Of a stretch of 64,000 bases of DNA, positions 1 to 64,000 are shown piece after piece. The stretch's first letter is position 1; each line of letters starts with the position of its first letter. The position numbers and the translations under genes are program-made. The stretch lies in the NCBI GenBank assembly GCA_903882745.1, contig CAIRYG010000005.1, positions 186,001 through 250,000 on the forward strand, in the 5' to 3' direction. The notes beneath the pieces were generated by a model. The model worked only from the letters and a program-made list of their open reading frames with translations. It did no database searches and was not told where the DNA came from. The DNA comes from an uncultured Gemmatimonadota bacterium (GTDB taxonomy: Bacteria; Gemmatimonadota; Gemmatimonadetes; Gemmatimonadales; Gemmatimonadaceae).

Positions 1-530
1 GCGTCGCTCTGGGATGTAACCGGCGGCTTGAAATCAACCAATTTCGAGACATTTAAAGCACACTGTAGCGCCACAAACGCGACAATTGCTGTCTTCTGAA
101 GCCAAATACCGGAATCTGACATGCGCTTTCGCGCGTACCACCACCCCGCGAGCACCATCGGTAGCTCAATGGCCACATCAGCGAGTGGGTATTTGTAGAA
201 CTCCGCCCCAATGAACTGCGCGCCGGGCCAGAACACCTTGCTACCCGTGACGAAGTCGAGCGGGAGATGCAGGGCGATCAGCAGCGCGGCGGCAATCGCG
301 ACCCGACGATCCCGTGTCACGGCCCAGCAGATCGCGGCCGCGAGCGGCGCTTCGAGTGCGAGCGCGGGGATCGAGTGTGAATACAGCCCGTACGGGCTGC
401 ACACGTGAGCGAATGCGAGTGCGACGTCGACGATGTCGGGCGCCAGCGTGGCGCCAAACAACCAAAGCAATCGATGTTCCCTGAGCTTTCCGCCGGCGCC
501 GTAGGCGAGTGCGAGATGTCCCGTAATCAC
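1..530 (-). CDS. Polytopic membrane protein, YdjM/YbcI-like (3' end cut by window edge)
   Basis: The minus-strand frame opens at a GTG at 530, only 13 bases after the rhomboid stop, and stays open to the window edge (about 176 codons visible), so the C-terminus is missing. The protein begins VITGHLALAYGAGG and soon has GATLAPDIVD. The early Gly-His and the Pro-Asp-x-x-Asp after a hydrophobic segment resemble inner-membrane proteins historically called membrane-bound metal-dependent hydrolases (YdjM/YbcI type). Several further hydrophobic segments follow. No enzymatic activity should be assumed. The short gap suggests translational coupling to the upstream rhomboid gene. No convincing Shine-Dalgarno is present and the start is inferred from reading-frame position. 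Confidence 0.6.
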   Translation of the reverse strand, partial: MITGHLALAYGAGGKLREHRLLWLFGATLAPDIVDVALAFAHVCSPYGLYSHSIPALALEAPLAAAICWAVTRDRRVAIAAALLIALHLPLDFVTGSKVFWPGAQFIGAEFYKYPLADVAIELPMVLAGWWYARKRMSDSGIWLQKTAIVAFVALQCALNVSKLVDFKPPVTSQSD

Positions 531-543
531 GCGCGCGCTCGCG

Positions 544-1314
544 TCAGGCCATCGGCTTGCGGTCGTCCATGGGGACGAAGTTCGACAGGAACAACTTCTC
601 CTGCGGCGTTAGGCTGCCGATCCCAGTGGCGTTGATCTTGTCGAGAATCCGATTCACTTCGTCGCGGTTGAGTTCGTGCACGCGCGAGACGTCCACGCGG
701 TTCCATCCGGCGAGTTGCTCCGCAGGCACCTTGGGGCTGGTGACGGCCGCGCGGAACTTCCGGTCCCCGCGGGCAAGATCCGCCCACAGCAGGAACAGGA
801 ACGCGCCGAGCAGGCCGCCCAGGTGCGCGAAGTCGGCCACACCACTGCGGGAGCCGTTCATGCCGCTGTACACCGAGTAGACGATGTAAAACACCACCAG
901 CCAGCGGACTTCCACGGGGATAATCCCCCAGATCAGCACCTTGTCGCGCGGCCAGAAGCGCGCATAGGCGAAGGTGACGCCGAGGATCGCACCGGATGCG
1001 CCAATCATCGGCGACTCGAAGGCGAAGACCATCGAGAGGAGGGCCCCGAAGATGCCACTCACAAAGTAGAGCTGCGCGAAGCGAGTGCCGCCTATGCGCG
1101 CTTCCACGCGCGGGCCAAAGAAATAGAGGCCCAGCATGTTGAAGAGGATGTGCGACGTGCCGCCGTGCAGGAACATGTAGGTCACGATCGTCCACGGCTC
1201 GCGGAAGGCGAGCGCGGGAACGAAAGCGAACTGGTCCGTGAGCGCCGGCATCGTGAGCTGCACGAAGTAGGCGCCGATATTGGCGAAGAGGAGGCGGATG
1301 ACCCAGGGCGTCAT
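544..1314 (-). CDS. Rhomboid family intramembrane serine protease
   Basis: This is a 256-residue integral membrane protein with about six hydrophobic segments. The rhomboid GxSG motif is GASG at residues 105-108 (nucleophile Ser107). The catalytic His is in DFAHLGG (His164). The oxyanion-side His55 and Asn59 lie in HILFNMLG, as expected for TM2. The family cleaves membrane-anchored substrates within or next to the bilayer. The last 70 residues form a soluble tail containing NRILDKINATGIGSLTPQEK, which resembles a helical module found at the C-terminus of some rhomboids. The frame extends further upstream into the hexosaminidase gene, but conserved sequence starts at ATG 1314, which is chosen here. 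It lies 50 bases after the GH20 stop in the same direction. Confidence 0.9.
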   Translation of the reverse strand: MTPWVIRLLFANIGAYFVQLTMPALTDQFAFVPALAFREPWTIVTYMFLHGGTSHILFNMLGLYFFGPRVEARIGGTRFAQLYFVSGIFGALLSMVFAFESPMIGASGAILGVTFAYARFWPRDKVLIWGIIPVEVRWLVVFYIVYSVYSGMNGSRSGVADFAHLGGLLGAFLFLLWADLARGDRKFRAAVTSPKVPAEQLAGWNRVDVSRVHELNRDEVNRILDKINATGIGSLTPQEKLFLSNFVPMDDRKPMA

Positions 1315-1364
1315 ATCCTGAAAACTAACCCGTAGGGCTCCAAGGTTCCCGATTGGCCACCCCC

Positions 1365-3500
1365 CTACGGCACCACCTTCGCTCCGACCCACCGCGGAAT
1401 CCCCTGCTCCTCGTTCGACGGCAACGCTTTGGTCCGATTGTACTGGTTCCGCGCCTGACCGAGTTTGTCGAACCGCTGAATCCACAGCTGCGCCGCCAGG
1501 TCGTACCGATTGGTGACGTTCCCGAGCCAGTACGGTCGGTTCTCCTCGCGCCAGCTCCGCTCGTAGAGCTCCTTGGTGAGCACATAGCCGTCGCGCAGAT
1601 CCTGCATGCGTGAGTTGATAGTGCTCGCGATCTCCCCCAAGTCGTGCCCGGGATTGCCGCCGACTGCCACCGTGTCGAGCGCGTGCGTGTACAGCTTGGA
1701 AATCTCGTCCGAGAGCTGGAACTTCATGCCAATAAAGTCCATGCGTCGCGCGCCCATCTCCATCGCGTCAATCGCATCGGCGTTCCGAAGTCCGCCAGCA
1801 TCACGCGCCGCATCACGCGCCTGCGCGATCAAGACGAGCGCACTCTCCGCGGCGATACGCAACTGCCGGTTGTACGGGCGAAGCTTCTCCGCCTGCAACT
1901 GACCATCCACAGTGAACGGATCAAGCCAGAACAGATTGTCGCTCCCTTCACCAGCCTTCGCCGCACCAATCACCACGTGCGCCGCCGTGAGCTTGCGTTG
2001 TGCGTCGTTCAACTTCCCCGTGGCATCGCCGTGGAACTGCACACCAAAGCTCGCGCCAAATTCCGGAATCGACGCCTCCCCCTTCTGCCAGCTTGCCGCT
2101 GCGCCAAAGAGAATCCCGTACCACGTCTGATTGAAAATCGACTCGCCGTCGTCGTCCCACGTGGTGTTGAGCATCCCGGTCGCACCGAGCTGCTGCCCCT
2201 CACGCACAAAGCCCTGAATATTCCGCAGCGCAATGTCGTTGTTGGGATACACCCGGTTCCAGCTCGCCACGCCCGGCGCGACCCACACCTCCATACCGGC
2301 GTCGAGATATGGCTTCATTTTGCCCGTGAAGCCCTTGTACGTCCAATAGTCCCAGCCCACGGCAATCATCGAATGCGGGAGCGACTTCACGAGATCCGGA
2401 TGATTCCCAGCCACATCGCCCCAAAAGAGGAGCTGCTTCCCCGACGGCCGCAACGCCACTTCCACTTGCTTTAAGAAATCGAGATACACGGCGCCAATGC
2501 CCTGCGACTTCACGGCGTCCCGCGTGCGTCCCATGCCGAGCTCAAAAGTCTCGTCGGCGCCAATGTGCACGAACTTTGACGGGAAAATGCTGTTGATCTC
2601 CTCAAACCAGCTCTTGATCAGCGGCACCGACTGCGGATCGCCCGGCGCCAGCACATGCCCGTGATCATTTTCCGCAAGCGACGAATACAAATCGTACTTG
2701 AGCACGTGATGCAGGTGGCCAAAGGCTTCCTGCTCCGGGATCACATCAATGTGGTACTGCGCGGCGTACCCTACTAACTCCTTCACCTCAGCCTGCGACA
2801 TCGTGCCACCAGGCGGACCGATGAGCGGGCTGTTCTTGTACTCGAGCGTGTGCTCGTAGTACGGCGAGTACACGTTCATCTTGTACGCGGCAAAAATCCG
2901 AATCTGTTTCTTTTGGAAGTCAAGCGTCGGGACAGGACCGCGCGAGAGATCATCCTGAATGCCACGGTACTTCATCGCGGGCCAGTCGCGAATCACCGTC
3001 GCAAATACCGTGGGCGCTTTCGCCGTACCCTGCAACAGCTGCTTCACCGTCTGCACCCCGTAAAACACCCCGGCCGACGTCGCGCCGACAACATCGGCGC
3101 TCGTGGCCGAGGTCACCACGACATACCCCTCAGGGGACGATGCCTCACCCAGCGTCTGATTGTACTTGGCGAGCAGCGCCTTCCCACTCTCGCTCGAGGC
3201 GCGATGCAGGCGAATCGCAAATCCACCCTCAGCGGCCCCACTCACCTTCAGTCCGCGCTCGCGGAGTGATTCACCCAAGTCCTTCGCCGCGAACCGATCC
3301 TCGGCGTTCGCAGCCGTGGCGATCGCGATGCTCCCCGCGAGCGGCACGAACTTCCCCGCTGCCACTTCGCGAGGCTTGGGAATCAAATGCGGGTCGTCCG
3401 CCTGGGCCACCGCGCTACCAGCGATGGTGCTGGCAAGGAGCGCGAGCGCCGGTAGACGGGTCATCACGCGGGTGATCACGCGGGTCATCACACGGGTCAT
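1365..3500 (-). CDS. Secreted GH20 beta-N-acetylhexosaminidase-like enzyme
   Basis: The protein is about 711 residues. An N-terminal signal peptide ends near AGSAVAQA and is followed by a GH20b-type zincin-like lead domain beginning at LIPKPREV. The catalytic (beta/alpha)8 domain carries the family Asp-Glu pair in HIGADETFELG and an upstream DDLSRGPVPTLDF strand. GH20 enzymes release terminal GlcNAc/GalNAc by substrate-assisted catalysis, and this one is probably periplasmic or exported. The start is ambiguous because ATG codons at 3533, 3500, 3488 and 3464 are all in frame and three of them lie inside a 12-base tandem repeat. ATG 3464 alone would already give a textbook signal peptide. No Shine-Dalgarno decides between them. 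It lies between a TPR gene and the rhomboid gene in one direction. Confidence 0.85.
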   Translation of the reverse strand: MTRVMTRVITRVMTRLPALALLASTIAGSAVAQADDPHLIPKPREVAAGKFVPLAGSIAIATAANAEDRFAAKDLGESLRERGLKVSGAAEGGFAIRLHRASSESGKALLAKYNQTLGEASSPEGYVVVTSATSADVVGATSAGVFYGVQTVKQLLQGTAKAPTVFATVIRDWPAMKYRGIQDDLSRGPVPTLDFQKKQIRIFAAYKMNVYSPYYEHTLEYKNSPLIGPPGGTMSQAEVKELVGYAAQYHIDVIPEQEAFGHLHHVLKYDLYSSLAENDHGHVLAPGDPQSVPLIKSWFEEINSIFPSKFVHIGADETFELGMGRTRDAVKSQGIGAVYLDFLKQVEVALRPSGKQLLFWGDVAGNHPDLVKSLPHSMIAVGWDYWTYKGFTGKMKPYLDAGMEVWVAPGVASWNRVYPNNDIALRNIQGFVREGQQLGATGMLNTTWDDDGESIFNQTWYGILFGAAASWQKGEASIPEFGASFGVQFHGDATGKLNDAQRKLTAAHVVIGAAKAGEGSDNLFWLDPFTVDGQLQAEKLRPYNRQLRIAAESALVLIAQARDAARDAGGLRNADAIDAMEMGARRMDFIGMKFQLSDEISKLYTHALDTVAVGGNPGHDLGEIASTINSRMQDLRDGYVLTKELYERSWREENRPYWLGNVTNRYDLAAQLWIQRFDKLGQARNQYNRTKALPSNEEQGIPRWVGAKVVP
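3453..3500 (-). repeat. 12-base tandem repeat at the hexosaminidase start
   Basis: Four near-identical 12-base units (minus-strand reading close to ATGACCCGCGTG) lie end to end and encode repeated Met-Thr-Arg-Val. Three units begin with an in-frame ATG. Gain or loss of a unit would preserve the frame but change the number of start codons and the charge of the signal-peptide n-region. Confidence 0.85.
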
Positions 3501-3575
3501 CTCACGGGCGGCGAAAATGCGGCAGGTTGGCATCGACGGTGGGGTAAGCGGATACCGTCGAAGATGGCAGACGGG

Positions 3576-4208
3576 CTACCGCACGCCAAGCCCTGCCTTG
3601 GCGTTCCCATTGTCGGGCGACACCGCGAGCACGCCCTCAAAAATCGCCTTGGCCTCGGCGTTCTTCCCCAGCTTAAGCAGCGCCCACCCAAGTCCGGTGC
3701 GATAGTCCATTTCGGAGGGGTAATCCTCGACGAGGCGCCGATACGTGTTCTCGGAGCTCGCAAAATTGCCACCGCTGTACTGCGCGAGTCCAATCCGTGC
3801 GAGCGCGGTGGCATTGCGCGGGTCCACCGCGAGCACGGCGCCGCAGGCACGCTCGAGCTCCCGCCAGTTGCGTTGCGCAAGCAACGGCAGGGTGAGGCCA
3901 AGTTTGGCTTCAATCGACTTGGGCTCGGACGCAACGGCTTCGGAATAGCTCGCAATCGACCCCTTGAAGTCACCCTGCAGGTATTCAAGCCACCCAATGC
4001 GAATCGCGGAGAAATAGGCATTCCCCCCAGCAGCGCGCGCGTCGCGCGCCTTGGCGAGTGCGCCGGTGTAGTCACGCTTGGCCTCCAGAACGTACGAGTC
4101 TCGGTAGAGCCCCGCGGCGCGCGCGTCTTGCGCGCGGATCGTGCAGACCGGTGTCAGCACAGCGAGTGCGAGTAGCGTGCGCAGCGAGGCGCGAAGAGCG
4201 GATTGCAT
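3576..4208 (-). CDS. Secreted TPR-repeat protein
   Basis: This is a 210-residue protein with a signal peptide (MQSALRASLRTLLALAVL, then an Ala-rich region ending in IRAQ). Consecutive helical pairs of tetratricopeptide type fill the mature part, with recurring Gly/Ala-spaced patterns such as ALARIGLAQYSGGNFASSE and TGLGWALLKLGKNAEAKAI. TPR solenoids bind protein partners. Nothing suggests enzymatic activity. The start at ATG 4208 is chosen because the signal peptide begins there and the upstream extension is the end of the neighbouring frame. It lies 37 bases after the TPR/beta-barrel gene, with which it probably forms an envelope pair. Confidence 0.8.
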   Translation of the reverse strand: MQSALRASLRTLLALAVLTPVCTIRAQDARAAGLYRDSYVLEAKRDYTGALAKARDARAAGGNAYFSAIRIGWLEYLQGDFKGSIASYSEAVASEPKSIEAKLGLTLPLLAQRNWRELERACGAVLAVDPRNATALARIGLAQYSGGNFASSENTYRRLVEDYPSEMDYRTGLGWALLKLGKNAEAKAIFEGVLAVSPDNGNAKAGLGVR

Positions 4209-4245
4209 GAATTGTGACTCCGGAAAAATGAAATCGAGATACCAA

Positions 4246-5454
4246 TCAGTACGGCGCAATACGCACGCCAATGCCAATGCTCTGAAACGATCCGCTCGTT
4301 GCGGTCTGCTCGAGCTGGAGCTGTCCGAACGCAGCAACAGCACGTGTGGCCTGCCAGCTGACCGTCCCGGTGAATCCGCCGGTCGTTCGATCAAGGAACG
4401 ACAGAATACTCGGCCCTGCCGGAGAAAATGCCCACACTTCGTTGCCGAAGTGCGCGTCGAACTGTGCCGTGAGATGCTCGTTGCGAACGGTGAGTGAGGC
4501 CATGGGGCTCACCGCCGAGAACGCAGAGTCCGAGGTGATGCGAACACCGCCACTGACAGCGATGTTGGGTGAAAGCCACGCGAAGACCGAGGGCGCCACC
4601 TGCACATTATTCTTGCCCGTGCGCGCGATCATCGAAACAGTGGCTGCCACGCCGAATGTTCCGCCCACCCGAGTGTTCAATGCCACGCCGGAGTTTGAGC
4701 GTCCCGTACCAGCAAAGGCAAAACCAATCAGTTCGGTGGTCGAAATGCCAATATCGCGGGAAATGGCGCCGTAAAATTCAGTCTGCGCGTCGAACGCACC
4801 TTTCTTGCCGACGAACGTCGGCGACGTCACCGACCGAAAAGCGACGCGAACCGCCGATTCGTTGTCGAGACGAATGGGAAGTTGCGCGTAAAACACCTGT
4901 GCCTTTGACGAGGCGCTGGTGGCACTCACAAGCGCCGCCCACACTTCGGCGCTCACACCCGGCGGTCCACCGAGGAGCTCGATTCCCTTGTGGGCATCCT
5001 CATTCGACGCATCGAAGGTGAGCGCTTCGCTCCACGCGGTCCGCGCGTCGCCGAGTGCACCGCGGTCGAGGTTGTTGTAGCCAAGCGTGGTGAGCGCGAG
5101 GCCAAGCCCGGTTGTTGCCTCGGGAAGACTGCCCGGCATCGTGCGCGCGCGGCGGTAGAGTTGCACCGCATCAGCTCCTTTGCCCTGCCGCAGCGTAAGC
5201 CAGGCGAGCCGCACGGCCACGTCATAGGTGGCGGGCGCGTTGCCGAAGGCGTCAATCAGGAGCTGTTTTGCGGCAACGAAATCCCCACGCCCTTCAAGAG
5301 CGAGCGATTGCTCCCATGCGCCGGCGGTGGCCGCCTGCGGAAGGCGAACCGGCGGTCCGTCCTGCGCACGGAGCGGAGAAGCGGGACCCGCAAGCAAAAG
5401 GGTCAGTAGCGCACCACAAGGAAACAGTGCCTGGGGGCGAACGAAGCGCGGCAT
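4246..5454 (-). CDS. TPR domain plus predicted outer-membrane beta-barrel protein
   Basis: The 402-residue protein has a signal peptide (FPCGALLTLLLAGPASPLRAQ), about 130 residues of TPR-like helical repeats (for example ATYDVAVRLAWLTLRQGKGAD), and then about 230 residues rich in alternating hydrophobic residues ending in GIGVRIAPY. That C-terminal stretch with a terminal aromatic is typical of an outer-membrane barrel. YaiO-type proteins combine such parts, but the match is only architectural. The ATG at 5454 overlaps the preceding TGA by one base (TGATG), with GAGG seven bases upstream. An in-frame GTG at 5457 is an alternative. The overlap ties it to the urea-transporter/M23 gene. Confidence 0.75.
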   Translation of the reverse strand: MPRFVRPQALFPCGALLTLLLAGPASPLRAQDGPPVRLPQAATAGAWEQSLALEGRGDFVAAKQLLIDAFGNAPATYDVAVRLAWLTLRQGKGADAVQLYRRARTMPGSLPEATTGLGLALTTLGYNNLDRGALGDARTAWSEALTFDASNEDAHKGIELLGGPPGVSAEVWAALVSATSASSKAQVFYAQLPIRLDNESAVRVAFRSVTSPTFVGKKGAFDAQTEFYGAISRDIGISTTELIGFAFAGTGRSNSGVALNTRVGGTFGVAATVSMIARTGKNNVQVAPSVFAWLSPNIAVSGGVRITSDSAFSAVSPMASLTVRNEHLTAQFDAHFGNEVWAFSPAGPSILSFLDRTTGGFTGTVSWQATRAVAAFGQLQLEQTATSGSFQSIGIGVRIAPY

Positions 5455-7604
5455 CACGAGACCTCGGAGCGTTGGTCGTTGTCCTGCGGTGCAAGCATGA
5501 TCACGCGTTCCACCGAACCACGGGTGATACTCAAGCGGTGCGCATTTCCCGCGAGTGAAAGCTGGGCAGCGGTCCGGAACGAGTCGCTCCGCCCCTCAAT
5601 CGCGAGCGCCCCTTCGCTGCGCCGCGACGCGTAGTGGACCTCCCAGTCGTTGAAACCGGGAGCGACGACCGTCAGCAGATCCAGAAACGCCCACGGCCAA
5701 GCAAAGAGCAAGCGGCGCGGGACACGATCGGTCCATTGCATGGTCCCCTCTTGATCGAACGGAACGCGTGCCATGGCCAGTAGGACATAGCGCAGCAACG
5801 AGTCGTGCGCCCCGTCAAAGGCCACCACAACGAGCGCGTTCTCATACGACTCCAGATACAGCGCTCCACGCGCGGAACGCAGCGCGCGGCGGCCCCAGAG
5901 ATCCACCTCGACCCGCGCGACTTCCGTGGCGCTGCTCGCGGGATCCGTGAGCACCCACTGCGACCCTGGCGCGAAGGCGAGTGCTCCCGCTAACGCTTCA
6001 TCGCGCATGATCGGTCGCACACGGGCGCCTTCCGCGGGAATCACCCGATGCGAGATCGTCACCGTGCGATCTGCCCGGCTGACCACGTCACCGAAGTCGG
6101 CGGCCAGTGTCTCGCTCCCGAGCGACGGCCCACGCTGCACGTGAAAATGCAGATGCGGCACCAACGAGCGTCCGCTGTTTCCGCAACGCCCCAACTCAGC
6201 GCCGGCACGAATCGGATCGCCAGCCTTCACCGCAATGCTTCCCGGTTTCAGGTGCGAATAGACCGAGTACAAATCGGACCCGTGCGCGATCACCACAGTG
6301 TTGCCCCAGTTCTCGCGCGCATTCATGCCGCCAATCGCATTGTCGGGTACACCGTCACGGACCGACTCAACCGTTCCCGTGCCAGCAGCGAGCACCGGAA
6401 GATTGTAGCATCGGAAATCGCGCGGTTCGCGTCCTTCACCCTCCCAGGCGTTGCCGTCGGCGCCAAGAATCTCAAAATCAAACGCATGCCGCCACGGTCC
6501 CTTGTGCGTGTGTGCGCCATTGTGCCCCTGTGTCACCGTCCAGGTGCCGCGGAAGGGAAGTCGAAAGGGAAGCCACGCAAACTCACCAAAGCGCCGGACA
6601 CGCATCAGGTATCGCTCGAGCGCGTCCTCGGGGCTGGTGGCTGTGAGGAGTGCGGTGCTGGGATTCCGATCACGCTCGCGCATCCGCAGCGCCGTCATCA
6701 CCAGCAGCGCCGTCAACGCGAAGGGCAGCGACAATAACGGTAGCGAGAGTACGCCACTCAGAGGAAAAAGCGCATAGGTCACGACGCTCGCGAGTGCCCC
6801 GCTGACGAATGCCAACAACACCGAGGCGGGATGTGGAACAAAGAACACACCACCCAGTGCCATAGCCGTCAGCAACGCATTGAACGCCGCGGTCAGATCG
6901 GTAGGCCCAATGTCTACGCCACTGCGAAGCCCCGCATGCGCGAGCACGGTTCCCATCACACCGACTACCGCCAGCAGGAGAGCAATCCGACTGTGCCACG
7001 CAATCGCGGCGAGCACCAACAGGCCGGCAATCGTGCCATGCACATACAAAACCGCTGCCGGCACATCGAGCCAGCCCGTGCCGAACCATTCCACCGGAAT
7101 CACCGCGAGATGATCCATCGTCGCCCCGTCGGCATGCGGGGCCAGCCGGGCGGTGAGCTGCACCACCCACGCGGCTGCTACGAAAGGCAACGACAGCGCA
7201 GGAAGTGCATGCTTCGCGAGCAGGTGCGAAAACGCAGCGGCGAACAACACCGCCAGTGCCGCTCCCGCAATCACGAGTGCCCAAGAACTCCCGTCAGGCC
7301 CCGTGACAGCGGCAAGCGCGGTCAACACGGCCGCACTGGCATACACGCCATCGCGCGCGGCGTTGCGACCGAAGCCGAGCCCGAGCGTACATCCCTGTGC
7401 CACAGCGACAGCCACGAGCGCAGCACCCGCCGCGCGCGGAAAGGTGCACAACGCCGCGAGCACGAACCCGCCCGTCACGAGGTTCCGCGAGAGCACAATT
7501 TGCGAGAACGGCCGAAGCCCGCCCTCGAGGAGCGCCCGCACGGTAGGCCGAACGGTAGGCCCCACGTGCGCTCGCGTCTTCACCCGCGTCGAACTCAGCG
7601 CCAC
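5454..7604 (-). CDS. Urea-transporter-like membrane domain fused to an M23 metallopeptidase
   Basis: The protein is about 716 residues. Residues ~25-310 form a polytopic domain resembling urea transporters (UT/SLC14): FSQIVLSRNLVTGG near the start and DLTAAFNALLTAMALGGVFF near its end match the two pseudo-repeat signatures. Residues ~345-550 are a peptidase M23/LytM domain with the first metal ligands in HAFDFE (His373, Asp376) and the second in LVPHLHFHVQ (~484-488). Sequence such as NTVVIAHGSDLYSVYSHL is typical of active M23 enzymes. About 160 residues of unrecognised sequence follow. M23 enzymes cut peptidoglycan cross-links, so the domain presumably faces the periplasm. GTG 7604 is chosen because it follows the previous stop by seven bases, but downstream GTG codons are possible. 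Confidence 0.85.
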   Translation of the reverse strand: MALSSTRVKTRAHVGPTVRPTVRALLEGGLRPFSQIVLSRNLVTGGFVLAALCTFPRAAGAALVAVAVAQGCTLGLGFGRNAARDGVYASAAVLTALAAVTGPDGSSWALVIAGAALAVLFAAAFSHLLAKHALPALSLPFVAAAWVVQLTARLAPHADGATMDHLAVIPVEWFGTGWLDVPAAVLYVHGTIAGLLVLAAIAWHSRIALLLAVVGVMGTVLAHAGLRSGVDIGPTDLTAAFNALLTAMALGGVFFVPHPASVLLAFVSGALASVVTYALFPLSGVLSLPLLSLPFALTALLVMTALRMRERDRNPSTALLTATSPEDALERYLMRVRRFGEFAWLPFRLPFRGTWTVTQGHNGAHTHKGPWRHAFDFEILGADGNAWEGEGREPRDFRCYNLPVLAAGTGTVESVRDGVPDNAIGGMNARENWGNTVVIAHGSDLYSVYSHLKPGSIAVKAGDPIRAGAELGRCGNSGRSLVPHLHFHVQRGPSLGSETLAADFGDVVSRADRTVTISHRVIPAEGARVRPIMRDEALAGALAFAPGSQWVLTDPASSATEVARVEVDLWGRRALRSARGALYLESYENALVVVAFDGAHDSLLRYVLLAMARVPFDQEGTMQWTDRVPRRLLFAWPWAFLDLLTVVAPGFNDWEVHYASRRSEGALAIEGRSDSFRTAAQLSLAGNAHRLSITRGSVERVIMLAPQDNDQRSEVS

Positions 7605-7611
7605 ACCGCCC

Positions 7612-8949
7612 TTACAGCCACGCCGGCATCTCCTCTTGCTGCACGAGCGTTTCCACGGTCTCGGCGCGACGAATAATCGCGTGATTGCCGTCAAGTCCGA
7701 CCATCACCACATTCGGGCGCGCGGTGATGAACTGCATCCACTGCGTCACGTTATACGCCCCGATCCGCCCCACGACCACACGATCCCCAGCCTTCAACGC
7801 GGGAAAGAGAATGCGGTCGCGTACCACGTCGATGTTCATGCAGAGCGGGCCAACAAACACGGTCGGCTCCGCCGTGCCGTGCACATCCTGCGCCGGAAAC
7901 ACATCGTGGCGATACCACCACGCGGTCGGCAGCAAGTTCACCCCCGCGTCAATAATCACCGCACGACGACCATCCGTGAGGCGCTTATTCCCCACGACAC
8001 TCGCCACCAAGATCCCGGAATCGTCCACAATCGCACGGCCCGTTTCGAGCACAATCCGCGGCCACTCAGCGCCGCCATACGCTTCGTCCAGCCCAGCCGC
8101 GATCTTCTCCACGTACTGCGAGAAACTCGGCGTCGCTTGCTCGCCCGGCAGATACTGCGACTGCAAGGTGTTGCGCGACGCAAAGCCACCGCCCATGTCA
8201 ATCGTATCGATCGACACGTTGGATTCATCACGCAACTGCTTGGCGAGATTCGCAATTCCCTTGGCGGCCAGTCGGTACGCGTCGGCATCCTGCACAAAGG
8301 TGCCCACGTGAATGTGCAGCGTGTCGATCTCCAGCACACCACGTCGCACAATCCGACGCGCCGCCTCAAGCGCGGAGCCATTTTCGAGGTTGAAACCAAA
8401 ACGATCCCACGACTGCGTGGGGAGCTCCGTCATGTTCACCCGGATCCCGACCTTCGGACGGATGCCCATGCGCTCGGCGACCTTCTCGACAAGTGCGACC
8501 TCATCCATATGGTCCATCTGCACATGGGCGCCCTTCGTGAACGCCATCTCCAGCTCGGCGTCCGTCTTGGCCGGGCCATTGAAGAGGATCTGGTGGCCTG
8601 GCATGCCGAGGCGGAGCGCCATCTGCATTTCCAGCCCGCTCACGACTTCCGCCCACGCCCCCTCTTGGTGGAGCACGCGACAGACGGCACCGAGATAGTT
8701 GGTCTTGTAGCTCCACCCGATCGTGAAGCGCGGGATGCGCGTCGCCATCTGGTCGCGGAGTTCGCGCATCCGCTCACGGAGCAGCCGCTCCGAGAACAAA
8801 ATCAGCGGCGAGCCGTACGCGGACACGAGATCCGCAATCGGCACCCCTTCGAACTTGTCGTACACGCGGATCGAGGGGCGTGAGCCGAACTTGCTGATGC
8901 TCCCCACCTGATGGCGAACAATGACGGGACGTTCGTAACGCGGCTTCAT
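7612..8949 (-). CDS. PLP-dependent fold-type III decarboxylase, LysA/ornithine-decarboxylase-like
   Basis: This is a 445-residue alanine-racemase-fold decarboxylase. The PLP Schiff-base lysine lies in GWSYKTNYL (Lys82). The barrel carries LHIHVGTFV, DMGGGFA (phosphate-binding glycines) and ETGRAIVDDSG. The C-terminal beta domain has GPLCMNIDVV, where the Cys of meso-diaminopimelate/ornithine decarboxylases acts on substrate. The substrate cannot be read from sequence. A role in lysine synthesis is not favoured because the gene is locked by an ATGA overlap to an ATP-grasp ligase and a PqqD-like gene, not to other lysine genes. The start at ATG 8949 is fixed by that overlap. Confidence 0.85.
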   Translation of the reverse strand: MKPRYERPVIVRHQVGSISKFGSRPSIRVYDKFEGVPIADLVSAYGSPLILFSERLLRERMRELRDQMATRIPRFTIGWSYKTNYLGAVCRVLHQEGAWAEVVSGLEMQMALRLGMPGHQILFNGPAKTDAELEMAFTKGAHVQMDHMDEVALVEKVAERMGIRPKVGIRVNMTELPTQSWDRFGFNLENGSALEAARRIVRRGVLEIDTLHIHVGTFVQDADAYRLAAKGIANLAKQLRDESNVSIDTIDMGGGFASRNTLQSQYLPGEQATPSFSQYVEKIAAGLDEAYGGAEWPRIVLETGRAIVDDSGILVASVVGNKRLTDGRRAVIIDAGVNLLPTAWWYRHDVFPAQDVHGTAEPTVFVGPLCMNIDVVRDRILFPALKAGDRVVVGRIGAYNVTQWMQFITARPNVVMVGLDGNHAIIRRAETVETLVQQEEMPAWL

Positions 8950-10031
8950 GCGGAGGGCGTGGCGAAAGGAAGAATGCCGAGGGCAGAGAGCTGACCAAAG
9001 GTCGACATATCCGCGACCTGATCAAGCGAGATCCGGACAAACATCTGTCCGGTCTTGTAGGCAGGGAGCGGCGTGGCAATGCGCTCGCCAAGCGCGAGGC
9101 GCGCGCACGCCGAGGGCAGGTTCTGACCGGCGGCTGCGGTGAGATAGCACCAGGCGGGGAAGCGTGGATTAATCTCGATCACATGCAGTGAATCGGCCGT
9201 CATCTCGCCTTTCGCAGCCATAATCTCAACTTCAAGTGGGCCGCGCCACTTGAGGGCGCGAATGACCGCCGCCGCGAGTTCGAGGAGCGCGGGACTGCTG
9301 ACGGTCACACCAGACCAGCCTTTGCCCTTATCGGTGAGCGCGAGTTTGCGCATCGCGACCGCGCCAACCGTGGCGCCGGTGCCGTCGCCGAGTGCACAGA
9401 CGTTGTATTCGTCGCCGTCGAGGTGTCGCTGGACGATGACCGGAAGTCCCCACGTCGCTTCGTAGTAGCGAAAGGAGGCGAGGGCATCCGCTTCCGTGTA
9501 GCAGACGTACGCCCCGTAGTAGACCCCTTTGACCACAACAGGGAGCTCGAACTTCTTGATGAGTTTCCCGAGCCCGTCGGCGCTCATCAGCGGCTCCGAT
9601 TCGGGGACATTCACCCCCGGCTCGGCGCCAAGCTTGGGGAGTTGGGGTTTGGAGCTTCGATCGATCGCGTCGACGGTCGGCACAAAGGTGTGCACCCCAA
9701 GCGCGAGCAGTTCGTCGCGCAGCGACGCCACGGCGCGAATCTCGGAGTCTAGGGTCGGGATAAACACCGTGATGCCGAACTGCGCGACGAGTTCACGCAT
9801 GCGATGGAGCAGCGCCTCGCGTCCGGCGGAGGGGAGCGGAAGAATCGCGCCCCCGTCGAGCAGGCCGGTGGCGTAGAACCCCGGGTCGAGCGGGTCGTAA
9901 CCAAGGCCGATGATGCGGCCCTGGAAGCTCGGATCGAGTCGGAGCGCGCGCGCAACCGGAACCCCAGGGGCGGGGTTGTCGGTGGCATTCATTCCCGTGA
10001 CCGCGATGGTCGCGGTGAGCGGCGAGTTCAC
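8946..10031 (-). CDS. ATP-grasp carboxylate-amine ligase-like protein
   Basis: The 361-residue protein has a Rossmann-like pre-ATP-grasp lobe (begins ATIAVTGMNATDNPAPG; GRIIGLGYDPLDPGFY) and an ATP-grasp domain. The latter shows LPVVVKGVYYGAYVC (ATP-binding Lys), QRHLDGDEYNV and the metal-ligand strand VIEINPRFPAWC. It resembles the carbamoyl-phosphate-synthase/PylC branch. ATP-grasp enzymes activate a carboxylate as acyl phosphate and couple it to an amine or thiol. The product is unknown. A GTGA overlap joins it to the upstream pqqD-like gene and an ATGA overlap to the decarboxylase, so the three proteins are almost certainly made together. Confidence 0.85.
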   Translation of the reverse strand: MNSPLTATIAVTGMNATDNPAPGVPVARALRLDPSFQGRIIGLGYDPLDPGFYATGLLDGGAILPLPSAGREALLHRMRELVAQFGITVFIPTLDSEIRAVASLRDELLALGVHTFVPTVDAIDRSSKPQLPKLGAEPGVNVPESEPLMSADGLGKLIKKFELPVVVKGVYYGAYVCYTEADALASFRYYEATWGLPVIVQRHLDGDEYNVCALGDGTGATVGAVAMRKLALTDKGKGWSGVTVSSPALLELAAAVIRALKWRGPLEVEIMAAKGEMTADSLHVIEINPRFPAWCYLTAAAGQNLPSACARLALGERIATPLPAYKTGQMFVRISLDQVADMSTFGQLSALGILPFATPSA

Positions 10032-10279
10032 TTCACCAGCCCATGTTCGCGGAGCCGCCCGACGAGTTCGTAGACATCGCGGGCGATGTCGTCCTCAGGT
10101 TCGGTCTCAAACTGCTCGTGGAGAGCCGCGATCACCGCTTCGGGGGTCGCGCCCTCCTTGAGAGAACGCAGCACCGCGAGCGCGGTGCCATTCACGTTGT
10201 ACGTGTGGCCCGTCAGCGGGTCGAACACGAAGCCTGCGTCGGAAATGGCCAACTCGCGGAGACGTTCGGTATTCGACAT
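10028..10279 (-). CDS. PqqD-like small protein (RiPP recognition element fold)
   Basis: The 83-residue protein begins MSNTERLRELAISDAGFVFD and continues with GHTYNVNGTALAVLRSLKEG and a C-terminal helical VYELVGRLREHGLVK. This order, a beta hairpin with the phrase fD.ltg..y.vN.tg and then three helices, matches PqqD family peptide-binding modules. PqqD proteins recognise a precursor peptide and hand it to a modifying enzyme. No radical SAM gene is adjacent; the partner here is an ATP-grasp protein joined by a GTGA overlap. The ATG at 10279 has no clear Shine-Dalgarno, and in-frame starts at 10318 and 10354 are alternatives. Confidence 0.75.
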   Translation of the reverse strand: MSNTERLRELAISDAGFVFDPLTGHTYNVNGTALAVLRSLKEGATPEAVIAALHEQFETEPEDDIARDVYELVGRLREHGLVK

Positions 10280-10405
10280 GCGGATGCTCGGGAAGGTGGA
10301 GTGCGGCGTATGCCTCATGCCGCATTGTTCCGACAATCTAGCCAACCCATTCATTCCAACGGTGGGAACTGGAACCGTGGAGCCGAGTGGCCACGGACGC
10401 TCGCG

Positions 10406-11038
10406 CTACGTGCGGGACGGTATCAGGCGTCGGTCGACGGCAATCAAGATGGCGCTCATCACGGCGAGCGCGGCGGTAATCATACCCGAAACTTGGGCGA
10501 CCACGGGGTAGCCGAGCTTGGTGACATCAAGGAAGAAGTACGGATACCAGCCTTCAGCCGCCCCGCGCCCGAGCGAGTACACAAGATAGAGCGCGGGGTA
10601 GCCGAGCCAGGTCACTAACTGCGGAAAGGCGAGCGTTCCTTTTGGGACGAACCGCCACCAGAAGAGCAGCACGAGGAGTGGGACCACGTCGTGCACGAGT
10701 TCGTCGGCAACGATGCTGAGTCCCTTCGGGTGATAGGTGCTGCGCAGGAGCACGGAGTAGGCGACACCAACGAACAGAATGTGGATCGTGGTCGCCGAAA
10801 GCACGCCCGGGCGATTCGCCCATTCTGTCCAGCGCCCCGGTCGGGACCGTGCGACAATCGTGAACAGCACGGCCACAATCACGTTCGTGGTGATCGTGAA
10901 GTACCCGACCAAGAGCCAGAAGCCGTGCAGCACCGACGTGCCGGCGATCTGGGATCGGAGGACGCTGGTCACAGCCTGCAGGGCGAGCCCTGTCCAGCAG
11001 GTGACGGCGACAACGGTGGCGGCGGATCGACGGGTCAT
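10406..11038 (-). CDS. Pr6Pr-like integral membrane protein
   Basis: This is a 210-residue protein with about six hydrophobic segments. YFTITTNVIVAVLFTIVA, the HDVVPLLVLLFWW segment and the late GWYPYFFLDVTKLGY resemble the Pr6Pr/FAR-17a-like family of six-helix bacterial membrane proteins, whose activity is not established. ATG 11038 is chosen because hydrophobic coding sequence begins there; the frame extends upstream through the efflux promoter and is unlikely to be used. It is divergent from the efflux operon and separated from the downstream pqqD gene by 126 bases. Confidence 0.7.
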   Translation of the reverse strand: MTRRSAATVVAVTCWTGLALQAVTSVLRSQIAGTSVLHGFWLLVGYFTITTNVIVAVLFTIVARSRPGRWTEWANRPGVLSATTIHILFVGVAYSVLLRSTYHPKGLSIVADELVHDVVPLLVLLFWWRFVPKGTLAFPQLVTWLGYPALYLVYSLGRGAAEGWYPYFFLDVTKLGYPVVAQVSGMITAALAVMSAILIAVDRRLIPSRT

Positions 11039-11194
11039 GGTCGATAAGGTAGATGGACGAAACTCGGACCAAAAGCGAAGGGCATAGCCGGCGCCTGAGG
11101 CCCCACGCGAACAGCACACATCGCTGCCGCAAGATGCGTGGTTCGACACCGAGGCGCTACGGGATCCCCCGAAACTTTTTCCGGCCGTCGCCCG

Positions 11195-11223
11195 TTGAAT
11201 GCAAGTATTCACTTGCTTACAAT
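11195..11223 (+). promoter_or_regulatory. Sigma70-like promoter of the TetR-TolC/RND operon
   Basis: A -35 like TTGAAT (11195-11200) and a -10 like TACAAT (11218-11223) are separated by exactly 17 bases. The predicted transcript would start near 11230 and leave a leader of about 110 bases. Both hexamers are embedded in the two operator palindromes. Confidence 0.7.
11199..11218. promoter_or_regulatory. TetR-type operator O1 (imperfect palindrome)
   Basis: Inverted arms GCAAGT and ACTTGC are separated by ATTC. The site fills the spacer between the -35 and -10 hexamers. It has the same arms as O2, with centres 23 bases apart, which favours binding of repressor dimers to both. Confidence 0.75.
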
Positions 11224-11241
11224 GCAAGTGATCACTTGCAT
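11222..11241. promoter_or_regulatory. TetR-type operator O2 (perfect 20-base palindrome)
   Basis: ATGCAAGT and ACTTGCAT flank GATC to give an exact 20-base inverted repeat that covers the end of the -10 hexamer and the predicted start of transcription. Occupancy would block the promoter. The first downstream gene encodes a TetR-type DNA-binding domain, so autorepression is the natural reading. Confidence 0.8.
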
Positions 11242-11341
11242 GACCGGAGCTGGCGCGCGACGCGTCGGCTCCGGATCCACTACCGGCTTCATCCCCGCTT
11301 CATCCCCGCTTCACTACCACCGCGCGCAGGCGCGTTCCACC

Positions 11342-13366
11342 ATGTCCGTTTCCGTTCCAACCCGCACCCACGTCCTCGCCGCCGCTGCCCGCGTGTATGG
11401 CGAGCTCGGATTCCGCGGCGCCACCACGCGCAAAATCGCCGAGGCCGCCGGCGTCAACGAAGTCACCCTCTTCCGCCAGTTCGGAAGCAAGAACGCGCTG
11501 CTCCTCGAAGCGCTTCGGGTCTCCGGAGCCACCCATCCGGACACCGCGCTTCCCGAAATCCCCGTGGATCCGCTCGCGGAGCTCACCGCATGGAGTGCGC
11601 ACATGCGGAAATCGCTGGTGGCAATGCGCGGCATGATCCGCAAAGCCATGGCCGAGTTCGAAGTGAACCCCGCCATGCCCAAGTGCATGACGCACGGCGC
11701 GGCGCAGTCTCTGATGAACCTGCGTGATTATCTCACGCGACTGGTCGAGCAGGGGGCGGTCCGCGCCGATGCTGACGTGATCAGTGCGGCGTCGATGTTG
11801 ATGAGCGCCATCTTTCACGACGCGCTTGGTCGCGACATGATGCCACACGCCTTTCCGCAGCCCGTCTCAGCCGCGCCCACCAACTACGCGCGCCTCACGC
11901 TGCAGTCCCTCGGCTACGATTTTGCCGCGCTGCAGCCAGCCAGCGATCGCAAGCGAACCATCACCCGCGTCCAACGCGCGCTCACCGTCGCCCTGCTCCT
12001 CGTTGCCGCGCCGCTGGCAGCGGTCGCACAGGGAGCAACCGCGCAGGGAGCAACCGCGGCGTCCATCTCACTCGCCGACGCCCTCACCATGGGACAGAAG
12101 GCGAGCCACACCGTGCACAGCGCCGAGGCCGGCGTGATGCGTGCCGGTGCACAACAGCAACAGGCGCGCGCCCAGTACCTGCCGCAGATCAACGGGACCT
12201 TCGCCTACCAGCGCTTGATGCAGTCGCAGTTCTCAGCGATCACCGCAGGGAGCAGCTCTGGCTCCGGTTCGGGTTCCGGCTCCAGCGGCGGCACGAGCAG
12301 CTTCGGTGACATCACCAAGATTTTCGCCTCGCCGAACACCGCCACACTCGGCGTGTCGCTCACGCAGAATGTCTACACCGCAGGCAAGCTGGAATCGGCG
12401 ACGAAGGGCGCGGCGGCTGCACGCACCGCCGCCGATATCGGACTCGACGCCGCACGCGCGCAGGTCAATCTCGACGTAGCCCAAGCCTACTTCGATGCCG
12501 TCGCTGCCAAGGCGCTCGTCGACATCGCCGACAGCACGCTGGCCCAGGCCGAACGCACGCTCGCACAGACCACCGTCAGCAAGCAGGTGGGAAGCGCGGC
12601 CGAGTTCGACCTGCTGCGCGCGCGGGTCGCCCGTGACAATCAGCGTCCGGCACTGATCCAGGCGCGCGGCAACTACGATCTCACGATGATGCGCCTCCGC
12701 CAGCTGTTGGGCATCTCGCTCGATAAACCGCTCGCGCTGACCACCCCGATTCGCGACGAAGGGATCGCCGCCGAGGCGCCGCCGGCCGATACGGCGGTCG
12801 CGCACCGCTCCACCGTACGCCAGGCCGCGGCCAACGTCACCGCGCAGCAGTTCGCGCTGTCGGCGGCCGACATGAACCGGTTGCCGTCGGTGCAAGTGTC
12901 GAGCGCCTATCAGCGGTTTGCATATCCCGTGGGCATTCTGCCGCTGGCCCTGAACCAGTACTACCCGAACTGGACCATCTCGCTCGGGTTGTCGGTGCCG
13001 GTCTTCACCGGTGGCAAGCTCACGGCCGACCGCGCGATTGCGCAGGCGAACTTGATTGACGCACAGCAGAGCTTTGAGCAATCACGTGAACTCGCGGCGC
13101 TCGATGCGCGCACGGCGATTCTCCAGCTCGAGCAGGCGCAAGCATCCTACGCGAGCAGCGTGGGAACCGACGAGCAAGCGCGCCGAGCCTATACGATTGC
13201 AGAAGTGCGTTTCAATGAAGGGATCTCCACCCAGGTGGAGCTGTTGCAGAGCCGCACGCAGTACGAACAGGCGCGGCTGAACCGCGTGCTCGCAGCGCGC
13301 GACTTGGAAGTCGCCCGCTTGCGCGTGGCCTTCCTGAAGGATCTGCCCGTCACCGTGCGGCGCTAA
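11342..13366 (+). CDS. Fused TetR/AcrR repressor - TolC outer-membrane efflux protein
   Basis: A single 674-codon frame encodes two normally separate proteins. Residues 1-195 are TetR/AcrR-like, with the DNA-binding helix-turn-helix in RKIAEAAGVNEVTLFRQFGS (~30-49) and a helical ligand domain. Residues ~203-230 read as a complete signal peptide: basic n-region RKR, hydrophobic LTVALLLVAAPLA, AVAQ cleavage site. Residues 240-674 are a TolC-family barrel/coiled coil with two pseudo-repeats (NVYTAGKLES and VPVFTGGKLTAD) and a Ser/Gly linker near 300. No ATG, GTG or TTG occurs in frame close to the internal signal peptide, so separate initiation there is not evident. It is followed by the adaptor and RND genes. 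ATG 11342 is chosen as the first Met of conserved TetR sequence; no strong Shine-Dalgarno precedes it. Confidence 0.9.
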   Translation: MSVSVPTRTHVLAAAARVYGELGFRGATTRKIAEAAGVNEVTLFRQFGSKNALLLEALRVSGATHPDTALPEIPVDPLAELTAWSAHMRKSLVAMRGMIRKAMAEFEVNPAMPKCMTHGAAQSLMNLRDYLTRLVEQGAVRADADVISAASMLMSAIFHDALGRDMMPHAFPQPVSAAPTNYARLTLQSLGYDFAALQPASDRKRTITRVQRALTVALLLVAAPLAAVAQGATAQGATAASISLADALTMGQKASHTVHSAEAGVMRAGAQQQQARAQYLPQINGTFAYQRLMQSQFSAITAGSSSGSGSGSGSSGGTSSFGDITKIFASPNTATLGVSLTQNVYTAGKLESATKGAAAARTAADIGLDAARAQVNLDVAQAYFDAVAAKALVDIADSTLAQAERTLAQTTVSKQVGSAAEFDLLRARVARDNQRPALIQARGNYDLTMMRLRQLLGISLDKPLALTTPIRDEGIAAEAPPADTAVAHRSTVRQAAANVTAQQFALSAADMNRLPSVQVSSAYQRFAYPVGILPLALNQYYPNWTISLGLSVPVFTGGKLTADRAIAQANLIDAQQSFEQSRELAALDARTAILQLEQAQASYASSVGTDEQARRAYTIAEVRFNEGISTQVELLQSRTQYEQARLNRVLAARDLEVARLRVAFLKDLPVTVRR

Positions 13367-13395
13367 CAATGACTTACTCACAGAGGAATACCCCA

Positions 13396-14529
13396 ATGCA
13401 GTCCCGCTCCATCCGCGCCCTGCGGGCGCCCCTGCTCACACTCGCGCTCGGCGCGACGAGCGTACTCGCCGCGTGCGGCAAAAAAGCCGACGTCGCGAGC
13501 AGCGCGATTCCAGAGCAAATCATCGGACCCGAGCTCGTCGCACTCGTCGCGCAGACGACCATCACGAGCGGTCCCTCGATCGCCGGATCGCTCGTGGCCG
13601 ACAAAACCGCGTCGATTCGCGCCGAAGTTGGCGGACGCGTGACCGCCGTGCTCGTAGAGCCCGGTGCGCACGTGAGCAAGGACACGCCGCTCGCCCGCGT
13701 GGACGACAATGCCGTACGTGAGACCATGCTTGGCGCCAAGAGCGGTGTCACGCAGGCGCAGCTCGGTGCCGATATCGCCAAGCGCGACCAAGACCGTGCG
13801 GAACGACTCCTGGCCGCCGGTGCTGTCGCCGAGAACGCGGTGGAGAATGCGCGCCGCGGGAATCTGGCCGCACAGGCCGCGCTCGAAGATGCCAAGGCTC
13901 GCTTGGCGAATGCCCAGCGCAACCTCGACAACACCACGCTCAAGGCGCCATACGATGGCATCGTGAGCGAGCGGCAGGTGAATGCCGGCGACATTGTCGC
14001 GCCCGGCGCACCGATGTTCACGATTGTCGATCCCTCCACGATGCGCCTTGAAGGCTCCGTGCCCGCCGACCAACTCGGCGCGGTGCACCTGGGGGCGAGC
14101 GTCAAGTTTGGGGTCACTGGCTACCCCGGTAAGTCCTTCGTGGGCACCATCAGCAACATCTATCCGAGCGCGGATCCGCAGACCAAGCAGGTACGCCTCT
14201 ACGCGCGCATCCCGAATGCCGGGAGCGGCTTGGTGGCCGGGTTGTTTGCCTCTGGTCGGGTGGCCAGCACCAGCCACTCCGCACTTGCTATCCCGATGAA
14301 TGCGGTGGACCAGCGCGGACTCAAGCCGTCGGTGCTTCGCCTCAGGGGCGGCAAGGCCGAGAAGATCGAGATCACCTTGGGTGTGCGTGACGACGAGACC
14401 GAGAACGTGGAGGTGCTGACGGGACTCGCGGTCGGCGACACCGTGCTCGTCGGGCGCGCGCAGGGCATCACCGTTGGTGCGCCGGTGAAGGTCAATGCGC
14501 CGTCGGACAAACCCGCAGCAAAGAACTAG
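13396..14529 (+). CDS. RND efflux periplasmic adaptor lipoprotein (MFP/HlyD family)
   Basis: The 377-residue protein starts at ATG 13396, preceded by GAGGAA at a normal distance. The lipobox LAAC places the lipidated Cys at residue 27, anchoring it to the inner membrane. It shows the membrane-fusion order: barrel-sandwich half-motif (IRAEVGGRVTAVLVEPGAHV), alpha-hairpin rich in Ala and Arg, second lipoyl half (LKAPYDGIVSERQVNAGDIV), beta-barrel and membrane-proximal domain. Such adaptors bridge the RND pump and TolC. It lies 29 bases after the TetR-TolC frame and 9 bases before the pump gene. Confidence 0.93.
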   Translation: MQSRSIRALRAPLLTLALGATSVLAACGKKADVASSAIPEQIIGPELVALVAQTTITSGPSIAGSLVADKTASIRAEVGGRVTAVLVEPGAHVSKDTPLARVDDNAVRETMLGAKSGVTQAQLGADIAKRDQDRAERLLAAGAVAENAVENARRGNLAAQAALEDAKARLANAQRNLDNTTLKAPYDGIVSERQVNAGDIVAPGAPMFTIVDPSTMRLEGSVPADQLGAVHLGASVKFGVTGYPGKSFVGTISNIYPSADPQTKQVRLYARIPNAGSGLVAGLFASGRVASTSHSALAIPMNAVDQRGLKPSVLRLRGGKAEKIEITLGVRDDETENVEVLTGLAVGDTVLVGRAQGITVGAPVKVNAPSDKPAAKN

Positions 14530-14538
14530 GGGATTACC

Positions 14539-17500
14539 ATGTTCATTTCAGATTTTGCCATTAAGCGCCCCATCGTCACCGTCGTCTCAATGGTGGCGCT
14601 GGTGGTGTTCGGCGTGTTCTCCATGGCGCAGTTGCAGACGGACGAGTTTCCGGATGTCGCGGAGCCCATCATCAACGTGGCCATTCCGTATCCGGGCGCG
14701 GCGCCAGACGTCGTCGAGCGCGAAGTGCTCGATCGCGTGGAAGAGGCGATCAGCGGCATCAGCGGCGTCGATCGTATCAACGGCAGCGCACAGGACGGCT
14801 TTGCGAACATCACGGTCGCGTTCGTCTTTGAGAAAGACATTCAGCAGGCCTCGCAAGACATCCGCGACAAGATCAGCTCCGTGCGCGACCAGCTTCCGCC
14901 TGAGATCAAGGAGCCGGTGCTCTCGCGTTTCGATCCGGGCGATCAGCCCATTGTGCAGCTCTCGCTGAACTCCACCACGCTTGACGCGCCGAGTCTGACG
15001 CGGATTGCCGATCCTGGCATCACCAAGGAGCTGCGCGGCATTGCCGGTGTGGCCGAGGCGACCGTGGTCGGTGGAATCGAGCGTGAGTTGACCATCGAGA
15101 TTCGCCCGGACGCCATGCAGGCTGCAGGAATCAGTGTGGCGCAGTTGGTGGCCGCGTTGCAGCAGCAGAATCTCTCGGTGCCGGTCGGGAAAATCGACGG
15201 CACACTCGACGAGCGCTCGATTCGATTGCGCGGCAAGCTCGAGACGCCCGCCGATTTCATGAACCTGGTGGTCGACCAGCGCGGCGGACGGGCAATCCGA
15301 CTTGGAGAGATTGCGACCGCCAAGGATGGCACCGCCGAAGCGCGGTCGTCGGCGATTTACGGGCAGAGCAGCACCGGCGCGCAGAGCGATGCCGTCGGTA
15401 TCATGATCAAGAAGTCCAAGGGATACAGCACGTCACAGGTGGCGGCGAAGGTGCTGGCAAAGGTCACCGCACTCAAGACCGCGCTCCCCGCAGGCGTGCA
15501 TCTCGATGTGATTCAGAACTCCGGCGACCGCGTGGAACGCTCGGTGCAGAACGTGGAGGAGACGCTCATCGAAGGCGCACTCCTCACGGTGCTCGTCGTG
15601 TTCCTGTTCCTGAACTCCTGGCGTTCCACCGTCATCACCGGCTTAGCGCTGCCGGTGTCGGTGATGGCGAGCTTCATCGCCGTCTATGCCTTCGGCTTCA
15701 CGCTCAACACGATGTCGCTGCTCGGTCTTTCGCTGGCGATTGGTATCTTGATTGACGATGCCATCGTGGTGCGCGAGAATATCGTGCGCCACATCGAGAT
15801 GGGGAAAGATCACTTCCGCGCGTCGCACGAGGGGACCGATGAAATCGGCATGGCGGTTGCGGCCACCACCTTCTCGATCGTCGCCGTGTTCGTGCCGATT
15901 GGCTTTATGTATGGAACCGCGGGGCAGTGGTTCAAGCCATTTGCGTTGACGATTGCCATGGCCGTACTCGTGTCGCTCTTCGTGTCCTTCTCGCTCGATC
16001 CGATGCTTTCGGCGTATTGGCCCGATCCGGAGAAAAAGGAAGGGGAGCACCGCGGGTGGATTACGCGCCAGCTGGATGCGTTCAATGCCTGGTTCGACCG
16101 CATGAGCGAGAAGTACACGCTTGTGATTCGCTGGGCGCTCCGGCATCGGTGGAGCATGGTGGCGCTCGCGGCCGTGACATTTGTGGCAGCGATTTGGCTG
16201 CAAGTGAAGTTCGGCGGCTTTGGCTTTGTACCGGACAGCGATCGCAGCGAGCTGACGATGCAGGTGCAGACGCCGCCAGGGTCGAACTTGGACTACACGC
16301 GCATGAAGACCATGGAAGTCGCGCGCCTCGCGCTCGGGCACAAGGACCTCGTGAACTACACGTTCGCGACGGTCGGTGGGAGCAGCGCGGGCATGCAGCC
16401 CGGTGCCGCGCTCGGCGCGGTGGACTTAGGAACCGTGTACGTCCGCATGAATCCAAAGGCGACGCGAAAGGTGTCGCAGCAGGAGTTCGGCGGCATGCTC
16501 CGTGACCAGATCGCCAAGATTGGTGGGGCTAAGGCCTTCATCTTCACGGGCGGGATGGGCGGCGCCCGCAAGCAGATTCAGGTGGAAATGCGCGGCAAAG
16601 ATGCGCGCACACTGGGCGTACTGGCTGACAGCGCGATGAAGCTCGTGGCGAAGGTGCCGAGTGTCGTTGATCTCGCACTGAGCACCAAGGGACAGAAGCC
16701 GGAGCTCGAGATCAACGTGAATCGTCAGCTCGCCGGATCGATGGGTGTGACCGTGGGACAGTTGGCGCAGGCGCTGCGACCGGCGTTCGCCGGTGTTGAT
16801 GCGGGTGACTGGGTCGATCCGACTGGCGAGAACCGTAAGGTGCGTGTGCGTCTCGCGAGCGACGCGCGCAACAAACAGTCGGACATCCAACGGCTACCGA
16901 TTGTCGTGGCCGGACTCGGCGGCGGGCGCAGTGTGATGCCGCTCGGGCAGATTGCGACCGTCACCTCCGGGCTTGGACCGGCCCTGATCTCCCATTTGGA
17001 TCGTGAGAATGTGGTGGTCGTCGAGGCCAACGTGCAGGGGCGGTCCATTGGCGAGGTCAATCAGGATATCAGCAAGGCGCTCGCCGGACTCGCACTCCCG
17101 GCGGGATATCGCATTACCGCCGGCGGCGAAGTGAAGGATCAGCAGGAAGTATTCGGCAAGATCTTCGCGGCGCTCGGTGTGGCGGTGCTGCTCATGTACC
17201 TGATTCTCGTGATGCAGTTCGGCAGCTTCCTCGAGCCGATCGCTATCATGGTCTCGTTGCCGCTCTCGCTGATCGGTGTGGTACTTGCGCTGATTCTCAC
17301 CGGCGGGACGCTCAACATCATGAGTATGATTGGCGTGATCCTGTTGATGGGCATCGTGGCCAAGAACGCCATTCTGTTGATCGACTTCGCCAAGTGGGGC
17401 CAGGAGAACGGCCTCGAGCGCGAAGATGCAATCGTCGAAGCGGGGCGCGTCCGTCTGCGTCCCATCATGATGACGACGCTGGCGCTCGTGGCGGGGATGG

Positions 17501-17733
17501 TCCCGGTGGCGCTCGGCAACGGCGAGGGCGCAGACTTCCGTGCGCCACTTGGCCGCGCGATCATCGGCGGCGTGATTACCTCCACGTTCCTGACCTTGCT
17601 CGTGATTCCGACGATCTATGAGATTCTCGATGACTGGCGCATCAAGCTGACCGGGTTGTTCGACGTTCCGGTGCGTCCCAACACCGAGGAGTACATGGTG
17701 CCGAAGGAGGCGCGGAAGAAGTCGGCGCACTGA
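14539..17733 (+). CDS. RND family multidrug efflux permease (AcrB/MexB-like)
   Basis: The 1064-residue protein has the HAE-RND layout: TM1 (IKRPIVTVVSMVALVVFGVF), a first large periplasmic loop (PDVAEPIINVAIPYPGAAP), TM2-6 with the proton-relay Asp pair in GILIDDAIVVREN, a second periplasmic loop, and TM7-12 ending in RPIMMTTLALVAGMVP. It is a proton-driven inner-membrane pump working with the adjacent adaptor and TolC-like protein. Substrates (drugs, dyes, lipids or metabolites) cannot be told from sequence, although the sequence is of the drug rather than the heavy-metal type. Start ATG 14539 follows an AGGGGA Shine-Dalgarno. A strong hairpin lies 25 bases after the stop. Confidence 0.95.
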   Translation: MFISDFAIKRPIVTVVSMVALVVFGVFSMAQLQTDEFPDVAEPIINVAIPYPGAAPDVVEREVLDRVEEAISGISGVDRINGSAQDGFANITVAFVFEKDIQQASQDIRDKISSVRDQLPPEIKEPVLSRFDPGDQPIVQLSLNSTTLDAPSLTRIADPGITKELRGIAGVAEATVVGGIERELTIEIRPDAMQAAGISVAQLVAALQQQNLSVPVGKIDGTLDERSIRLRGKLETPADFMNLVVDQRGGRAIRLGEIATAKDGTAEARSSAIYGQSSTGAQSDAVGIMIKKSKGYSTSQVAAKVLAKVTALKTALPAGVHLDVIQNSGDRVERSVQNVEETLIEGALLTVLVVFLFLNSWRSTVITGLALPVSVMASFIAVYAFGFTLNTMSLLGLSLAIGILIDDAIVVRENIVRHIEMGKDHFRASHEGTDEIGMAVAATTFSIVAVFVPIGFMYGTAGQWFKPFALTIAMAVLVSLFVSFSLDPMLSAYWPDPEKKEGEHRGWITRQLDAFNAWFDRMSEKYTLVIRWALRHRWSMVALAAVTFVAAIWLQVKFGGFGFVPDSDRSELTMQVQTPPGSNLDYTRMKTMEVARLALGHKDLVNYTFATVGGSSAGMQPGAALGAVDLGTVYVRMNPKATRKVSQQEFGGMLRDQIAKIGGAKAFIFTGGMGGARKQIQVEMRGKDARTLGVLADSAMKLVAKVPSVVDLALSTKGQKPELEINVNRQLAGSMGVTVGQLAQALRPAFAGVDAGDWVDPTGENRKVRVRLASDARNKQSDIQRLPIVVAGLGGGRSVMPLGQIATVTSGLGPALISHLDRENVVVVEANVQGRSIGEVNQDISKALAGLALPAGYRITAGGEVKDQQEVFGKIFAALGVAVLLMYLILVMQFGSFLEPIAIMVSLPLSLIGVVLALILTGGTLNIMSMIGVILLMGIVAKNAILLIDFAKWGQENGLEREDAIVEAGRVRLRPIMMTTLALVAGMVPVALGNGEGADFRAPLGRAIIGGVITSTFLTLLVIPTIYEILDDWRIKLTGLFDVPVRPNTEEYMVPKEARKKSAH

Positions 17734-17758
17734 TCGCACGCGATTCGGTGCACTCGGT

Positions 17759-17801
17759 AGACAGAGCGGGGCCCTCGCGTTGGGCGGCCCCCGCTCTGTC
17801 T
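17759..17801 (+). terminator. Hairpin terminator after the efflux operon
   Basis: A 13-base perfect stem (AGACAGAGCGGGG with CCCCGCTCTGTCT) encloses a 17-base loop just after the pump gene. There is no strong U-tract, so Rho-independent release is likely but not certain. It may also serve the convergent GNAT gene. Confidence 0.65.
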
Positions 17802-17833
17802 CTACGAACCGCTGCACGTGTGGCGGAACTGCG

Positions 17834-18424
17834 TTACGTCGCGTGTGCCGGCCAGCGGAACAAATCGAACACCCGGCCAAACGAGAACACCGAATCCACG
17901 AACTCCACGCCGAACGACTGGGCGAGCGCGAGCGACCGCACGTTCTCGGGGTGAATCATCGACACGGGGCGCACGCCGAGCACCGTGCGCGCATGTGCCC
18001 AGACGGCGGCGGACGCTTCGCGCGCGTATCCCACGCCCCAGGCGGCGCGGTCGAAGGTGTAGCCGAGTTCGTCCTGCACTTCGTTGGGTTCGCCGAGCGG
18101 GGTGCCGCCGAGCATTTGCCAGCCCGCGCGGGCTGTCGGGCCGTCGGGGGTCGCCATCAGCTCGAGTCGCGCGAGTCCGCAGCGGCCTAAGAGTGCACCG
18201 TCGGTTTTTCGCACGACGGCCAGTTGGCCGCGCCCATAGCGTTCGTACGTCGCGATGGTGCTTTCGATGTAGCGTGCGGATTCCTCGCGCGACCGTGGCG
18301 CGCCGGTGGAGATGTAGCGCGCGACGTCGGGGTCGGCCTGAATCCGGACGTAGAAGTCGAGATCATCGAGCGTGATCGGGCGGAGGAGGAGTCGCTCCGT
18401 CTCGAGGGTGCAGGGCCAGGTCAT
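17834..18424 (-). CDS. GNAT family N-acetyltransferase, RimJ/RimL type
   Basis: This is a 196-residue GCN5-related acetyltransferase. It opens with LETERLLLRPITLDDLDFYV, the characteristic first strand and helix of the RimJ/RimL branch. It continues with DELGYTFDRAAWGVGYAREA, the acetyl-CoA pyrophosphate-binding loop region with the usual GxG reduced to GVGYA. The C-terminal SMIHPENVRSLALAQSFG (N and S residues after the Asn-x-x-Ser pattern) completes the fold. The acceptor may be a protein N-terminus or a small amine. It is a single-gene unit convergent with the efflux operon. Confidence 0.88.
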   Translation of the reverse strand: MTWPCTLETERLLLRPITLDDLDFYVRIQADPDVARYISTGAPRSREESARYIESTIATYERYGRGQLAVVRKTDGALLGRCGLARLELMATPDGPTARAGWQMLGGTPLGEPNEVQDELGYTFDRAAWGVGYAREASAAVWAHARTVLGVRPVSMIHPENVRSLALAQSFGVEFVDSVFSFGRVFDLFRWPAHAT

Positions 18425-18528
18425 GGGTGCGGCAGTGGGTTATGGTGTGTCACGGGAACGATACCACGGACCTCGCAGGTGAGGCCAGAGCGTGAACAGC
18501 CCGTCCGTTTGGTGATGCGGAAAATACA

Positions 18529-18562
18529 AAAAAAGGCCGCGACATCGTCGCGGCCCTTTTTT
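18529..18562 (-). terminator. Bidirectional Rho-independent terminator
   Basis: A 9-base GC stem (GGCCGCGAC / GTCGCGGCC) with a 3-base loop is flanked by an A-tract on the left and a T-tract on the right. On the minus strand it follows the lipoprotein gene stop (18578) and ends in a run of U residues. Confidence 0.9.
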
Positions 18563-18577
18563 ACAGCGCTCGCGCGC

Positions 18578-19132
18578 TTACGGGTTCGTCGCCACGATAC
18601 CAATGGGGCCAACCCAGCCAGCCGGCGGCGCAAGCACCGTATGCGACACGATCCACGCTTTCTGCGTCGGGGTGAGCAGCGCCGAAATCGCGAGGCGAAG
18701 CGATTCGAGACGCGCAGTCAGGCGGGCGAGGATTGGCTTGGAGAGATTCAGGATGGCAATAATGTCTGCCGATGCCTTGCCCGCTTTCTTGGCGGCCGCC
18801 GCTTGCACGTAAATCGCATTGAGGGCGAGTAGATCCGTCTTGTTGGCGGTCTCGAAGGTGCTGCGCAACGCGGTGATCGCCTTGTTCTGGCTGGTCGTCA
18901 GTTTCAGCGAGTCTGGAAAGACCGCCCCCGTGACTTGCGCGTTGGAGCCCGTCGGTCCAACCTCCACGTGAAACGGCTCCGTCGGGAGTCCGTTCGTCGC
19001 GGCGAAGGTAAGGTTCGTCGGATTCACCGCATCCAACTGCAGTTGGCTCACATCGGCCTGCACCGGTGCCGTGCTCTTTGAGCACGCCACGGCGGTACCG
19101 AGTACCAGCGCTGCAACTGCGATTCGACGCAT
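18578..19132 (-). CDS. Hypothetical lipoprotein, Spy/CpxP-like helical core
   Basis: This is a 184-residue predicted lipoprotein with a lipobox at LGTAVAC (Cys17). The mature part is helical and ends with RLAISALLTPTQKAWI. The LTPTQ sequence recalls the LTxxQ motif of Spy/CpxP periplasmic chaperones, but only one copy is seen and homology is not certain. ATG 19132 is preceded by GGGAGA about ten bases upstream, and an in-frame GTG at 19135 is the other option. It is transcribed alone and ends at a clear terminator. Confidence 0.7.
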   Translation of the reverse strand: MRRIAVAALVLGTAVACSKSTAPVQADVSQLQLDAVNPTNLTFAATNGLPTEPFHVEVGPTGSNAQVTGAVFPDSLKLTTSQNKAITALRSTFETANKTDLLALNAIYVQAAAAKKAGKASADIIAILNLSKPILARLTARLESLRLAISALLTPTQKAWIVSHTVLAPPAGWVGPIGIVATNP

Positions 19133-19276
19133 CACGACGATTTCTCCCGCAGAGTATCACCCAGAGCGACGCCGAGCCCCGAGAACTGAGCACAGCAGTC
19201 ACAATGAAATACTGACCCAGTAAAAATACGTTGCACCAGGGGCGGTCGCGCTAGCCCCCTCAACCTGACAATTCTG

Positions 19277-20725
19277 CTACCCGGCAAGCGCCCCCTGCTG
19301 CAGGAGCTCCCACGCACGCCGAATATGGCGCTCCTCGGTCCCCAGGTTTCCGAGTGCAACGCGGATCACATAAACAGGCCCTAACATCGTGTGGGATATG
19401 AAGATATCTCCACTTTCGTTGACCCGGTCGAGAATGCGCGCGTTGCGGGCGTTGGTCGCCTCCACCCCCTCGCCGGGCAGGACATGCCGGAAGCAAATAG
19501 TGCTGAACGGATGCGGGGCCGCAACCTCCCAGTTGGGCGCTTCCCGCACCCAGCCGGCGAACTCCGAGGCCAAGGCGCAGTGGTGCCGAATCCGCGTGGC
19601 AATCCCCTCGGCGCCGAACGCACGAAGCACCATCCACAGTTTGAGCGAGCGGAAACGACGCCCCAGCTGATACCCGTAGTCCATGTAGTTGACCACGACA
19701 TCCTGCTCCGCCGTCTCCAAATAGGCGGCCATGAGACTGAACGCACGCTTGAGCACCGCTGGCTTGCGCACAAAAAACACCGAACAATCCATCGGCGTGA
19801 ACAGCCACTTATGCGGGTTCACAACGAACGAATCCGCACGATCCACGCCGTCGAGCAAATGGCGCAACTCCGGCACGGCGCCGGCCACACCGCCGTAGGC
19901 ACCATCCACATGCAACCAGAGCTGCTCCCGCTGCGCGATGTCGGCAATCGCCGGCACAGGATCCACACTGGTCATACTTGTGGTGCCCACCGTAGCCACA
20001 ATCGCGATGGGCTTGTAGCCCGCGGCGCGATCGGCAGCGATAGCCGCCTCGAGCAAATCCGGACGCATGCGGAACTCAGCGTCGGCCTTCACCCGCACCA
20101 CATTCTCAGAGCCAAGCCCAAGGGTCATGGCGGCTTTGTCAATACTGTTATGCGCCCATTCGGAGCAGTACACGCGCATCCGCGGGAGATCGCGACCGGC
20201 AAGGCCAAGTCGGCGCACGTTGAGTGATTCGTCGGCCTCGCGCGCGGCGGCTAGCGCATACAGGGTACTCGTGCTCGCGAGATCGTTCACCATACCGAAC
20301 CAACCGGGGGTGAGACCCAACAGCTGGCGCAGCCAATCCGTGACGACTCCTTCGAGTTCCGTGGCGGCGGGACTCGTCCGCCACAGCATCCCGTTCACAT
20401 TCAGCGCGGCCATCAGGAACTCGGCGAGAATCCCAGGGGCCGTGGCGCTGTTGGCGAAGTAGGCCATAAAGCCCGGATGGTTCCAGTGCGTGAGCCCTGG
20501 AAGAATCGTCTGCTCGAAATCGGCGAGAATGGTTTCGAGCGACTCGCCCTGCTGCGGCGGGGCGGGCGGGAGCTTGTCGCGGGTAGCGCCCGGCACGAGG
20601 GGCGGGAGCACCGGATAACGAGCGGGATCCTCGAGGTACCGCGCGATCCAGTCAGCGAGCTTGTGGGCCTGGGCGCGGAATTCTTCGAGCGGGATGTCGT
20701 GGGTCTCGGCGGACGTCGGTATCAT
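19277..20725 (-). CDS. Group II PLP-dependent decarboxylase (aromatic-L-amino-acid decarboxylase-like)
   Basis: The 482-residue fold-type I enzyme belongs to the pyridoxal-dependent decarboxylase II family. Seen motifs are HWNHPGFMAYFANS (substrate-side N-terminal loop), LHVDGAYGG (Asp to the PLP pyridine nitrogen, ~274) and NPHKWLF with Schiff-base Lys306. Members decarboxylate Tyr, Trp, DOPA or related amino acids; the exact substrate is not decidable. The longer upstream frame lacks family sequence, so ATG 20725 is chosen, 78 bases from the divergent Omp85-like gene. Confidence 0.9.
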   Translation of the reverse strand: MIPTSAETHDIPLEEFRAQAHKLADWIARYLEDPARYPVLPPLVPGATRDKLPPAPPQQGESLETILADFEQTILPGLTHWNHPGFMAYFANSATAPGILAEFLMAALNVNGMLWRTSPAATELEGVVTDWLRQLLGLTPGWFGMVNDLASTSTLYALAAAREADESLNVRRLGLAGRDLPRMRVYCSEWAHNSIDKAAMTLGLGSENVVRVKADAEFRMRPDLLEAAIAADRAAGYKPIAIVATVGTTSMTSVDPVPAIADIAQREQLWLHVDGAYGGVAGAVPELRHLLDGVDRADSFVVNPHKWLFTPMDCSVFFVRKPAVLKRAFSLMAAYLETAEQDVVVNYMDYGYQLGRRFRSLKLWMVLRAFGAEGIATRIRHHCALASEFAGWVREAPNWEVAAPHPFSTICFRHVLPGEGVEATNARNARILDRVNESGDIFISHTMLGPVYVIRVALGNLGTEERHIRRAWELLQQGALAG

Positions 20726-20764
20726 AGAAAGAAGAATAACGAAACTTCGGGCTCGCCACGCGCG

Positions 20765-20770
20765 TATACT
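20765..20770 (+). promoter_or_regulatory. Possible -10 element of the Omp85-like gene
   Basis: TATACT lies 33 bases before ATG 20804 in the 78-base divergent region. No good -35 is found 16-18 bases upstream, so the call is weak. Confidence 0.3.
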
Positions 20771-20803
20771 GAGCACGCACTCAAAACCTCGAGTCTCCCC
20801 CGG

Positions 20804-23269
20804 ATGATTGCTCTGCTCCCCGTTGTGTTCGCCTTTCAAGCCGCCGTTGGCGTGAGTGTACGCGCCAACTGCGACTCCGCCTGCCAGGCGCGCGAGACCG
20901 CTCGCACCGAGGCACGGATGCTCCGTGAGGAAATGGGGGGACGTGCGCGCCCGGCGCGCGAGCCCCGTCGCGTGCCGGTCACCGCGGCGATGCTCGCCTC
21001 GGCGTACAAAGACGCCGCCGCGAAGTCGCTGGTGCTGCGCGCACGCGCCACACGACTCGCCCAAGACTCCCTGCTCGCGAGCTACGACGCGACCACGTAT
21101 CAGCGACTGAGTGTCGGGATGGCCATGAAGGCGATCGCCCGTGACCGGCTCGCGCTGCGCCACGAAGATGCCTCGCGCGTGCAATGGGAGCGTGGCAAAG
21201 GGGCGGTGGTCGAGCTGAAAGGCGATCGCACCGCGGTGCCGATGGCTGGAGGCGCCGGCGGCGTGGTGGGCAGCGTAAGTGGGATGTCGCCGGTTCCCTA
21301 TTACCCCGGGCGTGAGCAACTCTGGATTGGTGGTGGGTTGGTGCAGTCCGATGTGGACGAACGCGAGTTCGTGCATCCGATCGCCGCTGGCGCCGAGGCG
21401 TATTACACCTATGCGAGCGGCGACTCAGTCACGATGGGGCTGCCCGACGGAAAGAAACTCGTACTGCGCGAGCTCAAGATTGCGGCGCGTAGTCCCAAGT
21501 GGAATCTGAGCGTCGGCTCGTTCTGGTTTGATGAAGAATCCGCACATCTCGTGCGCGCGGTCTACCGTATCAGCGAGCAGTTAGATGTGTGGGCCTTCTC
21601 GGATGAAGAGACGCAGCGCCGCAAGGCAGATTCCGTGGCGCGTGTGCAGGCGGGCGATACCACGGCGCCGAGTGGGCGCGATGGGCGCGGTGGCCGAGGC
21701 GGGCCCCCCAATGCCGGCGTCGCGTTCCTGGCGAAGGCGATCCTCTCGCCGCTGAAGGTCGATGTCAGTGCGATCACCATGGAGTACGGACTCTACAACC
21801 AAAAGTTTTGGTTGCCGCGCTCGCAGGCCTTTGAGGGAAACGCGCAGGCGGGATTCATTCGGATTCCTGTGACGATGGAACAGAAGTTCAAATACGAATC
21901 CGTGAACGCGCTCGACGCGCCGCTGCCGATTATCGCGAGCGGCCCGACGCGATTAGTGCAGTATCGCGACTCCCTGAACGCAGCGAAGACGCCAACCGCG
22001 CTCCGTGACTCGCTCATGCGTATCGCGCGCGCAGCACGCGTGAAGGAACTCGCGGCGCTCAAGGCCAAGGAGTGCGCGACGAGCGACGTGTACACGCGCC
22101 AAGTGCGAAAGTATCAAGGGACGTTGGACGTCATGGAGAAGATTCCCTGCGACAGCGCGAAGCTCGCGAATTCCCCAGACCTCCCGCCGTCGATCTACGA
22201 TGCCGGTGAGGAAGTGTTCGGATCGTCGGATCGGGACCTGTTGGTGAAGGCCCTGGGCCTTGGCTTGCAGTCCGGCTGGGGGCCACAAAAAATTCAGCTC
22301 GCGTACGGGCTGTCGCAGACCCGCTACAACCGCGTGGAGGGATTCGGCACCGGCATCGTCGCCTCGAGCGTGCTTGGGCTAGGCTACACCGCGTCGCTCG
22401 GCGTGCGGGGGGCGTTTGCGGATCGTCAGGTGAACGCAGAGTTTGGGCTCGCCCGGAGCAATGGACGTTCGACCGTCCGCGGGAACATCTACCGCAGGCT
22501 TAGTGCGATGAACGACTGGGGCACCCCGCTCGATTTCGGCGCCTCACTCGGCGGACTTCTCTACGCACGCGACGAAGGCGCGTACTACCGCAGTTGGGGC
22601 GCCGAGGTGAAGGGGACGACGCCACGGTGGGGGCAACTGGAATGGCGTGTGTTCGGCGAGCAGCAGTGGGGCGCTGAGGTCAACTCGCGGTGGACGTTGT
22701 TCGGCGGTGGCAACGACGCGCGGTTCATTGCGAATCCGCGTGCGACACGTGCCGTCGAGTATGGCGCCTCGGTTCGCCTGCACAACTCGATGGGCGTTGA
22801 TCCAAAGGGCTGGCGTGTGCTGAGTGATATTCGGCTCGAGGGCGCAGCGGGCGACCAGCGTTATGGGCGTGGACTCGTGGACCTCACCGTGTCGAAGAGT
22901 GTCGGGCGGCTCGCCGGCGCGATCACGACGAGCGGTGGCTGGACGGCAGGTGCAGTCCCCACGCAGCGGCTCTTTTATTTGGGGGGCTCGCAGACGATTC
23001 GCGGGCAAAGCGCACTCACCGCCGCGGGCGATGCGTTTTGGATGACGCGCGCCGAGCTCGGGACGAGCACCGCGATTGCACGGCCCATTGTGTTCGTCGA
23101 TGCCGGATGGGCGGGCGATCGTCGGTCGTGGAGTGCGCAGGGACGTCCGCTGAGTGGCGCCGGTGTTGGCGCAAGCTTTTTGGACGGTTTGCTGCGGGTC
23201 GATGTGTCGCGCGGGCTCTACCCGAGCACGCAGACACGACTGGACTTTTATCTTGAGGCACGGTTCTAA
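20804..23269 (+). CDS. Omp85/BamA-like outer-membrane beta-barrel protein
   Basis: The 821-residue exported protein has a short signal peptide (MIALLPVVFAFQAAVGV). A long N-terminal region includes a Gly/Arg-rich low-complexity patch (GRDGRGGRGGPP). The C-terminal ~230 residues form alternating strands with RLFYLGGSQTIRGQ, close to the RGxx loop motif of surface-antigen/Omp85 barrels, and end in LDFYLEARF with terminal Phe. That signature is recognised for outer-membrane insertion. No POTRA repeats are obvious, so calling it BamA would be too strong. ATG 20804 is chosen because the signal peptide begins there; the frame's upstream extension overlaps the divergent gene. Confidence 0.7.
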   Translation: MIALLPVVFAFQAAVGVSVRANCDSACQARETARTEARMLREEMGGRARPAREPRRVPVTAAMLASAYKDAAAKSLVLRARATRLAQDSLLASYDATTYQRLSVGMAMKAIARDRLALRHEDASRVQWERGKGAVVELKGDRTAVPMAGGAGGVVGSVSGMSPVPYYPGREQLWIGGGLVQSDVDEREFVHPIAAGAEAYYTYASGDSVTMGLPDGKKLVLRELKIAARSPKWNLSVGSFWFDEESAHLVRAVYRISEQLDVWAFSDEETQRRKADSVARVQAGDTTAPSGRDGRGGRGGPPNAGVAFLAKAILSPLKVDVSAITMEYGLYNQKFWLPRSQAFEGNAQAGFIRIPVTMEQKFKYESVNALDAPLPIIASGPTRLVQYRDSLNAAKTPTALRDSLMRIARAARVKELAALKAKECATSDVYTRQVRKYQGTLDVMEKIPCDSAKLANSPDLPPSIYDAGEEVFGSSDRDLLVKALGLGLQSGWGPQKIQLAYGLSQTRYNRVEGFGTGIVASSVLGLGYTASLGVRGAFADRQVNAEFGLARSNGRSTVRGNIYRRLSAMNDWGTPLDFGASLGGLLYARDEGAYYRSWGAEVKGTTPRWGQLEWRVFGEQQWGAEVNSRWTLFGGGNDARFIANPRATRAVEYGASVRLHNSMGVDPKGWRVLSDIRLEGAAGDQRYGRGLVDLTVSKSVGRLAGAITTSGGWTAGAVPTQRLFYLGGSQTIRGQSALTAAGDAFWMTRAELGTSTAIARPIVFVDAGWAGDRRSWSAQGRPLSGAGVGASFLDGLLRVDVSRGLYPSTQTRLDFYLEARF

Positions 23270-23401
23270 CGTTCGCGCCGGTGCTGCGGTCAATTCTATG
23301 ACGCCCGGGGTTGCGCTCCTGCGGCAGCCACCGTCGATTAGTAGCTCTCTTCTACTGTCCGAATAATTTCAACGACTCCGACCACCGGTTCACCGCCGTC
23401 G

Positions 23402-24652
23402 TTGCTGGTGAACGCCGATGTCCTGCTCTGGCAGGCGCGGATTCGTCGTGCGTTCGTGGCGCTCGTGGTCGTTGGGATGGCCGTCCTGAAGCTGCGGGGG
23501 GTGATCTCGTCGGATTCCGTGCTGGCCCGTGATATCGGACCGGGACCAGCATTAGGAATCGCAGTGGCGCTCGCGACGGTGTATCTCGTGTGGATCCAGT
23601 TGCAGATGCGATGGTTGGCGCGGCACCGGCGAGACCAGGTCAATGCGTTCGTGGTCATGAACGTCGTGATCGACATGCTGCTGCTATTCGGTGTGATGTA
23701 CTGCACCTCCCCCGCGAGCGAATATCACCGCGCGTTGATTGTGTCGGTCTTCACCGTCCAGATGACGCAACTGTACTTTGGCGTGCGCGCCACGCTGTAC
23801 AACCTGGCCTGCGTGGCCCTGTTCTATACGGTGCTCATCGTGGTGGCCACCTCGCAGGGCGCGATTACCGCACCTGCAGAATTCTTCTGGGACTTCGCAC
23901 TCTACCTCGCCGGATTAGCGATCTTTATCTCGCTGCAGTGGACGATGACCACGCGTCTCGAGCGGATCGTGCAGGTGTTTGATCGCGTGCAGGAGGGAGA
24001 TTTCTCGCACGAGTACGATCTTTCGCTCGATCGAGTCCCCGATCCGATTACGATGGTGGGGCGCGCCTACAACCGTATGCGCGGCAAGCTCGAGGCCATC
24101 GTACTGACCGATCCGCTCTCGGGGTGCTACAACCGCCGCGGCTTTGATCAAATGGTGGCGCGCGAACTCGCGCGGGCAGTGCGCGGAGGACATGTGACGG
24201 CGATCCTCGCGCTCGATGTCGATCACTTCAAAAAAGTGAACGACGACTTCGGCCATCTCACCGGCGACGAAGTGCTGCGCGAGATCGGCGAGCTACTCCG
24301 GGAGACGGCGCGACTCGGTGACATCGTGGCGCGAATCGGCGGGGAGGAGTTTTCGATCCTCGCGCCAGATACCACGCGCGAAGGGGCGCTGATTCTTGCC
24401 GAACGTGTCCATCAGGCATTCCGGCAGCGCACCTTCCGCAGCCTGAATGGCTTGCGCGGCATCACGATTAGTATCGGGGTGTCGGCGGACGAGGCGCGTT
24501 CTGACGAAGTGCTCGCGACGTTACGGGCCCGCGCCGATGAAGCGCTCTACGTCGCCAAGAAAAGTGGACGCAACCGCACCGAGGCGTGGCATGCCGGCAT
24601 GCGCGCCTTCGATGCGGCCCTACGGCGCACCAACGAGACGCCGACTCCCTAG
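23402..24652 (+). CDS. Membrane-bound diguanylate cyclase (GGDEF)
   Basis: The 416-residue protein has about six N-terminal hydrophobic segments (to ~190), a HAMP-like linker (RIVQVFDRVQEGDF) and a GGDEF domain. The active-site signature is RIGGEEFSIL. DPLSGCYNRRGF and LDVDHFKKVNDDFGH are intact, so it should make cyclic di-GMP. An RxxD I-site (RLGD) sits exactly five residues before GGEEF, predicting product inhibition. The start is weak: TTG 23402 or GTG 23408, with no Shine-Dalgarno. Its stop overlaps the stop of the convergent PhzF gene by four bases. Confidence 0.92.
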   Translation: MLVNADVLLWQARIRRAFVALVVVGMAVLKLRGVISSDSVLARDIGPGPALGIAVALATVYLVWIQLQMRWLARHRRDQVNAFVVMNVVIDMLLLFGVMYCTSPASEYHRALIVSVFTVQMTQLYFGVRATLYNLACVALFYTVLIVVATSQGAITAPAEFFWDFALYLAGLAIFISLQWTMTTRLERIVQVFDRVQEGDFSHEYDLSLDRVPDPITMVGRAYNRMRGKLEAIVLTDPLSGCYNRRGFDQMVARELARAVRGGHVTAILALDVDHFKKVNDDFGHLTGDEVLREIGELLRETARLGDIVARIGGEEFSILAPDTTREGALILAERVHQAFRQRTFRSLNGLRGITISIGVSADEARSDEVLATLRARADEALYVAKKSGRNRTEAWHAGMRAFDAALRRTNETPTP

Positions 24653-25560
24653 ATCGCGATCGTGCCGTCGCACACCATGACGGCGTGGCCACCGACACGC
24701 ACGGCGGTGATCGCGCCGGCCACCTTGTCGGCTTCAATCTCGAGACGGCTCGGACGCCCCATCTCGACGCCTTGATCGACCGTCCAGCGCAGCGTGCCGT
24801 CCTGGATCTTGCTCTTGCTGGCGAGATAGCCGGCGAGACCGGCATTCGCAGAGCCCGTCGCTGGGTCCTCGGGCACATTGAGTCCGGGAACGAAGCAGCG
24901 GGCGTGGAAGTGGTTCTCGCCGCCACTCGGATCCTTGGCAAAGACAAAGAGTTCTGACGCCCAGCTGCCCTTGAGGGTGCTCTCCCACGCGTCAATGCGC
25001 ACGCGGGCGCGGGCGACCGCGTCCACAGAGCGGAGCGGCACCATCAAGAACGGGAGACCGCACGACACGCCAGCGGGCGCCATGGGCGCGCCCAGAATGT
25101 CTTCAGGATCAAGCAGGAGGATCTCGGCGAGTTTGCCCCGTGACGGCGCCGATGCCCCAAACTCGGGGAGCTGCGCCACGGAGAACTGCGCGAAGTACGC
25201 ACCATGTGGCGTTGCCCGCACCGTCACCGGAATCGGACCAACCTTCTCGTCCAGCAGCAGCTGGGATTCTCCGTCCAGCGTCCCAGCGAGGCCGAGTTGT
25301 ACGAGTGCGATGGCCGTGCCTACCGTCGGGTGCCCAGCAAAGGGAACCTCAGCGCCCGGCGTGAAAATGCGCACCGTCGAGGAGAACCGTGGATCGCTCG
25401 GCGGATAGCAGAAGGTCGTTTCGGAGTAGTTGAACTCACGCGTGATGGTGAGCAGCACCTCTTCGGGGATCTCGCGCGCGTCGGGGAAGACCGCGAGCTG
25501 GTTCCCCCCGAAGGCGCGGTCGGTGAAGACGTCGAGCGTGACGTAGCGAACGCGGGTCAC
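24649..25560 (-). CDS. PhzF family isomerase/epimerase-like protein
   Basis: This is a 303-residue member of the PhzF/YddE family with the diaminopimelate-epimerase fold. It opens RVRYVTLDVFTDRAFGGNQLAVF with the family GGNxLAV motif. The catalytic glutamate is in NYSETTF, and FAGHPTVGTA and DPATGSANAGLAGY follow. Only PhzF itself has an established reaction (phenazine synthesis); no phenazine genes are near, so the substrate is unknown. The GTG start forms a GTGA overlap with the P5C dehydrogenase stop. Confidence 0.88.
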   Translation of the reverse strand: MTRVRYVTLDVFTDRAFGGNQLAVFPDAREIPEEVLLTITREFNYSETTFCYPPSDPRFSSTVRIFTPGAEVPFAGHPTVGTAIALVQLGLAGTLDGESQLLLDEKVGPIPVTVRATPHGAYFAQFSVAQLPEFGASAPSRGKLAEILLLDPEDILGAPMAPAGVSCGLPFLMVPLRSVDAVARARVRIDAWESTLKGSWASELFVFAKDPSGGENHFHARCFVPGLNVPEDPATGSANAGLAGYLASKSKIQDGTLRWTVDQGVEMGRPSRLEIEADKVAGAITAVRVGGHAVMVCDGTIAI

Positions 25561-27194
25561 TCCGCCCCCATGAACGGATAGCGATAGTCTGTCGGCGGAT
25601 TGAACGTTTCCTTGATGGTGCGGGCGCTGGTCCAACGGACGAGGTTGAGCTTGGAGCCTGCCTTGTCGTTGGTGCCGGAGGCGCGGGCGCCGCCGAACGG
25701 CTGCTGGCCTACCACGGCGCCGGTGCACTTGTCGTTCACATAGAAATTGCCGGCGGCGTTGCGGAGCGCGTGATGCGCTTCGTGCACGGCATTGCGATCC
25801 TGGGCGAAGACGGCGCCGGTCAGGGCGTAGGGCGAGGTCTCGTCGACGATCTTGAGGGTCTCGCTCCACTTGGCATCATCGTACACGTAGGCGGTGAGCA
25901 CGGGGCCAAAGATCTCCTCGCAGAGGAGGCGATAGCCCGGGTTTTCTGTCTGGATGAGGGTCGGTTCCACGAACCAGCCCTTGGAATCGTCGCAGCCACC
26001 GCCGCCGAGAATCGTGGCGTTCTGCTTGGCGTCGTCGAGATAGCCCTTGATGCGGCCGAAGGCCTTTTTGTCGATGACGGCGCCCATGAAGTTCCGGAAG
26101 TCGTTCACATCGCCCATGCGGATGTCCTGCATCATGGCGAGCGCTTGGTCGCGCACGGCCGGCCAGAGCGACTTCGGGATGTAGCAGCGGCTGGCGGCGG
26201 AGCACTTCTGCCCCTGGTACTCAAAGGCGCCACGTACGAGGCCCACGGCCACGGCGCTCGCCTCGGCGCTTGGATGGGCGATGATGAAGTCCTTGCCGCC
26301 CGTCTCGCCGACGATGCGTGGGTACGACTTGTAGCGGCCGACATCGGAACCGATGCGCTTCCACATCGAGTTGAAGACGGCGGTGCTGCCCGTGAAGTGG
26401 ACGCCGGCCAAGTCGCGGCTATTGAGCGCGACATCGCTGACCGTATTGGCGTCGCCAGGCACGAAGTTGATCACGCCGTCGGGGAGCCCGGCCTCACGCA
26501 GCAACTGCATGGTGTAGTGCGCCGAGAGGATTGCCGTGCCGGCCGGCTTCCAGACGGCGGTGGAGCCCATCAGCGCGGGGGCGGTCGGGAGGTTGCCGCC
26601 GATGGCGGTGAAGTTGAACGGCGACACCGCGTAGACGAACCCTTCGAGGCCGCGGTAGTCCGTCTGATTCCAGACGCCGGGGCCGGAGATCGGCTGCTCA
26701 GCGACGAGCTCTGAGGCGAACTGCACGTTGAAGCGCCAGAAGTCGGCCATCTCGCAGGCGGCGTCGATTTCGCTCTGGAAAATGGTCTTGGACTGGCCGA
26801 GCATCGTGGCGGCGTTGATGGTGCTGCGCCAGGTCGTCGTGAGGAGGTCAGCGGCGCGGAGGAAGACCGCGGCGCGGTCCTCCCAGGTCCAGCTCCCCCA
26901 TTCGCGCTGGGCGGCTGTGGCGGCCTCTGTGGCGGCCTGCACGTTGGCGGTGGTGGCCTTGTGCCAGGTGGCCGTCACGTGGGCATGCTTGTGCGGCGAG
27001 GTGGCCTTGGCAATGTCGCCGGTGCGGATTTCCTTGCCGTTGATGACGAGCGGGATTTCCGGACACTCCTGTTCCATCGCCGCGAGGCGCGCTTTGACAT
27101 CGGCGCGCTCGGGGGAGCCGGGGGCATACGACTTGATGGGCTCGTTGACGGCGGGCGGAATCCGGCGGACGCCGGTATGAGGAGTCGAGGACAT
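25557..27194 (-). CDS. pruA: L-glutamate gamma-semialdehyde (1-pyrroline-5-carboxylate) dehydrogenase
   Basis: The 545-residue NAD-dependent aldehyde dehydrogenase has general base Glu in RIVGETGGKDF and catalytic Cys in YQGQKCSAASR. The P5CDH-typical substrate-site and C-terminal sequence QPFGGARASGTNDKAG is also present. It oxidises the proline-breakdown intermediate glutamate semialdehyde to glutamate in the cytoplasm. No proline dehydrogenase lies in the window. ATG 27194 starts at the first conserved residues; the upstream extension of the frame enters the region of the divergent REC gene. It is followed by phzF with a GTGA overlap. Confidence 0.92.
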   Translation of the reverse strand: MSSTPHTGVRRIPPAVNEPIKSYAPGSPERADVKARLAAMEQECPEIPLVINGKEIRTGDIAKATSPHKHAHVTATWHKATTANVQAATEAATAAQREWGSWTWEDRAAVFLRAADLLTTTWRSTINAATMLGQSKTIFQSEIDAACEMADFWRFNVQFASELVAEQPISGPGVWNQTDYRGLEGFVYAVSPFNFTAIGGNLPTAPALMGSTAVWKPAGTAILSAHYTMQLLREAGLPDGVINFVPGDANTVSDVALNSRDLAGVHFTGSTAVFNSMWKRIGSDVGRYKSYPRIVGETGGKDFIIAHPSAEASAVAVGLVRGAFEYQGQKCSAASRCYIPKSLWPAVRDQALAMMQDIRMGDVNDFRNFMGAVIDKKAFGRIKGYLDDAKQNATILGGGGCDDSKGWFVEPTLIQTENPGYRLLCEEIFGPVLTAYVYDDAKWSETLKIVDETSPYALTGAVFAQDRNAVHEAHHALRNAAGNFYVNDKCTGAVVGQQPFGGARASGTNDKAGSKLNLVRWTSARTIKETFNPPTDYRYPFMGAE

Positions 27195-27378
27195 GGCGGG
27201 TACCGTGCGAATGGGAGAGCGGGTTGGCGGCCCGTGGTGGGCCACCCCGGAAAGATACCGTAGACCGCGAGCCAGCGGAGAGTGGGTCGGCAGGGGGACA
27301 AAGGGTCGCGTTTGTGGGGTCGATGGGGCAGATTTCAGGTTGAGTGTTTCTTCCACCGGCAAGACGGGAACCGCAGAC

Positions 27379-28083
27379 GTGCCGCTGAATGTCCTCTTGG
27401 CCGATGACGATCCGACGATGCGCGTGCTGCTGTCGCACGTCATCGCGCGGGCCGGGCACACCGTCAGCGCGATGGCCGCTGATGGTGAGGCTGCATGGCA
27501 GGCCTATGTCGCCGCGCCGGTTCCCATGGTCATTCTCGACTGGGAGATGCCGCGTCTCGACGGATTAGCGCTCTGCCGTCGGATCCGCGCTTCGGCGCAT
27601 GGCGACGTGCCCTTCATCCTGATTGTGACGGCGCGTGACAGCTCCGAGGACCTCACCGAGGTGCTCGATGCGGGGGCGGACGACTATATGTCCAAGCCCG
27701 TCACCCCGAACCGGCTGCAGGCGCGGCTCCGTATTGCGGAGCGCCAGATCGAGGTGGCGGCCGCGCGCCGGACGGCCGAGGAAGAGTTGCGGAAGGCGCG
27801 CTATCTGGCCGGGATCGGCGAAACGTCGTTGGCGCTCCAGCATGAGATCAACAATCCGCTGGCCGCGCTGCTCTCGCACACCGCGTTGATTGAGCAGAAC
27901 ATGCTCACGGCGCCGGAAACCCGAGATGCGCTGGTCACGATTGCCGAGCAGGCACGGCGGATTGCGGAGGTCGTGAAGCGGCTGCGACAGATCCAGAATC
28001 CGCGCAGCGTGGAGTACCTCGGGAGTGCGCGCATGATTGATATCAACCCGAACACGCCGCCAACTCCAGAGCAGACGTCATGA
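27379..28083 (+). CDS. Response-regulator receiver domain fused to a HisKA-type DHp helix pair, no ATPase domain
   Basis: The protein is about 234 residues. Residues 1-120 are a REC domain: acidic pocket LLADDDPTM, phospho-acceptor Asp in VILDWEMPRLDG, Thr in IVTARD and Lys in MSKPV. Residues ~150-210 are a histidine-kinase dimerisation helix with the H-box HEINNPLA. The protein then ends: no N, G1 or G2 boxes of a HATPase domain appear before the stop. It may therefore act as a phosphotransfer or scaffold protein. The start is uncertain (GTG 27379 chosen; TTG 27340 or earlier GTG possible). The stop overlaps the start of endonuclease IV (ATGA). Confidence 0.8.
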   Translation: MPLNVLLADDDPTMRVLLSHVIARAGHTVSAMAADGEAAWQAYVAAPVPMVILDWEMPRLDGLALCRRIRASAHGDVPFILIVTARDSSEDLTEVLDAGADDYMSKPVTPNRLQARLRIAERQIEVAAARRTAEEELRKARYLAGIGETSLALQHEINNPLAALLSHTALIEQNMLTAPETRDALVTIAEQARRIAEVVKRLRQIQNPRSVEYLGSARMIDINPNTPPTPEQTS

Positions 28084-28997
28084 CGCCATCGACGAGCCTC
28101 CGTTTCCTTGGCGTGCACCCGAGTGATGCCGGTGGGATCGTGCGCGCCGTGCAGCGTGCCGGGAGCGCCGGCGCGCGGGCGATGCAGCTCTTTACGGCGC
28201 CGCCGACGTATTACAACGAGAAGGTCACGATCAAGCCCGATCGGGCCGCGGCCTTCCGGGTGGCGCTCGACGCGGCCGGGATTCAGCCGCGGCACGTGCT
28301 GGTGCACGGGGCGTATGTGCTGAACACCGCGTCGCCCGAGGAGGTGAAGGCGACGCGTGCGGCGAGTGGGCTGGCCAAGGAACTCGAGCGCAGCACAGCG
28401 CTCGGCGTCGGTGGGTTTTGTTTTCATCCCGGCTCTGCGGGCGATGGTGATCCGGATGTCGCCTGCGATCAAGTTGGCGACGCGATTACCCGTGCACTCG
28501 AGCTCGTGCCCGAGACTGCGAGTGGCACGCGACTGCTGATTGAGAACACCGCGGGGGCCGGCCGCACGATGGGTCGTTCGGCCGCGGAGATCGCGCGGAT
28601 GCTCGCGCGCGTGCCCGCAGAACTGCGGCATCGCACCGGCTACGGGCTGGATACGTGCCACCTCTTTGCGAGCGGTCACGACATCGCGAGTTCCGCCGCG
28701 GCGCAGCGGGAGGTGCTGGAATCGTTCGTCGCGACGATCGGCGAGCGTCCCGCGTTCTTGCATCTGAACGACAGCCAGCATCCGTTCGGATCGAACAAGG
28801 ATCGCCACGCACTGATCGGCGAGGGCGCCATTGGTGTGGCGTGCTTCGGGTGGTTGCTCGCGGACCCGTTTTCAGAGGGGATTCCGCTCATTCTCGAGAC
28901 GCCGTCCGAGCTCGCAGAGGTCGCAGAAGAGGACGTATCTGCGGACCCCGCGGACGTCCGAATGCTCCGTTTATTGGAGTCGCTCGAGGCGCGCTAG
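28080..28997 (+). CDS. nfo: Deoxyribonuclease IV (AP endonuclease, Nfo family)
   Basis: The 305-residue TIM-barrel AP endonuclease carries the trinuclear zinc ligands of endonuclease IV: His in LVHGAY and FHPGS, Glu in LIENTAGAG, Asp/His in GLDTCHLFASGHD, His/Asp in FLHLNDS, DRH, and Glu in ILETPSE. It nicks 5' to abasic sites in base-excision repair in the cytoplasm. It is translationally coupled to the REC-DHp gene by an ATGA overlap, an unexpected partner. Confidence 0.93.
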   Translation: MTPSTSLRFLGVHPSDAGGIVRAVQRAGSAGARAMQLFTAPPTYYNEKVTIKPDRAAAFRVALDAAGIQPRHVLVHGAYVLNTASPEEVKATRAASGLAKELERSTALGVGGFCFHPGSAGDGDPDVACDQVGDAITRALELVPETASGTRLLIENTAGAGRTMGRSAAEIARMLARVPAELRHRTGYGLDTCHLFASGHDIASSAAAQREVLESFVATIGERPAFLHLNDSQHPFGSNKDRHALIGEGAIGVACFGWLLADPFSEGIPLILETPSELAEVAEEDVSADPADVRMLRLLESLEAR

Positions 28998-29152
28998 AGG
29001 GGGATTTCGGCGATTTTTGCGATTCCCAGAGAGGCGGTCGAGAGAAACTGCCTATTGCGCTCTCTGGTGGAGCAATTACTTTCGAGGTGTTGGAGCGTGT
29101 GGTAACTGAATCGCACGCGTTGCATCACTTCATCCTTTCGAGGAGATTCTCG

Positions 29153-29488
29153 ATGGCCGCCAAGAAGAAGGCTGCAAAGAAGGTCGCGAAGAAGGCCGTG
29201 AAGAAAGTCGCGAAGAAGGTCGTGAAGAAGGCTGCGAAGCGCACGCCGAACGCTGCCTTCATGAAGCCGGTCACCCCGGACGCCGCACTTGCGCAGATCG
29301 TGGGCTCGAACCCGCTGCCGCGCACCGAGCTCACCAAGAAGCTCTGGGCGTACATCAAGAAGAACGGCTGCCAGGACCAGAAGAACAAGCGCATGATCAA
29401 CCCGGACGAGAAGCTCAAGGCAGTGCTCGGCGGGCGTCAGATCAACATGTTCAAGATGACGGCCGAAGTTTCCAAGCACGTCAAGTAA
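29153..29488 (+). CDS. SWIB/MDM2-domain protein with histone-H1-like lysine-rich tail
   Basis: This is a 111-residue basic protein. Residues 1-32 are a repetitive AAKK/VKK tail similar to histone H1 tails. Residues ~35-111 form a SWIB/MDM2 domain (LPRTELTKKLWAYIKKNGCQD, MINPDEKLKAVLG, MFKMTAEVSKHVK). In eukaryotes the domain belongs to chromatin remodellers; stand-alone bacterial versions are known in Chlamydiae and a few phyla. The basic tail suggests nucleic-acid binding, so a nucleoid role is plausible but unproven. ATG 29153 is preceded by AGGAG at ideal spacing. A terminator follows at 29513. Confidence 0.92.
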   Translation: MAAKKKAAKKVAKKAVKKVAKKVVKKAAKRTPNAAFMKPVTPDAALAQIVGSNPLPRTELTKKLWAYIKKNGCQDQKNKRMINPDEKLKAVLGGRQINMFKMTAEVSKHVK

Positions 29489-29512
29489 GCCGACCGGTTC
29501 CTCGGTCGTACG

Positions 29513-29544
29513 AGCGGGGCGCATCCTTCGGGGTGCGCCCCGCT
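29513..29544 (+). terminator. Hairpin terminator after the SWIB gene
   Basis: An 11-base perfect stem (AGCGGGGCGCA / TGCGCCCCGCT) with a 10-base loop lies 25 bases after the SWIB stop. There is little U-tract. Confidence 0.75.
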
Positions 29545-29677
29545 TGCCTCTGGTTCGTGGGCGTGGAACCTTTTCCCACAGCGTTCCGTAGGGCAGATTC
29601 CGTGGGCGTGGCATCGCGCGCGCCATTGGCGTCGCACGGGTCGCGAGCGCTCCCTCCCTCCGCCATTCACACTCGTC

Positions 29678-30469
29678 GTGGCCAAAAAAGCACCTGCAAA
29701 GAAGGGAACCGTCGCTGCCGCGCGCAGCGGAAAGAGCGGAAGCTCCGGAAACTTCGGCCGTACCCTCTGGGAGAACGTCAAGTCGCTCGCCGGGACCGTG
29801 GCGCTGTTCCTGATACTGCGCACCTTCTTCGTCGAGGCGTATCGGATTCCGTCGGGATCCATGATTCCGACGATGCTCGTGGGCGACTGGCTGTTCGTGA
29901 ATAAGCTGCGCTTTGGGCCGAACATTCCCTTCACGAACGTCAATCTGCCGGGCTATGCGGAGCCGTTGCGCGGTGACGTGGTGGTGTTCGTGTCGCCGTA
30001 TCAGGCCGACAATGGTGACGAGCCGACGCCGATTCTCGTGAAGCGACTGATTGGCATGCCCGGCGACACGATTTACGGTCGCGAAGGGGTGGTGTACATC
30101 AACGGGCAGGCCCAGCGTCAGGGATTCGCGTCGGCGGATCAGACGCCGGGTGACGGCGCGATGGTGGTGCCAAACTTCGATTGGCAGAAGCCGCTGGGAC
30201 TCAAGAACACCCGATTCGGATCAGCGCCCGAGCAGCCCTCGGTCGATACGTGGGGGCCGCTGGTGGTGCCACCCGCACATTTCTGGATGATGGGTGACAA
30301 CCGCTACGACTCCAAGGACAGCCGCTTCTGGGGCTTTGTGCCACGCGGGAATGTGCGCGGTCGTCCGCTCTTCGTGTACTACTCGTATGTGCCGCAGGAG
30401 TCGAGCGATCGACCCGTGTCGTTTATTACCGACATTCGCTGGGGTCGTCTCGGCCACATGATTCGCTAG
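29678..30469 (+). CDS. lepB: Signal peptidase I
   Basis: The 263-residue protein has a lysine-rich cytoplasmic leader, one N-terminal membrane anchor (LAGTVALFLILRTFF) and the S26 boxes: catalytic Ser in RIPSGSMIPT, catalytic Lys in LVKRLIGMPGD, and MMGDNRYDSKDSR. It removes signal peptides of exported proteins on the periplasmic face. The start is GTG 29678 without a Shine-Dalgarno. A long insertion between the Lys and GDNR boxes is tolerated in the family. The following RidA-like gene begins 23 bases downstream. Confidence 0.95.
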   Translation: MAKKAPAKKGTVAAARSGKSGSSGNFGRTLWENVKSLAGTVALFLILRTFFVEAYRIPSGSMIPTMLVGDWLFVNKLRFGPNIPFTNVNLPGYAEPLRGDVVVFVSPYQADNGDEPTPILVKRLIGMPGDTIYGREGVVYINGQAQRQGFASADQTPGDGAMVVPNFDWQKPLGLKNTRFGSAPEQPSVDTWGPLVVPPAHFWMMGDNRYDSKDSRFWGFVPRGNVRGRPLFVYYSYVPQESSDRPVSFITDIRWGRLGHMIR

Positions 30470-30492
30470 TTCTCCCCACTCGGAGCAGCCAC

Positions 30493-30954
30493 ATGACGCG
30501 TTCCCTCGTACTGTTCGCCCTCCTGCTGTGTGCGGTACCCGGTGCCGCCTCGGCACAGAACGGCGCTGCGTCCGCGCCCGAGTTTCTGCAGCCCTACGGT
30601 CCTACGACACGTCCGTTCTCCCCCGCCGTGCGCGTGGGCAACATGCTGTATCTCGCGGGTCAGGTTGGGACAGGCCCAAGCGCTGCGGGGAGCGTGGTGC
30701 CGGGCGGGATTGCCGCCGAGACCAAGCAGGTGATGTTGAACATCAAGGACGTGCTCGAGAAGTCGGGGAGCGATATGGAGCATGTGGTGAAGTGCACCGT
30801 GTTCATGGCCGACATGAAGGAGTGGGACGCGATGAACGAGGTGTACCGGACCTTCTTCTCCAATGGGAAGTTTCCGGCGCGCAGCGCGTTCGGCACCAGC
30901 GGGCTGGCGTTGAATGCGCGGCTTGAGATTGAGTGCATGGCGACGGTGAAGTGA
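30493..30954 (+). CDS. RidA/YjgF-family protein with a signal peptide
   Basis: The 153-residue protein carries a clear signal peptide (LVLFALLLCAVPGAASAQ) followed by a full RidA fold: FSPAVRVGNMLYLAGQVG, TKQVMLNIKDVLEKSG, VVKCTVFMADMKEWDAMNEVY and PARSAFGTSGLALNARLEIEC. Canonical RidA deaminates reactive imines in the cytoplasm. Export is unusual, and the substrate-binding Arg region (PAR) is kept while the usual LP of the LPxxAxVEI segment is changed. It may hydrolyse small enamine/imine metabolites in the periplasm or bind other ligands. Its stop overlaps possible starts of the esterase gene. Confidence 0.85.
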   Translation: MTRSLVLFALLLCAVPGAASAQNGAASAPEFLQPYGPTTRPFSPAVRVGNMLYLAGQVGTGPSAAGSVVPGGIAAETKQVMLNIKDVLEKSGSDMEHVVKCTVFMADMKEWDAMNEVYRTFFSNGKFPARSAFGTSGLALNARLEIECMATVK

Positions 30955-30959
30955 GGACT

Positions 30960-31967
30960 GTGCGCGTGCGTCGGCTCATCCAGTGTGCGCTCCTGGTGGG
31001 AGGGGCACTGCTCACCGCCGTGCGCGCGGGCGCGCAGAGCCCCTCAGCGACGGTGCCCCATGGTCGGGTTCTCACGGACACCCTCTGGTCGCAGGCGCTC
31101 GGCGGCAAAAAGTCGGTGGTGGTCTATCTCCCGCCCTCGTACGACACACAGCAGAGCCGCCGCTATCCGGTGGCCTATTATCTGCACGGTGTCAGTGGCG
31201 ACGAGACGAACTGGACGAACCTTGGGCGCATCCAGCATGCCATGGATTCGCTCGTGGCCGCGGGCGCACCCGAGATGATTCTGGTGATGCCCGACGGCGA
31301 CGACAGCTGGTACGCGACCTGGAACGTCCTGATCACCTTCGACCAGTGCAAGGCGGCGAAGTACTCGAAGGAGGATCCGAGCACCTTCTGCGTGCCGTGG
31401 GGCCACTACGACGACTATATCGCCCACGATCTCGTGCAGTGGAGCGACGCCACATTCCGCACGAAGGCGGACCGCGCGCACCGCGGGATTGCCGGGCTGT
31501 CCATGGGCGGATACGGCGCGTTCGTACTCGCGCTGGGGTATCCCACCGTCTTCGCCGCCGCCGCGTCTCACTCGGGCGTGCTGTCGCCGCTGTACACCGG
31601 TGCGCATCCGTTCCGCGCGCCACCGCGCTACGCGAGCGGCGCGGAACCTTTCGGTGAACTTGCGTGGGCCAAGAACTTCGCCACCGTGCCCAAGGTCTTT
31701 GGTCGCGACAGCACCGGTTGGTGGCCGCGGGATCCGGCCCGCCGTCTGCAACGTCTCGTTGCAGCCAAGGGGCCGCTGCCGACGCTCTTTGCGGACGTGG
31801 GGGTCGATGATCCCTATGCGGATCAGTCCCGCGCGTTCCGGTGGGAAGCCGAGCGCTCCGGCGTAACGGTGCAATACCACGAGTGGCCCGGCACGCACGA
31901 TTGGCCCTACTGGCGCGCGCATGTGGGGGAGAGCCTCCGCTTCCTCGCTGGAGTGATCGCGAAGTGA
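30960..31967 (+). CDS. Secreted esterase, esterase D/Ag85-like alpha/beta hydrolase
   Basis: The protein is about 335 residues with a signal peptide (CALLVGGALLTAVRAGAQ). It has the putative-esterase fold: YLPPSYDTQQSRRYPVAYYLHG, nucleophile elbow GLSMGGYGA (GxSxG), acid Asp in VGVDDPYADQ and His in WPGTHDWPYW. Relatives include feruloyl esterases and S-formylglutathione hydrolases, and the substrate is not known. The start is uncertain between GTG codons at 30951, 30960 and 30966 next to a GTGAGG stretch. The stop forms a GTGA overlap with the following membrane-protein gene. Confidence 0.87.
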   Translation: MRVRRLIQCALLVGGALLTAVRAGAQSPSATVPHGRVLTDTLWSQALGGKKSVVVYLPPSYDTQQSRRYPVAYYLHGVSGDETNWTNLGRIQHAMDSLVAAGAPEMILVMPDGDDSWYATWNVLITFDQCKAAKYSKEDPSTFCVPWGHYDDYIAHDLVQWSDATFRTKADRAHRGIAGLSMGGYGAFVLALGYPTVFAAAASHSGVLSPLYTGAHPFRAPPRYASGAEPFGELAWAKNFATVPKVFGRDSTGWWPRDPARRLQRLVAAKGPLPTLFADVGVDDPYADQSRAFRWEAERSGVTVQYHEWPGTHDWPYWRAHVGESLRFLAGVIAK

Positions 31968-32515
31968 CGGAGTTCTTTCCGCGGCGCAGCATTGCCTGGA
32001 AGCTGGAGGATCCGGCGGCACTGCGTCGCCTCTCCCTCTCGCTCCCGCAGATGGCGCTTGTTACCGGACTCGTGCTCCGGCTGTGGCGCTCGTACACCTT
32101 CACGCACGGTGCGCCCGAGAGCGCCCTCTGGGTGGGCGGCACCTTTCTCGTCGGCATGACCTTTCTGTTGCTGATGCTCACCTTGCACATCGGGAACTAC
32201 ACGCTGCGCAACTGGCTCTGGCGCGCGCCGCTCTTTGCAGTGCTCGAGTCTGGCACCGAGATCGTGGTGAGCCTCGCTCTCACAACGCTGGGCCTCGAAC
32301 CGCTCGGCGCACAGATGGCAGAACTCACCGATTGGCTCCCGACCGCCACGCGCGTGCTGGTGGTGCGCGTGGGGGGCATTCTACTCTTCACGCTCGTGCT
32401 GGCCGTTGTGGTGAGTATTGTGCGGCGCCTGCTCTTGGTGAACGAAGGGCGCACGTCGACTGCCGTGCGCATCAGCCGTGCCTCGATCGAACAGCCGGCT
32501 GCGAAAGAGCCCTAA
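31964..32515 (+). CDS. Hypothetical membrane protein, about four TM segments
   Basis: The 183-residue protein starts at a GTG overlapping the esterase stop (GTGA). Hydrophobic segments include FLVGMTFLLLMLTLHIG and VVRVGGILLFTLVLAVVVSI. No family was recognised. The tight overlap suggests co-expression with the secreted esterase. Confidence 0.65.
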   Translation: MTEFFPRRSIAWKLEDPAALRRLSLSLPQMALVTGLVLRLWRSYTFTHGAPESALWVGGTFLVGMTFLLLMLTLHIGNYTLRNWLWRAPLFAVLESGTEIVVSLALTTLGLEPLGAQMAELTDWLPTATRVLVVRVGGILLFTLVLAVVVSIVRRLLLVNEGRTSTAVRISRASIEQPAAKEP

Positions 32516-32550
32516 GCACGAACTCAAAGCACGAACTCAAAGCACGAACT
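32514..32550 (+). repeat. 13-base tandem repeat between two genes
   Basis: AAGCACGAACTCA occurs twice in full (32514-32526, 32527-32539) with a third 11-base partial copy. It starts at the stop of the preceding gene and lies about 50 bases before the M24 start. Because the unit is not a multiple of three it is noncoding spacer; copy change would alter spacing only. Confidence 0.9.
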
Positions 32551-32601
32551 GTGAGCGCGACGCTCACCGCATTCCCTTCACTGGTCCGTTTGAGGATTTC
32601 C

Positions 32602-33999
32602 ATGAACATCTCCACGCGTTGGTTGGCTGCGGTGTTGCTGGTGCCGTCGATCGCTGCGGCGCAGGGCGCGTCTGTGCGAGTTGCCGAGCGCCCCTTTGGC
32701 ACCCTGCGCGAGCAGGCGGCCATGCAGCAGCAGTGGCTGCAGAAGCGGCTCGACACCTTTCTCCCGGCGCTGATGCGCAAGCACGGCGTGGACCTGTGGG
32801 TCGTGCCGATGCGCGAATACAACGAGGACCCCGTGTTCTCGGCGATTGTCGCGCCGGAGACCTTTTCGGCGCGCCGACGCACGATCTACGTGTTCTTCGA
32901 CCGGTGCGCGGCGAGCGGGGAAGCGCCGGCCGCGCGCTGCGTGGAGCGCATTGCCTTGGGTGGCACCTCACAGGGCGGGGTGTTCACCGCGCGACGCTCG
33001 ACCAAGGCCGTTGCGTCGGGCGCGGTGGGTGGTGGCCAGGCGGAGCTGTGGGGCGATGAGCAGTGGAACGCGCTCAAGCAGGTGATTGAGGAGCGGAACC
33101 CGAAGGTGATTGGCATCGACCGCTCGCGGACCTTTGCCTTCACCGATGGACTCTCGAGCGGTGAACTGGACGGCATGACCGCTGCACTCGGCGCTGCATG
33201 GGCCGCGAAGTTTAAAGACGCTGAGGCGCTCCCACTGGCCCTGATTGCCAGCCGACTGCCTGAAGAGGAGGCGTTCTACGCCAAGATGCAGGCGCTGGTG
33301 TGGGCGATGACGCAAGAGATGTTCTCGTCGCGCGTGATTACGCCGGGGAAGACGCGCACGAGCGATCTCGTGTGGTGGTGGCGTCAGCGCGTGAACGACC
33401 AGGGGCTTGGGACCTGGTTTCAGCCCAGTATTGAAGTGCAGCGAAAAGGGGTGACGAGCGAATCGTTGGGCGAGGACCCCATTATTCAGCGCGGCGATGT
33501 GTTGCACTGCGATGTGGGCATTACCGCGGCGCGCCTGAACACCGATACCCAGCACATGGCGTACGTGTTGCTCCCTGGGGAGACCGACGCACCGGCGGGG
33601 CTCAAGAAGGCGCTCGCGAACGCCAACGGCATGCAGGATCTTGCGATGCAGGAGATCAAGCCAGGGCGAACGGGGAACGAGATTCTTCGGTCGATGCTTC
33701 AGCTAGCGCGCGCGCGTGGGCTTGATGGCACGATGTACTCGCACCCCATTGGCCTGCACGGGCATGGTGCCGGGCCATTGATTGGGCTGTGGGACTATCA
33801 GGATGGCGTTCCTGGCCGTGGCGACGCGGTGGTCATCCCGAGCATGTGGTACTCGATTGAACTGCAGGCGACGACCCCGGTGCCGGAATGGGGTGGTCAG
33901 CCGGTACGCATGGCGCAGGAAGAGGACATGGTGATGGGCGTCGACGGGAAGCCGCGCTGGGCCATCCGTCGGCAGGACCGGTTGTTCTTGGTCAAGTGA
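32602..33999 (+). CDS. Secreted M24 family metallopeptidase (Xaa-Pro aminopeptidase-like)
   Basis: The 465-residue protein has a signal peptide (RWLAAVLLVPSIAAAQ), a creatinase/prolidase N-terminal domain and a pita-bread domain with the five ligand positions. They are two Asp in HCDVGITAARLNTD (12 apart), His in LHGHGAG, Glu in YSIELQ and Glu in QEED. It is predicted to remove N-terminal residues before proline, or a related dipeptide, outside the cytoplasm. ATG 32602 is preceded by GAGG at seven bases. The larger upstream frame only shadows the neighbouring gene. Confidence 0.9.
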   Translation: MNISTRWLAAVLLVPSIAAAQGASVRVAERPFGTLREQAAMQQQWLQKRLDTFLPALMRKHGVDLWVVPMREYNEDPVFSAIVAPETFSARRRTIYVFFDRCAASGEAPAARCVERIALGGTSQGGVFTARRSTKAVASGAVGGGQAELWGDEQWNALKQVIEERNPKVIGIDRSRTFAFTDGLSSGELDGMTAALGAAWAAKFKDAEALPLALIASRLPEEEAFYAKMQALVWAMTQEMFSSRVITPGKTRTSDLVWWWRQRVNDQGLGTWFQPSIEVQRKGVTSESLGEDPIIQRGDVLHCDVGITAARLNTDTQHMAYVLLPGETDAPAGLKKALANANGMQDLAMQEIKPGRTGNEILRSMLQLARARGLDGTMYSHPIGLHGHGAGPLIGLWDYQDGVPGRGDAVVIPSMWYSIELQATTPVPEWGGQPVRMAQEEDMVMGVDGKPRWAIRRQDRLFLVK

Positions 34000-34019
34000 A
34001 TCGCGACGGAGACGAACGC

Positions 34020-34376
34020 ATGGGAAAGGGTGACAAGCAACTGCTCGTGGTCGGCGACCGCGTGCTGATCAAGGTCGAAGAAGGGGACGAGCGGTCGAAG
34101 GTCGGCCTGTATCTTCCCGCGACGGCGGTGGACAATCAGGCCGTCCAAGGCGGGACGGTCGTGGCGACCGGACCGGGGACGCCACTCACCGCGGTCGAGG
34201 AGCACTTTGACGAACCGTGGCGCATCTCGGGGAGCAAGGATACCCGTTATGTTCCCATGCAGGCGCGCGTGGGCGACTACGCGCTGTTCTTCCGCAAAGC
34301 GGCTGTCGAGATCACGTTCGAGACTGAGCGTTTTCTGGTGGTACCGCAGGCCGCGATTTTGACGTTAGCCCGTTGA
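34020..34376 (+). CDS. GroES-like co-chaperonin (Cpn10 family)
   Basis: The 118-residue protein starts at ATG 34020 after GGAG. It shows the Cpn10 beginning LLVVGDRVLIKVEEGDERSKVGLYLP, where the mobile GroEL-binding loop would be, and GGTVVATGPG, the conserved beta-barrel strand. It departs from canonical GroES (usually 95-100 residues) by an insertion VEEHFDEPWRISG and a divergent C-terminus. No groEL is adjacent, so this is probably an accessory paralogue. Confidence 0.8.
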   Translation: MGKGDKQLLVVGDRVLIKVEEGDERSKVGLYLPATAVDNQAVQGGTVVATGPGTPLTAVEEHFDEPWRISGSKDTRYVPMQARVGDYALFFRKAAVEITFETERFLVVPQAAILTLAR

Positions 34377-34395
34377 TCCCAAGGAGCGAGACCCG

Positions 34396-34833
34396 ATGAT
34401 GTACGACGAACGGATGGTCACCCCGATGCGGCAGGAACTGACGCGCCTTGGCGTGGAAGAGTTGCGCACGGCGGCTGACGTGGATGCGAAGCTCAAGGAG
34501 CAGAAGGGCACTGCCCTCGTGGTGGTGAACTCGGTGTGCGGCTGCGCCGCGCGGAATGCGCGTCCGGCCATTGCCTTTGCCATGCAACACGCCGCCACGC
34601 CGGACCACGCCTACACCGTTTTCGCTGGCCAGGATGCGGACGCGACGCGTCAGGCCCGCGGCTATTTCGCGGGGTACGCGCCGAGCTCGCCGCAGATTGG
34701 CATGTTCAAGGACGGCAAGGTGGTGTTCATGCTTGAGCGCTGGCAGATCGAGGGGCGGACGGCCCAGGAGATCGCCGTGGATTTGGTGGGAGCGTTCGAC
34801 AAGTACTGCGCCGCCGAGGGCACTGCAGCCTAG
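34396..34833 (+). CDS. Bacilliredoxin, BrxA/BrxB (YphP/YqiW) family
   Basis: The 145-residue thioredoxin-fold protein contains the family's CGC redox motif (NSVCGCAARNARPA). Related bacilliredoxins remove bacillithiol from S-bacillithiolated proteins; whether this organism makes bacillithiol is not shown here. A GGAG Shine-Dalgarno lies nine bases before ATG 34396. It follows the GroES-like gene by 19 bases, fitting a protein-repair theme, and a strong hairpin follows. Confidence 0.9.
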   Translation: MMYDERMVTPMRQELTRLGVEELRTAADVDAKLKEQKGTALVVVNSVCGCAARNARPAIAFAMQHAATPDHAYTVFAGQDADATRQARGYFAGYAPSSPQIGMFKDGKVVFMLERWQIEGRTAQEIAVDLVGAFDKYCAAEGTAA

Positions 34834-34881
34834 GTCGGAGTAGGTGTAGCTGTCCGGGCACCTGATTGACCCTCTACGGGG

Positions 34882-34911
34882 CCGCTGAGGCCCCTAGCGG
34901 GGCCTCAGCGG
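34882..34911. terminator. Bidirectional hairpin terminator
   Basis: A 13-base perfect stem (CCGCTGAGGCCCC / GGGGCCTCAGCGG) with a 4-base loop lies between the convergent bacilliredoxin and ABC permease genes. Confidence 0.85.
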
Positions 34912-34946
34912 TGAAGCCACGGCCCGTGGCGGCTAACGTGACAGGG

Positions 34947-36222
34947 TCAGTGGTAGCGAATCCAGCGCGCGAGTTCCTGCAGGCTGGGTCGCTTGCCAGT
35001 CATCAGGAGCCCCACCCGGTAGATGCGCGCCGAGGCCCAGATGGCTGCCGCGCACGCGAGGGCCACCCCCGCCAATGACAGCGCAATCTCGAGCGCTGGC
35101 ACCTGCGTGGCGCTCATGCGGAGCGGCATGATGACCGGGGCCGTGACGGGGATGAGGCTCACGACCTTGGCCAAGGTGCTGGTGGGCGCGAACATCACGG
35201 GCTGGGCAAACACCATCGCGGCCACCAGCATCATCGTGATTGGCGCGGCGGCCTGTCGCGCTTCCTGCTGATCGCCGGATATTGCCCCGACCGCCGCGAA
35301 CAGCGAGGCGTACAGCAGATAGCCGAGGACGAAGTACGCCACCAGTAGGAGCAACATCCCGATGCCGATCGGCGGGAGGGTGATCGAGACGACTGGGACG
35401 CCCAGCTTGGTCATCACGGCGGCGCGAAACTTCCAGACCAGCGCGGTGCTGCCAATCCACGCGATTTGCTGCGTGAGGCCGACGGCACCAACCCCCAGGA
35501 CCTTCCCGGCGAGCAGGGTGTCGGGGCCCACACTTGAGAGCACCACCTCGCTGACGCGCGACGTCTTCTCGTCGAGGACGCCGCTCATGATGTTCTGGCC
35601 GTAGAAAATGATCGAGAAGTAGAGCAGAAAGGCGATGGCAAAGCCGAACAGCGCGCTGGCCATGCCGGAGCCCCCGCGCCCTTTCTCGTCGATCTTCTCG
35701 ACCGACATGTTCACGCGCACATTGGACAGCGAGTCGACCCGCCGTGGGTCGATCCCGGCCTGCTCGAGGCGGGACTGGAGCAACGCCTGACGCACGGCGT
35801 TCTCAACGGCTTGGGTCTCGCCGAGTGCTGAGGCGTTGCTTCCCGCATAGCGTGCGCGCAGTCGCGTGAGGGTGGTGCTGTCGAGCACGAGATACCCTTG
35901 GTCCCTTTTCTGCATGACCGCGAGGGTTGCCGAGCTCTCCGCTTCACTGAGCGCGGCATTGGTGAGCGTGATGACGTGCGTGGCACTTCCGAGGGCTTGT
36001 TGCGAGACGGCCATCTTGGCGGCCACGCGCGCGCCGAGGCCTGTTCCGGTGGCGTCGAGGATGCGGAGGTTCCCAATCTTTGAATCGCGCACGGTGCGCG
36101 CTGAGATGTACCCCGGCACGATCATGATAGAGCCGAAGAAGAGCGGTCCAAAGATCGTGGCGATGATAAACCACTTGGTGCGCACGCGTTCGAGATACTC
36201 GCGTTTGATCACCACCCAGAGC

Positions 36223-36230
<8 letters not shown>
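34947..36230 (-). CDS. ABC-2 type transporter permease (NatB-like)
   Basis: The 427-residue permease has an N-terminal membrane segment after KREYLERVRTKWF, a large extracytoplasmic loop (~45-190), and five or more C-terminal membrane helices. The ABC-2 signature stretch GVLDEKTSRVSEVVLSS is present. NatB-type proteins form sodium or small-molecule exporters with a dedicated ATPase. The ATP-binding gene lies immediately upstream and overlaps it by eight bases. The cargo is unknown. Confidence 0.9.
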
Positions 36231-37200
<970 letters not shown>

Positions 37201-37211
37201 AGAGTCCGTTG

Positions 37212-37240
37212 TTGGTATCACAGTTCTAACTGAATATACC
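37212..37240 (+). promoter_or_regulatory. Possible promoter of the glycan operon
   Basis: TTGGTA (37212-37217) and TATACC (37235-37240) are 17 bases apart. Transcription would begin within a few bases of ATG 37245, implying a leaderless message or use of the in-frame ATG at 37260. Confidence 0.4.
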
Positions 37241-37244
37241 GCGA

Positions 37245-38387
37245 ATGCCAGATCGCACGATGACCCTACGTTTTGACCGCAACGAAGTTTCCGGCGCCTT
37301 CGGCGACCTGGGAACGTCGTTGCCCTTGATGGTCGGGATGATTGCCGCGGCGGGGCTCGACGCCACGAGTGTCCTGGTGGCGTTTGGGGCGCTGCAGGTG
37401 CTCACGGGGCTGGTGTATCGCCTTCCGATGCCGGTGCAGCCGTTGAAGGCGGTGGCCGCGATCGTGATTGCACAGAAGGTGTCTGGTGGCGTGGTGTTCG
37501 GCGGTGGCCTCGCGATTGGGATGCTGATGCTCGCGTTGACACTTACGGGCGCCCTCGACTGGCTCGCGCGCGTGGTGCCGCGCGTCGTGGTGCGCGGCAT
37601 GCAGTGCGGGCTTGGCTTGCAGCTGGGACGGATCGCGGTGGCGGAGTACGTGCCTTCTGCCGGCGTGGGTGGATATGCGCTGGCCGCGGTCGCGTTCGCG
37701 GTGGTGGTGCTGTTGATGGGCAACCGACGCTGGCCGCCCGCGCCGCTGGTTCTTGCACTGGGGGCCGTGTTTGCGCTGACCATGGGCGGGGCGAGCCCGA
37801 GCGTGCTGGGCGCCGTGGGCCTGCACCTGCCGGTGGTGCATGTTCCCACCAGCGGCGAGATGTGGACCGGGTTTGTCCTGCTCGCGCTCCCACAGATTCC
37901 GCTGTCGCTCGGCAACTCCGTGCTCGCCACGCGGCAAGTGGCCATGGATCTCTTTCCTGAGCGCGAGCCGTTGTCGGTCCGCCGTATTGGCATCACCTAC
38001 TCCCTGATGAACGTGGTCAGTGCCCTGGTCAGTGGAGTTCCCGTCTGTCACGGATCGGGAGGCATGGCGGGACACTATGCGTTCGGTGGACGCACGGGCG
38101 GGTCGGTGATCATTGCCGGCGTGACGCTCGCGACCGTGGGATTGTTGTTCGGCGGGAGCATCGGGCAGATCGCGCTCTTTTTTCCGAAGCCGATGCTCGG
38201 GGTGCTCCTGCTGTTTGAGGGGGTCGCGATTTTATCGCTGCTCCGCGACTTGGGGGGCGACTCGCGGGAGTTGTCGTTGGCGTTGTTCCTGGGCGTGGTG
38301 GCGGCCGGTTTGCCTTACGGATACCTGGTCGCCATGGTGCTCGGCACCGTGCTGGCGAAGGCGAACGTCCGCTTGGCGCGCGCGTGA
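37245..38387 (+). CDS. MOT1-like molybdate/sulfate transporter
   Basis: The 380-residue polytopic protein resembles the molybdate transporter MOT1 branch of SulP-related permeases. It has NEVSGAFGDLGTSLPLMVG near the start, PMPVQPLKAVAAIV in an early helix, and VPVCHGSGGMAGHYAFGGRTGGS. No STAS domain follows, as in MOT1. The substrate is therefore molybdate or sulfate by family, not by experiment. It lies at the head of the glycan operon, and its TGA overlaps the GTG of the next gene, which is an odd partnership. The start is ATG 37245 or 37260. Confidence 0.85.
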   Translation: MPDRTMTLRFDRNEVSGAFGDLGTSLPLMVGMIAAAGLDATSVLVAFGALQVLTGLVYRLPMPVQPLKAVAAIVIAQKVSGGVVFGGGLAIGMLMLALTLTGALDWLARVVPRVVVRGMQCGLGLQLGRIAVAEYVPSAGVGGYALAAVAFAVVVLLMGNRRWPPAPLVLALGAVFALTMGGASPSVLGAVGLHLPVVHVPTSGEMWTGFVLLALPQIPLSLGNSVLATRQVAMDLFPEREPLSVRRIGITYSLMNVVSALVSGVPVCHGSGGMAGHYAFGGRTGGSVIIAGVTLATVGLLFGGSIGQIALFFPKPMLGVLLLFEGVAILSLLRDLGGDSRELSLALFLGVVAAGLPYGYLVAMVLGTVLAKANVRLARA

Positions 38388-39994
38388 GCGAGCGGGACCA
38401 CGGAACGGGCAAGGAAGTCCATTGGGGGCTCGGTGGCTGGAGGCTCGGTGGCTGGAGGCTCGGTGGCTGGTGGCGCAGTGCCTGGCCGCACGTGTCGGTG
38501 GCCGTGCTCGCGATGGCGCTCCTGCTCTGGCCCGTCCGCAATGTGGTCCCGCTCTTTGACGGCTGGTTGTTTGCGCGCTGCGCGCTTGATGCGCCGTGGA
38601 TCGCGGTGCGCTGCGAGGGGCATGTGTCGGGCGGTTGGGGGTTGATCATGGCGCTCGGCAAGCTGTGGACGATTCCCGGCGCCACGTCGTTGTTTCTGCC
38701 GAGTCTCGTTTTTGGGGCGATTGCGTTGGCGGGCGTGGATCGCATGGCAGCTGCGGTGCTGCGCAGCGACGCTCGTGTGGAGCGCGCCTTGCTCGTGGTC
38801 GCTCTCGCGGTGCATCCCTCGTTCGTGAGCACGGTGTTGCAGCCGAATCTGGATCTCGCGCTGATGGCGTGGGCGTGCTGGATGTTTGCCGGCGTCGCGC
38901 GTGAGCGGTTGCTTGAGGTTGTGTGTTTCGGAACGTTGATGATCTTCTCAAAGGAGACGGGGCTTTTTCTGTACGGCGCCGCAAGCCTTGTCATATGGTG
39001 GCGCGCCGTGAGCCGTAGCGAGGGGGTACGGACGAGCATCGCGCTGGCAGTGCCGCTCCTCCTGTTCGCGGGATTTTTGTTCTTGAGAAAGCCGGAGCAC
39101 ATGTATCTCTCAGGTGGAACAGTTGCGACGTCGAGCAACTTTCATCCGTTGGATCTGTGGAGCCGACAGCTCCTGAACTACGGCGTGCTCATGGGTGTGC
39201 TGAACTATCAATGGGTTGTGGTGGGCGGGTGCATCGCGGCCGCGGTGGCAGCGATCCGTGTTCGGGCGGTGCGATGGTCGTTGTGGCGAGATGTCACCAG
39301 TCCTGCTGTGCGCGTTGGCTGGACGCTTGGTGTGGCGCTGGTACTCGTGACGTCGTATCGCACGTTTGGCAATGTTCGCTATTTCGTTTTTGTGTTGCCC
39401 TTCGTGCCGCTGGCGATGCTGGTGGCGTTCCGTGCAGCATCGGTGCCGCCGTGGGTGTCCCGCGGTTTGATCTGCGGGTGGGGACTGCTGTTGGTGTCGG
39501 CGTCGGAGAGTTCTGCTGATCCTGTGATGCAGCGAATCGCCGGGACGTTCTCGACCGGTCCTGGTGTCATGTACGACATGACTTATGTCGCGCGGGAATG
39601 CTGCGGGCGGGGCCGCGATCAACTCGTGTATAACCTGCAATACACCGATTTCGCGCGTGCCATGGACTCGGCGATGGTGCGCATCGGTGCCGCGCGCGGT
39701 GTGGTGGTTGCGATGTCGATTTATGGACATTGGCACGCGGTGACGCCGGTGGATGGGGCAACGTCGCGACGTGTGATGACTGGCGGGATTGCGGTGCCGC
39801 TCGTGTACACCGAGGATTTGGCCCGCGGTGTGGAGTCTGTGGACCACGCTTGGCTGGTGGAATGGCCCATCACGGCGTCGGTGCGTGAATCGCTCCGCGA
39901 TCGCTATACGGTGCGTGACGCTGGCGGGGTGACCTCGGGCGGTGTCACGCTTCGGCTCGCCGAGTTGACGCGGCGAGTGGAGGAAAAGCAGTGA
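38384..39994 (+). CDS. GT-C-like membrane protein A (uncharacterised)
   Basis: The 536-residue protein has about ten hydrophobic segments and a C-terminal soluble part (~400-536). It is a clear paralogue of the gene at 43187. Shared features in order are P-L-F-D-G with a following Cys, R-C-x-G-H-x-S-x-G-W (~86-97), FSKETG, FGNVRYF, and [12 protein letters not shown]. The layout is like polyprenyl-phosphate-dependent GT-C glycosyltransferases, but the classic DxD/DE first-loop motif is replaced by the D-G motif, so catalysis is inferred only. The N-terminus carries a three-fold GGWRL repeat. The GTG start overlaps the previous stop (GTGA). Confidence 0.75.
38427..38471 (+). repeat. 15-base tandem repeat in the GT-C-like gene 5' end
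   Basis: Three copies of GGCTCGGTGGCTGGA (the last with one substitution) encode repeated Leu-Gly-Gly-Trp-Arg in the cytoplasmic N-terminus. Confidence 0.92.
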
Positions 39995-41634
39995 CGCGTG
40001 TCGCACCGAAGGTGGCGATTATAGCCGGTGCTGGGCCCGCAGGGCTGACCGCCGCGTGGGAGCTTCTCGCCCGCACGGATATTCGCCCCATTGTGTTCGA
40101 GCGCACGCAGGCGATCGGCGGAATTGCGCAGACGTATGAGCATCATGGGAACCGTATCGATATTGGCGGGCACCGTTTTTTCAGCAAGAGCGAGCGCGTC
40201 ATGCAGTGGTGGTTCTCCAAGTTGCCGCGGCAGGGCGCGCCGGCCGCTGATTCGGCGTGGCGGTCACTCGACGTGGAGTACGCCACTGATGCGCTCGTTC
40301 GTACGCTGGCCCCGGAGGCAGTCGACGGGACTCGGGTTCGCGAAGAACGGCGCTCGGCACCTGACCCCGAGCGCGAAGAACAGGTGATGCTGCAGCGCCC
40401 GCGGTTGTCGCGGATCTATTTTGGGCGCGCGTTTTTTCCGTATCCACTCAGCATCACGCTTCTGGTGGCCTGGCGACTTGGATTGGTGAACACGGCGCTC
40501 ATCACGCTGAGTTACCTGAAGGCACAACTGTTCCCGCGACGCGACGAGACTTTTCTCGACGCATTTTTTATCAATCGGTTCGGGAAGCGGCTGTATGAGA
40601 CCTTCTTCAAGGACTACACGGAGAAGGTGTGGGGGGTGCCGTGTAGCGAGATTCGCGCCGACTGGGGTGCGCAGCGAATCAAGGGACTTTCGCTGATGCG
40701 TGCGGTGTCGCATGCGGTGCGCGATCTGTTGTCCACGGATTTTCGGAAGCAACAAGAGGCCCGTGAGACGTCGCTGATTACGCGGTTCTTCTACCCGAAG
40801 CGTGGTCCGGGACAAATGTGGGAGACGGTGGCGCAGCAGGTGCGCGAGGCGGGCGGGCAGATTCAGCTCGGTGCGCGTGTTGTTGGCGTGCGGCTGACGG
40901 AGGGCCGCGTGTCGCATGTCACCGTGCTGGACGAGACGAGTGGCCGACGCGAAGAGGTGCGGTGCGACTATTTCTTTTCGACTATGCCGATTCGTGAGCT
41001 GGTGACGATGACGACGCCGGCGCCGCCAGCGCCTGTGCGTGAGGTGGCACTCGGATTGAAATATCGAGATTTCCTCACAGTCGGATTATTGCTGCGGAAG
41101 TTGCACGTGCTAGAGAAGGGGCGTCCGCCGCAGGCGCGGGTGGACGACAACTGGATTTATGTGCAGGATCGAGAGGTGAAAGTCGGGCGCATTCAAGTAT
41201 TCAACAACTGGAGCCCCTACCTGGTGGCCGATCCAGAGCACACCGTCTGGATTGGCCTTGAATATTTCGTTGACGAAAACGACGCGCTCTGGGCTGCTGA
41301 CGATGCCGCGCTGCGTGCGCTCGCGGTCCGAGAACTCGAACAGATTGGATTTGCGCTTGGCGCTGACGTGCTCGACGGCTGTGTGTTGCGCATGCCCAAA
41401 GCGTATCCCGCGTACGTCGGAACCCACGTGCGGATGCACGAGCTTCGAGCGTGGGTCACGAGTGTCCCGAACTTGTACTGCGTGGGCCGGAACGGGATGC
41501 ATCGATACAACAATCAGGACCATTCCATGCTCACCGCGATGATGGCGGTGGATCAAATCGTTGCGGGCCAGGATGATGATTCTGCCCTGTGGGATGTGAA
41601 CCTCGAGATGGTGTATCACGAGGGGGAAGGGTGA
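39991..41634 (+). CDS. FAD-dependent oxidoreductase (UDP-galactopyranose mutase/amine-oxidase-like)
   Basis: The 547-residue flavoprotein has a dinucleotide-binding N-terminus [17 protein letters not shown] and an early [23 protein letters not shown] stretch typical of the NAD(P)-binding protoporphyrinogen-oxidase/UGM-like superfamily. The C-terminal FAD-contact sequence is [20 protein letters not shown]. It sits among surface-glycan genes with GTGA overlaps on both sides, so a sugar- or lipid-carrier-modifying reaction is likelier than haem synthesis. The exact substrate is unknown. Confidence 0.8.
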
Positions 41635-43190
41635 GCGAAGGGCGAACGACGCCGACCCTTTGGCTCGCGGATCGTCGGGTGCCCGCGATCGTTGGAGTGC
41701 TGACGGCGCTTGCGGTGTGGTGGGTCTGGGCGGCGACCGCTGGGGTTCCCGTGATGCACGACGAGTGGGCCTACTGGCTGCAGGCTGGGCAGTATGCGCA
41801 CGGCGCGTGGTCTCAGGCGGCGCCGGTGATCCCCGAGTTCTTTGAGCAGATGTATGTGCTCGTGACACCGGTGTTTGCGGCGAAGTATCCGCCGGGCCAC
41901 GCGATTGTTATCGCGCTCGGGTTCATGCTGGGCTGGCCGATGCTGATGCCGCTTGTGCTGAGTGGACTGACGGGCGGACTCGTCTTTGCGCTGGCCCGTC
42001 GGGTGCGTGGAGGTGGGGTCGCGCTCGCGACCTGGCTGTTCTGGTTAGGGACATTCGGGAATCTCCGGTGGCGGGCGAGCTATTTCTCTGAGGTTACGAG
42101 CTCACTGTGCTGGCTCGTTGCGTGGTGGGCGCTCCTCGAGTGGCGCGCGAGTCGGCGTCGCGCACCGATGGTGGTGCTCGCCCTGTCGATTGGGTGGTGC
42201 GCAGTTACCCGCCCGTATACCGCCGTCGCGCTCGCCATCCCGATTGCGGGAGTCGTGATAGTGGATCTCGTGCGGCTCGGTAGTTGGCGCGGTAATTGGC
42301 GCGACACATGGCGCGAGTCAGTGCGCACCATGGCCATCGGCATCGCGACCGGTACCATGGTCCTGCTGGTCTTGCCGCTCTGGAGCTGGCGGACCACGGG
42401 GAACTTGAAGGAGACGCCGCTCGCGACCTACACGCGTCAGTACCTCCCTTTTGATGTTCCGGGATTGCGGATCGATCCGGCGCCGCCGGAACGGGCGGTG
42501 CCCGCAGAAATGGAGCAGGTGCGGGCGTTTCTGCGCGGCGTCAAGGAGCAGCAGGTCCGCGAGCCGTTTGTGCGCACAATTGCCTGGCGCACGCTTGGCG
42601 TGGCGCTCCATACGTTCGACGCGTGGCGACTTCCCTTGTTGGTCTGCTTTTTGATAGGTCTCGCAGCACTAGGCGCACCTGGATGGCTCGCGCTGGGCAC
42701 TGGGATTCTGCTGATCGTGTCGTACGGTGTGCAGGCACACTCGCCGGACTGGACGCTGTATTACTTGGAAGCGCTGCCAGCGTTGGCCTATGCCACGGCC
42801 TGCGGCGCACGGCGATTACTCGCGTTGACGTCAGCGGGGCTTCGTGTCGCACTGTTCGCGGCCGTTCTAGTCGCTGGTCTCGTGGTGCGCGATATTGGGA
42901 ATGCACGCAAGTTGGTGGGGCGACTTTCCGAAGGGCCTCGCACGTTCGTCGCCTCGGTCGCGGCACTGCCGAAGCGACCCAATGTCGTATTTGTTCGCTA
43001 CGCGCCGGACCGAGGCGCAGGGAGCTTGCATCTGTCACTCGTCGCGAACGATGGGGTGCTCGACACCGCGCCTTCGTGGATTGTGCACGATCGTGGCAAC
43101 GATAACCGTCGACTCCTCCTCGCGACCCCAAACCGTACGGCGTATCTGTACGACGAATCTACACGGACGTTTTCGGAGATTGCGCGATGA
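41631..43190 (+). CDS. GT-C fold glycosyltransferase-like membrane protein (PMT/ArnT type)
   Basis: The 519-residue protein has about ten hydrophobic segments. The first periplasmic loop carries [18 protein letters not shown]; the acidic DE pair before a Trp/Tyr helix matches the catalytic loop of protein-mannosyltransferase/ArnT-like GT-C enzymes that use polyprenyl-phosphate sugars. The C-terminal ~100 residues are soluble. It has an overlapping GTGA start and an ATGA at its end. The donor sugar is probably one made by the operon. Confidence 0.78.
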
Positions 43191-44812
43191 CCGCCGAACG
43201 GCGCGAAACGGTTTTGACTTTCGGCGTGATTGTTGCGCTGCTCGGCATGTTGCTCTGGCCCGAGCGCGGGTATGTGCCGATTTGGGATGGGAACGTGTAT
43301 GCCAACTGCGTCGTGGACGCAGCAACGATGCACGGGTTCGATCTGAATAGTCTGCGGTGCGCGGGTCACCCCTCCTATGGCTGGGCGGCGATTCTCACGC
43401 TCTCGCAACTGTCGTCGCCCGGGGATACCGCGATGCTCCTGCTGGTGAACGCGATGCTTGGTGTGCTCGCGCTTGTCTCGTTTCGAGCGATTGCCGCGGT
43501 GCTCTTTCCCGGGGACGGGCACGCGCGTCCGCTGAATGTCCTGACCGTCGCCTGCGCCTTGCACCCAGTGCTGTTGTCGACACTCCTCCAGGTGAACGTC
43601 GATTTTGGAGTGTACGTATTTTTTCTCGCGATGTACGCGGCGCTCGTGCATGATCGCTATGGCTGGGCGGCTGTGGCCGGCACCTTTCTTGTCTTCAGCA
43701 AGGAAACGGGGGCGTTTGCTGCCGGTGCGCTCGTCGCGGTAGACGTCGGGCGCCGATTGCTCGTTCCAGCGTTTCGTGGGATGTCGCTCCGCGCTCGGCT
43801 GGCGCGTGTCGCGCCGATCTGGCCAGCGGTCCTGCCGGTGATGCTGTTTGGCCTGTACGTCGTGTGGTGGAGCGCCGGCGCCAATGCGCCGCCCGCGATT
43901 TGGAAACACGACTGGAACACCTCGACGGCTGACGGGTTCCGGTTCTTCGATCTCGCGGACCCCATATTCGTGAGCTACGCGGCAGGGATATTTGTCCTTG
44001 GATTTTCGTGGGTAGTGAGTGCGATTATAGCTGGCGATGCACTGGTCGGCGGGTACAGATTCGTGCGGCGGCGTGTGCCACGCGTGCTCGCTGGGGCGGA
44101 CCCATCACTGGTGGTGTCACTCGCGGTGCTGACGCTCGTGCTCACGTATGTGCTCACCGCGTTCCGCACGTGGAGCAATGTGCGCTATTTCGCGGTCCTC
44201 TATCCGCTGTACCTGTTGCTGGCGTATGCGGCGCTGGTCCGGTTGCGAGTGAGCCTTGCCGGCCGCGTAGGGATCGGCGTTGTTCTCGTTGGCCTATTCG
44301 GGCTCGGCGCTGTTCGGTCGGTGGACCCCGTTTCGAAAGCGGTGTACGGCACCTTCTCGATTGGCGACCGTGAGATGTACACCATGGCCTCTATTACGGG
44401 AGAGGTGTCTGGTCCCGGGCGCGACGAGCTCGTGTACAATTTGGAGTTTACGGGCTTCCACCACCTTCAGAACGCCCTCTTCCGGGAGCTCCGGATTGGC
44501 GATTCCACCTGGGTTGCGATCCCACGTTCGGTGCGTTGGCACTTGTGGAGCCAGCTCGACGCGCGCACACGTCGCCGAACGCTGCAACGCACGGACGTCA
44601 TCGTGCCACGCTATACCGACGAGATTGACCTGCAGGCGAGCCCGAATCGCCCCGCCGATGTCGTCTTTTTGGAGTTTAGCAATCACGAGTATGGCGACCA
44701 TGCGTTGGAGTCGCTCACGCGGCGCTACTACCGTGAGGCGGGAATCGCCAGAATCCATCTGAACGGACACCTGCTGGTGGCGCATCATCTGGTGCTCCGA
44801 GCGCTCCCATAG
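43187..44812 (+). CDS. GT-C-like membrane protein B (paralogue of the gene at 38384)
   Basis: The 541-residue protein has about ten hydrophobic segments. It shares with its paralogue the D-G-x-x-x-A-x-C element (VPIWDGNVYANC), RCAGHPSYGW, FSKETG, WSNVRYF and GRDELVYNLEFT. The C-terminal soluble domain contains short polar stretches (for example SNHEYGDHALESL). No known family beyond a GT-C-like outline was recognised. It starts by an ATGA overlap and is followed after 44 bases by rfbF. Confidence 0.75.
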   Translation: MTAERRETVLTFGVIVALLGMLLWPERGYVPIWDGNVYANCVVDAATMHGFDLNSLRCAGHPSYGWAAILTLSQLSSPGDTAMLLLVNAMLGVLALVSFRAIAAVLFPGDGHARPLNVLTVACALHPVLLSTLLQVNVDFGVYVFFLAMYAALVHDRYGWAAVAGTFLVFSKETGAFAAGALVAVDVGRRLLVPAFRGMSLRARLARVAPIWPAVLPVMLFGLYVVWWSAGANAPPAIWKHDWNTSTADGFRFFDLADPIFVSYAAGIFVLGFSWVVSAIIAGDALVGGYRFVRRRVPRVLAGADPSLVVSLAVLTLVLTYVLTAFRTWSNVRYFAVLYPLYLLLAYAALVRLRVSLAGRVGIGVVLVGLFGLGAVRSVDPVSKAVYGTFSIGDREMYTMASITGEVSGPGRDELVYNLEFTGFHHLQNALFRELRIGDSTWVAIPRSVRWHLWSQLDARTRRRTLQRTDVIVPRYTDEIDLQASPNRPADVVFLEFSNHEYGDHALESLTRRYYREAGIARIHLNGHLLVAHHLVLRALP

Positions 44813-44856
44813 CTAGCTTCGAGGATGCCGAAATCCCTGCGCGCGGGAGCCATGTC

Positions 44857-45630
44857 ATGAAGGCCGTGATCCTAGCGGGCGGACTCGGCACGCGCCTCTC
44901 CGAAGAGACCGAACGGCGTCCCAAGCCGATGGTGGAAATCGGGGGACGCCCGATGCTCTGGCACATCATGCGGCGGTACGCGGAGTTTGGAATCACCGAG
45001 TTTGTGGTCGCGCTGGGCTACAAGGCGGAGGTCGCGCAGCGTTGGTTCCTCGAGTATCGGGACGGAGGTGGCGACGTCACGGTGCATCTCGGCACTCGCG
45101 AGGTCGCGTCGGGCGCGCCGAGCCGCAAAGCGTGGACGGTGCACCTCGTCGATACGGGATTGGCGACGCTGACGGGGGGGCGCCTTGCGCGCCTACGTTC
45201 GTGGATCGGCGACGAGACGTTCTGCATGACCTACGGTGACGGGATCGGCGATATTGATATCGGCGCGCTGGTCGCGTTCCATCGGACACACAAGGCACGA
45301 GCCACGGTGACTGCGGTTCGTCCTCCGGCACGATTCGGCAGCCTGACGCTCGACGGGACCCGCGTCCATGCATTCGCAGAGAAGCAGCACCAAACTGCTG
45401 AGGGGTGGATCAATGGCGGATTCTTCGTGCTGGAGCCGAGTGTGCTCGACCTGATTGCTGGTGACGATACTCAGTGGGAGCGCGAACCCATGGAAGCGCT
45501 CGCTGCGAGCGGCGACTTGCATGCCTATTGCCACGAAGGATTTTGGCAGCCCATGGATACTCTCCGCGAACTTCGACTTCTCGAGTCGCTCTGGCAAAGC
45601 GGCAATGCCCCGTGGGTAACCACACCATGA
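44857..45630 (+). CDS. rfbF: Glucose-1-phosphate cytidylyltransferase
   Basis: The 257-residue nucleotidyltransferase begins [18 protein letters not shown] with the G-G-x-G-T-R-L sugar-nucleotide signature and continues [29 protein letters not shown] and the late WQPMDTLRE are typical of RfbF. It makes CDP-glucose from CTP and glucose-1-phosphate. GGGAG lies eight bases before the ATG. It overlaps rfbG by ATGA. Confidence 0.95.
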
Positions 45631-46619
45631 CTACGCATACGACGCATTCGCATTGGCGCGACCGCCCTGTCCTTGTGACGGGGGCGACGGGATTTTTAGG
45701 AAGTTGGCTGGTCGATGCACTGACGCGCTCCGGCGCGTCGGTAACAGCGCTCGTTCGTGATCGAGTGCCGAAGAGCATGTTGCTTACAAGCGATTCAATG
45801 AACACCGTAAACGTCGTGTACGGTGATGTTCGTGATCAACGCGTGCTCGAACGTGCCCTTGGCGAGTATGAAGTTGACACGGTGTTTCATTTAGCAGCGC
45901 AATCGACGGTCGGCGTGGCAAATCGGAATGCTGTTTCGACGTTCGATACCAACGTGCGCGGGACGTGGGCTCTGCTCGAGGCCGTACGGAGGAGTCCCCT
46001 TGTACGCTCTGTCGTCATTGCGTCCAGCGACAAGGCATATGGCGAACAAGAAGAGTTACCGTACACAGAATCGTCGCCGCTGTTGGCTGTGAATCCATAC
46101 GATGCCAGCAAAGCATGCGCGGACATGATTGCTCGGTCGTATGCGCTGACGTTTGGCGTCCCGGTGGCCATTACGCGCTGTGGAAACTTCTTCGGCGGTG
46201 GCGATCTGAACTGGAATCGAATTGTTCCAGGCATCATCCGTGCCGCGCTCCGCGGGAATCGGCCCGTCCTGCGGTCGGACGGGACGATGGTTCGAGACTA
46301 TTTCTACGTTGAAGATGCGGTATCGGCCTATCTGTGTCTTGGCGAGCAACTTGCGAGCCGCCCAGAGTTGCGAGGCGAGGCGTTCAATTTTACAAATGAA
46401 CTGCATTGCGACGTTCGTACTCTGGCGGAAAAAATCTTGACGCAACTCGGCAGTTCGCTCAAGCTCGACATCCGCGCCGACGCTCCCCACGAAATCCAGC
46501 ACCAATGGCTCAGTGCAGCCAAGGCGCATCGCGTCCTCGGCTGGTCCTCGGCGTTCACGCTCGACGAAGGCCTCGATCGCACGATTGCCTGGTATCGCGA
46601 CCACCTCGCGCGTGGCTGA
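45627..46619 (+). CDS. rfbG: CDP-glucose 4,6-dehydratase-like SDR
   Basis: The 330-residue extended short-chain dehydrogenase has NAD-binding [10 protein letters not shown]. Catalytic residues lie in [10 protein letters not shown] and YDASKACAD (Tyr-x-x-x-Lys). [15 protein letters not shown] and the CDP-glucose dehydratase-like C-terminus follow. It converts CDP-glucose to CDP-4-keto-6-deoxyglucose, the step after RfbF. Base composition looks more AT-rich than the neighbours (for example 45780-46440), suggesting separate acquisition; this is an impression and no statistic was computed. The following rfbH start lies inside its last eight bases. Confidence 0.93.
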
Positions 46620-47976
46620 GCACGACACGCAGCATTCGGCTGCCCTCCGCGCGCAGATTCTTGCGCTCGTCGCTGAATATCACGCGGCGTCGCATCCGGC
46701 GTCACACGCTTTTGTGCCTGGGGTTACTTCCGTTCCTGTATCGGGGCGGGTGTATGATGCCAGTGACATGCAGCACCTCGTGGACGCCGGCCTCGATTTC
46801 TGGCTGACCACGGGCCGCTTTGCCGCCGAGTTCGAACGTCGGTTCGCACAGTTGATGGAGGCGCGCCATGCGATCCTCGTGAACTCGGGATCGTCCGCCA
46901 ATCTGCTCGCCGTTTCGGCGCTCACATCCCCATCGCTCGGCGAGCGCGCCTTGAAGCCCGGTGACGAAGTCATCACCGTCGCGGCTGGCTTCCCCACGAC
47001 GGTGAACCCGATCTTCCAGAACGGGCTCGTGCCAGTGTTCGTGGACATCGAGTTGCCATCGTACGGGATCGATGTCGCGCAGCTCGAGGCCGCGCGGTCG
47101 CCGCGCACGCGCGCAATCATCATCGCGCACGCGCTCGGGAATCCCTACGACCTCAAAGCCGTTGCCGCCTTTGCCAAGCAGCATGGCCTCTGGTTCATCG
47201 AGGATTGCTGTGACGCGGTGGGCGCGCGATTCGACGGCCGCTCCGTTGGGACCTACGGCGATCTCGCGACCGTCAGTTTTTATCCGGCGCACCACATCAC
47301 GATGGGCGAGGGTGGGTGCGTGCTCACCTCGTCACCAAAACTGAAGCGGATTGTCGAATCGTTCCGCGACTGGGGGCGTGATTGCTGGTGTGAAACAGGC
47401 CAGAGCAATACCTGCGGCAAGCGCTTTGAGTGGCAGCTCGGTGAACTCCCGCCCTGTTACGATCACAAGTACATCTATTCGCACATCGGCTACAACCTCA
47501 AGCTGACGGACATGCAGGCGGCCGTCGGCGTGGCGCAGCTCGCTCACGTGGAAGGGTTCATCGCCGCGCGTCGCCGCAACTACGCATTCTTGCGCGCCCA
47601 GCTCGACAATCTCTCCGATGTCCTCGAGTTCGCCACTGTGCACCCCGAGGCGGAGCCCTCGTGGTTCGGGTTTCCGATGCGTGTACGCGAAAGCGCCGGA
47701 TTTGAACGTGCGGAGCTTGTTCGGTTCCTTGAGAGCAGGCAAATCGCCACGCGTGTGTTGTTTGGCGGGAATCTCGTGCGGCAGCCCGCGTATGCGGGGC
47801 GCGATTTCCGTGTCGTCGGGGAGCTGCCGAAGAGCGACCAGGTGATGCAGGGTACGCTCTGGATTGGCACCTGGCCTGGATTGACTGAGCCGATGCTGGC
47901 GTGGATGGTGGAGAGCCTGCAGGCGTTCTGCCGTGCCAACAGACCAGATGCCGGGCACGTACCGACGGGGCTATGA
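46612..47976 (+). CDS. rfbH: CDP-4-keto-6-deoxyglucose-3-dehydrase (E1), RfbH
   Basis: The 454-residue aminotransferase-fold enzyme is PMP-dependent because the PLP lysine is replaced by His: [12 protein letters not shown] (His227/228). The Fe-S cysteine pattern of E1, C-X57-C-X1-C-X7-C, is exactly present (Cys200, 258, 260, 268), so a [2Fe-2S] cluster is expected. It removes the C3 hydroxyl to give the 3,6-dideoxy intermediate together with a flavin reductase (E3), for which no gene is seen in the window. GTG 46612 lies within the rfbG end, with no clear Shine-Dalgarno. Confidence 0.95.
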
Positions 47977-48007
47977 CGTCGTGTTCGCTTGTACCGGGGG
48001 GCGAAAG

Positions 48008-49060
48008 ATGACCGGTCCGGGGGCGCCTCTGCCGACGGCTGACCTCGCGCACATCATGGACCACACGCGCGAGCTGTGGGAGTCGTGCCGCGGCGCGCGC
48101 ATCCTGGTGACGGGTGGCACCGGCCTGGTCGGGAGTTGGATGCTGGAGTCAGCGTTGCACGCCAATCAGGCGCTGGGCTTGGACATGGAGATCACGTCAC
48201 TCGTGCGCGACCGCGCACGATTCGACGCGACATTTCCGCATCTCGCCGCATCGGCCTCGCTCACGCTGTGCGAGGGCGATGTCCGTACCTTCGATCCCCC
48301 GACGCTGAATTTCACCCACATCGTGCACACGGCCTCGGCGGCCTCGCGAGCTGAAGTCACCCAGAATCCCGAGGGTGTCGTGGAGCTGATCGAGCGCGGG
48401 ACCGACCACGTCCTGGAGATTGCGCGTGCGGGTGTCGGCGTTCGGTTCCTCCAGATGAGCTCTGGGTCGGTCTACGGACCGCAGCCCAGCGGGCTCCCGG
48501 CATTCACCGAGGCGTGCGCCGCGACTGCTGATCGCGCCGATCCACGTCAACGATTTGGGGCGGCTAAGCGACGCGCCGAGCAGGCGGGGGAAGCGGTTGT
48601 GTCGGCTGGCGTCGGGTTCGTCAGCGCACGCGCCTTCGCGCTCGTTGGACCTCGACTCCCACTCGACGCCGATTTTGCCCTGGGCAACTTCCTTGGTGAT
48701 GCGCGTGCGGGACGGCCGATTACCATCACGAGCGACGGCACCGTTGAGCGGTCGTGGATCTACATGGCAGACCTCACCGCGTGGTGCTGGACACTGCTGC
48801 AGCGCGGGACGCCTGGTCGCGCGTACAACGTAGGGTCGGAAGAGGCGATGTCGCTCTGGGATGCCGCGCAGCGGGTTGCACGGCTTCCGGATACACCAGT
48901 CCGGGTCGAGCGCCTGCGGGAACCGTCGCCGGGTGCTGAACCGTCGCGTTATATTCCAGACATAGCCCGTGCGCGCGACGAGTTGGGACTCGACGCTTGG
49001 ATTCCGTTCGACGATGCGATCCGCCGCACTTGGGGCTGGCTACGGAACCTCCCGATATGA
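48008..49060 (+). CDS. NAD-dependent epimerase/dehydratase (SDR) of the dideoxysugar operon
   Basis: The 350-residue extended SDR has nucleotide-binding TGGTGLVGSW and MSSGSVYGPQPSG for the active-site Ser. Where Tyr-x-x-x-Lys is expected there is Phe-Gly-Ala-Ala-Lys (RFGAAKRRAE), so the catalytic Tyr may be lost. By position it could be the reductase or epimerase producing the final CDP-dideoxysugar, or the YerF-like partner of the ThDP enzyme downstream. ATG 48008 follows a G-rich stretch; in-frame starts upstream are possible. It overlaps the NeuB-like gene by ATGA. Confidence 0.8.
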   Translation: MTGPGAPLPTADLAHIMDHTRELWESCRGARILVTGGTGLVGSWMLESALHANQALGLDMEITSLVRDRARFDATFPHLAASASLTLCEGDVRTFDPPTLNFTHIVHTASAASRAEVTQNPEGVVELIERGTDHVLEIARAGVGVRFLQMSSGSVYGPQPSGLPAFTEACAATADRADPRQRFGAAKRRAEQAGEAVVSAGVGFVSARAFALVGPRLPLDADFALGNFLGDARAGRPITITSDGTVERSWIYMADLTAWCWTLLQRGTPGRAYNVGSEEAMSLWDAAQRVARLPDTPVRVERLREPSPGAEPSRYIPDIARARDELGLDAWIPFDDAIRRTWGWLRNLPI

Positions 49061-51378
49061 CGAGCAGGGAACGGCCTCTCCAGATTGGCACGAGACGTAT
49101 CGGCCCTGGCGAGCCGTGCTACGTCATTGCGGAGATCGGACTCAATCACAACGGAAGTCTGGACATCGCCAAGCAGCTGGTCGATGCCGCGATCGCGGCG
49201 GGTGCCGACGCGGTAAAGTTCCAGAAGCGCAAACTGAGCGAGACCTATCGTCAAGAAATCCTCGATCAGCCACGCGCCGGCGAACAGGGGCTGCAGTACA
49301 TCGTCCCGTTGCTTGTCGAATTTGAGTTATCTGACGACGACTTCCGTGCGCTGCATCGCTATTGCCGGTCGCGGGACACGACCTTCATGTGCACACCGTG
49401 GGATCGCGGAAGCGTCGATTTCCTCGAGAGCATGGAGCTCGACGGCTATAAAATCGGCTCGCCGGATATGACCAATTTTCCGCTCATCGAGCACGTGGTC
49501 GCCACACGGAAGCCGTTGCTGATGTCTACCGGGATGTCGACCGAAGAGGAGATTCGTCGCACACTCGCGTATCTCGATGACCTCAAGGCTGACTATGCGC
49601 TCTTCCACTGTGTGAGCACTTATCCGGCTGCCGCAGAGGAGATCAACCTGCGATTCATGGAGACGCTGCGCGAGTGGTCCGGTCGGCCCGTGGGGTATTC
49701 GGGTCACGACACGGGCACCGCCATTTCGCTCGCGGCTGTGGCCATGGGCGCGCGGATGCTCGAGCGACATCTCACCTTAGATCGCACGATGCGTGGCCCC
49801 GATCACAAGGCGAGCCTCGAACCCGCACAATTCGCCGAGCAGGTGCGCGCGGTTCGTGAGGTTGAGGCGTCGCTGGGAGCGCCGCATCGGTGGCTCACGC
49901 GCGGTGAAACACTGAATCGCCGTACGCTGAGCAAAAGTTTGGTTGCCGCAACATCGATTGCCGCAGGCACGCCAATCACCCGCGCGATGGTTGCGAGTAA
50001 GAGCCCAGGGCTTGGACTCTCCCCGCAGTTCGTGGATCGGTTAGTAGGACGAACACTCGCGCGCGACCTCGCGCCCGATGATCCGTTCGTCAAGACAGAC
50101 ATCGACGATATCGAATCGACCATGACCGCGGCACGTCCCATTGACGTCGGAACGCCGTGGGGCATTGTGGCGCGCTTTCTTGACCTCCCTGTCCTCGAAG
50201 CACGGTTTGCACCACAGGGGATGCACTTTGTGGAATTTCACGTCAGTGATCGCGATCTCGACGCTGGTGCTGGAGCATACACGGGCGGACAAAAACCGTA
50301 CGGCCTGGTCATTCACGCACCGGAATACGCGCACGACGTCTTGATCGACCTCTGCTCGGCGGATGACGCGCAGCGCACCCTGAGCACCACCCGCATTCAG
50401 AAAACGGTCGATCTCGCCCGTGCGCTCGCGCCTCACTTCACGCTCGACCCCGTGTCGTTCCCACGTGGGCCGAAAGTCGTGATGCACGTCGGCGGTATGT
50501 GGCCCAAGCCCGGTGGCTATGACGTGGAAGCGGCCACGCAGCGGCTGCTTCAAGAACTCGCCACGATCAACTCCGACGGCGTCGATCTCCTACTCGAAAA
50601 TCTCCCTCCCTACCCGTGGTACTTTGGCGGTCGCTGGTTCGGACACATCATCTGCGATGCGGAGAACACGGTGCGGCTGTGCCGCGAATCTGGGCTCGGC
50701 CTCTGCTTTGACACCTCGCATGCGGCGCTCGAGTGCGCGCGCAGTGGCGCCAGTCTTCAGGAGTTCGCCGAGCAGGTCGCACCGTATGTGCGACATTTGC
50801 ACGTGAGCGACGGCGCCGGCGTCTCAGGTGAAGGACTGCAGGTTGGCGAGGGGACGGTCAATTTCGTAGAAATTCTCCCCGTGCTCATGGCAGGTCGCCC
50901 CACGATGATTCCCGAAATTTGGATGGGGCATCACGAGTCCGGCGCGGGATTCCAGGTCGCGCTCCAGCATCTCACGGACGTGCACTGGGCAGGCGGCGCC
51001 TTGCAGCGCGGAACGGACCTTGCCTCCCGTCCTGATCTCGAGGCACTCACCGTGTCGCACAGCGCCACCTTGTTCACCGCGCTCCGCGCGATCGATGCGA
51101 ACCGCATGGGGATTGTCTTTATCATCGACGAGACACGCCGCGTCCTTGGGGTGCTCACCGATGGCGACGTGCGCCACTGCTTCGTTCGTGGCTTCGGTCT
51201 GCACTCGAGTGTGCGAGACGTTATGACGCGAGAGTTCACCTTCGGCACGCTCGGCGAGCGCCCGACGGACCTCATGGCACGACTGCCGGGTCGCACGCGG
51301 CTGATGCCAATTCTTGACGCGGATCGACGCTTGGTCGATTACGCGAATCCGGTTCACCTGCCAGAGATCACAGCGTGA
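49057..51378 (+). CDS. NeuB-type synthase - SAF - TIM barrel isomerase-like - CBS fusion
   Basis: The 773-residue multidomain protein has a sialic-acid-synthase-type TIM barrel at residues ~13-275 (CYVIAEIGLNHNGSLDIAKQ; DAVKFQKR). An antifreeze-like SAF domain follows at ~285-350 (LSKSLVAATSIAAGTPITRAM; GLSPQFVDRLVG), as in full NeuB. Residues ~355-640 form a second TIM barrel of the xylose-isomerase/AP-endonuclease-2 type (LLLENLPPYP; LCFDTSHAALE; HLHVSD). Residues ~655-770 form paired CBS-like regions (VLGVLTDGDVRHC) that bind adenosyl ligands in other proteins. NeuB enzymes condense phosphoenolpyruvate with an N-acyl sugar. No neuA/neuC is seen here, so the product is open. Confidence 0.85.
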   Translation: MTSRERPLQIGTRRIGPGEPCYVIAEIGLNHNGSLDIAKQLVDAAIAAGADAVKFQKRKLSETYRQEILDQPRAGEQGLQYIVPLLVEFELSDDDFRALHRYCRSRDTTFMCTPWDRGSVDFLESMELDGYKIGSPDMTNFPLIEHVVATRKPLLMSTGMSTEEEIRRTLAYLDDLKADYALFHCVSTYPAAAEEINLRFMETLREWSGRPVGYSGHDTGTAISLAAVAMGARMLERHLTLDRTMRGPDHKASLEPAQFAEQVRAVREVEASLGAPHRWLTRGETLNRRTLSKSLVAATSIAAGTPITRAMVASKSPGLGLSPQFVDRLVGRTLARDLAPDDPFVKTDIDDIESTMTAARPIDVGTPWGIVARFLDLPVLEARFAPQGMHFVEFHVSDRDLDAGAGAYTGGQKPYGLVIHAPEYAHDVLIDLCSADDAQRTLSTTRIQKTVDLARALAPHFTLDPVSFPRGPKVVMHVGGMWPKPGGYDVEAATQRLLQELATINSDGVDLLLENLPPYPWYFGGRWFGHIICDAENTVRLCRESGLGLCFDTSHAALECARSGASLQEFAEQVAPYVRHLHVSDGAGVSGEGLQVGEGTVNFVEILPVLMAGRPTMIPEIWMGHHESGAGFQVALQHLTDVHWAGGALQRGTDLASRPDLEALTVSHSATLFTALRAIDANRMGIVFIIDETRRVLGVLTDGDVRHCFVRGFGLHSSVRDVMTREFTFGTLGERPTDLMARLPGRTRLMPILDADRRLVDYANPVHLPEITA

Positions 51379-53186
51379 CGGTGAAACTTTCCGATTGGGT
51401 CTTCGCCTATCTCAAACGCGAAGGGGTTCGCCACGTCTTTGAACTTCCGGGCGGCGGCGCCATGCATCTCAACGACTCGCTTGGTGCGAGCGGGATCGAG
51501 TACATCTGCATGGTGCACGAGCAGGCGGCGGCGATGGCCGCTGAGTCGTATGCGAAGTTCACGGGCGAGATAGGCGTCTGTCTCGTGACGACGGGCCCCG
51601 GTGGCACCAACGCCATGACCGGTGTTGCGGCGGCCTGGGTCGATTCCACGCCAATGCTTGTCCTCTCAGGACAAGTCAAACGCGCCGACCTCGTCGGTTC
51701 GACCGGCGTGCGCCAGATGGGTGTTCAGGAGATCGATGTCGTTGCCATGGCACGCCCGATTACGAAACACGCGTGCACAGTGCTCGATCCGCAGCAGATT
51801 CGGTATGAACTCGAGCGCGCACTGTGGCTCGCACGTCATGGGCGTCCCGGGCCGGTCTGGCTCGACATCCCAATCGATGTGCAAGGTGCCATCCTCGACG
51901 AAACGTCGCTGCGTGGATTCACTCCACCAGAGGCGGAAGTCGAGGGGCTCACGTCAGTGTCTGCGCTCGCCGCGAGTGTGGCCCGCACACTCGATGCCCT
52001 CGAACGCAGCGCGCGTCCCGTTGTCCTGATTGGCAACGGTGTGCGGCTCGGCGGAGCCCGAGCGGCGATGCGAGCACTGATCGAACGGCTCGGCGTGCCA
52101 GTGCTGACCACATGGCTCGCGCACGATCTTGTCCCGGACGACCATCCACTCATGATGGGCCGGCCGGGTCCGGTCGCACCACGAGGCGCGAACTTCACCC
52201 TGCAGAACGCGGACTGGCTGCTGACGCTCGGCGTGCGCCTCGGGACGGTCGTCACGGGGTATGCGCCGCAGCACTACGCCCGCGGCGCGCACAAGACGAT
52301 GGTGGACGTCGATGCCGCCGAAGTCAGAAAACTGGGCGCGCATATCGACGAGCCGGTCTGTGCCGATGTTGGTGCGTATATCGCCGAGATGCATCGGCAG
52401 CTCGATGCGCGAACGCCCGTGGCGCGGCATGAGGACTGGCACCAACGCGGTCAGGCGTGGAAGGCCAAGTACCCCGTGATTCTTCCGGAGTACCGCAACC
52501 GAAGCGATGGCGTGAGCACGTATGTGCTCGCCGAGGCGATCGCGGCCGCAGCATCGCCGAATCAGCTCGTGGTTGTAGGCAGTTCCGGTGCCGGCATTGA
52601 GGTGTTTTACCTCGCGCTGTCGCTGAAAGAGGGACAACGCCTGTATTCCTCGCCGGCGTTGGGTTCGATGGGAAACGCCATCCCTGCCGTGATTGGCGGA
52701 TGCATTGCGAATGACAAGCGGTGTACAGTTACCGTCGATGGCGACGGCGGTTTTCAGCTCAACGTCCAGGAGCTCGAGGTGGCACGCCGCCTCGACCTGC
52801 CGGTCAAGATGTTCGTGCTGAACAACGATGGATACGCCTCGATTCGTACCTCGCAGATGCGCTACTTTGGTCGCCTGGCAGGTGCCGATGCAACAAGCGG
52901 GGTGACGCAGCCGCCCCTCGATGGTATTGCACAGGCATTCGGCGTGCGCTACGAGCGCATTGCCGACGATCGCAACCTGGAAGCCACTGTTCGTGCGATT
53001 CTCGAGGCCCCGGGCCCGTGCATCATCGACGTTATCACTCCGCGGGACGAGCCCCGCGCACCGAGTCTCTCATCGGTCAGGAAGCCCGACGGATCGATGG
53101 TCTCGCGCCCGCTCGAAGATCTCTGGCCGTTCCTCCCGCGGGAGGAATTCCACGAGAACATGATTGTCCCGCCCCTACCGGATTAA
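51375..53186 (+). CDS. Thiamine-diphosphate-dependent enzyme, acetolactate synthase-like (YerE-like candidate)
   Basis: The 603-residue ThDP enzyme has the three ALS-type domains: Pyr domain with catalytic Glu49 in VHEQAAAMAAE, a central FAD/ADP-fold domain, and PP domain with GDGGFQLNVQELEVARR ending in NND. The last closes the GDG-x(~26)-NN cofactor motif. ALS-like enzymes transfer a two-carbon unit from pyruvate. In this context a sugar-branching role like YerE in yersiniose synthesis is attractive, because the CDP-3,6-dideoxyhexose genes lie upstream. True acetolactate synthase lacks this neighbourhood. The GTG start is within a GTGA overlap. Confidence 0.85.
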   Translation: MTVKLSDWVFAYLKREGVRHVFELPGGGAMHLNDSLGASGIEYICMVHEQAAAMAAESYAKFTGEIGVCLVTTGPGGTNAMTGVAAAWVDSTPMLVLSGQVKRADLVGSTGVRQMGVQEIDVVAMARPITKHACTVLDPQQIRYELERALWLARHGRPGPVWLDIPIDVQGAILDETSLRGFTPPEAEVEGLTSVSALAASVARTLDALERSARPVVLIGNGVRLGGARAAMRALIERLGVPVLTTWLAHDLVPDDHPLMMGRPGPVAPRGANFTLQNADWLLTLGVRLGTVVTGYAPQHYARGAHKTMVDVDAAEVRKLGAHIDEPVCADVGAYIAEMHRQLDARTPVARHEDWHQRGQAWKAKYPVILPEYRNRSDGVSTYVLAEAIAAAASPNQLVVVGSSGAGIEVFYLALSLKEGQRLYSSPALGSMGNAIPAVIGGCIANDKRCTVTVDGDGGFQLNVQELEVARRLDLPVKMFVLNNDGYASIRTSQMRYFGRLAGADATSGVTQPPLDGIAQAFGVRYERIADDRNLEATVRAILEAPGPCIIDVITPRDEPRAPSLSSVRKPDGSMVSRPLEDLWPFLPREEFHENMIVPPLPD

Positions 53187-53199
53187 CGGACAGGGATGA

Positions 53200-54435
53200 T
53201 TATCGGGTGAGCGCGCCCGACGCCAGTCGCTCCTCAGGGACCGCGTAGCAGACAAGCTCCCAGCAGTCTTCTGCATAACGGCGCACGAAAATACGGTAGC
53301 CCGGTTGTAGTCGGTGAATGAGCGATGGAATCTCCCACAAATGCTCAGATCGGTGATACACGCAGATTGCGAGCACCGGTCGGTGCGTGCGGAGCGTTGC
53401 GGCGCCTCCGGCGAGCGCCATCGGTTCAGCGCCCTCGATGTCCATCTTGATGAACGTTGGTGATTCGTCAGCGAGCAACGTGTCGAGGGTACGGCACGCG
53501 ATGGAAACATCGCCCCCGTTGCCGAGGAGTGTCGAGCCGACGTTGTGCGATTCCTGGAACGTGAACTCCCCATCAGTATCGCTGGCCCCGAAGGGGAAAA
53601 TCGACACGCGGGTGCGACCCTCAGGTGCTAAGGTGCTGACCCATCGCTCAAGTTTCGTGCGGTTTTGGGCATCTGGTTCGAGCAGTAACAGGGCGCCGAA
53701 CATGCCGTTGCGACGCGCGACGAATGCACGTGCGCTGTCGCCGTCGAACGCACCGCAGTCCACGTACACTTCCGCCTCGTGCGGCGTGATGATGTCGTCC
53801 GGGAAATAGAGGTCGGCGCTGGAAGACGCGGGCGACAGGATCCCAGCGGTCGGCGAAAAACGCCACAGCAGTTGCTCGCAGAACTCCCGGCGCGAGGCAT
53901 CGTCGGCTAAGACGGCGTATCCAGCGCGAATCTGTGCCTCTTGCGCCAGCAGCCAATGTGGGAGTTGCATATACGAGCTTGGAATGAACGTGTCGGCGTA
54001 TTTCCAAAAGAGCGGCGCGATGGGAGCAATGCGAGGGAATCCCAGCGCTCCAAGCTGATGCGTAACGGCGGAACCGTTGTAAACCGTGACCACGACACAA
54101 CTCGTGGTCCCGTGGCGGGCGAGTGCGTCGGCAGGCGCGAGCACCACCATTCCATCCACGACGGTGCCCCACGCTTGGGGGTTGTTGTCGATGAAGGCAA
54201 TCGGTTCGACGCCAGCAGCACGCAGGCCGTTCAGTACAAATCGACCGAGCCAACCCGCACCAAACAGCAGCAGGGAGCGCTCGTATGGCGCTGCAATCGC
54301 GTCAAAGGCCGTCGCTTCACGAGTGACGGTGTCGAGCGGGGGCTCACGCCGAATCCGCGCAATCACGTCGTCGAGCCAAACGCTCGACGGACGATCAGCG
54401 AACATCGCGGCGAGTTCTGAGGTGACATATTCCAT
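53200..54435 (-). CDS. FkbM family methyltransferase with an extra N-terminal Rossmann-like domain
   Basis: The 411-residue protein has an N-terminal region (~50-150) LLLFGAGWLGRFVLNGLRAAG with IAFIDNNPQAWG, a Rossmann-like module seen in some sugar-modifying proteins. The FkbM/Methyltransf_21 domain follows (~195-390), with SAM motif I YVDCGAFDGDS and the acidic FIKMDIEGAE element. It probably O-methylates a sugar or lipid in the surface glycan. It is convergent with the ThDP gene and separated by 84 bases from the flippase gene upstream. Confidence 0.88.
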   Translation of the reverse strand: MEYVTSELAAMFADRPSSVWLDDVIARIRREPPLDTVTREATAFDAIAAPYERSLLLFGAGWLGRFVLNGLRAAGVEPIAFIDNNPQAWGTVVDGMVVLAPADALARHGTTSCVVVTVYNGSAVTHQLGALGFPRIAPIAPLFWKYADTFIPSSYMQLPHWLLAQEAQIRAGYAVLADDASRREFCEQLLWRFSPTAGILSPASSSADLYFPDDIITPHEAEVYVDCGAFDGDSARAFVARRNGMFGALLLLEPDAQNRTKLERWVSTLAPEGRTRVSIFPFGASDTDGEFTFQESHNVGSTLLGNGGDVSIACRTLDTLLADESPTFIKMDIEGAEPMALAGGAATLRTHRPVLAICVYHRSEHLWEIPSLIHRLQPGYRIFVRRYAEDCWELVCYAVPEERLASGALTR

Positions 54436-54519
54436 ACCGTACGTGCTCCCGAGCAGATCGATGGATCGGACACTAAACGCGAGTACGCTGCGTACGAACC
54501 CCCGCGAAGAGCAGTAGCG

Positions 54520-55845
54520 CTACGTGTGGAGGCGCGCGGACCGGTGTCGTGTGAACAGCACCGCGACCGGGCCGAGCCCAAGAAGCCCCGCTGCACCATA
54601 CCCAAGCGCCGCGCCTGTCGCGCCGGCGAGTACTCCGCCAGCCATACCCCCAAGCGCGATCGCGACGCACGCTACCACAACCGGCGTCCGCATGGCTTCG
54701 TCACGGAACGATCGGGCCCACGCTGACATCGCCTGCAAAAGCAACAACGCCAGGGCGCCGGAGAGCATTGCGCCGGTCGCGGGGAGGGGAAGCACGCGAA
54801 CGCCCAGCACGGGAAGCCAGCGGAGCAGCGCGAGTGGCAGTAGCAGGACCCCAACCGCCCCTACACCGAATACGAGGAGCATTTGTCCCACGGCCTGACT
54901 GGCGGCGCGATCGAACTCGACCAGACGTTGCGTGGCCACCAGCGCTCCAAACCCCGGGAGTCGAGCGTGCAGCCACGCTGCCGCAAGCAACACCGGCGCC
55001 GTGGTCAAAGCCAACGTCAGACCAAAGCGCCCGGCCTGATCACCACCCTGCGCCACGAGCAGCACGGGAGCAATCAACTGCGACGCGAACTGCAGCGCGA
55101 ACCAGAGTTGGGCACTGCGGCGCTGTTCGGTGTCGAGCTTGGTCGCGAGCGTCGCATCCTGATCGCCGGCAAGATTTGACGGAAGCGTCGTTGGCGCACG
55201 GAGCAGTCCGCGGCGTGTGAACACGAGCCAACTTCCTGCAATACCCACTTGAACAAACGCGGCGAGCCAACACGCGAGCAGTGCATGCCGCTGGAGGAGC
55301 CCCAACCACAGCGCCACGAGTACGGCGGCCGCTTGGACCGCTCGCATATTCTGCAGCGAGATTTGCGCCCCTGTGCCCTCGCAAATCGCAAGAAACGGCA
55401 CCAACATGATGTAGGCAGCAACCAACAGAATCGATGAGAACCAGAGGACGAGAAACGCGAGCGAATCCTGACGCGGCGCATACACGAACGCACCACCGAC
55501 GCCCACGACCGCAACCAGCAGCAGCGCGATCCGGGCATGCCAACGCAGCGCCGTGTGCAGCAACACGCTGATCGCCGTGCGCGCATTGATGCCACCGGTC
55601 AGCTGTCCCCCGGCCGACCACTGGAGGCGCCCCGCTTCGTGGCTCGCAAACTGCACCAAAATGGTCGCGGGCCCCATCTCCATGAACTGGGCCAACATCA
55701 CGACACCCAGAAGCACAAAGTAGAGCCCCTGATCCGCGGTGCGCAGATGCGACGCCACGAGCCACAGCGTAATAGGCGCACCGCCAAGGCTGATCACTCG
55801 GCTGAGTACCGCCCCACGAACCCGTGCGTCCCGAAGACTCTGCAA
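54520..55845 (-). CDS. Wzx-like polysaccharide flippase / MATE-like membrane protein
   Basis: The protein is about 441 residues with roughly twelve hydrophobic segments and no soluble domain, like O-antigen/teichoic acid Wzx exporters that flip lipid-linked glycans. RVISLGGAPITLWLVASHL begins the first helix. The start is uncertain: TTG 55845 is a guess, and the frame continues upstream to TTG 55920 inside the glycosyltransferase end. It lies directly after the GtrB/ArnC-like gene. Confidence 0.75.
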   Translation of the reverse strand: MQSLRDARVRGAVLSRVISLGGAPITLWLVASHLRTADQGLYFVLLGVVMLAQFMEMGPATILVQFASHEAGRLQWSAGGQLTGGINARTAISVLLHTALRWHARIALLLVAVVGVGGAFVYAPRQDSLAFLVLWFSSILLVAAYIMLVPFLAICEGTGAQISLQNMRAVQAAAVLVALWLGLLQRHALLACWLAAFVQVGIAGSWLVFTRRGLLRAPTTLPSNLAGDQDATLATKLDTEQRRSAQLWFALQFASQLIAPVLLVAQGGDQAGRFGLTLALTTAPVLLAAAWLHARLPGFGALVATQRLVEFDRAASQAVGQMLLVFGVGAVGVLLLPLALLRWLPVLGVRVLPLPATGAMLSGALALLLLQAMSAWARSFRDEAMRTPVVVACVAIALGGMAGGVLAGATGAALGYGAAGLLGLGPVAVLFTRHRSARLHT

Positions 55846-55862
55846 CAGCGTGCCGACGGTAC

Positions 55863-56798
55863 TCAGAAGTTGAGTCGCTCCTGCTCGATCACGTAGGGGT
55901 GATGGCGCACCTGCGTCCAAATGGACCCGATGTACTCGCCAACAATGCCGATGAATACCAACTGCACCGACGACAGAAGGAAGAATCCAATCAGCACCGG
56001 CGCGACACCGACCGAGAACGAATCCCAGAACAGCAGCTTGTAGATCAGGTATCCAATGGCGACCAGCATGCTCAGGCAGGCGAGAACAAAGCCGAGAATC
56101 GTGGCAATGCGCAACGGAATCTTGGAGTGGTTCACGATGCCGAGAAAGGCGTAGTCATACAGCGAATACCAGTTCTGCGACGAAATTCCGCGTGCGCGCC
56201 GTGGCTGCGTGAAGGGAACCTGCGCCGGCTCGAACCCAATGTCCGCAATCAATCCACGAAAATACGGATACGGATCGTCAATTTTGCGAATCGCTTCGAT
56301 CGCCACGCGATCGTACAGGCCGAACCCCGTGGTCTGGTTCACGAGCTTCACATCAGACATGCGCGCCAGCATCCGGTAGTACTGCTCGCGCACCTGGAAG
56401 AAGAGCCACGATTCCTCGCTCTTCTGCTTTACAGCCATCACAACCTTGTGTCCGGCCTCCCACTGGTCCAGGAACGCCGGGATCATCTCCGGTGGATCCT
56501 GAAAGTCGCTGGCCATCGGAATCAGCGCATCGCCACGTGCTTCCATCAACGCGTGCATCGGCGAGCGAATATGCCCGAAGTTGCGCGCATTCAAGATCAC
56601 CTTGACACTCGGATCCTCGGCTGCAATCGCGCGCAAGATGTGCTGCGTTCCATCCTGGCTCGCGTTGTCAATGTAGAGGATCTCAAAGCGGTACTGCGGG
56701 CGCGTCGTGAAGATGGCCTGCAGCGCCTCGTACAACGGGCGGACGTTCTCCACCTCGTTGTAGCAGCCGGTGACGATCGTGACGAGCTTTTGCGTCAC
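55863..56798 (-). CDS. Family 2 glycosyltransferase, GtrB/ArnC/DPM1-like
   Basis: The 311-residue GT2 enzyme begins KLVTIVTGCYNEVENV with IDNASQDGT, and MASDFQDPPEMIP near the metal-binding acidic site. Two C-terminal membrane segments anchor it (ILGFVLACLSMLVAIGYL and APVLIGFFLLSSVQLVFIG). Such enzymes load a sugar onto undecaprenyl phosphate on the cytoplasmic face, a donor usable by the GT-C-like proteins encoded nearby. GTG 56798 overlaps the YciI-like stop (GTGA). Confidence 0.92.
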   Translation of the reverse strand: MTQKLVTIVTGCYNEVENVRPLYEALQAIFTTRPQYRFEILYIDNASQDGTQHILRAIAAEDPSVKVILNARNFGHIRSPMHALMEARGDALIPMASDFQDPPEMIPAFLDQWEAGHKVVMAVKQKSEESWLFFQVREQYYRMLARMSDVKLVNQTTGFGLYDRVAIEAIRKIDDPYPYFRGLIADIGFEPAQVPFTQPRRARGISSQNWYSLYDYAFLGIVNHSKIPLRIATILGFVLACLSMLVAIGYLIYKLLFWDSFSVGVAPVLIGFFLLSSVQLVFIGIVGEYIGSIWTQVRHHPYVIEQERLNF

Positions 56799-57088
56799 AG
56801 CCGGTCGAGCGCCTCAAGGCCCATCACGGGCTTCCACTGCACAAGCTCATACTGCGCGAGTCCGTGAATCGTGAATGGGTCACCGTCACGCACGCGATTC
56901 AGGGCCGCGGCGGGGTCGGTGTCGCTCACGCGCAGCAACAACATGCCACCCGAGCGCGGATCCATCGGACCAGCGGCGAGCAGCGTGCCGGCCTCGTGGA
57001 GCGTCCGCAAATACGCGCGGTGCTCGTCCTGCCCGGCAAGGATGTCTTCGAGAGGGCGACGATATCTGATGATGGCGATCGCGTACAC
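56795..57088 (-). CDS. YciI-like small protein
   Basis: The 97-residue ferredoxin-like-fold protein of the YCII-related family has YAIAIIRYRRPLEDILA, EHRAYLRTLHEAGTLLAAGPM, and DGDPFTIHGLAQYELVQWKP. No enzymatic activity is established for most members. GTG 57088 is preceded by AAGG. Coupling to the glycosyltransferase by GTGA makes it the first gene of the minus-strand glycan segment. Confidence 0.85.
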   Translation of the reverse strand: MYAIAIIRYRRPLEDILAGQDEHRAYLRTLHEAGTLLAAGPMDPRSGGMLLLRVSDTDPAAALNRVRDGDPFTIHGLAQYELVQWKPVMGLEALDRL

Positions 57089-57183
57089 GGTTGCCTTGGT
57101 TCAGGGATCTCCGATCCGGCGGGAATTGGCCGGCGCTTGGTGCTCGACCAAGAACATAACGCCCGGAGCAATGGGTCGCCTCG

Positions 57184-57212
57184 TTGCGACCGCGTGCGGC
57201 GGCTGATAACAT
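57184..57212 (+). promoter_or_regulatory. Possible promoter giving a leaderless message
   Basis: TTGCGA (57184-57189) and TAACAT (57207-57212) are 17 bases apart. The predicted start would fall at ATG 57219. No Shine-Dalgarno precedes that ATG. Confidence 0.35.
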
Positions 57213-57218
57213 CTGACC

Positions 57219-59228
57219 ATGCGACCTTACTCCCGCGCGCTCCTCCCGCTCCTGGCCCTCGTCGGTCTCCCCGCTGTCATCCGCGCCCAGTCGGCCGATG
57301 ACGCGCGCACGGCCGACGCCCTTTCCCGCTGGATTTCCCTCTCGGCAGCCCCTGGCGCCGAGGACCTCGCGAGCCCGGCCCTGGGCAAGCTCCTCACCGG
57401 CTGGACCCGCGATCAGTCCGGGAACTGGCTGAAACGCGTGGGGCAGGGAACCCCCCGCCGCGTCGTGGCCTGCGGCTTGGACGTGACCGCTTACGGGGTC
57501 AGCCAAATCACGGACCAAGGCTACCTGCGGCTCCATCGGTCGGGAACGACCCTTCAGCACCCGCTCGCGGACCAGTTTTTGGAGGCCACCCGGGTCCAGA
57601 TCCACACCGCGGGTAAGCCTGTCAACGGCGTGGTGGCCATCGCGAACGGCCACTTCACCCGCCAACACCGAGCCGACACCGCGGTCGTCGGTGTTGACCA
57701 GCTCTGGGTGGACGTCGGCGCCTCGTCGCGTGCCGAGGTCGAGAAGCTGGGGATCGCCCTGCTCGACCCTGTCATTCCTGACCGTGCCCCCTGGACCTGG
57801 TCATCCTTCGCCTCAGGCCCCGGCGCGGCAACCCGCGCGGGCTGTGCCGCAGTCGCGACGGCCGCCCAAGGCACCGTGGGATCGGGAGAGACGATTTTCA
57901 TCATCTCCACCCAGCATGTGTTCGGCTGGAACGGCCTGACCGGCGCGCTGCGTCGGGTCGGCCCGGTAAACGAGCTTTCAATCATCGACGTGAGCACCCG
58001 TACCACGGTCGCACAGGCCAAGGTGATTGTGCCCAAGTCGCGGTACACGGGCTCGCTCGTGGAGTCGGTGAGCGGTGCGGACGCCCGGGCGCTGCTCCAG
58101 AGTGTTGCCCAGGCGGCAGGAGTCACCCTGGCCGCGGACGTCGCGTGGATGGCCCCCGCCGCAGCGCCGCCGTCGGTCCGGATCCCACGTACCGATGCCT
58201 ACGAGGCCACGGAGAAGCTCGTCACTACGCTTCTGGACCTCCCCGGCGTTCCGGGCCACGAGTGGCGCGTGCGAAACGCTATCCGCGCCTCGCTCCCCAA
58301 GTGGGCGGCGGATCGCGCGGTCGTCGACTCCTCCGGCAACCTGATTGTCGCCGTCGGACCAGACAAAGATTCCGTAGCATTCGTGGCGCACACGGACGAA
58401 GTCTCCTTCGAAGTCGACAGCATCCTGCCCGACGGCCATGTCACGCTGACCAAAAAGGGCGGAGTGATCCCCTCGGCCTGGGAAGGGCAGCCAGCGATGC
58501 TGGTGTTCGATCCCGATGCGACGGGCAATACCAACGAAGCGCTCCGCGGGGTCTTCGTACCGCGCGAAACCGCACGTGGCAAATCGCCACCCCGACTCCT
58601 GGCCTGGTTTGGACTCGACGGCGCCGCGTTAGCCGCCCGCGGCGTCAAGACCGGAGCTGCCGTGCTGGGACTCAAGCGCGCGGCACGCCTTGCTGGGACG
58701 CGAGTCACCGGACGTTCCTCGGACGACCGCACCGGCTCCTCGGCGCTCGTGCTGGCGGCCCAGAAAATCGACCCCACGAAACTGAATCACAAAGTGATCC
58801 TCGTCTGGACCACCGGTGAGGAAGGGGGGCTTCTCGGTGCACGCGCTTTCGCCGCGCGGAGCGGTGCCGGACTCCGGCGCGTGTACGCGATCGACACCTT
58901 CGTCTCGAGCGACACCCCGTTGGAAGTGCCAACGTTTGCCTACGCTCCGCTCGGCAAGGGCGCCGTGCTCCGCGGGCTGGACGATGGATCGGTTGCGCCC
59001 CGCGCCGAGCGCGATCGCGTGATGCGCGTCGCGAAGGCCAACAATATTCCGCTCCAAGTTGGGACGACGCATGGCAGCACCGATGGTTCTGCCGTCGGCG
59101 CCTACGGCGCCCCCAACCTGGGGATCAGCTGGCCAGGGCGCTATTCCCATACGCCCGGCGAAGTGCTCGACCTCCGCGACGTGGAGGCCCTCACGCGCCT
59201 CATCGCTGCGCTCGCTATCGCGCCGTAG
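57219..59228 (+). CDS. Secreted M42-type metallopeptidase with a duplicated, degenerate first domain
   Basis: The 669-residue protein has a signal peptide (LLPLLALVGLPAVIRAQ). Two related domains follow: ~30-325 and ~335-665. The second retains all expected M42/M20 features: VAHTDEVSF (His/Asp), GRSSDDRTG (Asp), TTGEEGGLLG (Glu pair), AIDTFVSSD (Asp) and THGSTDGSAVG (His). In the first copy these positions read CGLDVTAYG, ASGPGAATRAG and STQHVFGWNGL, so its metal site is lost and it is probably structural. It is predicted to cleave N-terminal residues outside the cytoplasm. Confidence 0.88.
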   Translation: MRPYSRALLPLLALVGLPAVIRAQSADDARTADALSRWISLSAAPGAEDLASPALGKLLTGWTRDQSGNWLKRVGQGTPRRVVACGLDVTAYGVSQITDQGYLRLHRSGTTLQHPLADQFLEATRVQIHTAGKPVNGVVAIANGHFTRQHRADTAVVGVDQLWVDVGASSRAEVEKLGIALLDPVIPDRAPWTWSSFASGPGAATRAGCAAVATAAQGTVGSGETIFIISTQHVFGWNGLTGALRRVGPVNELSIIDVSTRTTVAQAKVIVPKSRYTGSLVESVSGADARALLQSVAQAAGVTLAADVAWMAPAAAPPSVRIPRTDAYEATEKLVTTLLDLPGVPGHEWRVRNAIRASLPKWAADRAVVDSSGNLIVAVGPDKDSVAFVAHTDEVSFEVDSILPDGHVTLTKKGGVIPSAWEGQPAMLVFDPDATGNTNEALRGVFVPRETARGKSPPRLLAWFGLDGAALAARGVKTGAAVLGLKRAARLAGTRVTGRSSDDRTGSSALVLAAQKIDPTKLNHKVILVWTTGEEGGLLGARAFAARSGAGLRRVYAIDTFVSSDTPLEVPTFAYAPLGKGAVLRGLDDGSVAPRAERDRVMRVAKANNIPLQVGTTHGSTDGSAVGAYGAPNLGISWPGRYSHTPGEVLDLRDVEALTRLIAALAIAP

Positions 59229-59240
59229 AGAGCAGGAACG

Positions 59241-59268
59241 ACCCCTAAGCGGCTATCCGCTTAGGGGT
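59241..59268. terminator. Bidirectional hairpin terminator overlapping a stop codon
   Basis: A 12-base perfect stem (ACCCCTAAGCGG / CCGCTTAGGGGT) with a 4-base loop lies between the convergent genes. The TAA of the minus-strand gene lies inside its right arm. Confidence 0.85.
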
Positions 59269-61843
59269 TGAACCACCACGACAGTTTCACCACCAGGGTG
59301 TTATCGGGATGTGCGCTGAAGAGATCGCGCACATCCCGTGGTGCATTAAAGCTCCCTGGATTCATATCGCCTTGCTGGCGTCCCTGTTGCCAGACCACGA
59401 ACAGTGCGCTCGCCGGCCGGTATTCCCAGCGTGCCACAATATTCGAGTTGAACTGCTTGACGTTGAAATCCTTGAGAATCGTACTCGGTCCGCTGAACGG
59501 ACGGAATCGATCCGCGTACAGCGGAGCGCGCGGGTGTGCGAGTTCTCGCCAATCACTGAAATGCCCAGTGGTGACGAACGGCTGCGCGTAGAATTGAAAC
59601 GACAGCGTCGGCGTCACGGTCATGTTCGCGCGCCCCGTGATCGTCATGATGTTTTGTTCGAGGCGCGCAAAGGTGTAATGCGTGGTGTCGCTTCCCATCG
59701 CACCGAAATTCGCGGCCCACTGCTGGTCGTTCACCACATGATCGAACGACGTGGTAATCGTAGCGGAGTAGCGACTCGACACGCGCACGTCTGTGCTGAG
59801 ATCACCGCCGCGGTACCACGACCGCCCGACATCCGAGCTCCCGACGCGGATGGCCGCACGCGGCACCCAGTCAGGGCGCGGGTCGCCGATCAGATCAAAC
59901 CGAATGCCGCGCTTTGGTGATTGCGTCAGCGCCGGCCCGCCGCGGGCGCAGCTGGCACAGTTCACCCCGGCGAGGTCGCTCCCCGTAACGGTGACGGCGG
60001 CGGACCAGCTATTGAGGAACGTGATATTCCCGTAGAGCTGGGCCACGCTCGACGCCGGCAGTCCGCCGGTTGTCCAGTGCGCCTCAGCCGAGGCATAACT
60101 AGTCGCCGCGCGAAGCCAGCGATTCGGTGTCACCTGTAGGAAGTCGACACGCTGCGTGACCTGTTCGTCATTGACGACCGTCACGAATCCAAAGTCGTTG
60201 AGTTCCATTCCACCATCCGCGCGGCGCAGGTACGTATTCGAGCGCCACCACCCTTTGAGCTTGGTTAATTGTGCGGAGTAGGCCATTCCGCTCAGTGCGG
60301 TGCGCGTCGGGTCGTAGCGCGTGTCGCCGTCTGGGCGCTGGAAGTAGTGCACACTGTTGGTCTGCGTCAGCGCAATCGACGACGCGCTCCCGCTCACGCG
60401 ACCGTTGGCGGTGTAGGCGAGCAGGCGCCACGCATCGCCAAGGTTCACATAGCCTTGGAGAAGCACAGTCGTCGCGTCGCGTCGCAAGAGTGGCGAGGTG
60501 ACGTTGTCGAGTGAACGACTCACGTTCGTAATCTGGGCGCCAAGCTGCGCCCGCCCGCCATTCCATTCGCGCAGGGCGCGTGCCACGAGATAATTGGTGT
60601 TCGGTTCGATCGTGGTGCCTGCGCCGCCGATCACACGTTCGGTAATGGCGTCCACCAAGCCAATCGACACGCCATTGGAGAACTGCCCCGTGAGCTTTGC
60701 GGCACCAAGAATCGGCGTAAAGGCTGGATCGTTGCCACTCCGAAGTTGCGGCGTGCGCCCGATGCGGCGCGTGTAGAAGAGCCCCTCGCACGGCCCCGAG
60801 CAACGGTACAGCCCGGCGCCTTCCTGGAAAAATGGACGACGTTCATCAAATCGAATTTCGAACGCGGAGAGATTGAGCACCGCCGGATCCGCCTCGACCT
60901 GACCAAAATCAGGATTGATGGTGGCATCCACCGTGACATTCGGCGTGAGCCCGGCTTTCACGTCGATGCCGCCCGTCACACGCGAGCGCATCGCTGGTCC
61001 GCCGGTCGCTGGGTACGACTCGGTCTTGGCTACCGCGTACGGGAGCACTTCGAGGCGGCGCGGCTTGGCAATCCCGCGGATCCCGCTCAGCGTTCCCAGT
61101 TGTGACATGAACGCATTGATGGAACGCCGATACACTGGCCAGGAATCACGCTCGTTGAGTCGCGCGATATCACGCCAAATGCCGAATCCGAATTCGTGCA
61201 CGTCCTGATCGTTGTAGCGCAACTGACTGAACGGCACGCGGAACTCCGCCACCCATCCCAGTGAATCAACGCTCGCCGCGGCGTCCCACACGCCATCCCA
61301 CGTGGGGTCCTCGATGACGTCGCCATAAATCGAGAAATCCCGCTTCACACCGGCAGGATTCACGGCCATTTCGACGCCGGTCCGTTGATCGTGAAACGCG
61401 TCGATCACAATCTTGAGTTGATCGCTCGACGTCTTGACGTCGCGGCGACTGAGTAAGCGCACAATGCTGTCGGGATGCGGATCAAACGCGCGGACCACGA
61501 CGTACAGGTAACGGTCGTCATACACCACACGTGCTTCGGTTCGGAAGGCCGGGTCCATGTCCTCCCCCGGATCGAACTGCCGAAAGTCGCGAAGCACAGG
61601 CGCGAGCAACCAGGCGTCATCTGTGTCGCGCCCGTCAATCAGCGGTGGGCGCGACACGCGCATGGCCCGCGCCGACATCTCGCGTGACGCGCTGACACGC
61701 TCGCTGACACGCTCGCCGTCTGCCGCACGCGGTGTGCCAGCTCCGCCACGCGACGACGCCGGTCCGCCCCCTTGCGCGCCGAGCCTCGTCGCCGCCATCA
61801 GGGTCACGAATAACGCGGTCAGCGACCGCCGCAACGGATTCAC
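59261..61843 (-). CDS. DUF5916-type outer-membrane protein with N-terminal CBM9-like domain
   Basis: The 860-residue exported protein has a signal peptide and a low-complexity Ser/Gly/Arg segment (~25-60). A CBM9-like module follows at ~62-255 (PPLIDGRDTDDAWLLAPVLRDF; YLYVVVRAFDPHPDSI; WVAEFRVPFSQLRYN). A long beta-strand-rich region follows, with NPDFGQVEADPAVLNLSAFE and FFQEG, and it ends in KLSWWFNP. This is the recognised layout of DUF5916 proteins, presumed carbohydrate-binding and outer-membrane associated; no activity is established. A 12-base duplication at 61691-61714 encodes the ERVS repeat. The GTG start overlaps the CocE-type stop (GTGA). Confidence 0.85.
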   Translation of the reverse strand: MNPLRRSLTALFVTLMAATRLGAQGGGPASSRGGAGTPRAADGERVSERVSASREMSARAMRVSRPPLIDGRDTDDAWLLAPVLRDFRQFDPGEDMDPAFRTEARVVYDDRYLYVVVRAFDPHPDSIVRLLSRRDVKTSSDQLKIVIDAFHDQRTGVEMAVNPAGVKRDFSIYGDVIEDPTWDGVWDAAASVDSLGWVAEFRVPFSQLRYNDQDVHEFGFGIWRDIARLNERDSWPVYRRSINAFMSQLGTLSGIRGIAKPRRLEVLPYAVAKTESYPATGGPAMRSRVTGGIDVKAGLTPNVTVDATINPDFGQVEADPAVLNLSAFEIRFDERRPFFQEGAGLYRCSGPCEGLFYTRRIGRTPQLRSGNDPAFTPILGAAKLTGQFSNGVSIGLVDAITERVIGGAGTTIEPNTNYLVARALREWNGGRAQLGAQITNVSRSLDNVTSPLLRRDATTVLLQGYVNLGDAWRLLAYTANGRVSGSASSIALTQTNSVHYFQRPDGDTRYDPTRTALSGMAYSAQLTKLKGWWRSNTYLRRADGGMELNDFGFVTVVNDEQVTQRVDFLQVTPNRWLRAATSYASAEAHWTTGGLPASSVAQLYGNITFLNSWSAAVTVTGSDLAGVNCASCARGGPALTQSPKRGIRFDLIGDPRPDWVPRAAIRVGSSDVGRSWYRGGDLSTDVRVSSRYSATITTSFDHVVNDQQWAANFGAMGSDTTHYTFARLEQNIMTITGRANMTVTPTLSFQFYAQPFVTTGHFSDWRELAHPRAPLYADRFRPFSGPSTILKDFNVKQFNSNIVARWEYRPASALFVVWQQGRQQGDMNPGSFNAPRDVRDLFSAHPDNTLVVKLSWWFNP

Positions 61844-63762
61844 TCTGGTGTCACCATCACATCAATCCGGCTCAACTTCGCGGGCGCGGCATAAATGCGC
61901 ATCGTCGCCTTCACAAAATCTTCACGGCGTGCCTCGAAAATATTAGGCACGAACGTTTGCGGATTCCGGTCCGCCAGCGGGAACCACGAACTCTGCACCT
62001 GCACCATGATCCGGTGCCCCTTCTTGAACGTGTGGTGAATCTCCGGCATTTCGAAACGCAGCGAGTCGGGCTGGTTCGGCACAAACGCGACCGGCTTCTC
62101 AAAACTCCGACGGAACCGCGCACGAAACGGCTCGCCGCGCACAAGCTGCTGATACCCCGCGACCTTAAACCCGGAGCTATCGCCAGGCCAGTTCGGCGCG
62201 TTCTCCGGAAATTCATCAATCAGCTTCACCACAAAATCGGCGTCAGTGCCGCTCGTCGAGACATGCAACACCGGGCGCACTGCACCGCTAATTGTCACAT
62301 CCTCGGTCAGCACCGCCGTCCGATACGTCACGACATCCGCGCGGGCCGATGCATACCGCTGGTCCGCGGTCATGTAGGTGCCCGGCATTCCCTGGGCCGT
62401 CGGTTTCTCTGACACGGGCACCGGATTCGCAGGGTCGCTCACATATTCTGCGAAGGCTGCCGCTCCCGTGCGGCTCGCCGCGGTCGGCGCCGTGAACGCC
62501 AGCCCACCACCGGGTTGGAAGTACAACGACTTCGCCTGAGCAGTCTTCGGCGGAAAGACATCATACCGATCCCACCTCTCAGCCCCGGTGCGATACACGA
62601 GCACCTTCGGGAGCTTGGCGTCGGGACCGCCCTTGAGATGCTGCATCCAGAACGGAAACTCAATCGAGTCACGGAAGAAGGGCGCGGTCTTGCTCTCCCA
62701 GCGCAGCGCACCGAGCGATGTCCCGTCCCCGCGCGACCACCCACCGTGCGACCAGGGGCCAATTGCAATATGATTGCCCGCATTCTTTCCCTTCGACAAC
62801 TCCTCAATCGCCCGATACGTCCCCCACGGACCAAACAAATCCTCGGCGTCGTAATACCCACCCGTCTCGAGCATGGCCGGTGCAACCTTCGTGAGGTGCG
62901 TGCGAATATTACGCGCCTGCCAGAACGCATCGTAGTTCGGATGCTGCATCACCAGATCCCAGAGCGGCGCCGTCTCTTTCGGGAGCCACTTTCGCGACCC
63001 CGGACCCACGGGGCCCATCTCGAGGAAGAACGTGTAGGCATCGCCCGCCATATTGGGCCGATCGTACTGCGGGTCAGGGCCAAGGCTCGGGTTCCGCGGT
63101 GTCCGCCCATAGCCCTGATAAAACGAGAAATTGGCCCCCAAGTAGAACGCGCCGTTGTGAAAGAGATCGTCCCCCTTTGCCACGTCGGTCATCGGCGCCT
63201 GGGGCGTACAGGCCTTGAGCGCAGGATGCGGGTCAATGCAGCTCGCCGTCGTGTAAAACCCCGGATACGACGTCCCGTAGATCCCGACCTTGCCGTTGTT
63301 GTGCGGAAGGTTCTGGATCAGCCAGTCGATGGTGTCGTAGGAATCACTGCTCTCGTCCACATCCTTGGGACCGGTCTTCACATCCTTGTGCGGCGTCATC
63401 TCGGTATACTCCCCTTCCGAGTTGAATCGCCCGCGTGCGTCCTGGTACACAAAAATGAATCCCGACTCCAGATATCGCGTCCCGTTCGGACCGAGTGACG
63501 TCCGGTACGCCTCCGGGCCGTACGGAGCCACGCCGTAGGGTGTACGATCCATAAGGATCGGCCACGCCTGCGTTGTGTCCTTCGGCACATAGATGGCGGT
63601 AAAGAGCTTCACGCCGTCGCGCATCGGGATGCGCACCTCAAGCTTGCGATATCGTGCCTTCACCGCCTCGGCGGCCGCTCCCGATGGCTGGGGGCGCTGG
63701 GCCTGAACAGTGGACGCGACGAACATCGCCGCCAACAACGTGCGAACCATGAGACGCGACAC
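61840..63762 (-). CDS. Secreted CocE/NonD family alpha/beta hydrolase (S15-like)
   Basis: The 640-residue protein has a signal peptide (LLAAMFVASTVQAQ) and a hydrolase domain with nucleophile Ser in IYGTSYPGF, catalytic Asp in YYDAEDLFGPW and His in GPWSHGGW. A jelly-roll C-terminal domain follows, as in cocaine esterase, alpha-amino-acid ester hydrolases and glutaryl acylases. Acyl/ester or beta-lactam-type substrates are possible. GTG 63762 has GGAG six bases upstream; ATG 63750 is an alternative. It is coupled to the downstream DUF5916 gene. Confidence 0.9.
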   Translation of the reverse strand: MSRLMVRTLLAAMFVASTVQAQRPQPSGAAAEAVKARYRKLEVRIPMRDGVKLFTAIYVPKDTTQAWPILMDRTPYGVAPYGPEAYRTSLGPNGTRYLESGFIFVYQDARGRFNSEGEYTEMTPHKDVKTGPKDVDESSDSYDTIDWLIQNLPHNNGKVGIYGTSYPGFYTTASCIDPHPALKACTPQAPMTDVAKGDDLFHNGAFYLGANFSFYQGYGRTPRNPSLGPDPQYDRPNMAGDAYTFFLEMGPVGPGSRKWLPKETAPLWDLVMQHPNYDAFWQARNIRTHLTKVAPAMLETGGYYDAEDLFGPWGTYRAIEELSKGKNAGNHIAIGPWSHGGWSRGDGTSLGALRWESKTAPFFRDSIEFPFWMQHLKGGPDAKLPKVLVYRTGAERWDRYDVFPPKTAQAKSLYFQPGGGLAFTAPTAASRTGAAAFAEYVSDPANPVPVSEKPTAQGMPGTYMTADQRYASARADVVTYRTAVLTEDVTISGAVRPVLHVSTSGTDADFVVKLIDEFPENAPNWPGDSSGFKVAGYQQLVRGEPFRARFRRSFEKPVAFVPNQPDSLRFEMPEIHHTFKKGHRIMVQVQSSWFPLADRNPQTFVPNIFEARREDFVKATMRIYAAPAKLSRIDVMVTPE

Positions 63763-63837
63763 GACGAGCTCCGAGTGTACGGGACGTCGAATTATACGAA
63801 ATGGTGAGCGTCGTCGCTCACTTCGCGCACCGAACGT

Positions 63838-64000
63838 TTAGATCGGTGGGAGCGTGATCACCACCGTCGATTCAGCGGCAAAGGCGCCGCGCAGGCGCGC
63901 ACCAGTGTCGAGCAGGGAGACCCGGATGTCGAATGCCCGCTGACGTGTGGCGCCGGCAGGGAGGTAGAGCACGGCATCGTTGGTCAGGTCAAAACGTCCG
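63838..64000 (-). CDS. C-terminal end of an unidentified protein (5' part beyond the window)
   Basis: An open frame of about 53 codons reads GRFDLTNDAVLYLPAGATRQ, continues to VVITLPPI and stops at TAA 63838. It looks like beta-rich sequence, but too little is visible for a family call. Confidence 0.55.
   Translation of the reverse strand, partial: GRFDLTNDAVLYLPAGATRQRAFDIRVSLLDTGARLRGAFAAESTVVITLPPI

Follow-up and report, generated by a model that had tools for sequence, protein, structure and literature searches.

A six-gene cassette in which a PqqD-like recognition protein probably docks the leader-like N-terminal tail of a decarboxylase

Introduction

PqqD-like peptide-recognition proteins (RREs) are known to read short precursor peptides. 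YxxP is the established leader motif bound by such proteins (PMC12710340, PMC10368454, PMC13381572), and the groove of LppB comprises N33, D70, F74, M78, and L83 (PMC13381572). Solved structures also exist for the N-citrylornithine decarboxylase FslC (7kh2) and for dvUT (3k3f and 3me1), which has the urea-transporter (UT) fold. In butirosin biosynthesis, the ATP-grasp ligase BtrJ and the fold-III decarboxylase BtrK act in sequence on a carrier-tethered amino acid.

The window analyzed in this study is a 64,000-nucleotide stretch of DNA from an uncultured Gemmatimonadota bacterium (assembly GCA_903882745.1, contig CAIRYG010000005.1, positions 186,001 to 250,000). A preliminary description proposed that six of its genes form one unit, in which a PqqD-like protein, an ATP-grasp ligase, and a decarboxylase are joined to envelope proteins. 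In this study, we compared this locus with its relatives and with the systems above.

Materials and methods

One genome per species was scanned for relatives of the decarboxylase (DEC). The 80 loci compared, from 11 named phyla, were the best 80 of 248 confirmed DEC-like stretches and were picked by DEC similarity, so that DEC is present in them by construction. Fragments below 70-80% of the query length were left out of the sets of 78, 79, 74, and 83 rows.

Results

Six minus-strand open reading frames were confirmed at 3576-10279, with the spacing first described. The PqqD-like protein of 83 aa (10028..10279; Pfam PqqD, 48.7 bits) comes first. Its gene overlaps by 4 bases that of a 361-aa ATP-grasp ligase (8946..10031; Pfam ATPgrasp_Ter, 37.7 bits; ATP-grasp_3, 27.1 bits), for which the family alignment favors the longer form with a GTG start over an ATG at 9992. 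Another 4-base overlap leads to DEC, a 445-aa PLP fold-III decarboxylase (7612..8949; Pfam Orn_Arg_deC_N, 120 bits; Orn_DAP_Arg_deC, 45 bits), whose leader-like N-terminal tail (8872..8949) reads Y5-xx-P8-x-I10, followed by G16 and K20. After a gap of 7 bases lies the UT/M23 gene (5454..7604, GTG start), encoding a UT-fold channel, an M23 peptidase domain (Pfam Peptidase_M23, 57.8 bits), and a C-terminal beta-rich region. Depending on the start chosen, it overlaps by 4 bases (4246..5457) or 1 base (4246..5454) the gene of a TPR protein with a putative outer-membrane beta-barrel; the apparent signal peptide and the barrel of this protein were assigned by inspection, and its TPRs score below the Pfam cut-offs. 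The last gene, 37 bases further on, encodes a periplasmic TPR protein with an apparent signal peptide (3576..4208; Pfam TPRs). Neither base composition nor scans for promoters and terminators proved informative.

The distribution of the genes was then compared among genomes. In the phylum of the window, the ATP-grasp ligase (E < 1e-70), DEC, and full-length UT/M23 occur in the same 3 of 249 genomes. The ATP-grasp ligase and DEC occur in an identical 16 of 188 Myxococcota genomes, 14 of which also carry UT/M23; in the other two, the contigs stop 940 and 461 bases past DEC. In the best 80 of the 248 DEC loci, the gene order is kept for the ATP-grasp ligase (79/79), PqqD (72/72), the channel/M23 protein (79/80), and the TPR relative, which follows DEC in 68 of the 72 loci that could be assessed; TPR-barrel homologues are present in most loci. 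Pairwise identities of the cassette components correlate at 0.70-0.94 (69 members). Locus L068 holds PqqD, the ATP-grasp ligase, and DEC, and no UT/M23 was seen in its genome bin. Minicystis rosea DSM 24000 is a named organism with the cassette. No relative of the ATP-grasp ligase was found on viral contigs, and no DEC relative on plasmids at E 1e-60.

Judged by these comparisons, the six genes are co-inherited in a fixed order, and the repetition of that order across phyla makes the cassette far more than a chance arrangement. Scattering of the genes in relatives, named in the preliminary description as grounds for giving up the system, is contradicted by the shared genomes in both phyla and by the order in the 80 loci; the six genes hold as one conserved unit. 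Apart from the cassette genes, no neighbor is conserved across clades; the conserved neighbors are clade-specific and not all named by family. No radical SAM gene was found among them, in agreement with its reported absence from the locus.

By family profile, the solved chains nearest to the PqqD-like protein are the lasso RREs TfuB1 (6jx3, 6e-11) and TbiB1 (5v1u, 2e-10). Aligned by spacing with the groove of LppB, the family has N30, D68, and L76 at the places of N33, D70, and M78 in 73, 66, and 70 of 74 rows, respectively. Position 72, corresponding to F74 of LppB, is F in 65 rows, Y in 6, and L in 3; position 81, corresponding to L83, is L in 56 of 74, with gaps in 18. The window's own protein keeps N30, D68, L76, and L81 and has L at position 72. 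The PqqD-like protein is nearest in sequence to those lasso-peptide recognition proteins whose leaders read YxxPxL. Its score against the model for PqqD of PQQ biosynthesis (TIGR03859) is 21.2, below the curated cut-off of 46. It scores 45 against the HPr-rel-A PqqD model (TIGR04353), above the curated cut-off of 35; membership of that system was rejected, as just 1 of the 20 cassette genomes, and not the window's, has a partner kinase HprK_rel_A (TIGR04352) that exceeds its cut-off. A LysW-like carrier role was also rejected, given a C-terminal tail variable in length and sequence with no conserved nucleophile.

The motif [YWF]xxPx[ILVM] is found in the N-terminal tail of 83 of 83 DECs (shuffled: mean 2.7, maximum 10). 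P8 is invariant and its flanking residues vary; beyond the motif, K20 is kept in 82 and G16 in 77 of 83. The 26-residue tail lies outside the region aligned to 7kh2, and no such tail is present on the LysA of the window's genome. Ten DEC tails had no match in NCBIfam and only chance-level matches in Pfam. No PDB chain was hit with the tail profile either, a search to which 26 residues give low power. Only in two close relatives does DEC residue 5 covary with PqqD residue 68.

The preliminary description had noticed no obvious precursor peptide, which the wider searches bear out: 560 short ORFs within 1.5 kb upstream of pqqD gave matches between close relatives only, and in none of 20 cassette genomes is there a second copy of the DEC tail (next match, E 0.196). 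From the sequence patterns above, PqqD probably docks DEC itself via its N-terminal tail, and this docking would account for the missing precursor. Relative to the earlier proposal, the likeliest peptide for PqqD to bind changes to the N-terminal tail of DEC. Alternatively, the tail could be conserved for the fold or oligomer of DEC.

The nearest solved relative of DEC is N-citrylornithine decarboxylase (7kh2, E 1.2e-78); BtrK 2j66 and 7ru7 were also among the solved relatives matched. Catalytic K82, C370, and D374 are kept in 83/83. In the pocket, CMNID replaces CES-D, with M371 in 83/83, and T342 (82/83) stands at the position of the LysA Arg. In LysA, the Glu of CES-D binds substrate and the Arg contacts the distal carboxylate; in DEC, M371 and T342 replace these two residues. 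As aligned, the residues that bind diaminopimelate are missing from DEC, and its resemblance is to N-citrylornithine decarboxylase. It scores below the cut-offs of both the LysA model (TIGR01048; 207.5, or about 208, bits against 297.9) and the FslC model (NF041039; 222 bits against 500). A true LysA at C10:108790 reaches 437.9 bits against 297.9, so the earlier reservation that DEC might be the only LysA of the genome falls away; 16 of 20 cassette genomes likewise have a true LysA above the cut-off.

The predicted structure of the ATP-grasp ligase (pLDDT 92) best matches 2pn1 (Z 28.6). Further fold matches are biotin carboxylase, GAR synthetase, L-amino-acid ligases, and PylC; the absence of BtrJ from the top 50 matches listed is uninformative on the relation to BtrJ.

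In the UT/M23 model (pLDDT 84), the UT part aligns with dvUT 3me1 (TM 0.82) and the M23 part matches LytM-type folds. The UT domain scores 128.9 against PF03253 (cut-off 25) and 87.5 against the urea-transport equivalog TIGR03441 (cut-off 274.6). The second-repeat slot Asn is kept in 78/78; E187 is Ala or Ser in 70/78, and T294 is replaced by A, I, S, V, or F. With E187 replaced in most members, the channel may carry something other than urea. In the window's own protein, the UT domain no longer has the first-repeat motif (F80/N81 changed to S/A). The M23 Zn-binding and catalytic set (H397, D406, H481, H514, and H516) is present in 78/78, with an H-D spacing of 9, which is longer than that of LytM. 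In the predicted UT fold, both termini lie on one side, and this side has an excess of K/R in 78/78 with loop boundaries set by hand from predicted helices. On this modeling, the M23 domain likely lies on the cytoplasmic side; the fold and the loop charges argue against wall cutting, the activity that the preliminary description had offered. Disulfides as a mark of a periplasmic M23 domain were rejected, as the cysteine pairs do not co-vary.

Discussion

The cassette is best explained as a self-contained, horizontally moving unit of diderm bacteria. For it, we infer the following chain, in which the steps are ordered with the most likely first. Its lasso-B1-type PqqD, with an intact YxxP groove, would bind the N-terminal YxxPx[IL] tail of DEC and hold DEC, probably together with the ATP-grasp ligase, as one cytoplasmic complex. 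The ligase would then make an amide on an amino acid, and DEC, with a pocket that looks like that of N-citrylornithine decarboxylase, would decarboxylate that conjugate. The small amide product would cross the urea-channel-like membrane protein, where the fused M23 domain at the cytoplasmic mouth may trim or release the product or its carrier. Finally, the TPR and barrel proteins may handle the product in the periplasm and outer membrane. The product may be a peptide or amino-acid derivative. Taken whole, from docking to envelope handling, the chain is tentative and falls a little short of an even chance.

Nearly all M23 enzymes hydrolyze the cell wall; with the catalytic residues intact in 78/78 and TPR and barrel neighbors that resemble envelope proteins, the cassette might instead remodel the envelope, a periplasmic M23 domain cutting peptidoglycan peptides and the UT part serving only as anchor or sensor. 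We consider this unlikely, because the UT termini share a side that the loop charges make cytoplasmic in 78/78, the cysteine pairs show no disulfide-like co-variation, and PqqD, the ATP-grasp ligase, and DEC are left unexplained.

Three further readings concern the peptide that PqqD would recognize. RiPP pathways commonly include ATP-grasp enzymes and peptidases, their precursors are in some cases unlinked, and PqqD is a lasso-type RRE; PqqD could read a peptide encoded elsewhere that the ATP-grasp ligase, DEC, and M23 modify and cut. The lack of a conserved short ORF in the 1.5 kb upstream of pqqD and of a second ORF with a DEC-like tail in the 20 cassette genomes, a search that a differently led peptide would escape, makes this distinctly unlikely. 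Precursor-enzyme fusions are known from borosins, and the tail might itself be the substrate, presented by PqqD, modified by the ATP-grasp ligase (e.g., at Lys20), and cut by M23 near Gly16 or Gly22. K20 (82/83), G16 (77/83), the failure to find a separate precursor, and an M23 domain predicted on the tail's side of the membrane are consistent with this; however, G16-K20-F21-G22 may be structural, and the chance is small. Also improbable is a carrier-on-enzyme route, in which DEC, tagged with a leader, serves as its own RiPP-style substrate, the RRE presents the YxxPxI...NKFG tail, the ATP-grasp ligase builds or anchors an amino-acid derivative on it, DEC acts in cis, and the cytoplasmic M23 domain frees a product that exits via the urea-channel fold, a route unlike known RiPP, NRPS, and amino-carrier pathways.

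Very unlikely is a variant lysine or polyamine metabolism with DEC as a diaminopimelate or basic-amino-acid decarboxylase and the other genes incidental: the fold-III enzyme has K82, C370, and D374 intact in 83/83 and scores 222 (FslC) and 208 (lysA) bits, each below its own cut-off, but an additional true LysA exists in 16 of 20 cassette genomes, the diaminopimelate-binding positions are replaced, and DEC is strictly linked to five unrelated genes.

If PqqD does dock DEC, a family with its sole leader sequence on an enzyme would widen the role of RREs, and many orphan PqqD-like genes would need no precursor. A urea-channel fold with an M23 peptidase on its cytoplasmic side would also be unusual. 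With 248 confirmed DEC-like stretches (one genome per species), the best 80 of which were inspected, the cassette is widespread. No description of the cassette or of a UT-M23 fusion was found in searches of open-access papers.

The cassette shares with the lasso B1 proteins and discrete RREs (TfuB1 6jx3, TbiB1 5v1u, and LppB) the domain, the groove residues, and a YxxPx[IL] motif in the same operon. Distinct from those systems, the motif is carried by a 445-aa enzyme rather than a short precursor, and the conserved neighbors, whose clade-specific families are not all named, yielded neither a lasso cyclase nor a transglutaminase-type B2 peptidase. Of the features of RRE-guided RiPP clusters, the RRE domain is present, and no separate precursor with a leader motif was found in the 1.5 kb upstream or by the tail search of 20 genomes. 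As in butirosin biosynthesis, an ATP-grasp ligase and a fold-III decarboxylase would work one after the other on a tethered amino acid. Compared with that pathway, the cassette has no acyl carrier protein, and its PqqD has a variable C-terminus without a conserved attachment residue. FslC (7kh2) shares the CM-x-x-D and T..xYRH signature with DEC in the alignment; in contrast to FslC, the cassette has no siderophore synthetase among its conserved neighbors, and the DEC tail is unaligned. The channel has the UT fold in common with dvUT (3k3f and 3me1; TM 0.82), including the second-repeat slot Asn (78/78), and differs from it in the replacement of E187 and T294 and in the fused M23 domain.

Gene Layout and Domain Assignment

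The cassette comprises six genes at 3576-10279, encoding a PqqD-like peptide-recognition protein (PqqD, an RRE), an ATP-grasp protein, a PLP fold-III decarboxylase (DEC; 7612-8949, minus strand), a urea-transporter-fold channel fused to an M23 peptidase domain (UT/M23), a TPR-barrel protein, and a TPR protein. All six are encoded on the minus strand, and their spacing is as given in the preliminary description, whose domain calls were confirmed by Pfam and NCBIfam. In NCBIfam, PqqD exceeded the HPr-rel-A PqqD cut-off (45 vs 35) and fell below that of PQQ-type PqqD, DEC fell below both the LysA and FslC cut-offs, and the UT domain fell below the urea-transport equivalog cut-off. A GH20 beta-N-acetylhexosaminidase-like gene (1365-3533, minus strand) begins 42 bases past the last cassette gene and is not a conserved neighbour in other loci.

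Co-occurrence and Gene Order

The proposal that the six genes form one unit was borne out by co-occurrence in two phyla and by recurrent neighbourhoods. Among 249 evenly drawn genomes of the window's phylum, strong matches to ATP-grasp (E below 1e-70), DEC (E up to 1e-60), and the full-length UT/M23 fusion were all confined to one set of three genomes: G000, G144, and G187. Seven further genomes had ATP-grasp matches at 1e-10 to 1e-12 only, the remaining UT/M23 matches among those listed covered one domain only, and none of the seven sampled congeners had matches. Among 188 genomes from the phylum to which Minicystis rosea belongs, ATP-grasp and DEC always occurred together, in 16 genomes. Of these, 14 also had the fusion, and the contigs of the remaining two stop shortly past DEC.

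One genome per species was scanned with a three-member DEC profile; 248 stretches were confirmed, and the best 80 were inspected. Counting only loci with a contig reaching far enough, DEC was preceded by ATP-grasp (79/79) and PqqD (72/72) and followed by UT/M23 (79/80) and a TPR protein (68/72). The full cassette was present in 60 of the 80. The barrel gene follows UT/M23 in some loci and lies ahead of pqqD in others. No further gene family was conserved across clades around the cassette.

Several loci differed in content. A Bacteroidales bin (L068, 8995-13652) carries PqqD, ATP-grasp, and DEC without UT/M23; histidine-kinase-like and thioredoxin-reductase-like genes, named by reading of the sequence, follow DEC. 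In the Desulfurobacteriaceae loci L073, L077, L091 (about 11-16 kb), and L086 (9667-10959), a second, divergent ATP-grasp (E about 1e-27) lies downstream of the cassette on the opposite strand. L086 also has an extra PqqD and a partial ATP-grasp (167-917) directly upstream of the complete cassette, perhaps a partial duplication. In G144 (L015, 12807-19000), the cassette adjoins acyl-CoA ligase, acyl-CoA dehydrogenase, short-chain dehydrogenase, and FMN oxidoreductase genes.

History of the Cassette

In a tree of 83 DEC rows, which span 11 named phyla and include 15 without an assigned group, the window DEC grouped with an Acidobacteriota sequence (support 99) inside a Myxococcota-rich clade (100). 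The other two DECs of the window's phylum were placed elsewhere, near Aquificota and Thermotogota. Because DECs of the same phylum sit apart, the cassette was probably acquired at least twice by this phylum, the window copy by transfer. Pairwise-identity correlations among the four core proteins (0.70-0.94; 69 members) fit genes moving together, as expected, and the hosts' shared ancestry contributes too.

Enzymes and Channel-Peptidase

The catalytic residues of DEC are intact in 83/83 sequences. Compared with LysA of the same genome, DEC has CMNID at the CES-D motif and Thr342 for the Arg of LLRP; both replacements are visible in the alignment to the N-citrylornithine decarboxylase 7kh2. Since 7kh2, which shares them, acts on conjugated ornithine, we infer by analogy that DEC would act on a conjugated amino acid. 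Among the 20 cassette genomes, LysA exceeded the curated cut-off in 16, and no cassette DEC did so. The window's genome also has an ornithine-type decarboxylase gene adjoining a homospermidine-synthase-like gene (L003, 1459-4052; named by reading of the sequence).

The ATP-grasp model (pLDDT 92) was closest to 2pn1 (Z 28.6, rmsd 2.3, 293 aligned), which we take to be an uncharacterised carbamoyl-phosphate-synthase-like protein, followed by biotin carboxylases, GAR synthetase, L-amino-acid ligases, and PylC. K155, E254, E256, E273, N275, and R277, which have presumed functional roles, are conserved in 79/79. The substrate is not readable from the modelled fold.

The UT/M23 model (pLDDT 84) combines a urea-transporter fold (TM 0.82 to dvUT) with an M23 fold, and all 78 sequences have H397, D406, H481, H514, and H516. 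In the UT fold both termini lie on one side, which in UT-B is cytoplasmic. Because the termini share one side and that side is richer in loop K/R (78/78; 76/78 with 2 ties for short loops only), a cytoplasmic location is predicted for the M23 domain. With presumed slot roles and numbering, E187 is Ala or Ser in 70/78 and T294 varies; the first-repeat motif is missing from the window copy. Since slot residues are partly changed, UT/M23 is a channel-like protein that may have a cargo other than urea.

PqqD and the N-Terminal Tail of DEC

A profile from 23 cassette PqqDs, searched against the PDB, ranked the lasso B1 recognition proteins TfuB1 and TbiB1 top. The chaperone of 9x90 came next, named PbaB1 in PMC13381572; 9x8z (LppB) was weaker. 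By spacing, the leader-binding residues of LppB as described in that paper correspond to N30, D68, F72, L76, and L81 of PqqD and are largely conserved; the window's PqqD has Leu at position 72.

Nothing in the aligned part of LysA or FslC corresponds to residues 1-26 of DEC (the tail). The tail carries [YWF]xxPx[ILVM] in 83/83 DECs and strict YxxPx[IL] in 73/83, against a mean of 2.7 and a maximum of 10 when each tail was shuffled. Pro8 is invariant, and positions 9, 11, 14, and 15 are freely variable. In each of 20 cassette genomes, DEC was the single strong match to the tail profile, with E no higher than 2.6e-7; the next-best match anywhere had E 0.196. Because DEC alone matched strongly, no separate precursor with a DEC-type leader was found in these genomes. 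Judged from sequence, DEC is likely the ligand of PqqD.

Discussion

No description of the cassette was found in full-text searches of open-access papers. The most economical account is that the RRE would hold together a cytoplasmic complex making an amide-linked, decarboxylated amino-acid product, which would pass UT/M23 and be handled by the envelope TPR and barrel proteins. Docking of the RRE is the best-supported step; the chemistry and transport direction we infer.

YxxP is well established as a motif bound by RREs (PMC12710340, section 7; PMC10368454, with leader residues Tyr-17, Pro-14, and Leu-12; PMC13381572). The tail H occurs in 49/83 and the Q in 29/83 DECs. The leader as given in PMC13381572 reads YxxPxVLxHQx..., and the DEC tail consensus, YERPxIxRHQxG, places H and Q at the same offsets.

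Follow-up and report, generated by a model that had tools for sequence, protein, structure and literature searches.

Recurrent fusion of a TetR-family repressor to a TolC-family outer-membrane factor at the head of an RND efflux operon in Gemmatimonadaceae

ToxR and CadC hold a DNA-binding domain at the inner membrane. According to a major review, the TetR regulator of tripartite efflux pumps is a local regulator, and its gene is divergently oriented (PMC8277102). RsiP and RsiV, which comprise a cytosolic regulatory domain, one transmembrane segment and an external domain, are cut by signal peptidase (PMC8844934), while FecR is trimmed by RseP (PMC8144685). Here we describe a locus in which a TetR repressor and a TolC-family outer-membrane factor share a single reading frame. 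The window, i.e., the whole stretch of 64,000 nucleotides that was analysed, belongs to a genome of 3.06 Mb in 14 contigs (G000), and the relatives named below are Gemmatimonadetes/Gemmatimonadaceae assemblies. A search of open-access papers, which form a partial set, yielded no earlier description of a TetR-TolC fusion.

The fused frame and its pump operon

The TetR-TolC fusion in the window is real (Table 1). The initial annotation had described a single ORF with two intact halves, and this is borne out: the open frame was read directly and recurs in related genomes, and a complete TetR and a complete TolC were recovered by Pfam, AlphaFold and Foldseek. From stop to stop, the frame extends over 755 amino acids; position 11342 was taken as its start in agreement with the TetR starts of relatives. 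The TetR_N helix-turn-helix is found at residues 12-57 (Pfam, E 4e-13, 49.2 bits against a cut-off of 24), and the all-helical ligand/dimer domain that completes this half is of normal size, as judged from AlphaFold and PDB chains. Foldseek returned separate TetR-chain matches over about 185-190 residues, e.g., MexL and PfmR. The OEP domain pair of the other half (Pfam, E 2e-45, 155 bits against a cut-off of 22) falls into two stretches, the best of which spans residues 244-457, and Foldseek matched this half to TolC/OprM chains with E about 1e-16. In the AlphaFold model of the fusion (mean pLDDT 76), TetR helices at 8-189 lead into a linker of low confidence (197-238), after which comes a TolC fold with barrel strands at 282-291, 332-345, 516-527 and 540-551 together with long helices. 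As a homologue, the TolC half fits the TolC family; the departure lies in the ORF as a whole.

Two length variants were observed in TolC. A Gly/Ser-rich insert at 12251-12301 (residues about 304-320) varies in length among relatives, and the TolC of L036 (G014) carries an in-frame duplication of 11 residues (AIAQANLIDAQ), near window residue 567, that the window copy lacks.

Table 1. Coordinates of the fused frame, its upstream control region and the downstream pump genes in the window
Feature	Position	Strand	Details and evidence
Sigma-70-like promoter	11195..11223	+	TTGAAT (11195-11200), 17-nt spacer, TACAAT (11218-11223)
Operator 1, GCAAGTATTCACTTGC	11201..11216	+	Inside the -35/-10 spacer
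Operator 2, GCAAGTGATCACTTGC	11224..11239	+	Directly after the -10; core of a 20-bp perfect palindrome
Fused tetR-tolC frame	11342-13366	+	Uninterrupted, 674 codons + stop
TetR/AcrR repressor half, residues 1-191	11342..11914	+	Pfam, AlphaFold helices 8-189, PDB TetR matches
Linker and basic n-region, residues 192-212 (YDFAALQPASDRKRTITRVQR)	11915..11977	+	
Predicted signal h/c-region, residues 213-229 (ALTVALLLVAAPLAAVA)	11978..12028	+	Hydropathy, (-3,-1) rule
Mature TolC-family outer-membrane factor, residues 230-674 + stop	12029..13366	+	Pfam OEP, TolC/OprM fold
Periplasmic adaptor (membrane fusion protein, MFP)	13369..14529	+	Pfam HlyD_D23, E 5e-29
RND transporter (AcrB/AcrD/AcrF type)	14539..17733	+	Pfam ACR_tran, E 1e-261

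The adaptor and RND pump genes downstream of the fusion are intact, and the order TetR-TolC-MFP-RND is preserved in relatives wherever the contig extends far enough. A TetR-then-TolC order also occurs in other efflux operons of the family. The 1.04-Mb replicon NZ_CP007130.1 of Gemmatirosa kalamazoonensis carries a TetR-TolC frame that is not orthologous to that of the window (L123, G033:C4:719500-728500); it measures 699 codons from stop to stop and has its own adaptor and RND genes directly after it. A fused frame related to this type is followed directly by an adaptor in L128 (G262). The paralogous TetR/TolC tandems L124, L125 and L126 (G020, G024 and G026), which precede EmrAB-like pumps, were rejected as fusions, as one in-frame stop separates TetR from TolC. 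No orthologous fusion was found in the plasmid collection.

Fused and split relatives

A search of relatives for the same domain order, as the initial annotation had proposed, found it fused in several clades and split in others. Six species of the window's genus, that of the window included, have the fused frame (identity is 95% in G014 and about 64-66% in G010, G002, G012 and G015). Of the 17 genomes of a second genus, 16 show the junction, and it is fused in every one (16/16), among them the single-contig genome G157. G019, which belongs to a third genus, has the fusion as well. Protein identity among the assemblies that share the frame falls to about 52% (45% for G019), and TolC identity between members of the second genus falls to about 68%. 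A sequencing error or metagenome-assembly artefact is ruled out, since the frame is common to independent assemblies and to a single-contig genome. A pseudogene is likewise ruled out by the conservation of both halves, the mostly synonymous change and the retained operator; between G000 and G014, the linker codons differ mostly at synonymous positions (pS 0.40, pN 0.08, from few sites). Two fused frames of the second genus, L117 (G390) and L120 (G074), are broken inside TolC, for which an assembly error and a true pseudogene are both candidates.

Elsewhere in the window's genus, as in further genera and families of the order, two genes side by side encode TetR and TolC separately, commonly with a stop/start overlap of 4 nt. 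Separate ORFs in close relatives had been named as grounds for doubting the fusion; many relatives are of this kind, and the fusion nevertheless stands, as other relatives are fused and the split arrangement is likely the ancestral state. A tree of TetR plus TolC requires four changes between fused and split states, three of them forced by well-supported branches, although the tree is unrooted and does not by itself distinguish gain from loss.

The junctions themselves differ in structure. In the two fused clades of the window's genus they contain a basic linker of 15-20 residues, whereas the junctions of the second genus lead from the last TetR helix (YVRLFLRSLGAT) directly into the hydrophobic core. 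Because of these differing structures, separate gains are favoured, and the fusion probably arose repeatedly; a single ancestral fusion followed by losses, which an unrooted tree would allow, is disfavoured on the same grounds. Taken between "SLG", conserved in TetR, and "SL.DAL", conserved in TolC, junctions are 90-171 nt long in fused and 113-239 nt in split loci, and a fused junction falls short of its counterparts in near split relatives by some 50-110 nt. The window junction measures 156 nt from the glycine, or 165 nt from a slightly earlier residue. Split TetRs of the genus end in basic tails before the stop (e.g., ..AKRRVS-stop), and a comparable basic stretch occupies the position of the signal n-region in the fused clades of this genus. 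As a control for proneness to fusion at the same loci, tetR-tolC was fused in 17/65, tolC-MFP in 0/65 and MFP-RND in 0/62, a comparison biased by the retrieval of the loci with a fused query and by the possibility that the other joins are topologically harmful.

Internal signal, start codons and operator

An internal signal peptide had been proposed near residues 203-230, and hydropathy together with the (-3,-1) rule placed it at 203-229, with an n-region RKRTITRVQR (203-212), an h/c-region ALTVALLLVAAPLAAVA (213-229) and a predicted cut at AVA^Q. It would be of the Sec/signal peptidase I type, cut after residue 229. Its position, about 200 residues inside the frame, differs from the usual position in the TolC family at the N-terminus of the ORF. 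In the fused loci examined and in most split ones, the hydrophobic core is retained, as is an AXA-like site that Q follows almost always. The uncharged hydrophobic run averages 20.6 residues (mean KD 2.87) in fused loci and 17.4 residues (KD 2.46) in split loci, means that are uncorrected for relatedness; the longer run is owed mainly to the second genus, and that of the window is 17.

The claim that TolC lacks a usable start of its own, which the related genomes strengthen, holds for the interval between 11846 and 12088, where no in-frame ATG, GTG or TTG occurs. The nearest in-frame starts upstream (ATG 11840 and ATG 11843) lie within the TetR domain; a CTG is also present at 11930. The next in-frame start downstream, ATG 12089, falls within mature TolC. 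Given that the TetR stop, the TolC start and the TolC n-region are all absent from the fused junctions, the initiation site of TolC itself has probably been lost, and this missing start is the main argument that the sequence offers against independent translation.

The promoter in Table 1 is the sole promoter-like match in 11050-12100, for which shuffled sequences lead one to expect 0.1, and the two operators that overlie it are spaced 23 bp from centre to centre. The 5' end of a divergent ORF on the minus strand (10406-11227), which has no Pfam match, extends into this region. Searched for with at most one mismatch within 180 bp upstream of each locus, the operator GCAAGYNNNNRCTTGC was found at 47/48 loci (17/18 fused and 30/30 split), the fused locus L049 being without a recognisable site; three chance sites turned up in 212 kb of sequence from elsewhere in these loci. 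Only four exact sites occur in the whole genome, two of them here. As the tandem operator is conserved in fused and split loci alike, the repressor is probably functional. The TetR/TolC divergence ratio is 0.81-1.34 in fused clades and 0.98-1.52 in split ones, thus within or below the split range, and TetR is therefore not decaying faster where it is fused. The repressor half looks to be under selection, and it probably controls the pump whose channel shares its frame.

Could one frame instead give two products, the full-length chain being minor or non-functional and TolC arising mainly from CTG 11930, by rare non-AUG initiation, or from starts inside TetR? In-frame internal starts do occur in other bacterial genes, the sister species G014 has an ATG at the position of the window's CTG, and in 9 of the 11 second-genus loci compared a GTG in the last TetR helix precedes a plausible signal peptide that it would be able to start. 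We nonetheless regard this as unlikely. None of the internal starts is shared by all fused clades: the last-helix GTG is missing from L050 and L051, and L034 has no start between an ATG in the end of its TetR and the mature protein. By eye, the candidates are without a clear Shine-Dalgarno sequence. Moreover, products begun at 11342 would stay fused, since no stop lies between the halves, and a soluble TetR made without a stop codon would be left unexplained.

The fusion might also be a tolerated accident, in which small deletions join the genes, the product is exported and cut, and TetR is degraded or acts as before, with no regulatory meaning. With the ancestral TetR-then-TolC order and its frequent 4-nt overlap, a small deletion can easily join the genes, which would suit the several origins of the fusion. 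Loss of TetR function should, however, have let the operator erode, and a whole genus has retained TetR, operator and open frame (16/16 visible junctions), so that this explanation, too, appears improbable.

Proposed mechanism and comparison with known systems

The reading that we prefer, at a probability of roughly 60%, is an autoregulated RND operon in which the outer-membrane factor has gained TetR as a cytosolic domain at its N-terminus and this domain is cleaved off as an inner-membrane-anchored repressor. The TetR domain would fold in the cytosol, and the internal signal would engage SRP/Sec in a type II (N-in) orientation. The cut by signal peptidase I would come after AVA (229^230), freeing mature TolC to continue to the outer membrane, while TetR (about 229 residues) would, by analogy, stay anchored in the inner membrane by its C-terminal transmembrane helix. 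The anchored dimer would bind the tandem operators and repress its own operon, and a pump substrate, perhaps arriving from the membrane, would bind TetR and bring about derepression. Release of TetR from the membrane by a site-2 protease is possible; peptidases of this family (M50) are encoded in the genome. If the protein works, cleavage is likely, because a TolC still joined to an inner-membrane helix would hardly be able to move on to the outer membrane. The conserved operator and the conserved AXA^Q site make signal peptidase cleavage with a tethered repressor, as put forward in the initial annotation, more plausible. The 1:1 amount of the two halves, also put forward there, is not peculiar to the fusion: split relatives with the 4-nt overlap are probably translationally coupled already, and the main effect of fusion would therefore be on the location of TetR and not on its dose.

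The recurrence of the join suggests that the pump repressor finally comes to be tethered to the inner membrane. A further step, which we put forward tentatively and at somewhat less than even odds, is that the fusion is a recurrent "polyprotein" regulator, in which export and cleavage of TolC install an active, anchored TetR that senses membrane-dissolved substrates near its own operon; if true, repression would be tied to TolC export. A cytosolic repressor and an outer-membrane protein made as one chain, kept throughout one genus and gained, it seems, on several occasions, provide natural replicates that bear on the export of a protein whose signal sits behind a folded domain. The system also offers a test of whether efflux repressors can act from the membrane, where many of their substrates dissolve. 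Were cleavage to occur as proposed, one small deletion would have turned an ordinary operon into the source of a tail-anchored transcription factor.

With repressors of the AcrR/MexL type, the locus shares the TetR fold, a palindromic operator over the promoter and an adjacent RND pump; such repressors are normally separate, soluble and usually divergently encoded (PMC8277102), whereas here the repressor is co-directional with, and joined to, the outer-membrane factor. The TolC/OprM family shares the OEP domain pair, the TolC fold, the AXA-site signal and the pump operon, and differs in that the signal here follows a DNA-binding domain. The layout predicted from sequence alone, a cytosolic regulatory N-terminal domain, one signal-like transmembrane segment and an extracytoplasmic domain, is that of RsiV, RsiP and FecR, whose processing is by signal peptidase (RsiV, RsiP) and/or a site-2 protease. 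These proteins, however, control sigma factors and are cut on signal, whereas the TetR-TolC fusion combines a DNA-binding repressor with a channel that would be released as a structural protein, probably by constitutive cutting. Its N-terminal domain is a TetR and not an anti-sigma domain, and the likeness to RsiV and RsiP is at most one of mechanism, not of membership. With ToxR and CadC the fusion would share a DNA-binding domain at the inner membrane, but their DNA-binding fold is a different one, and their periplasmic part is a sensor and not an exported channel.
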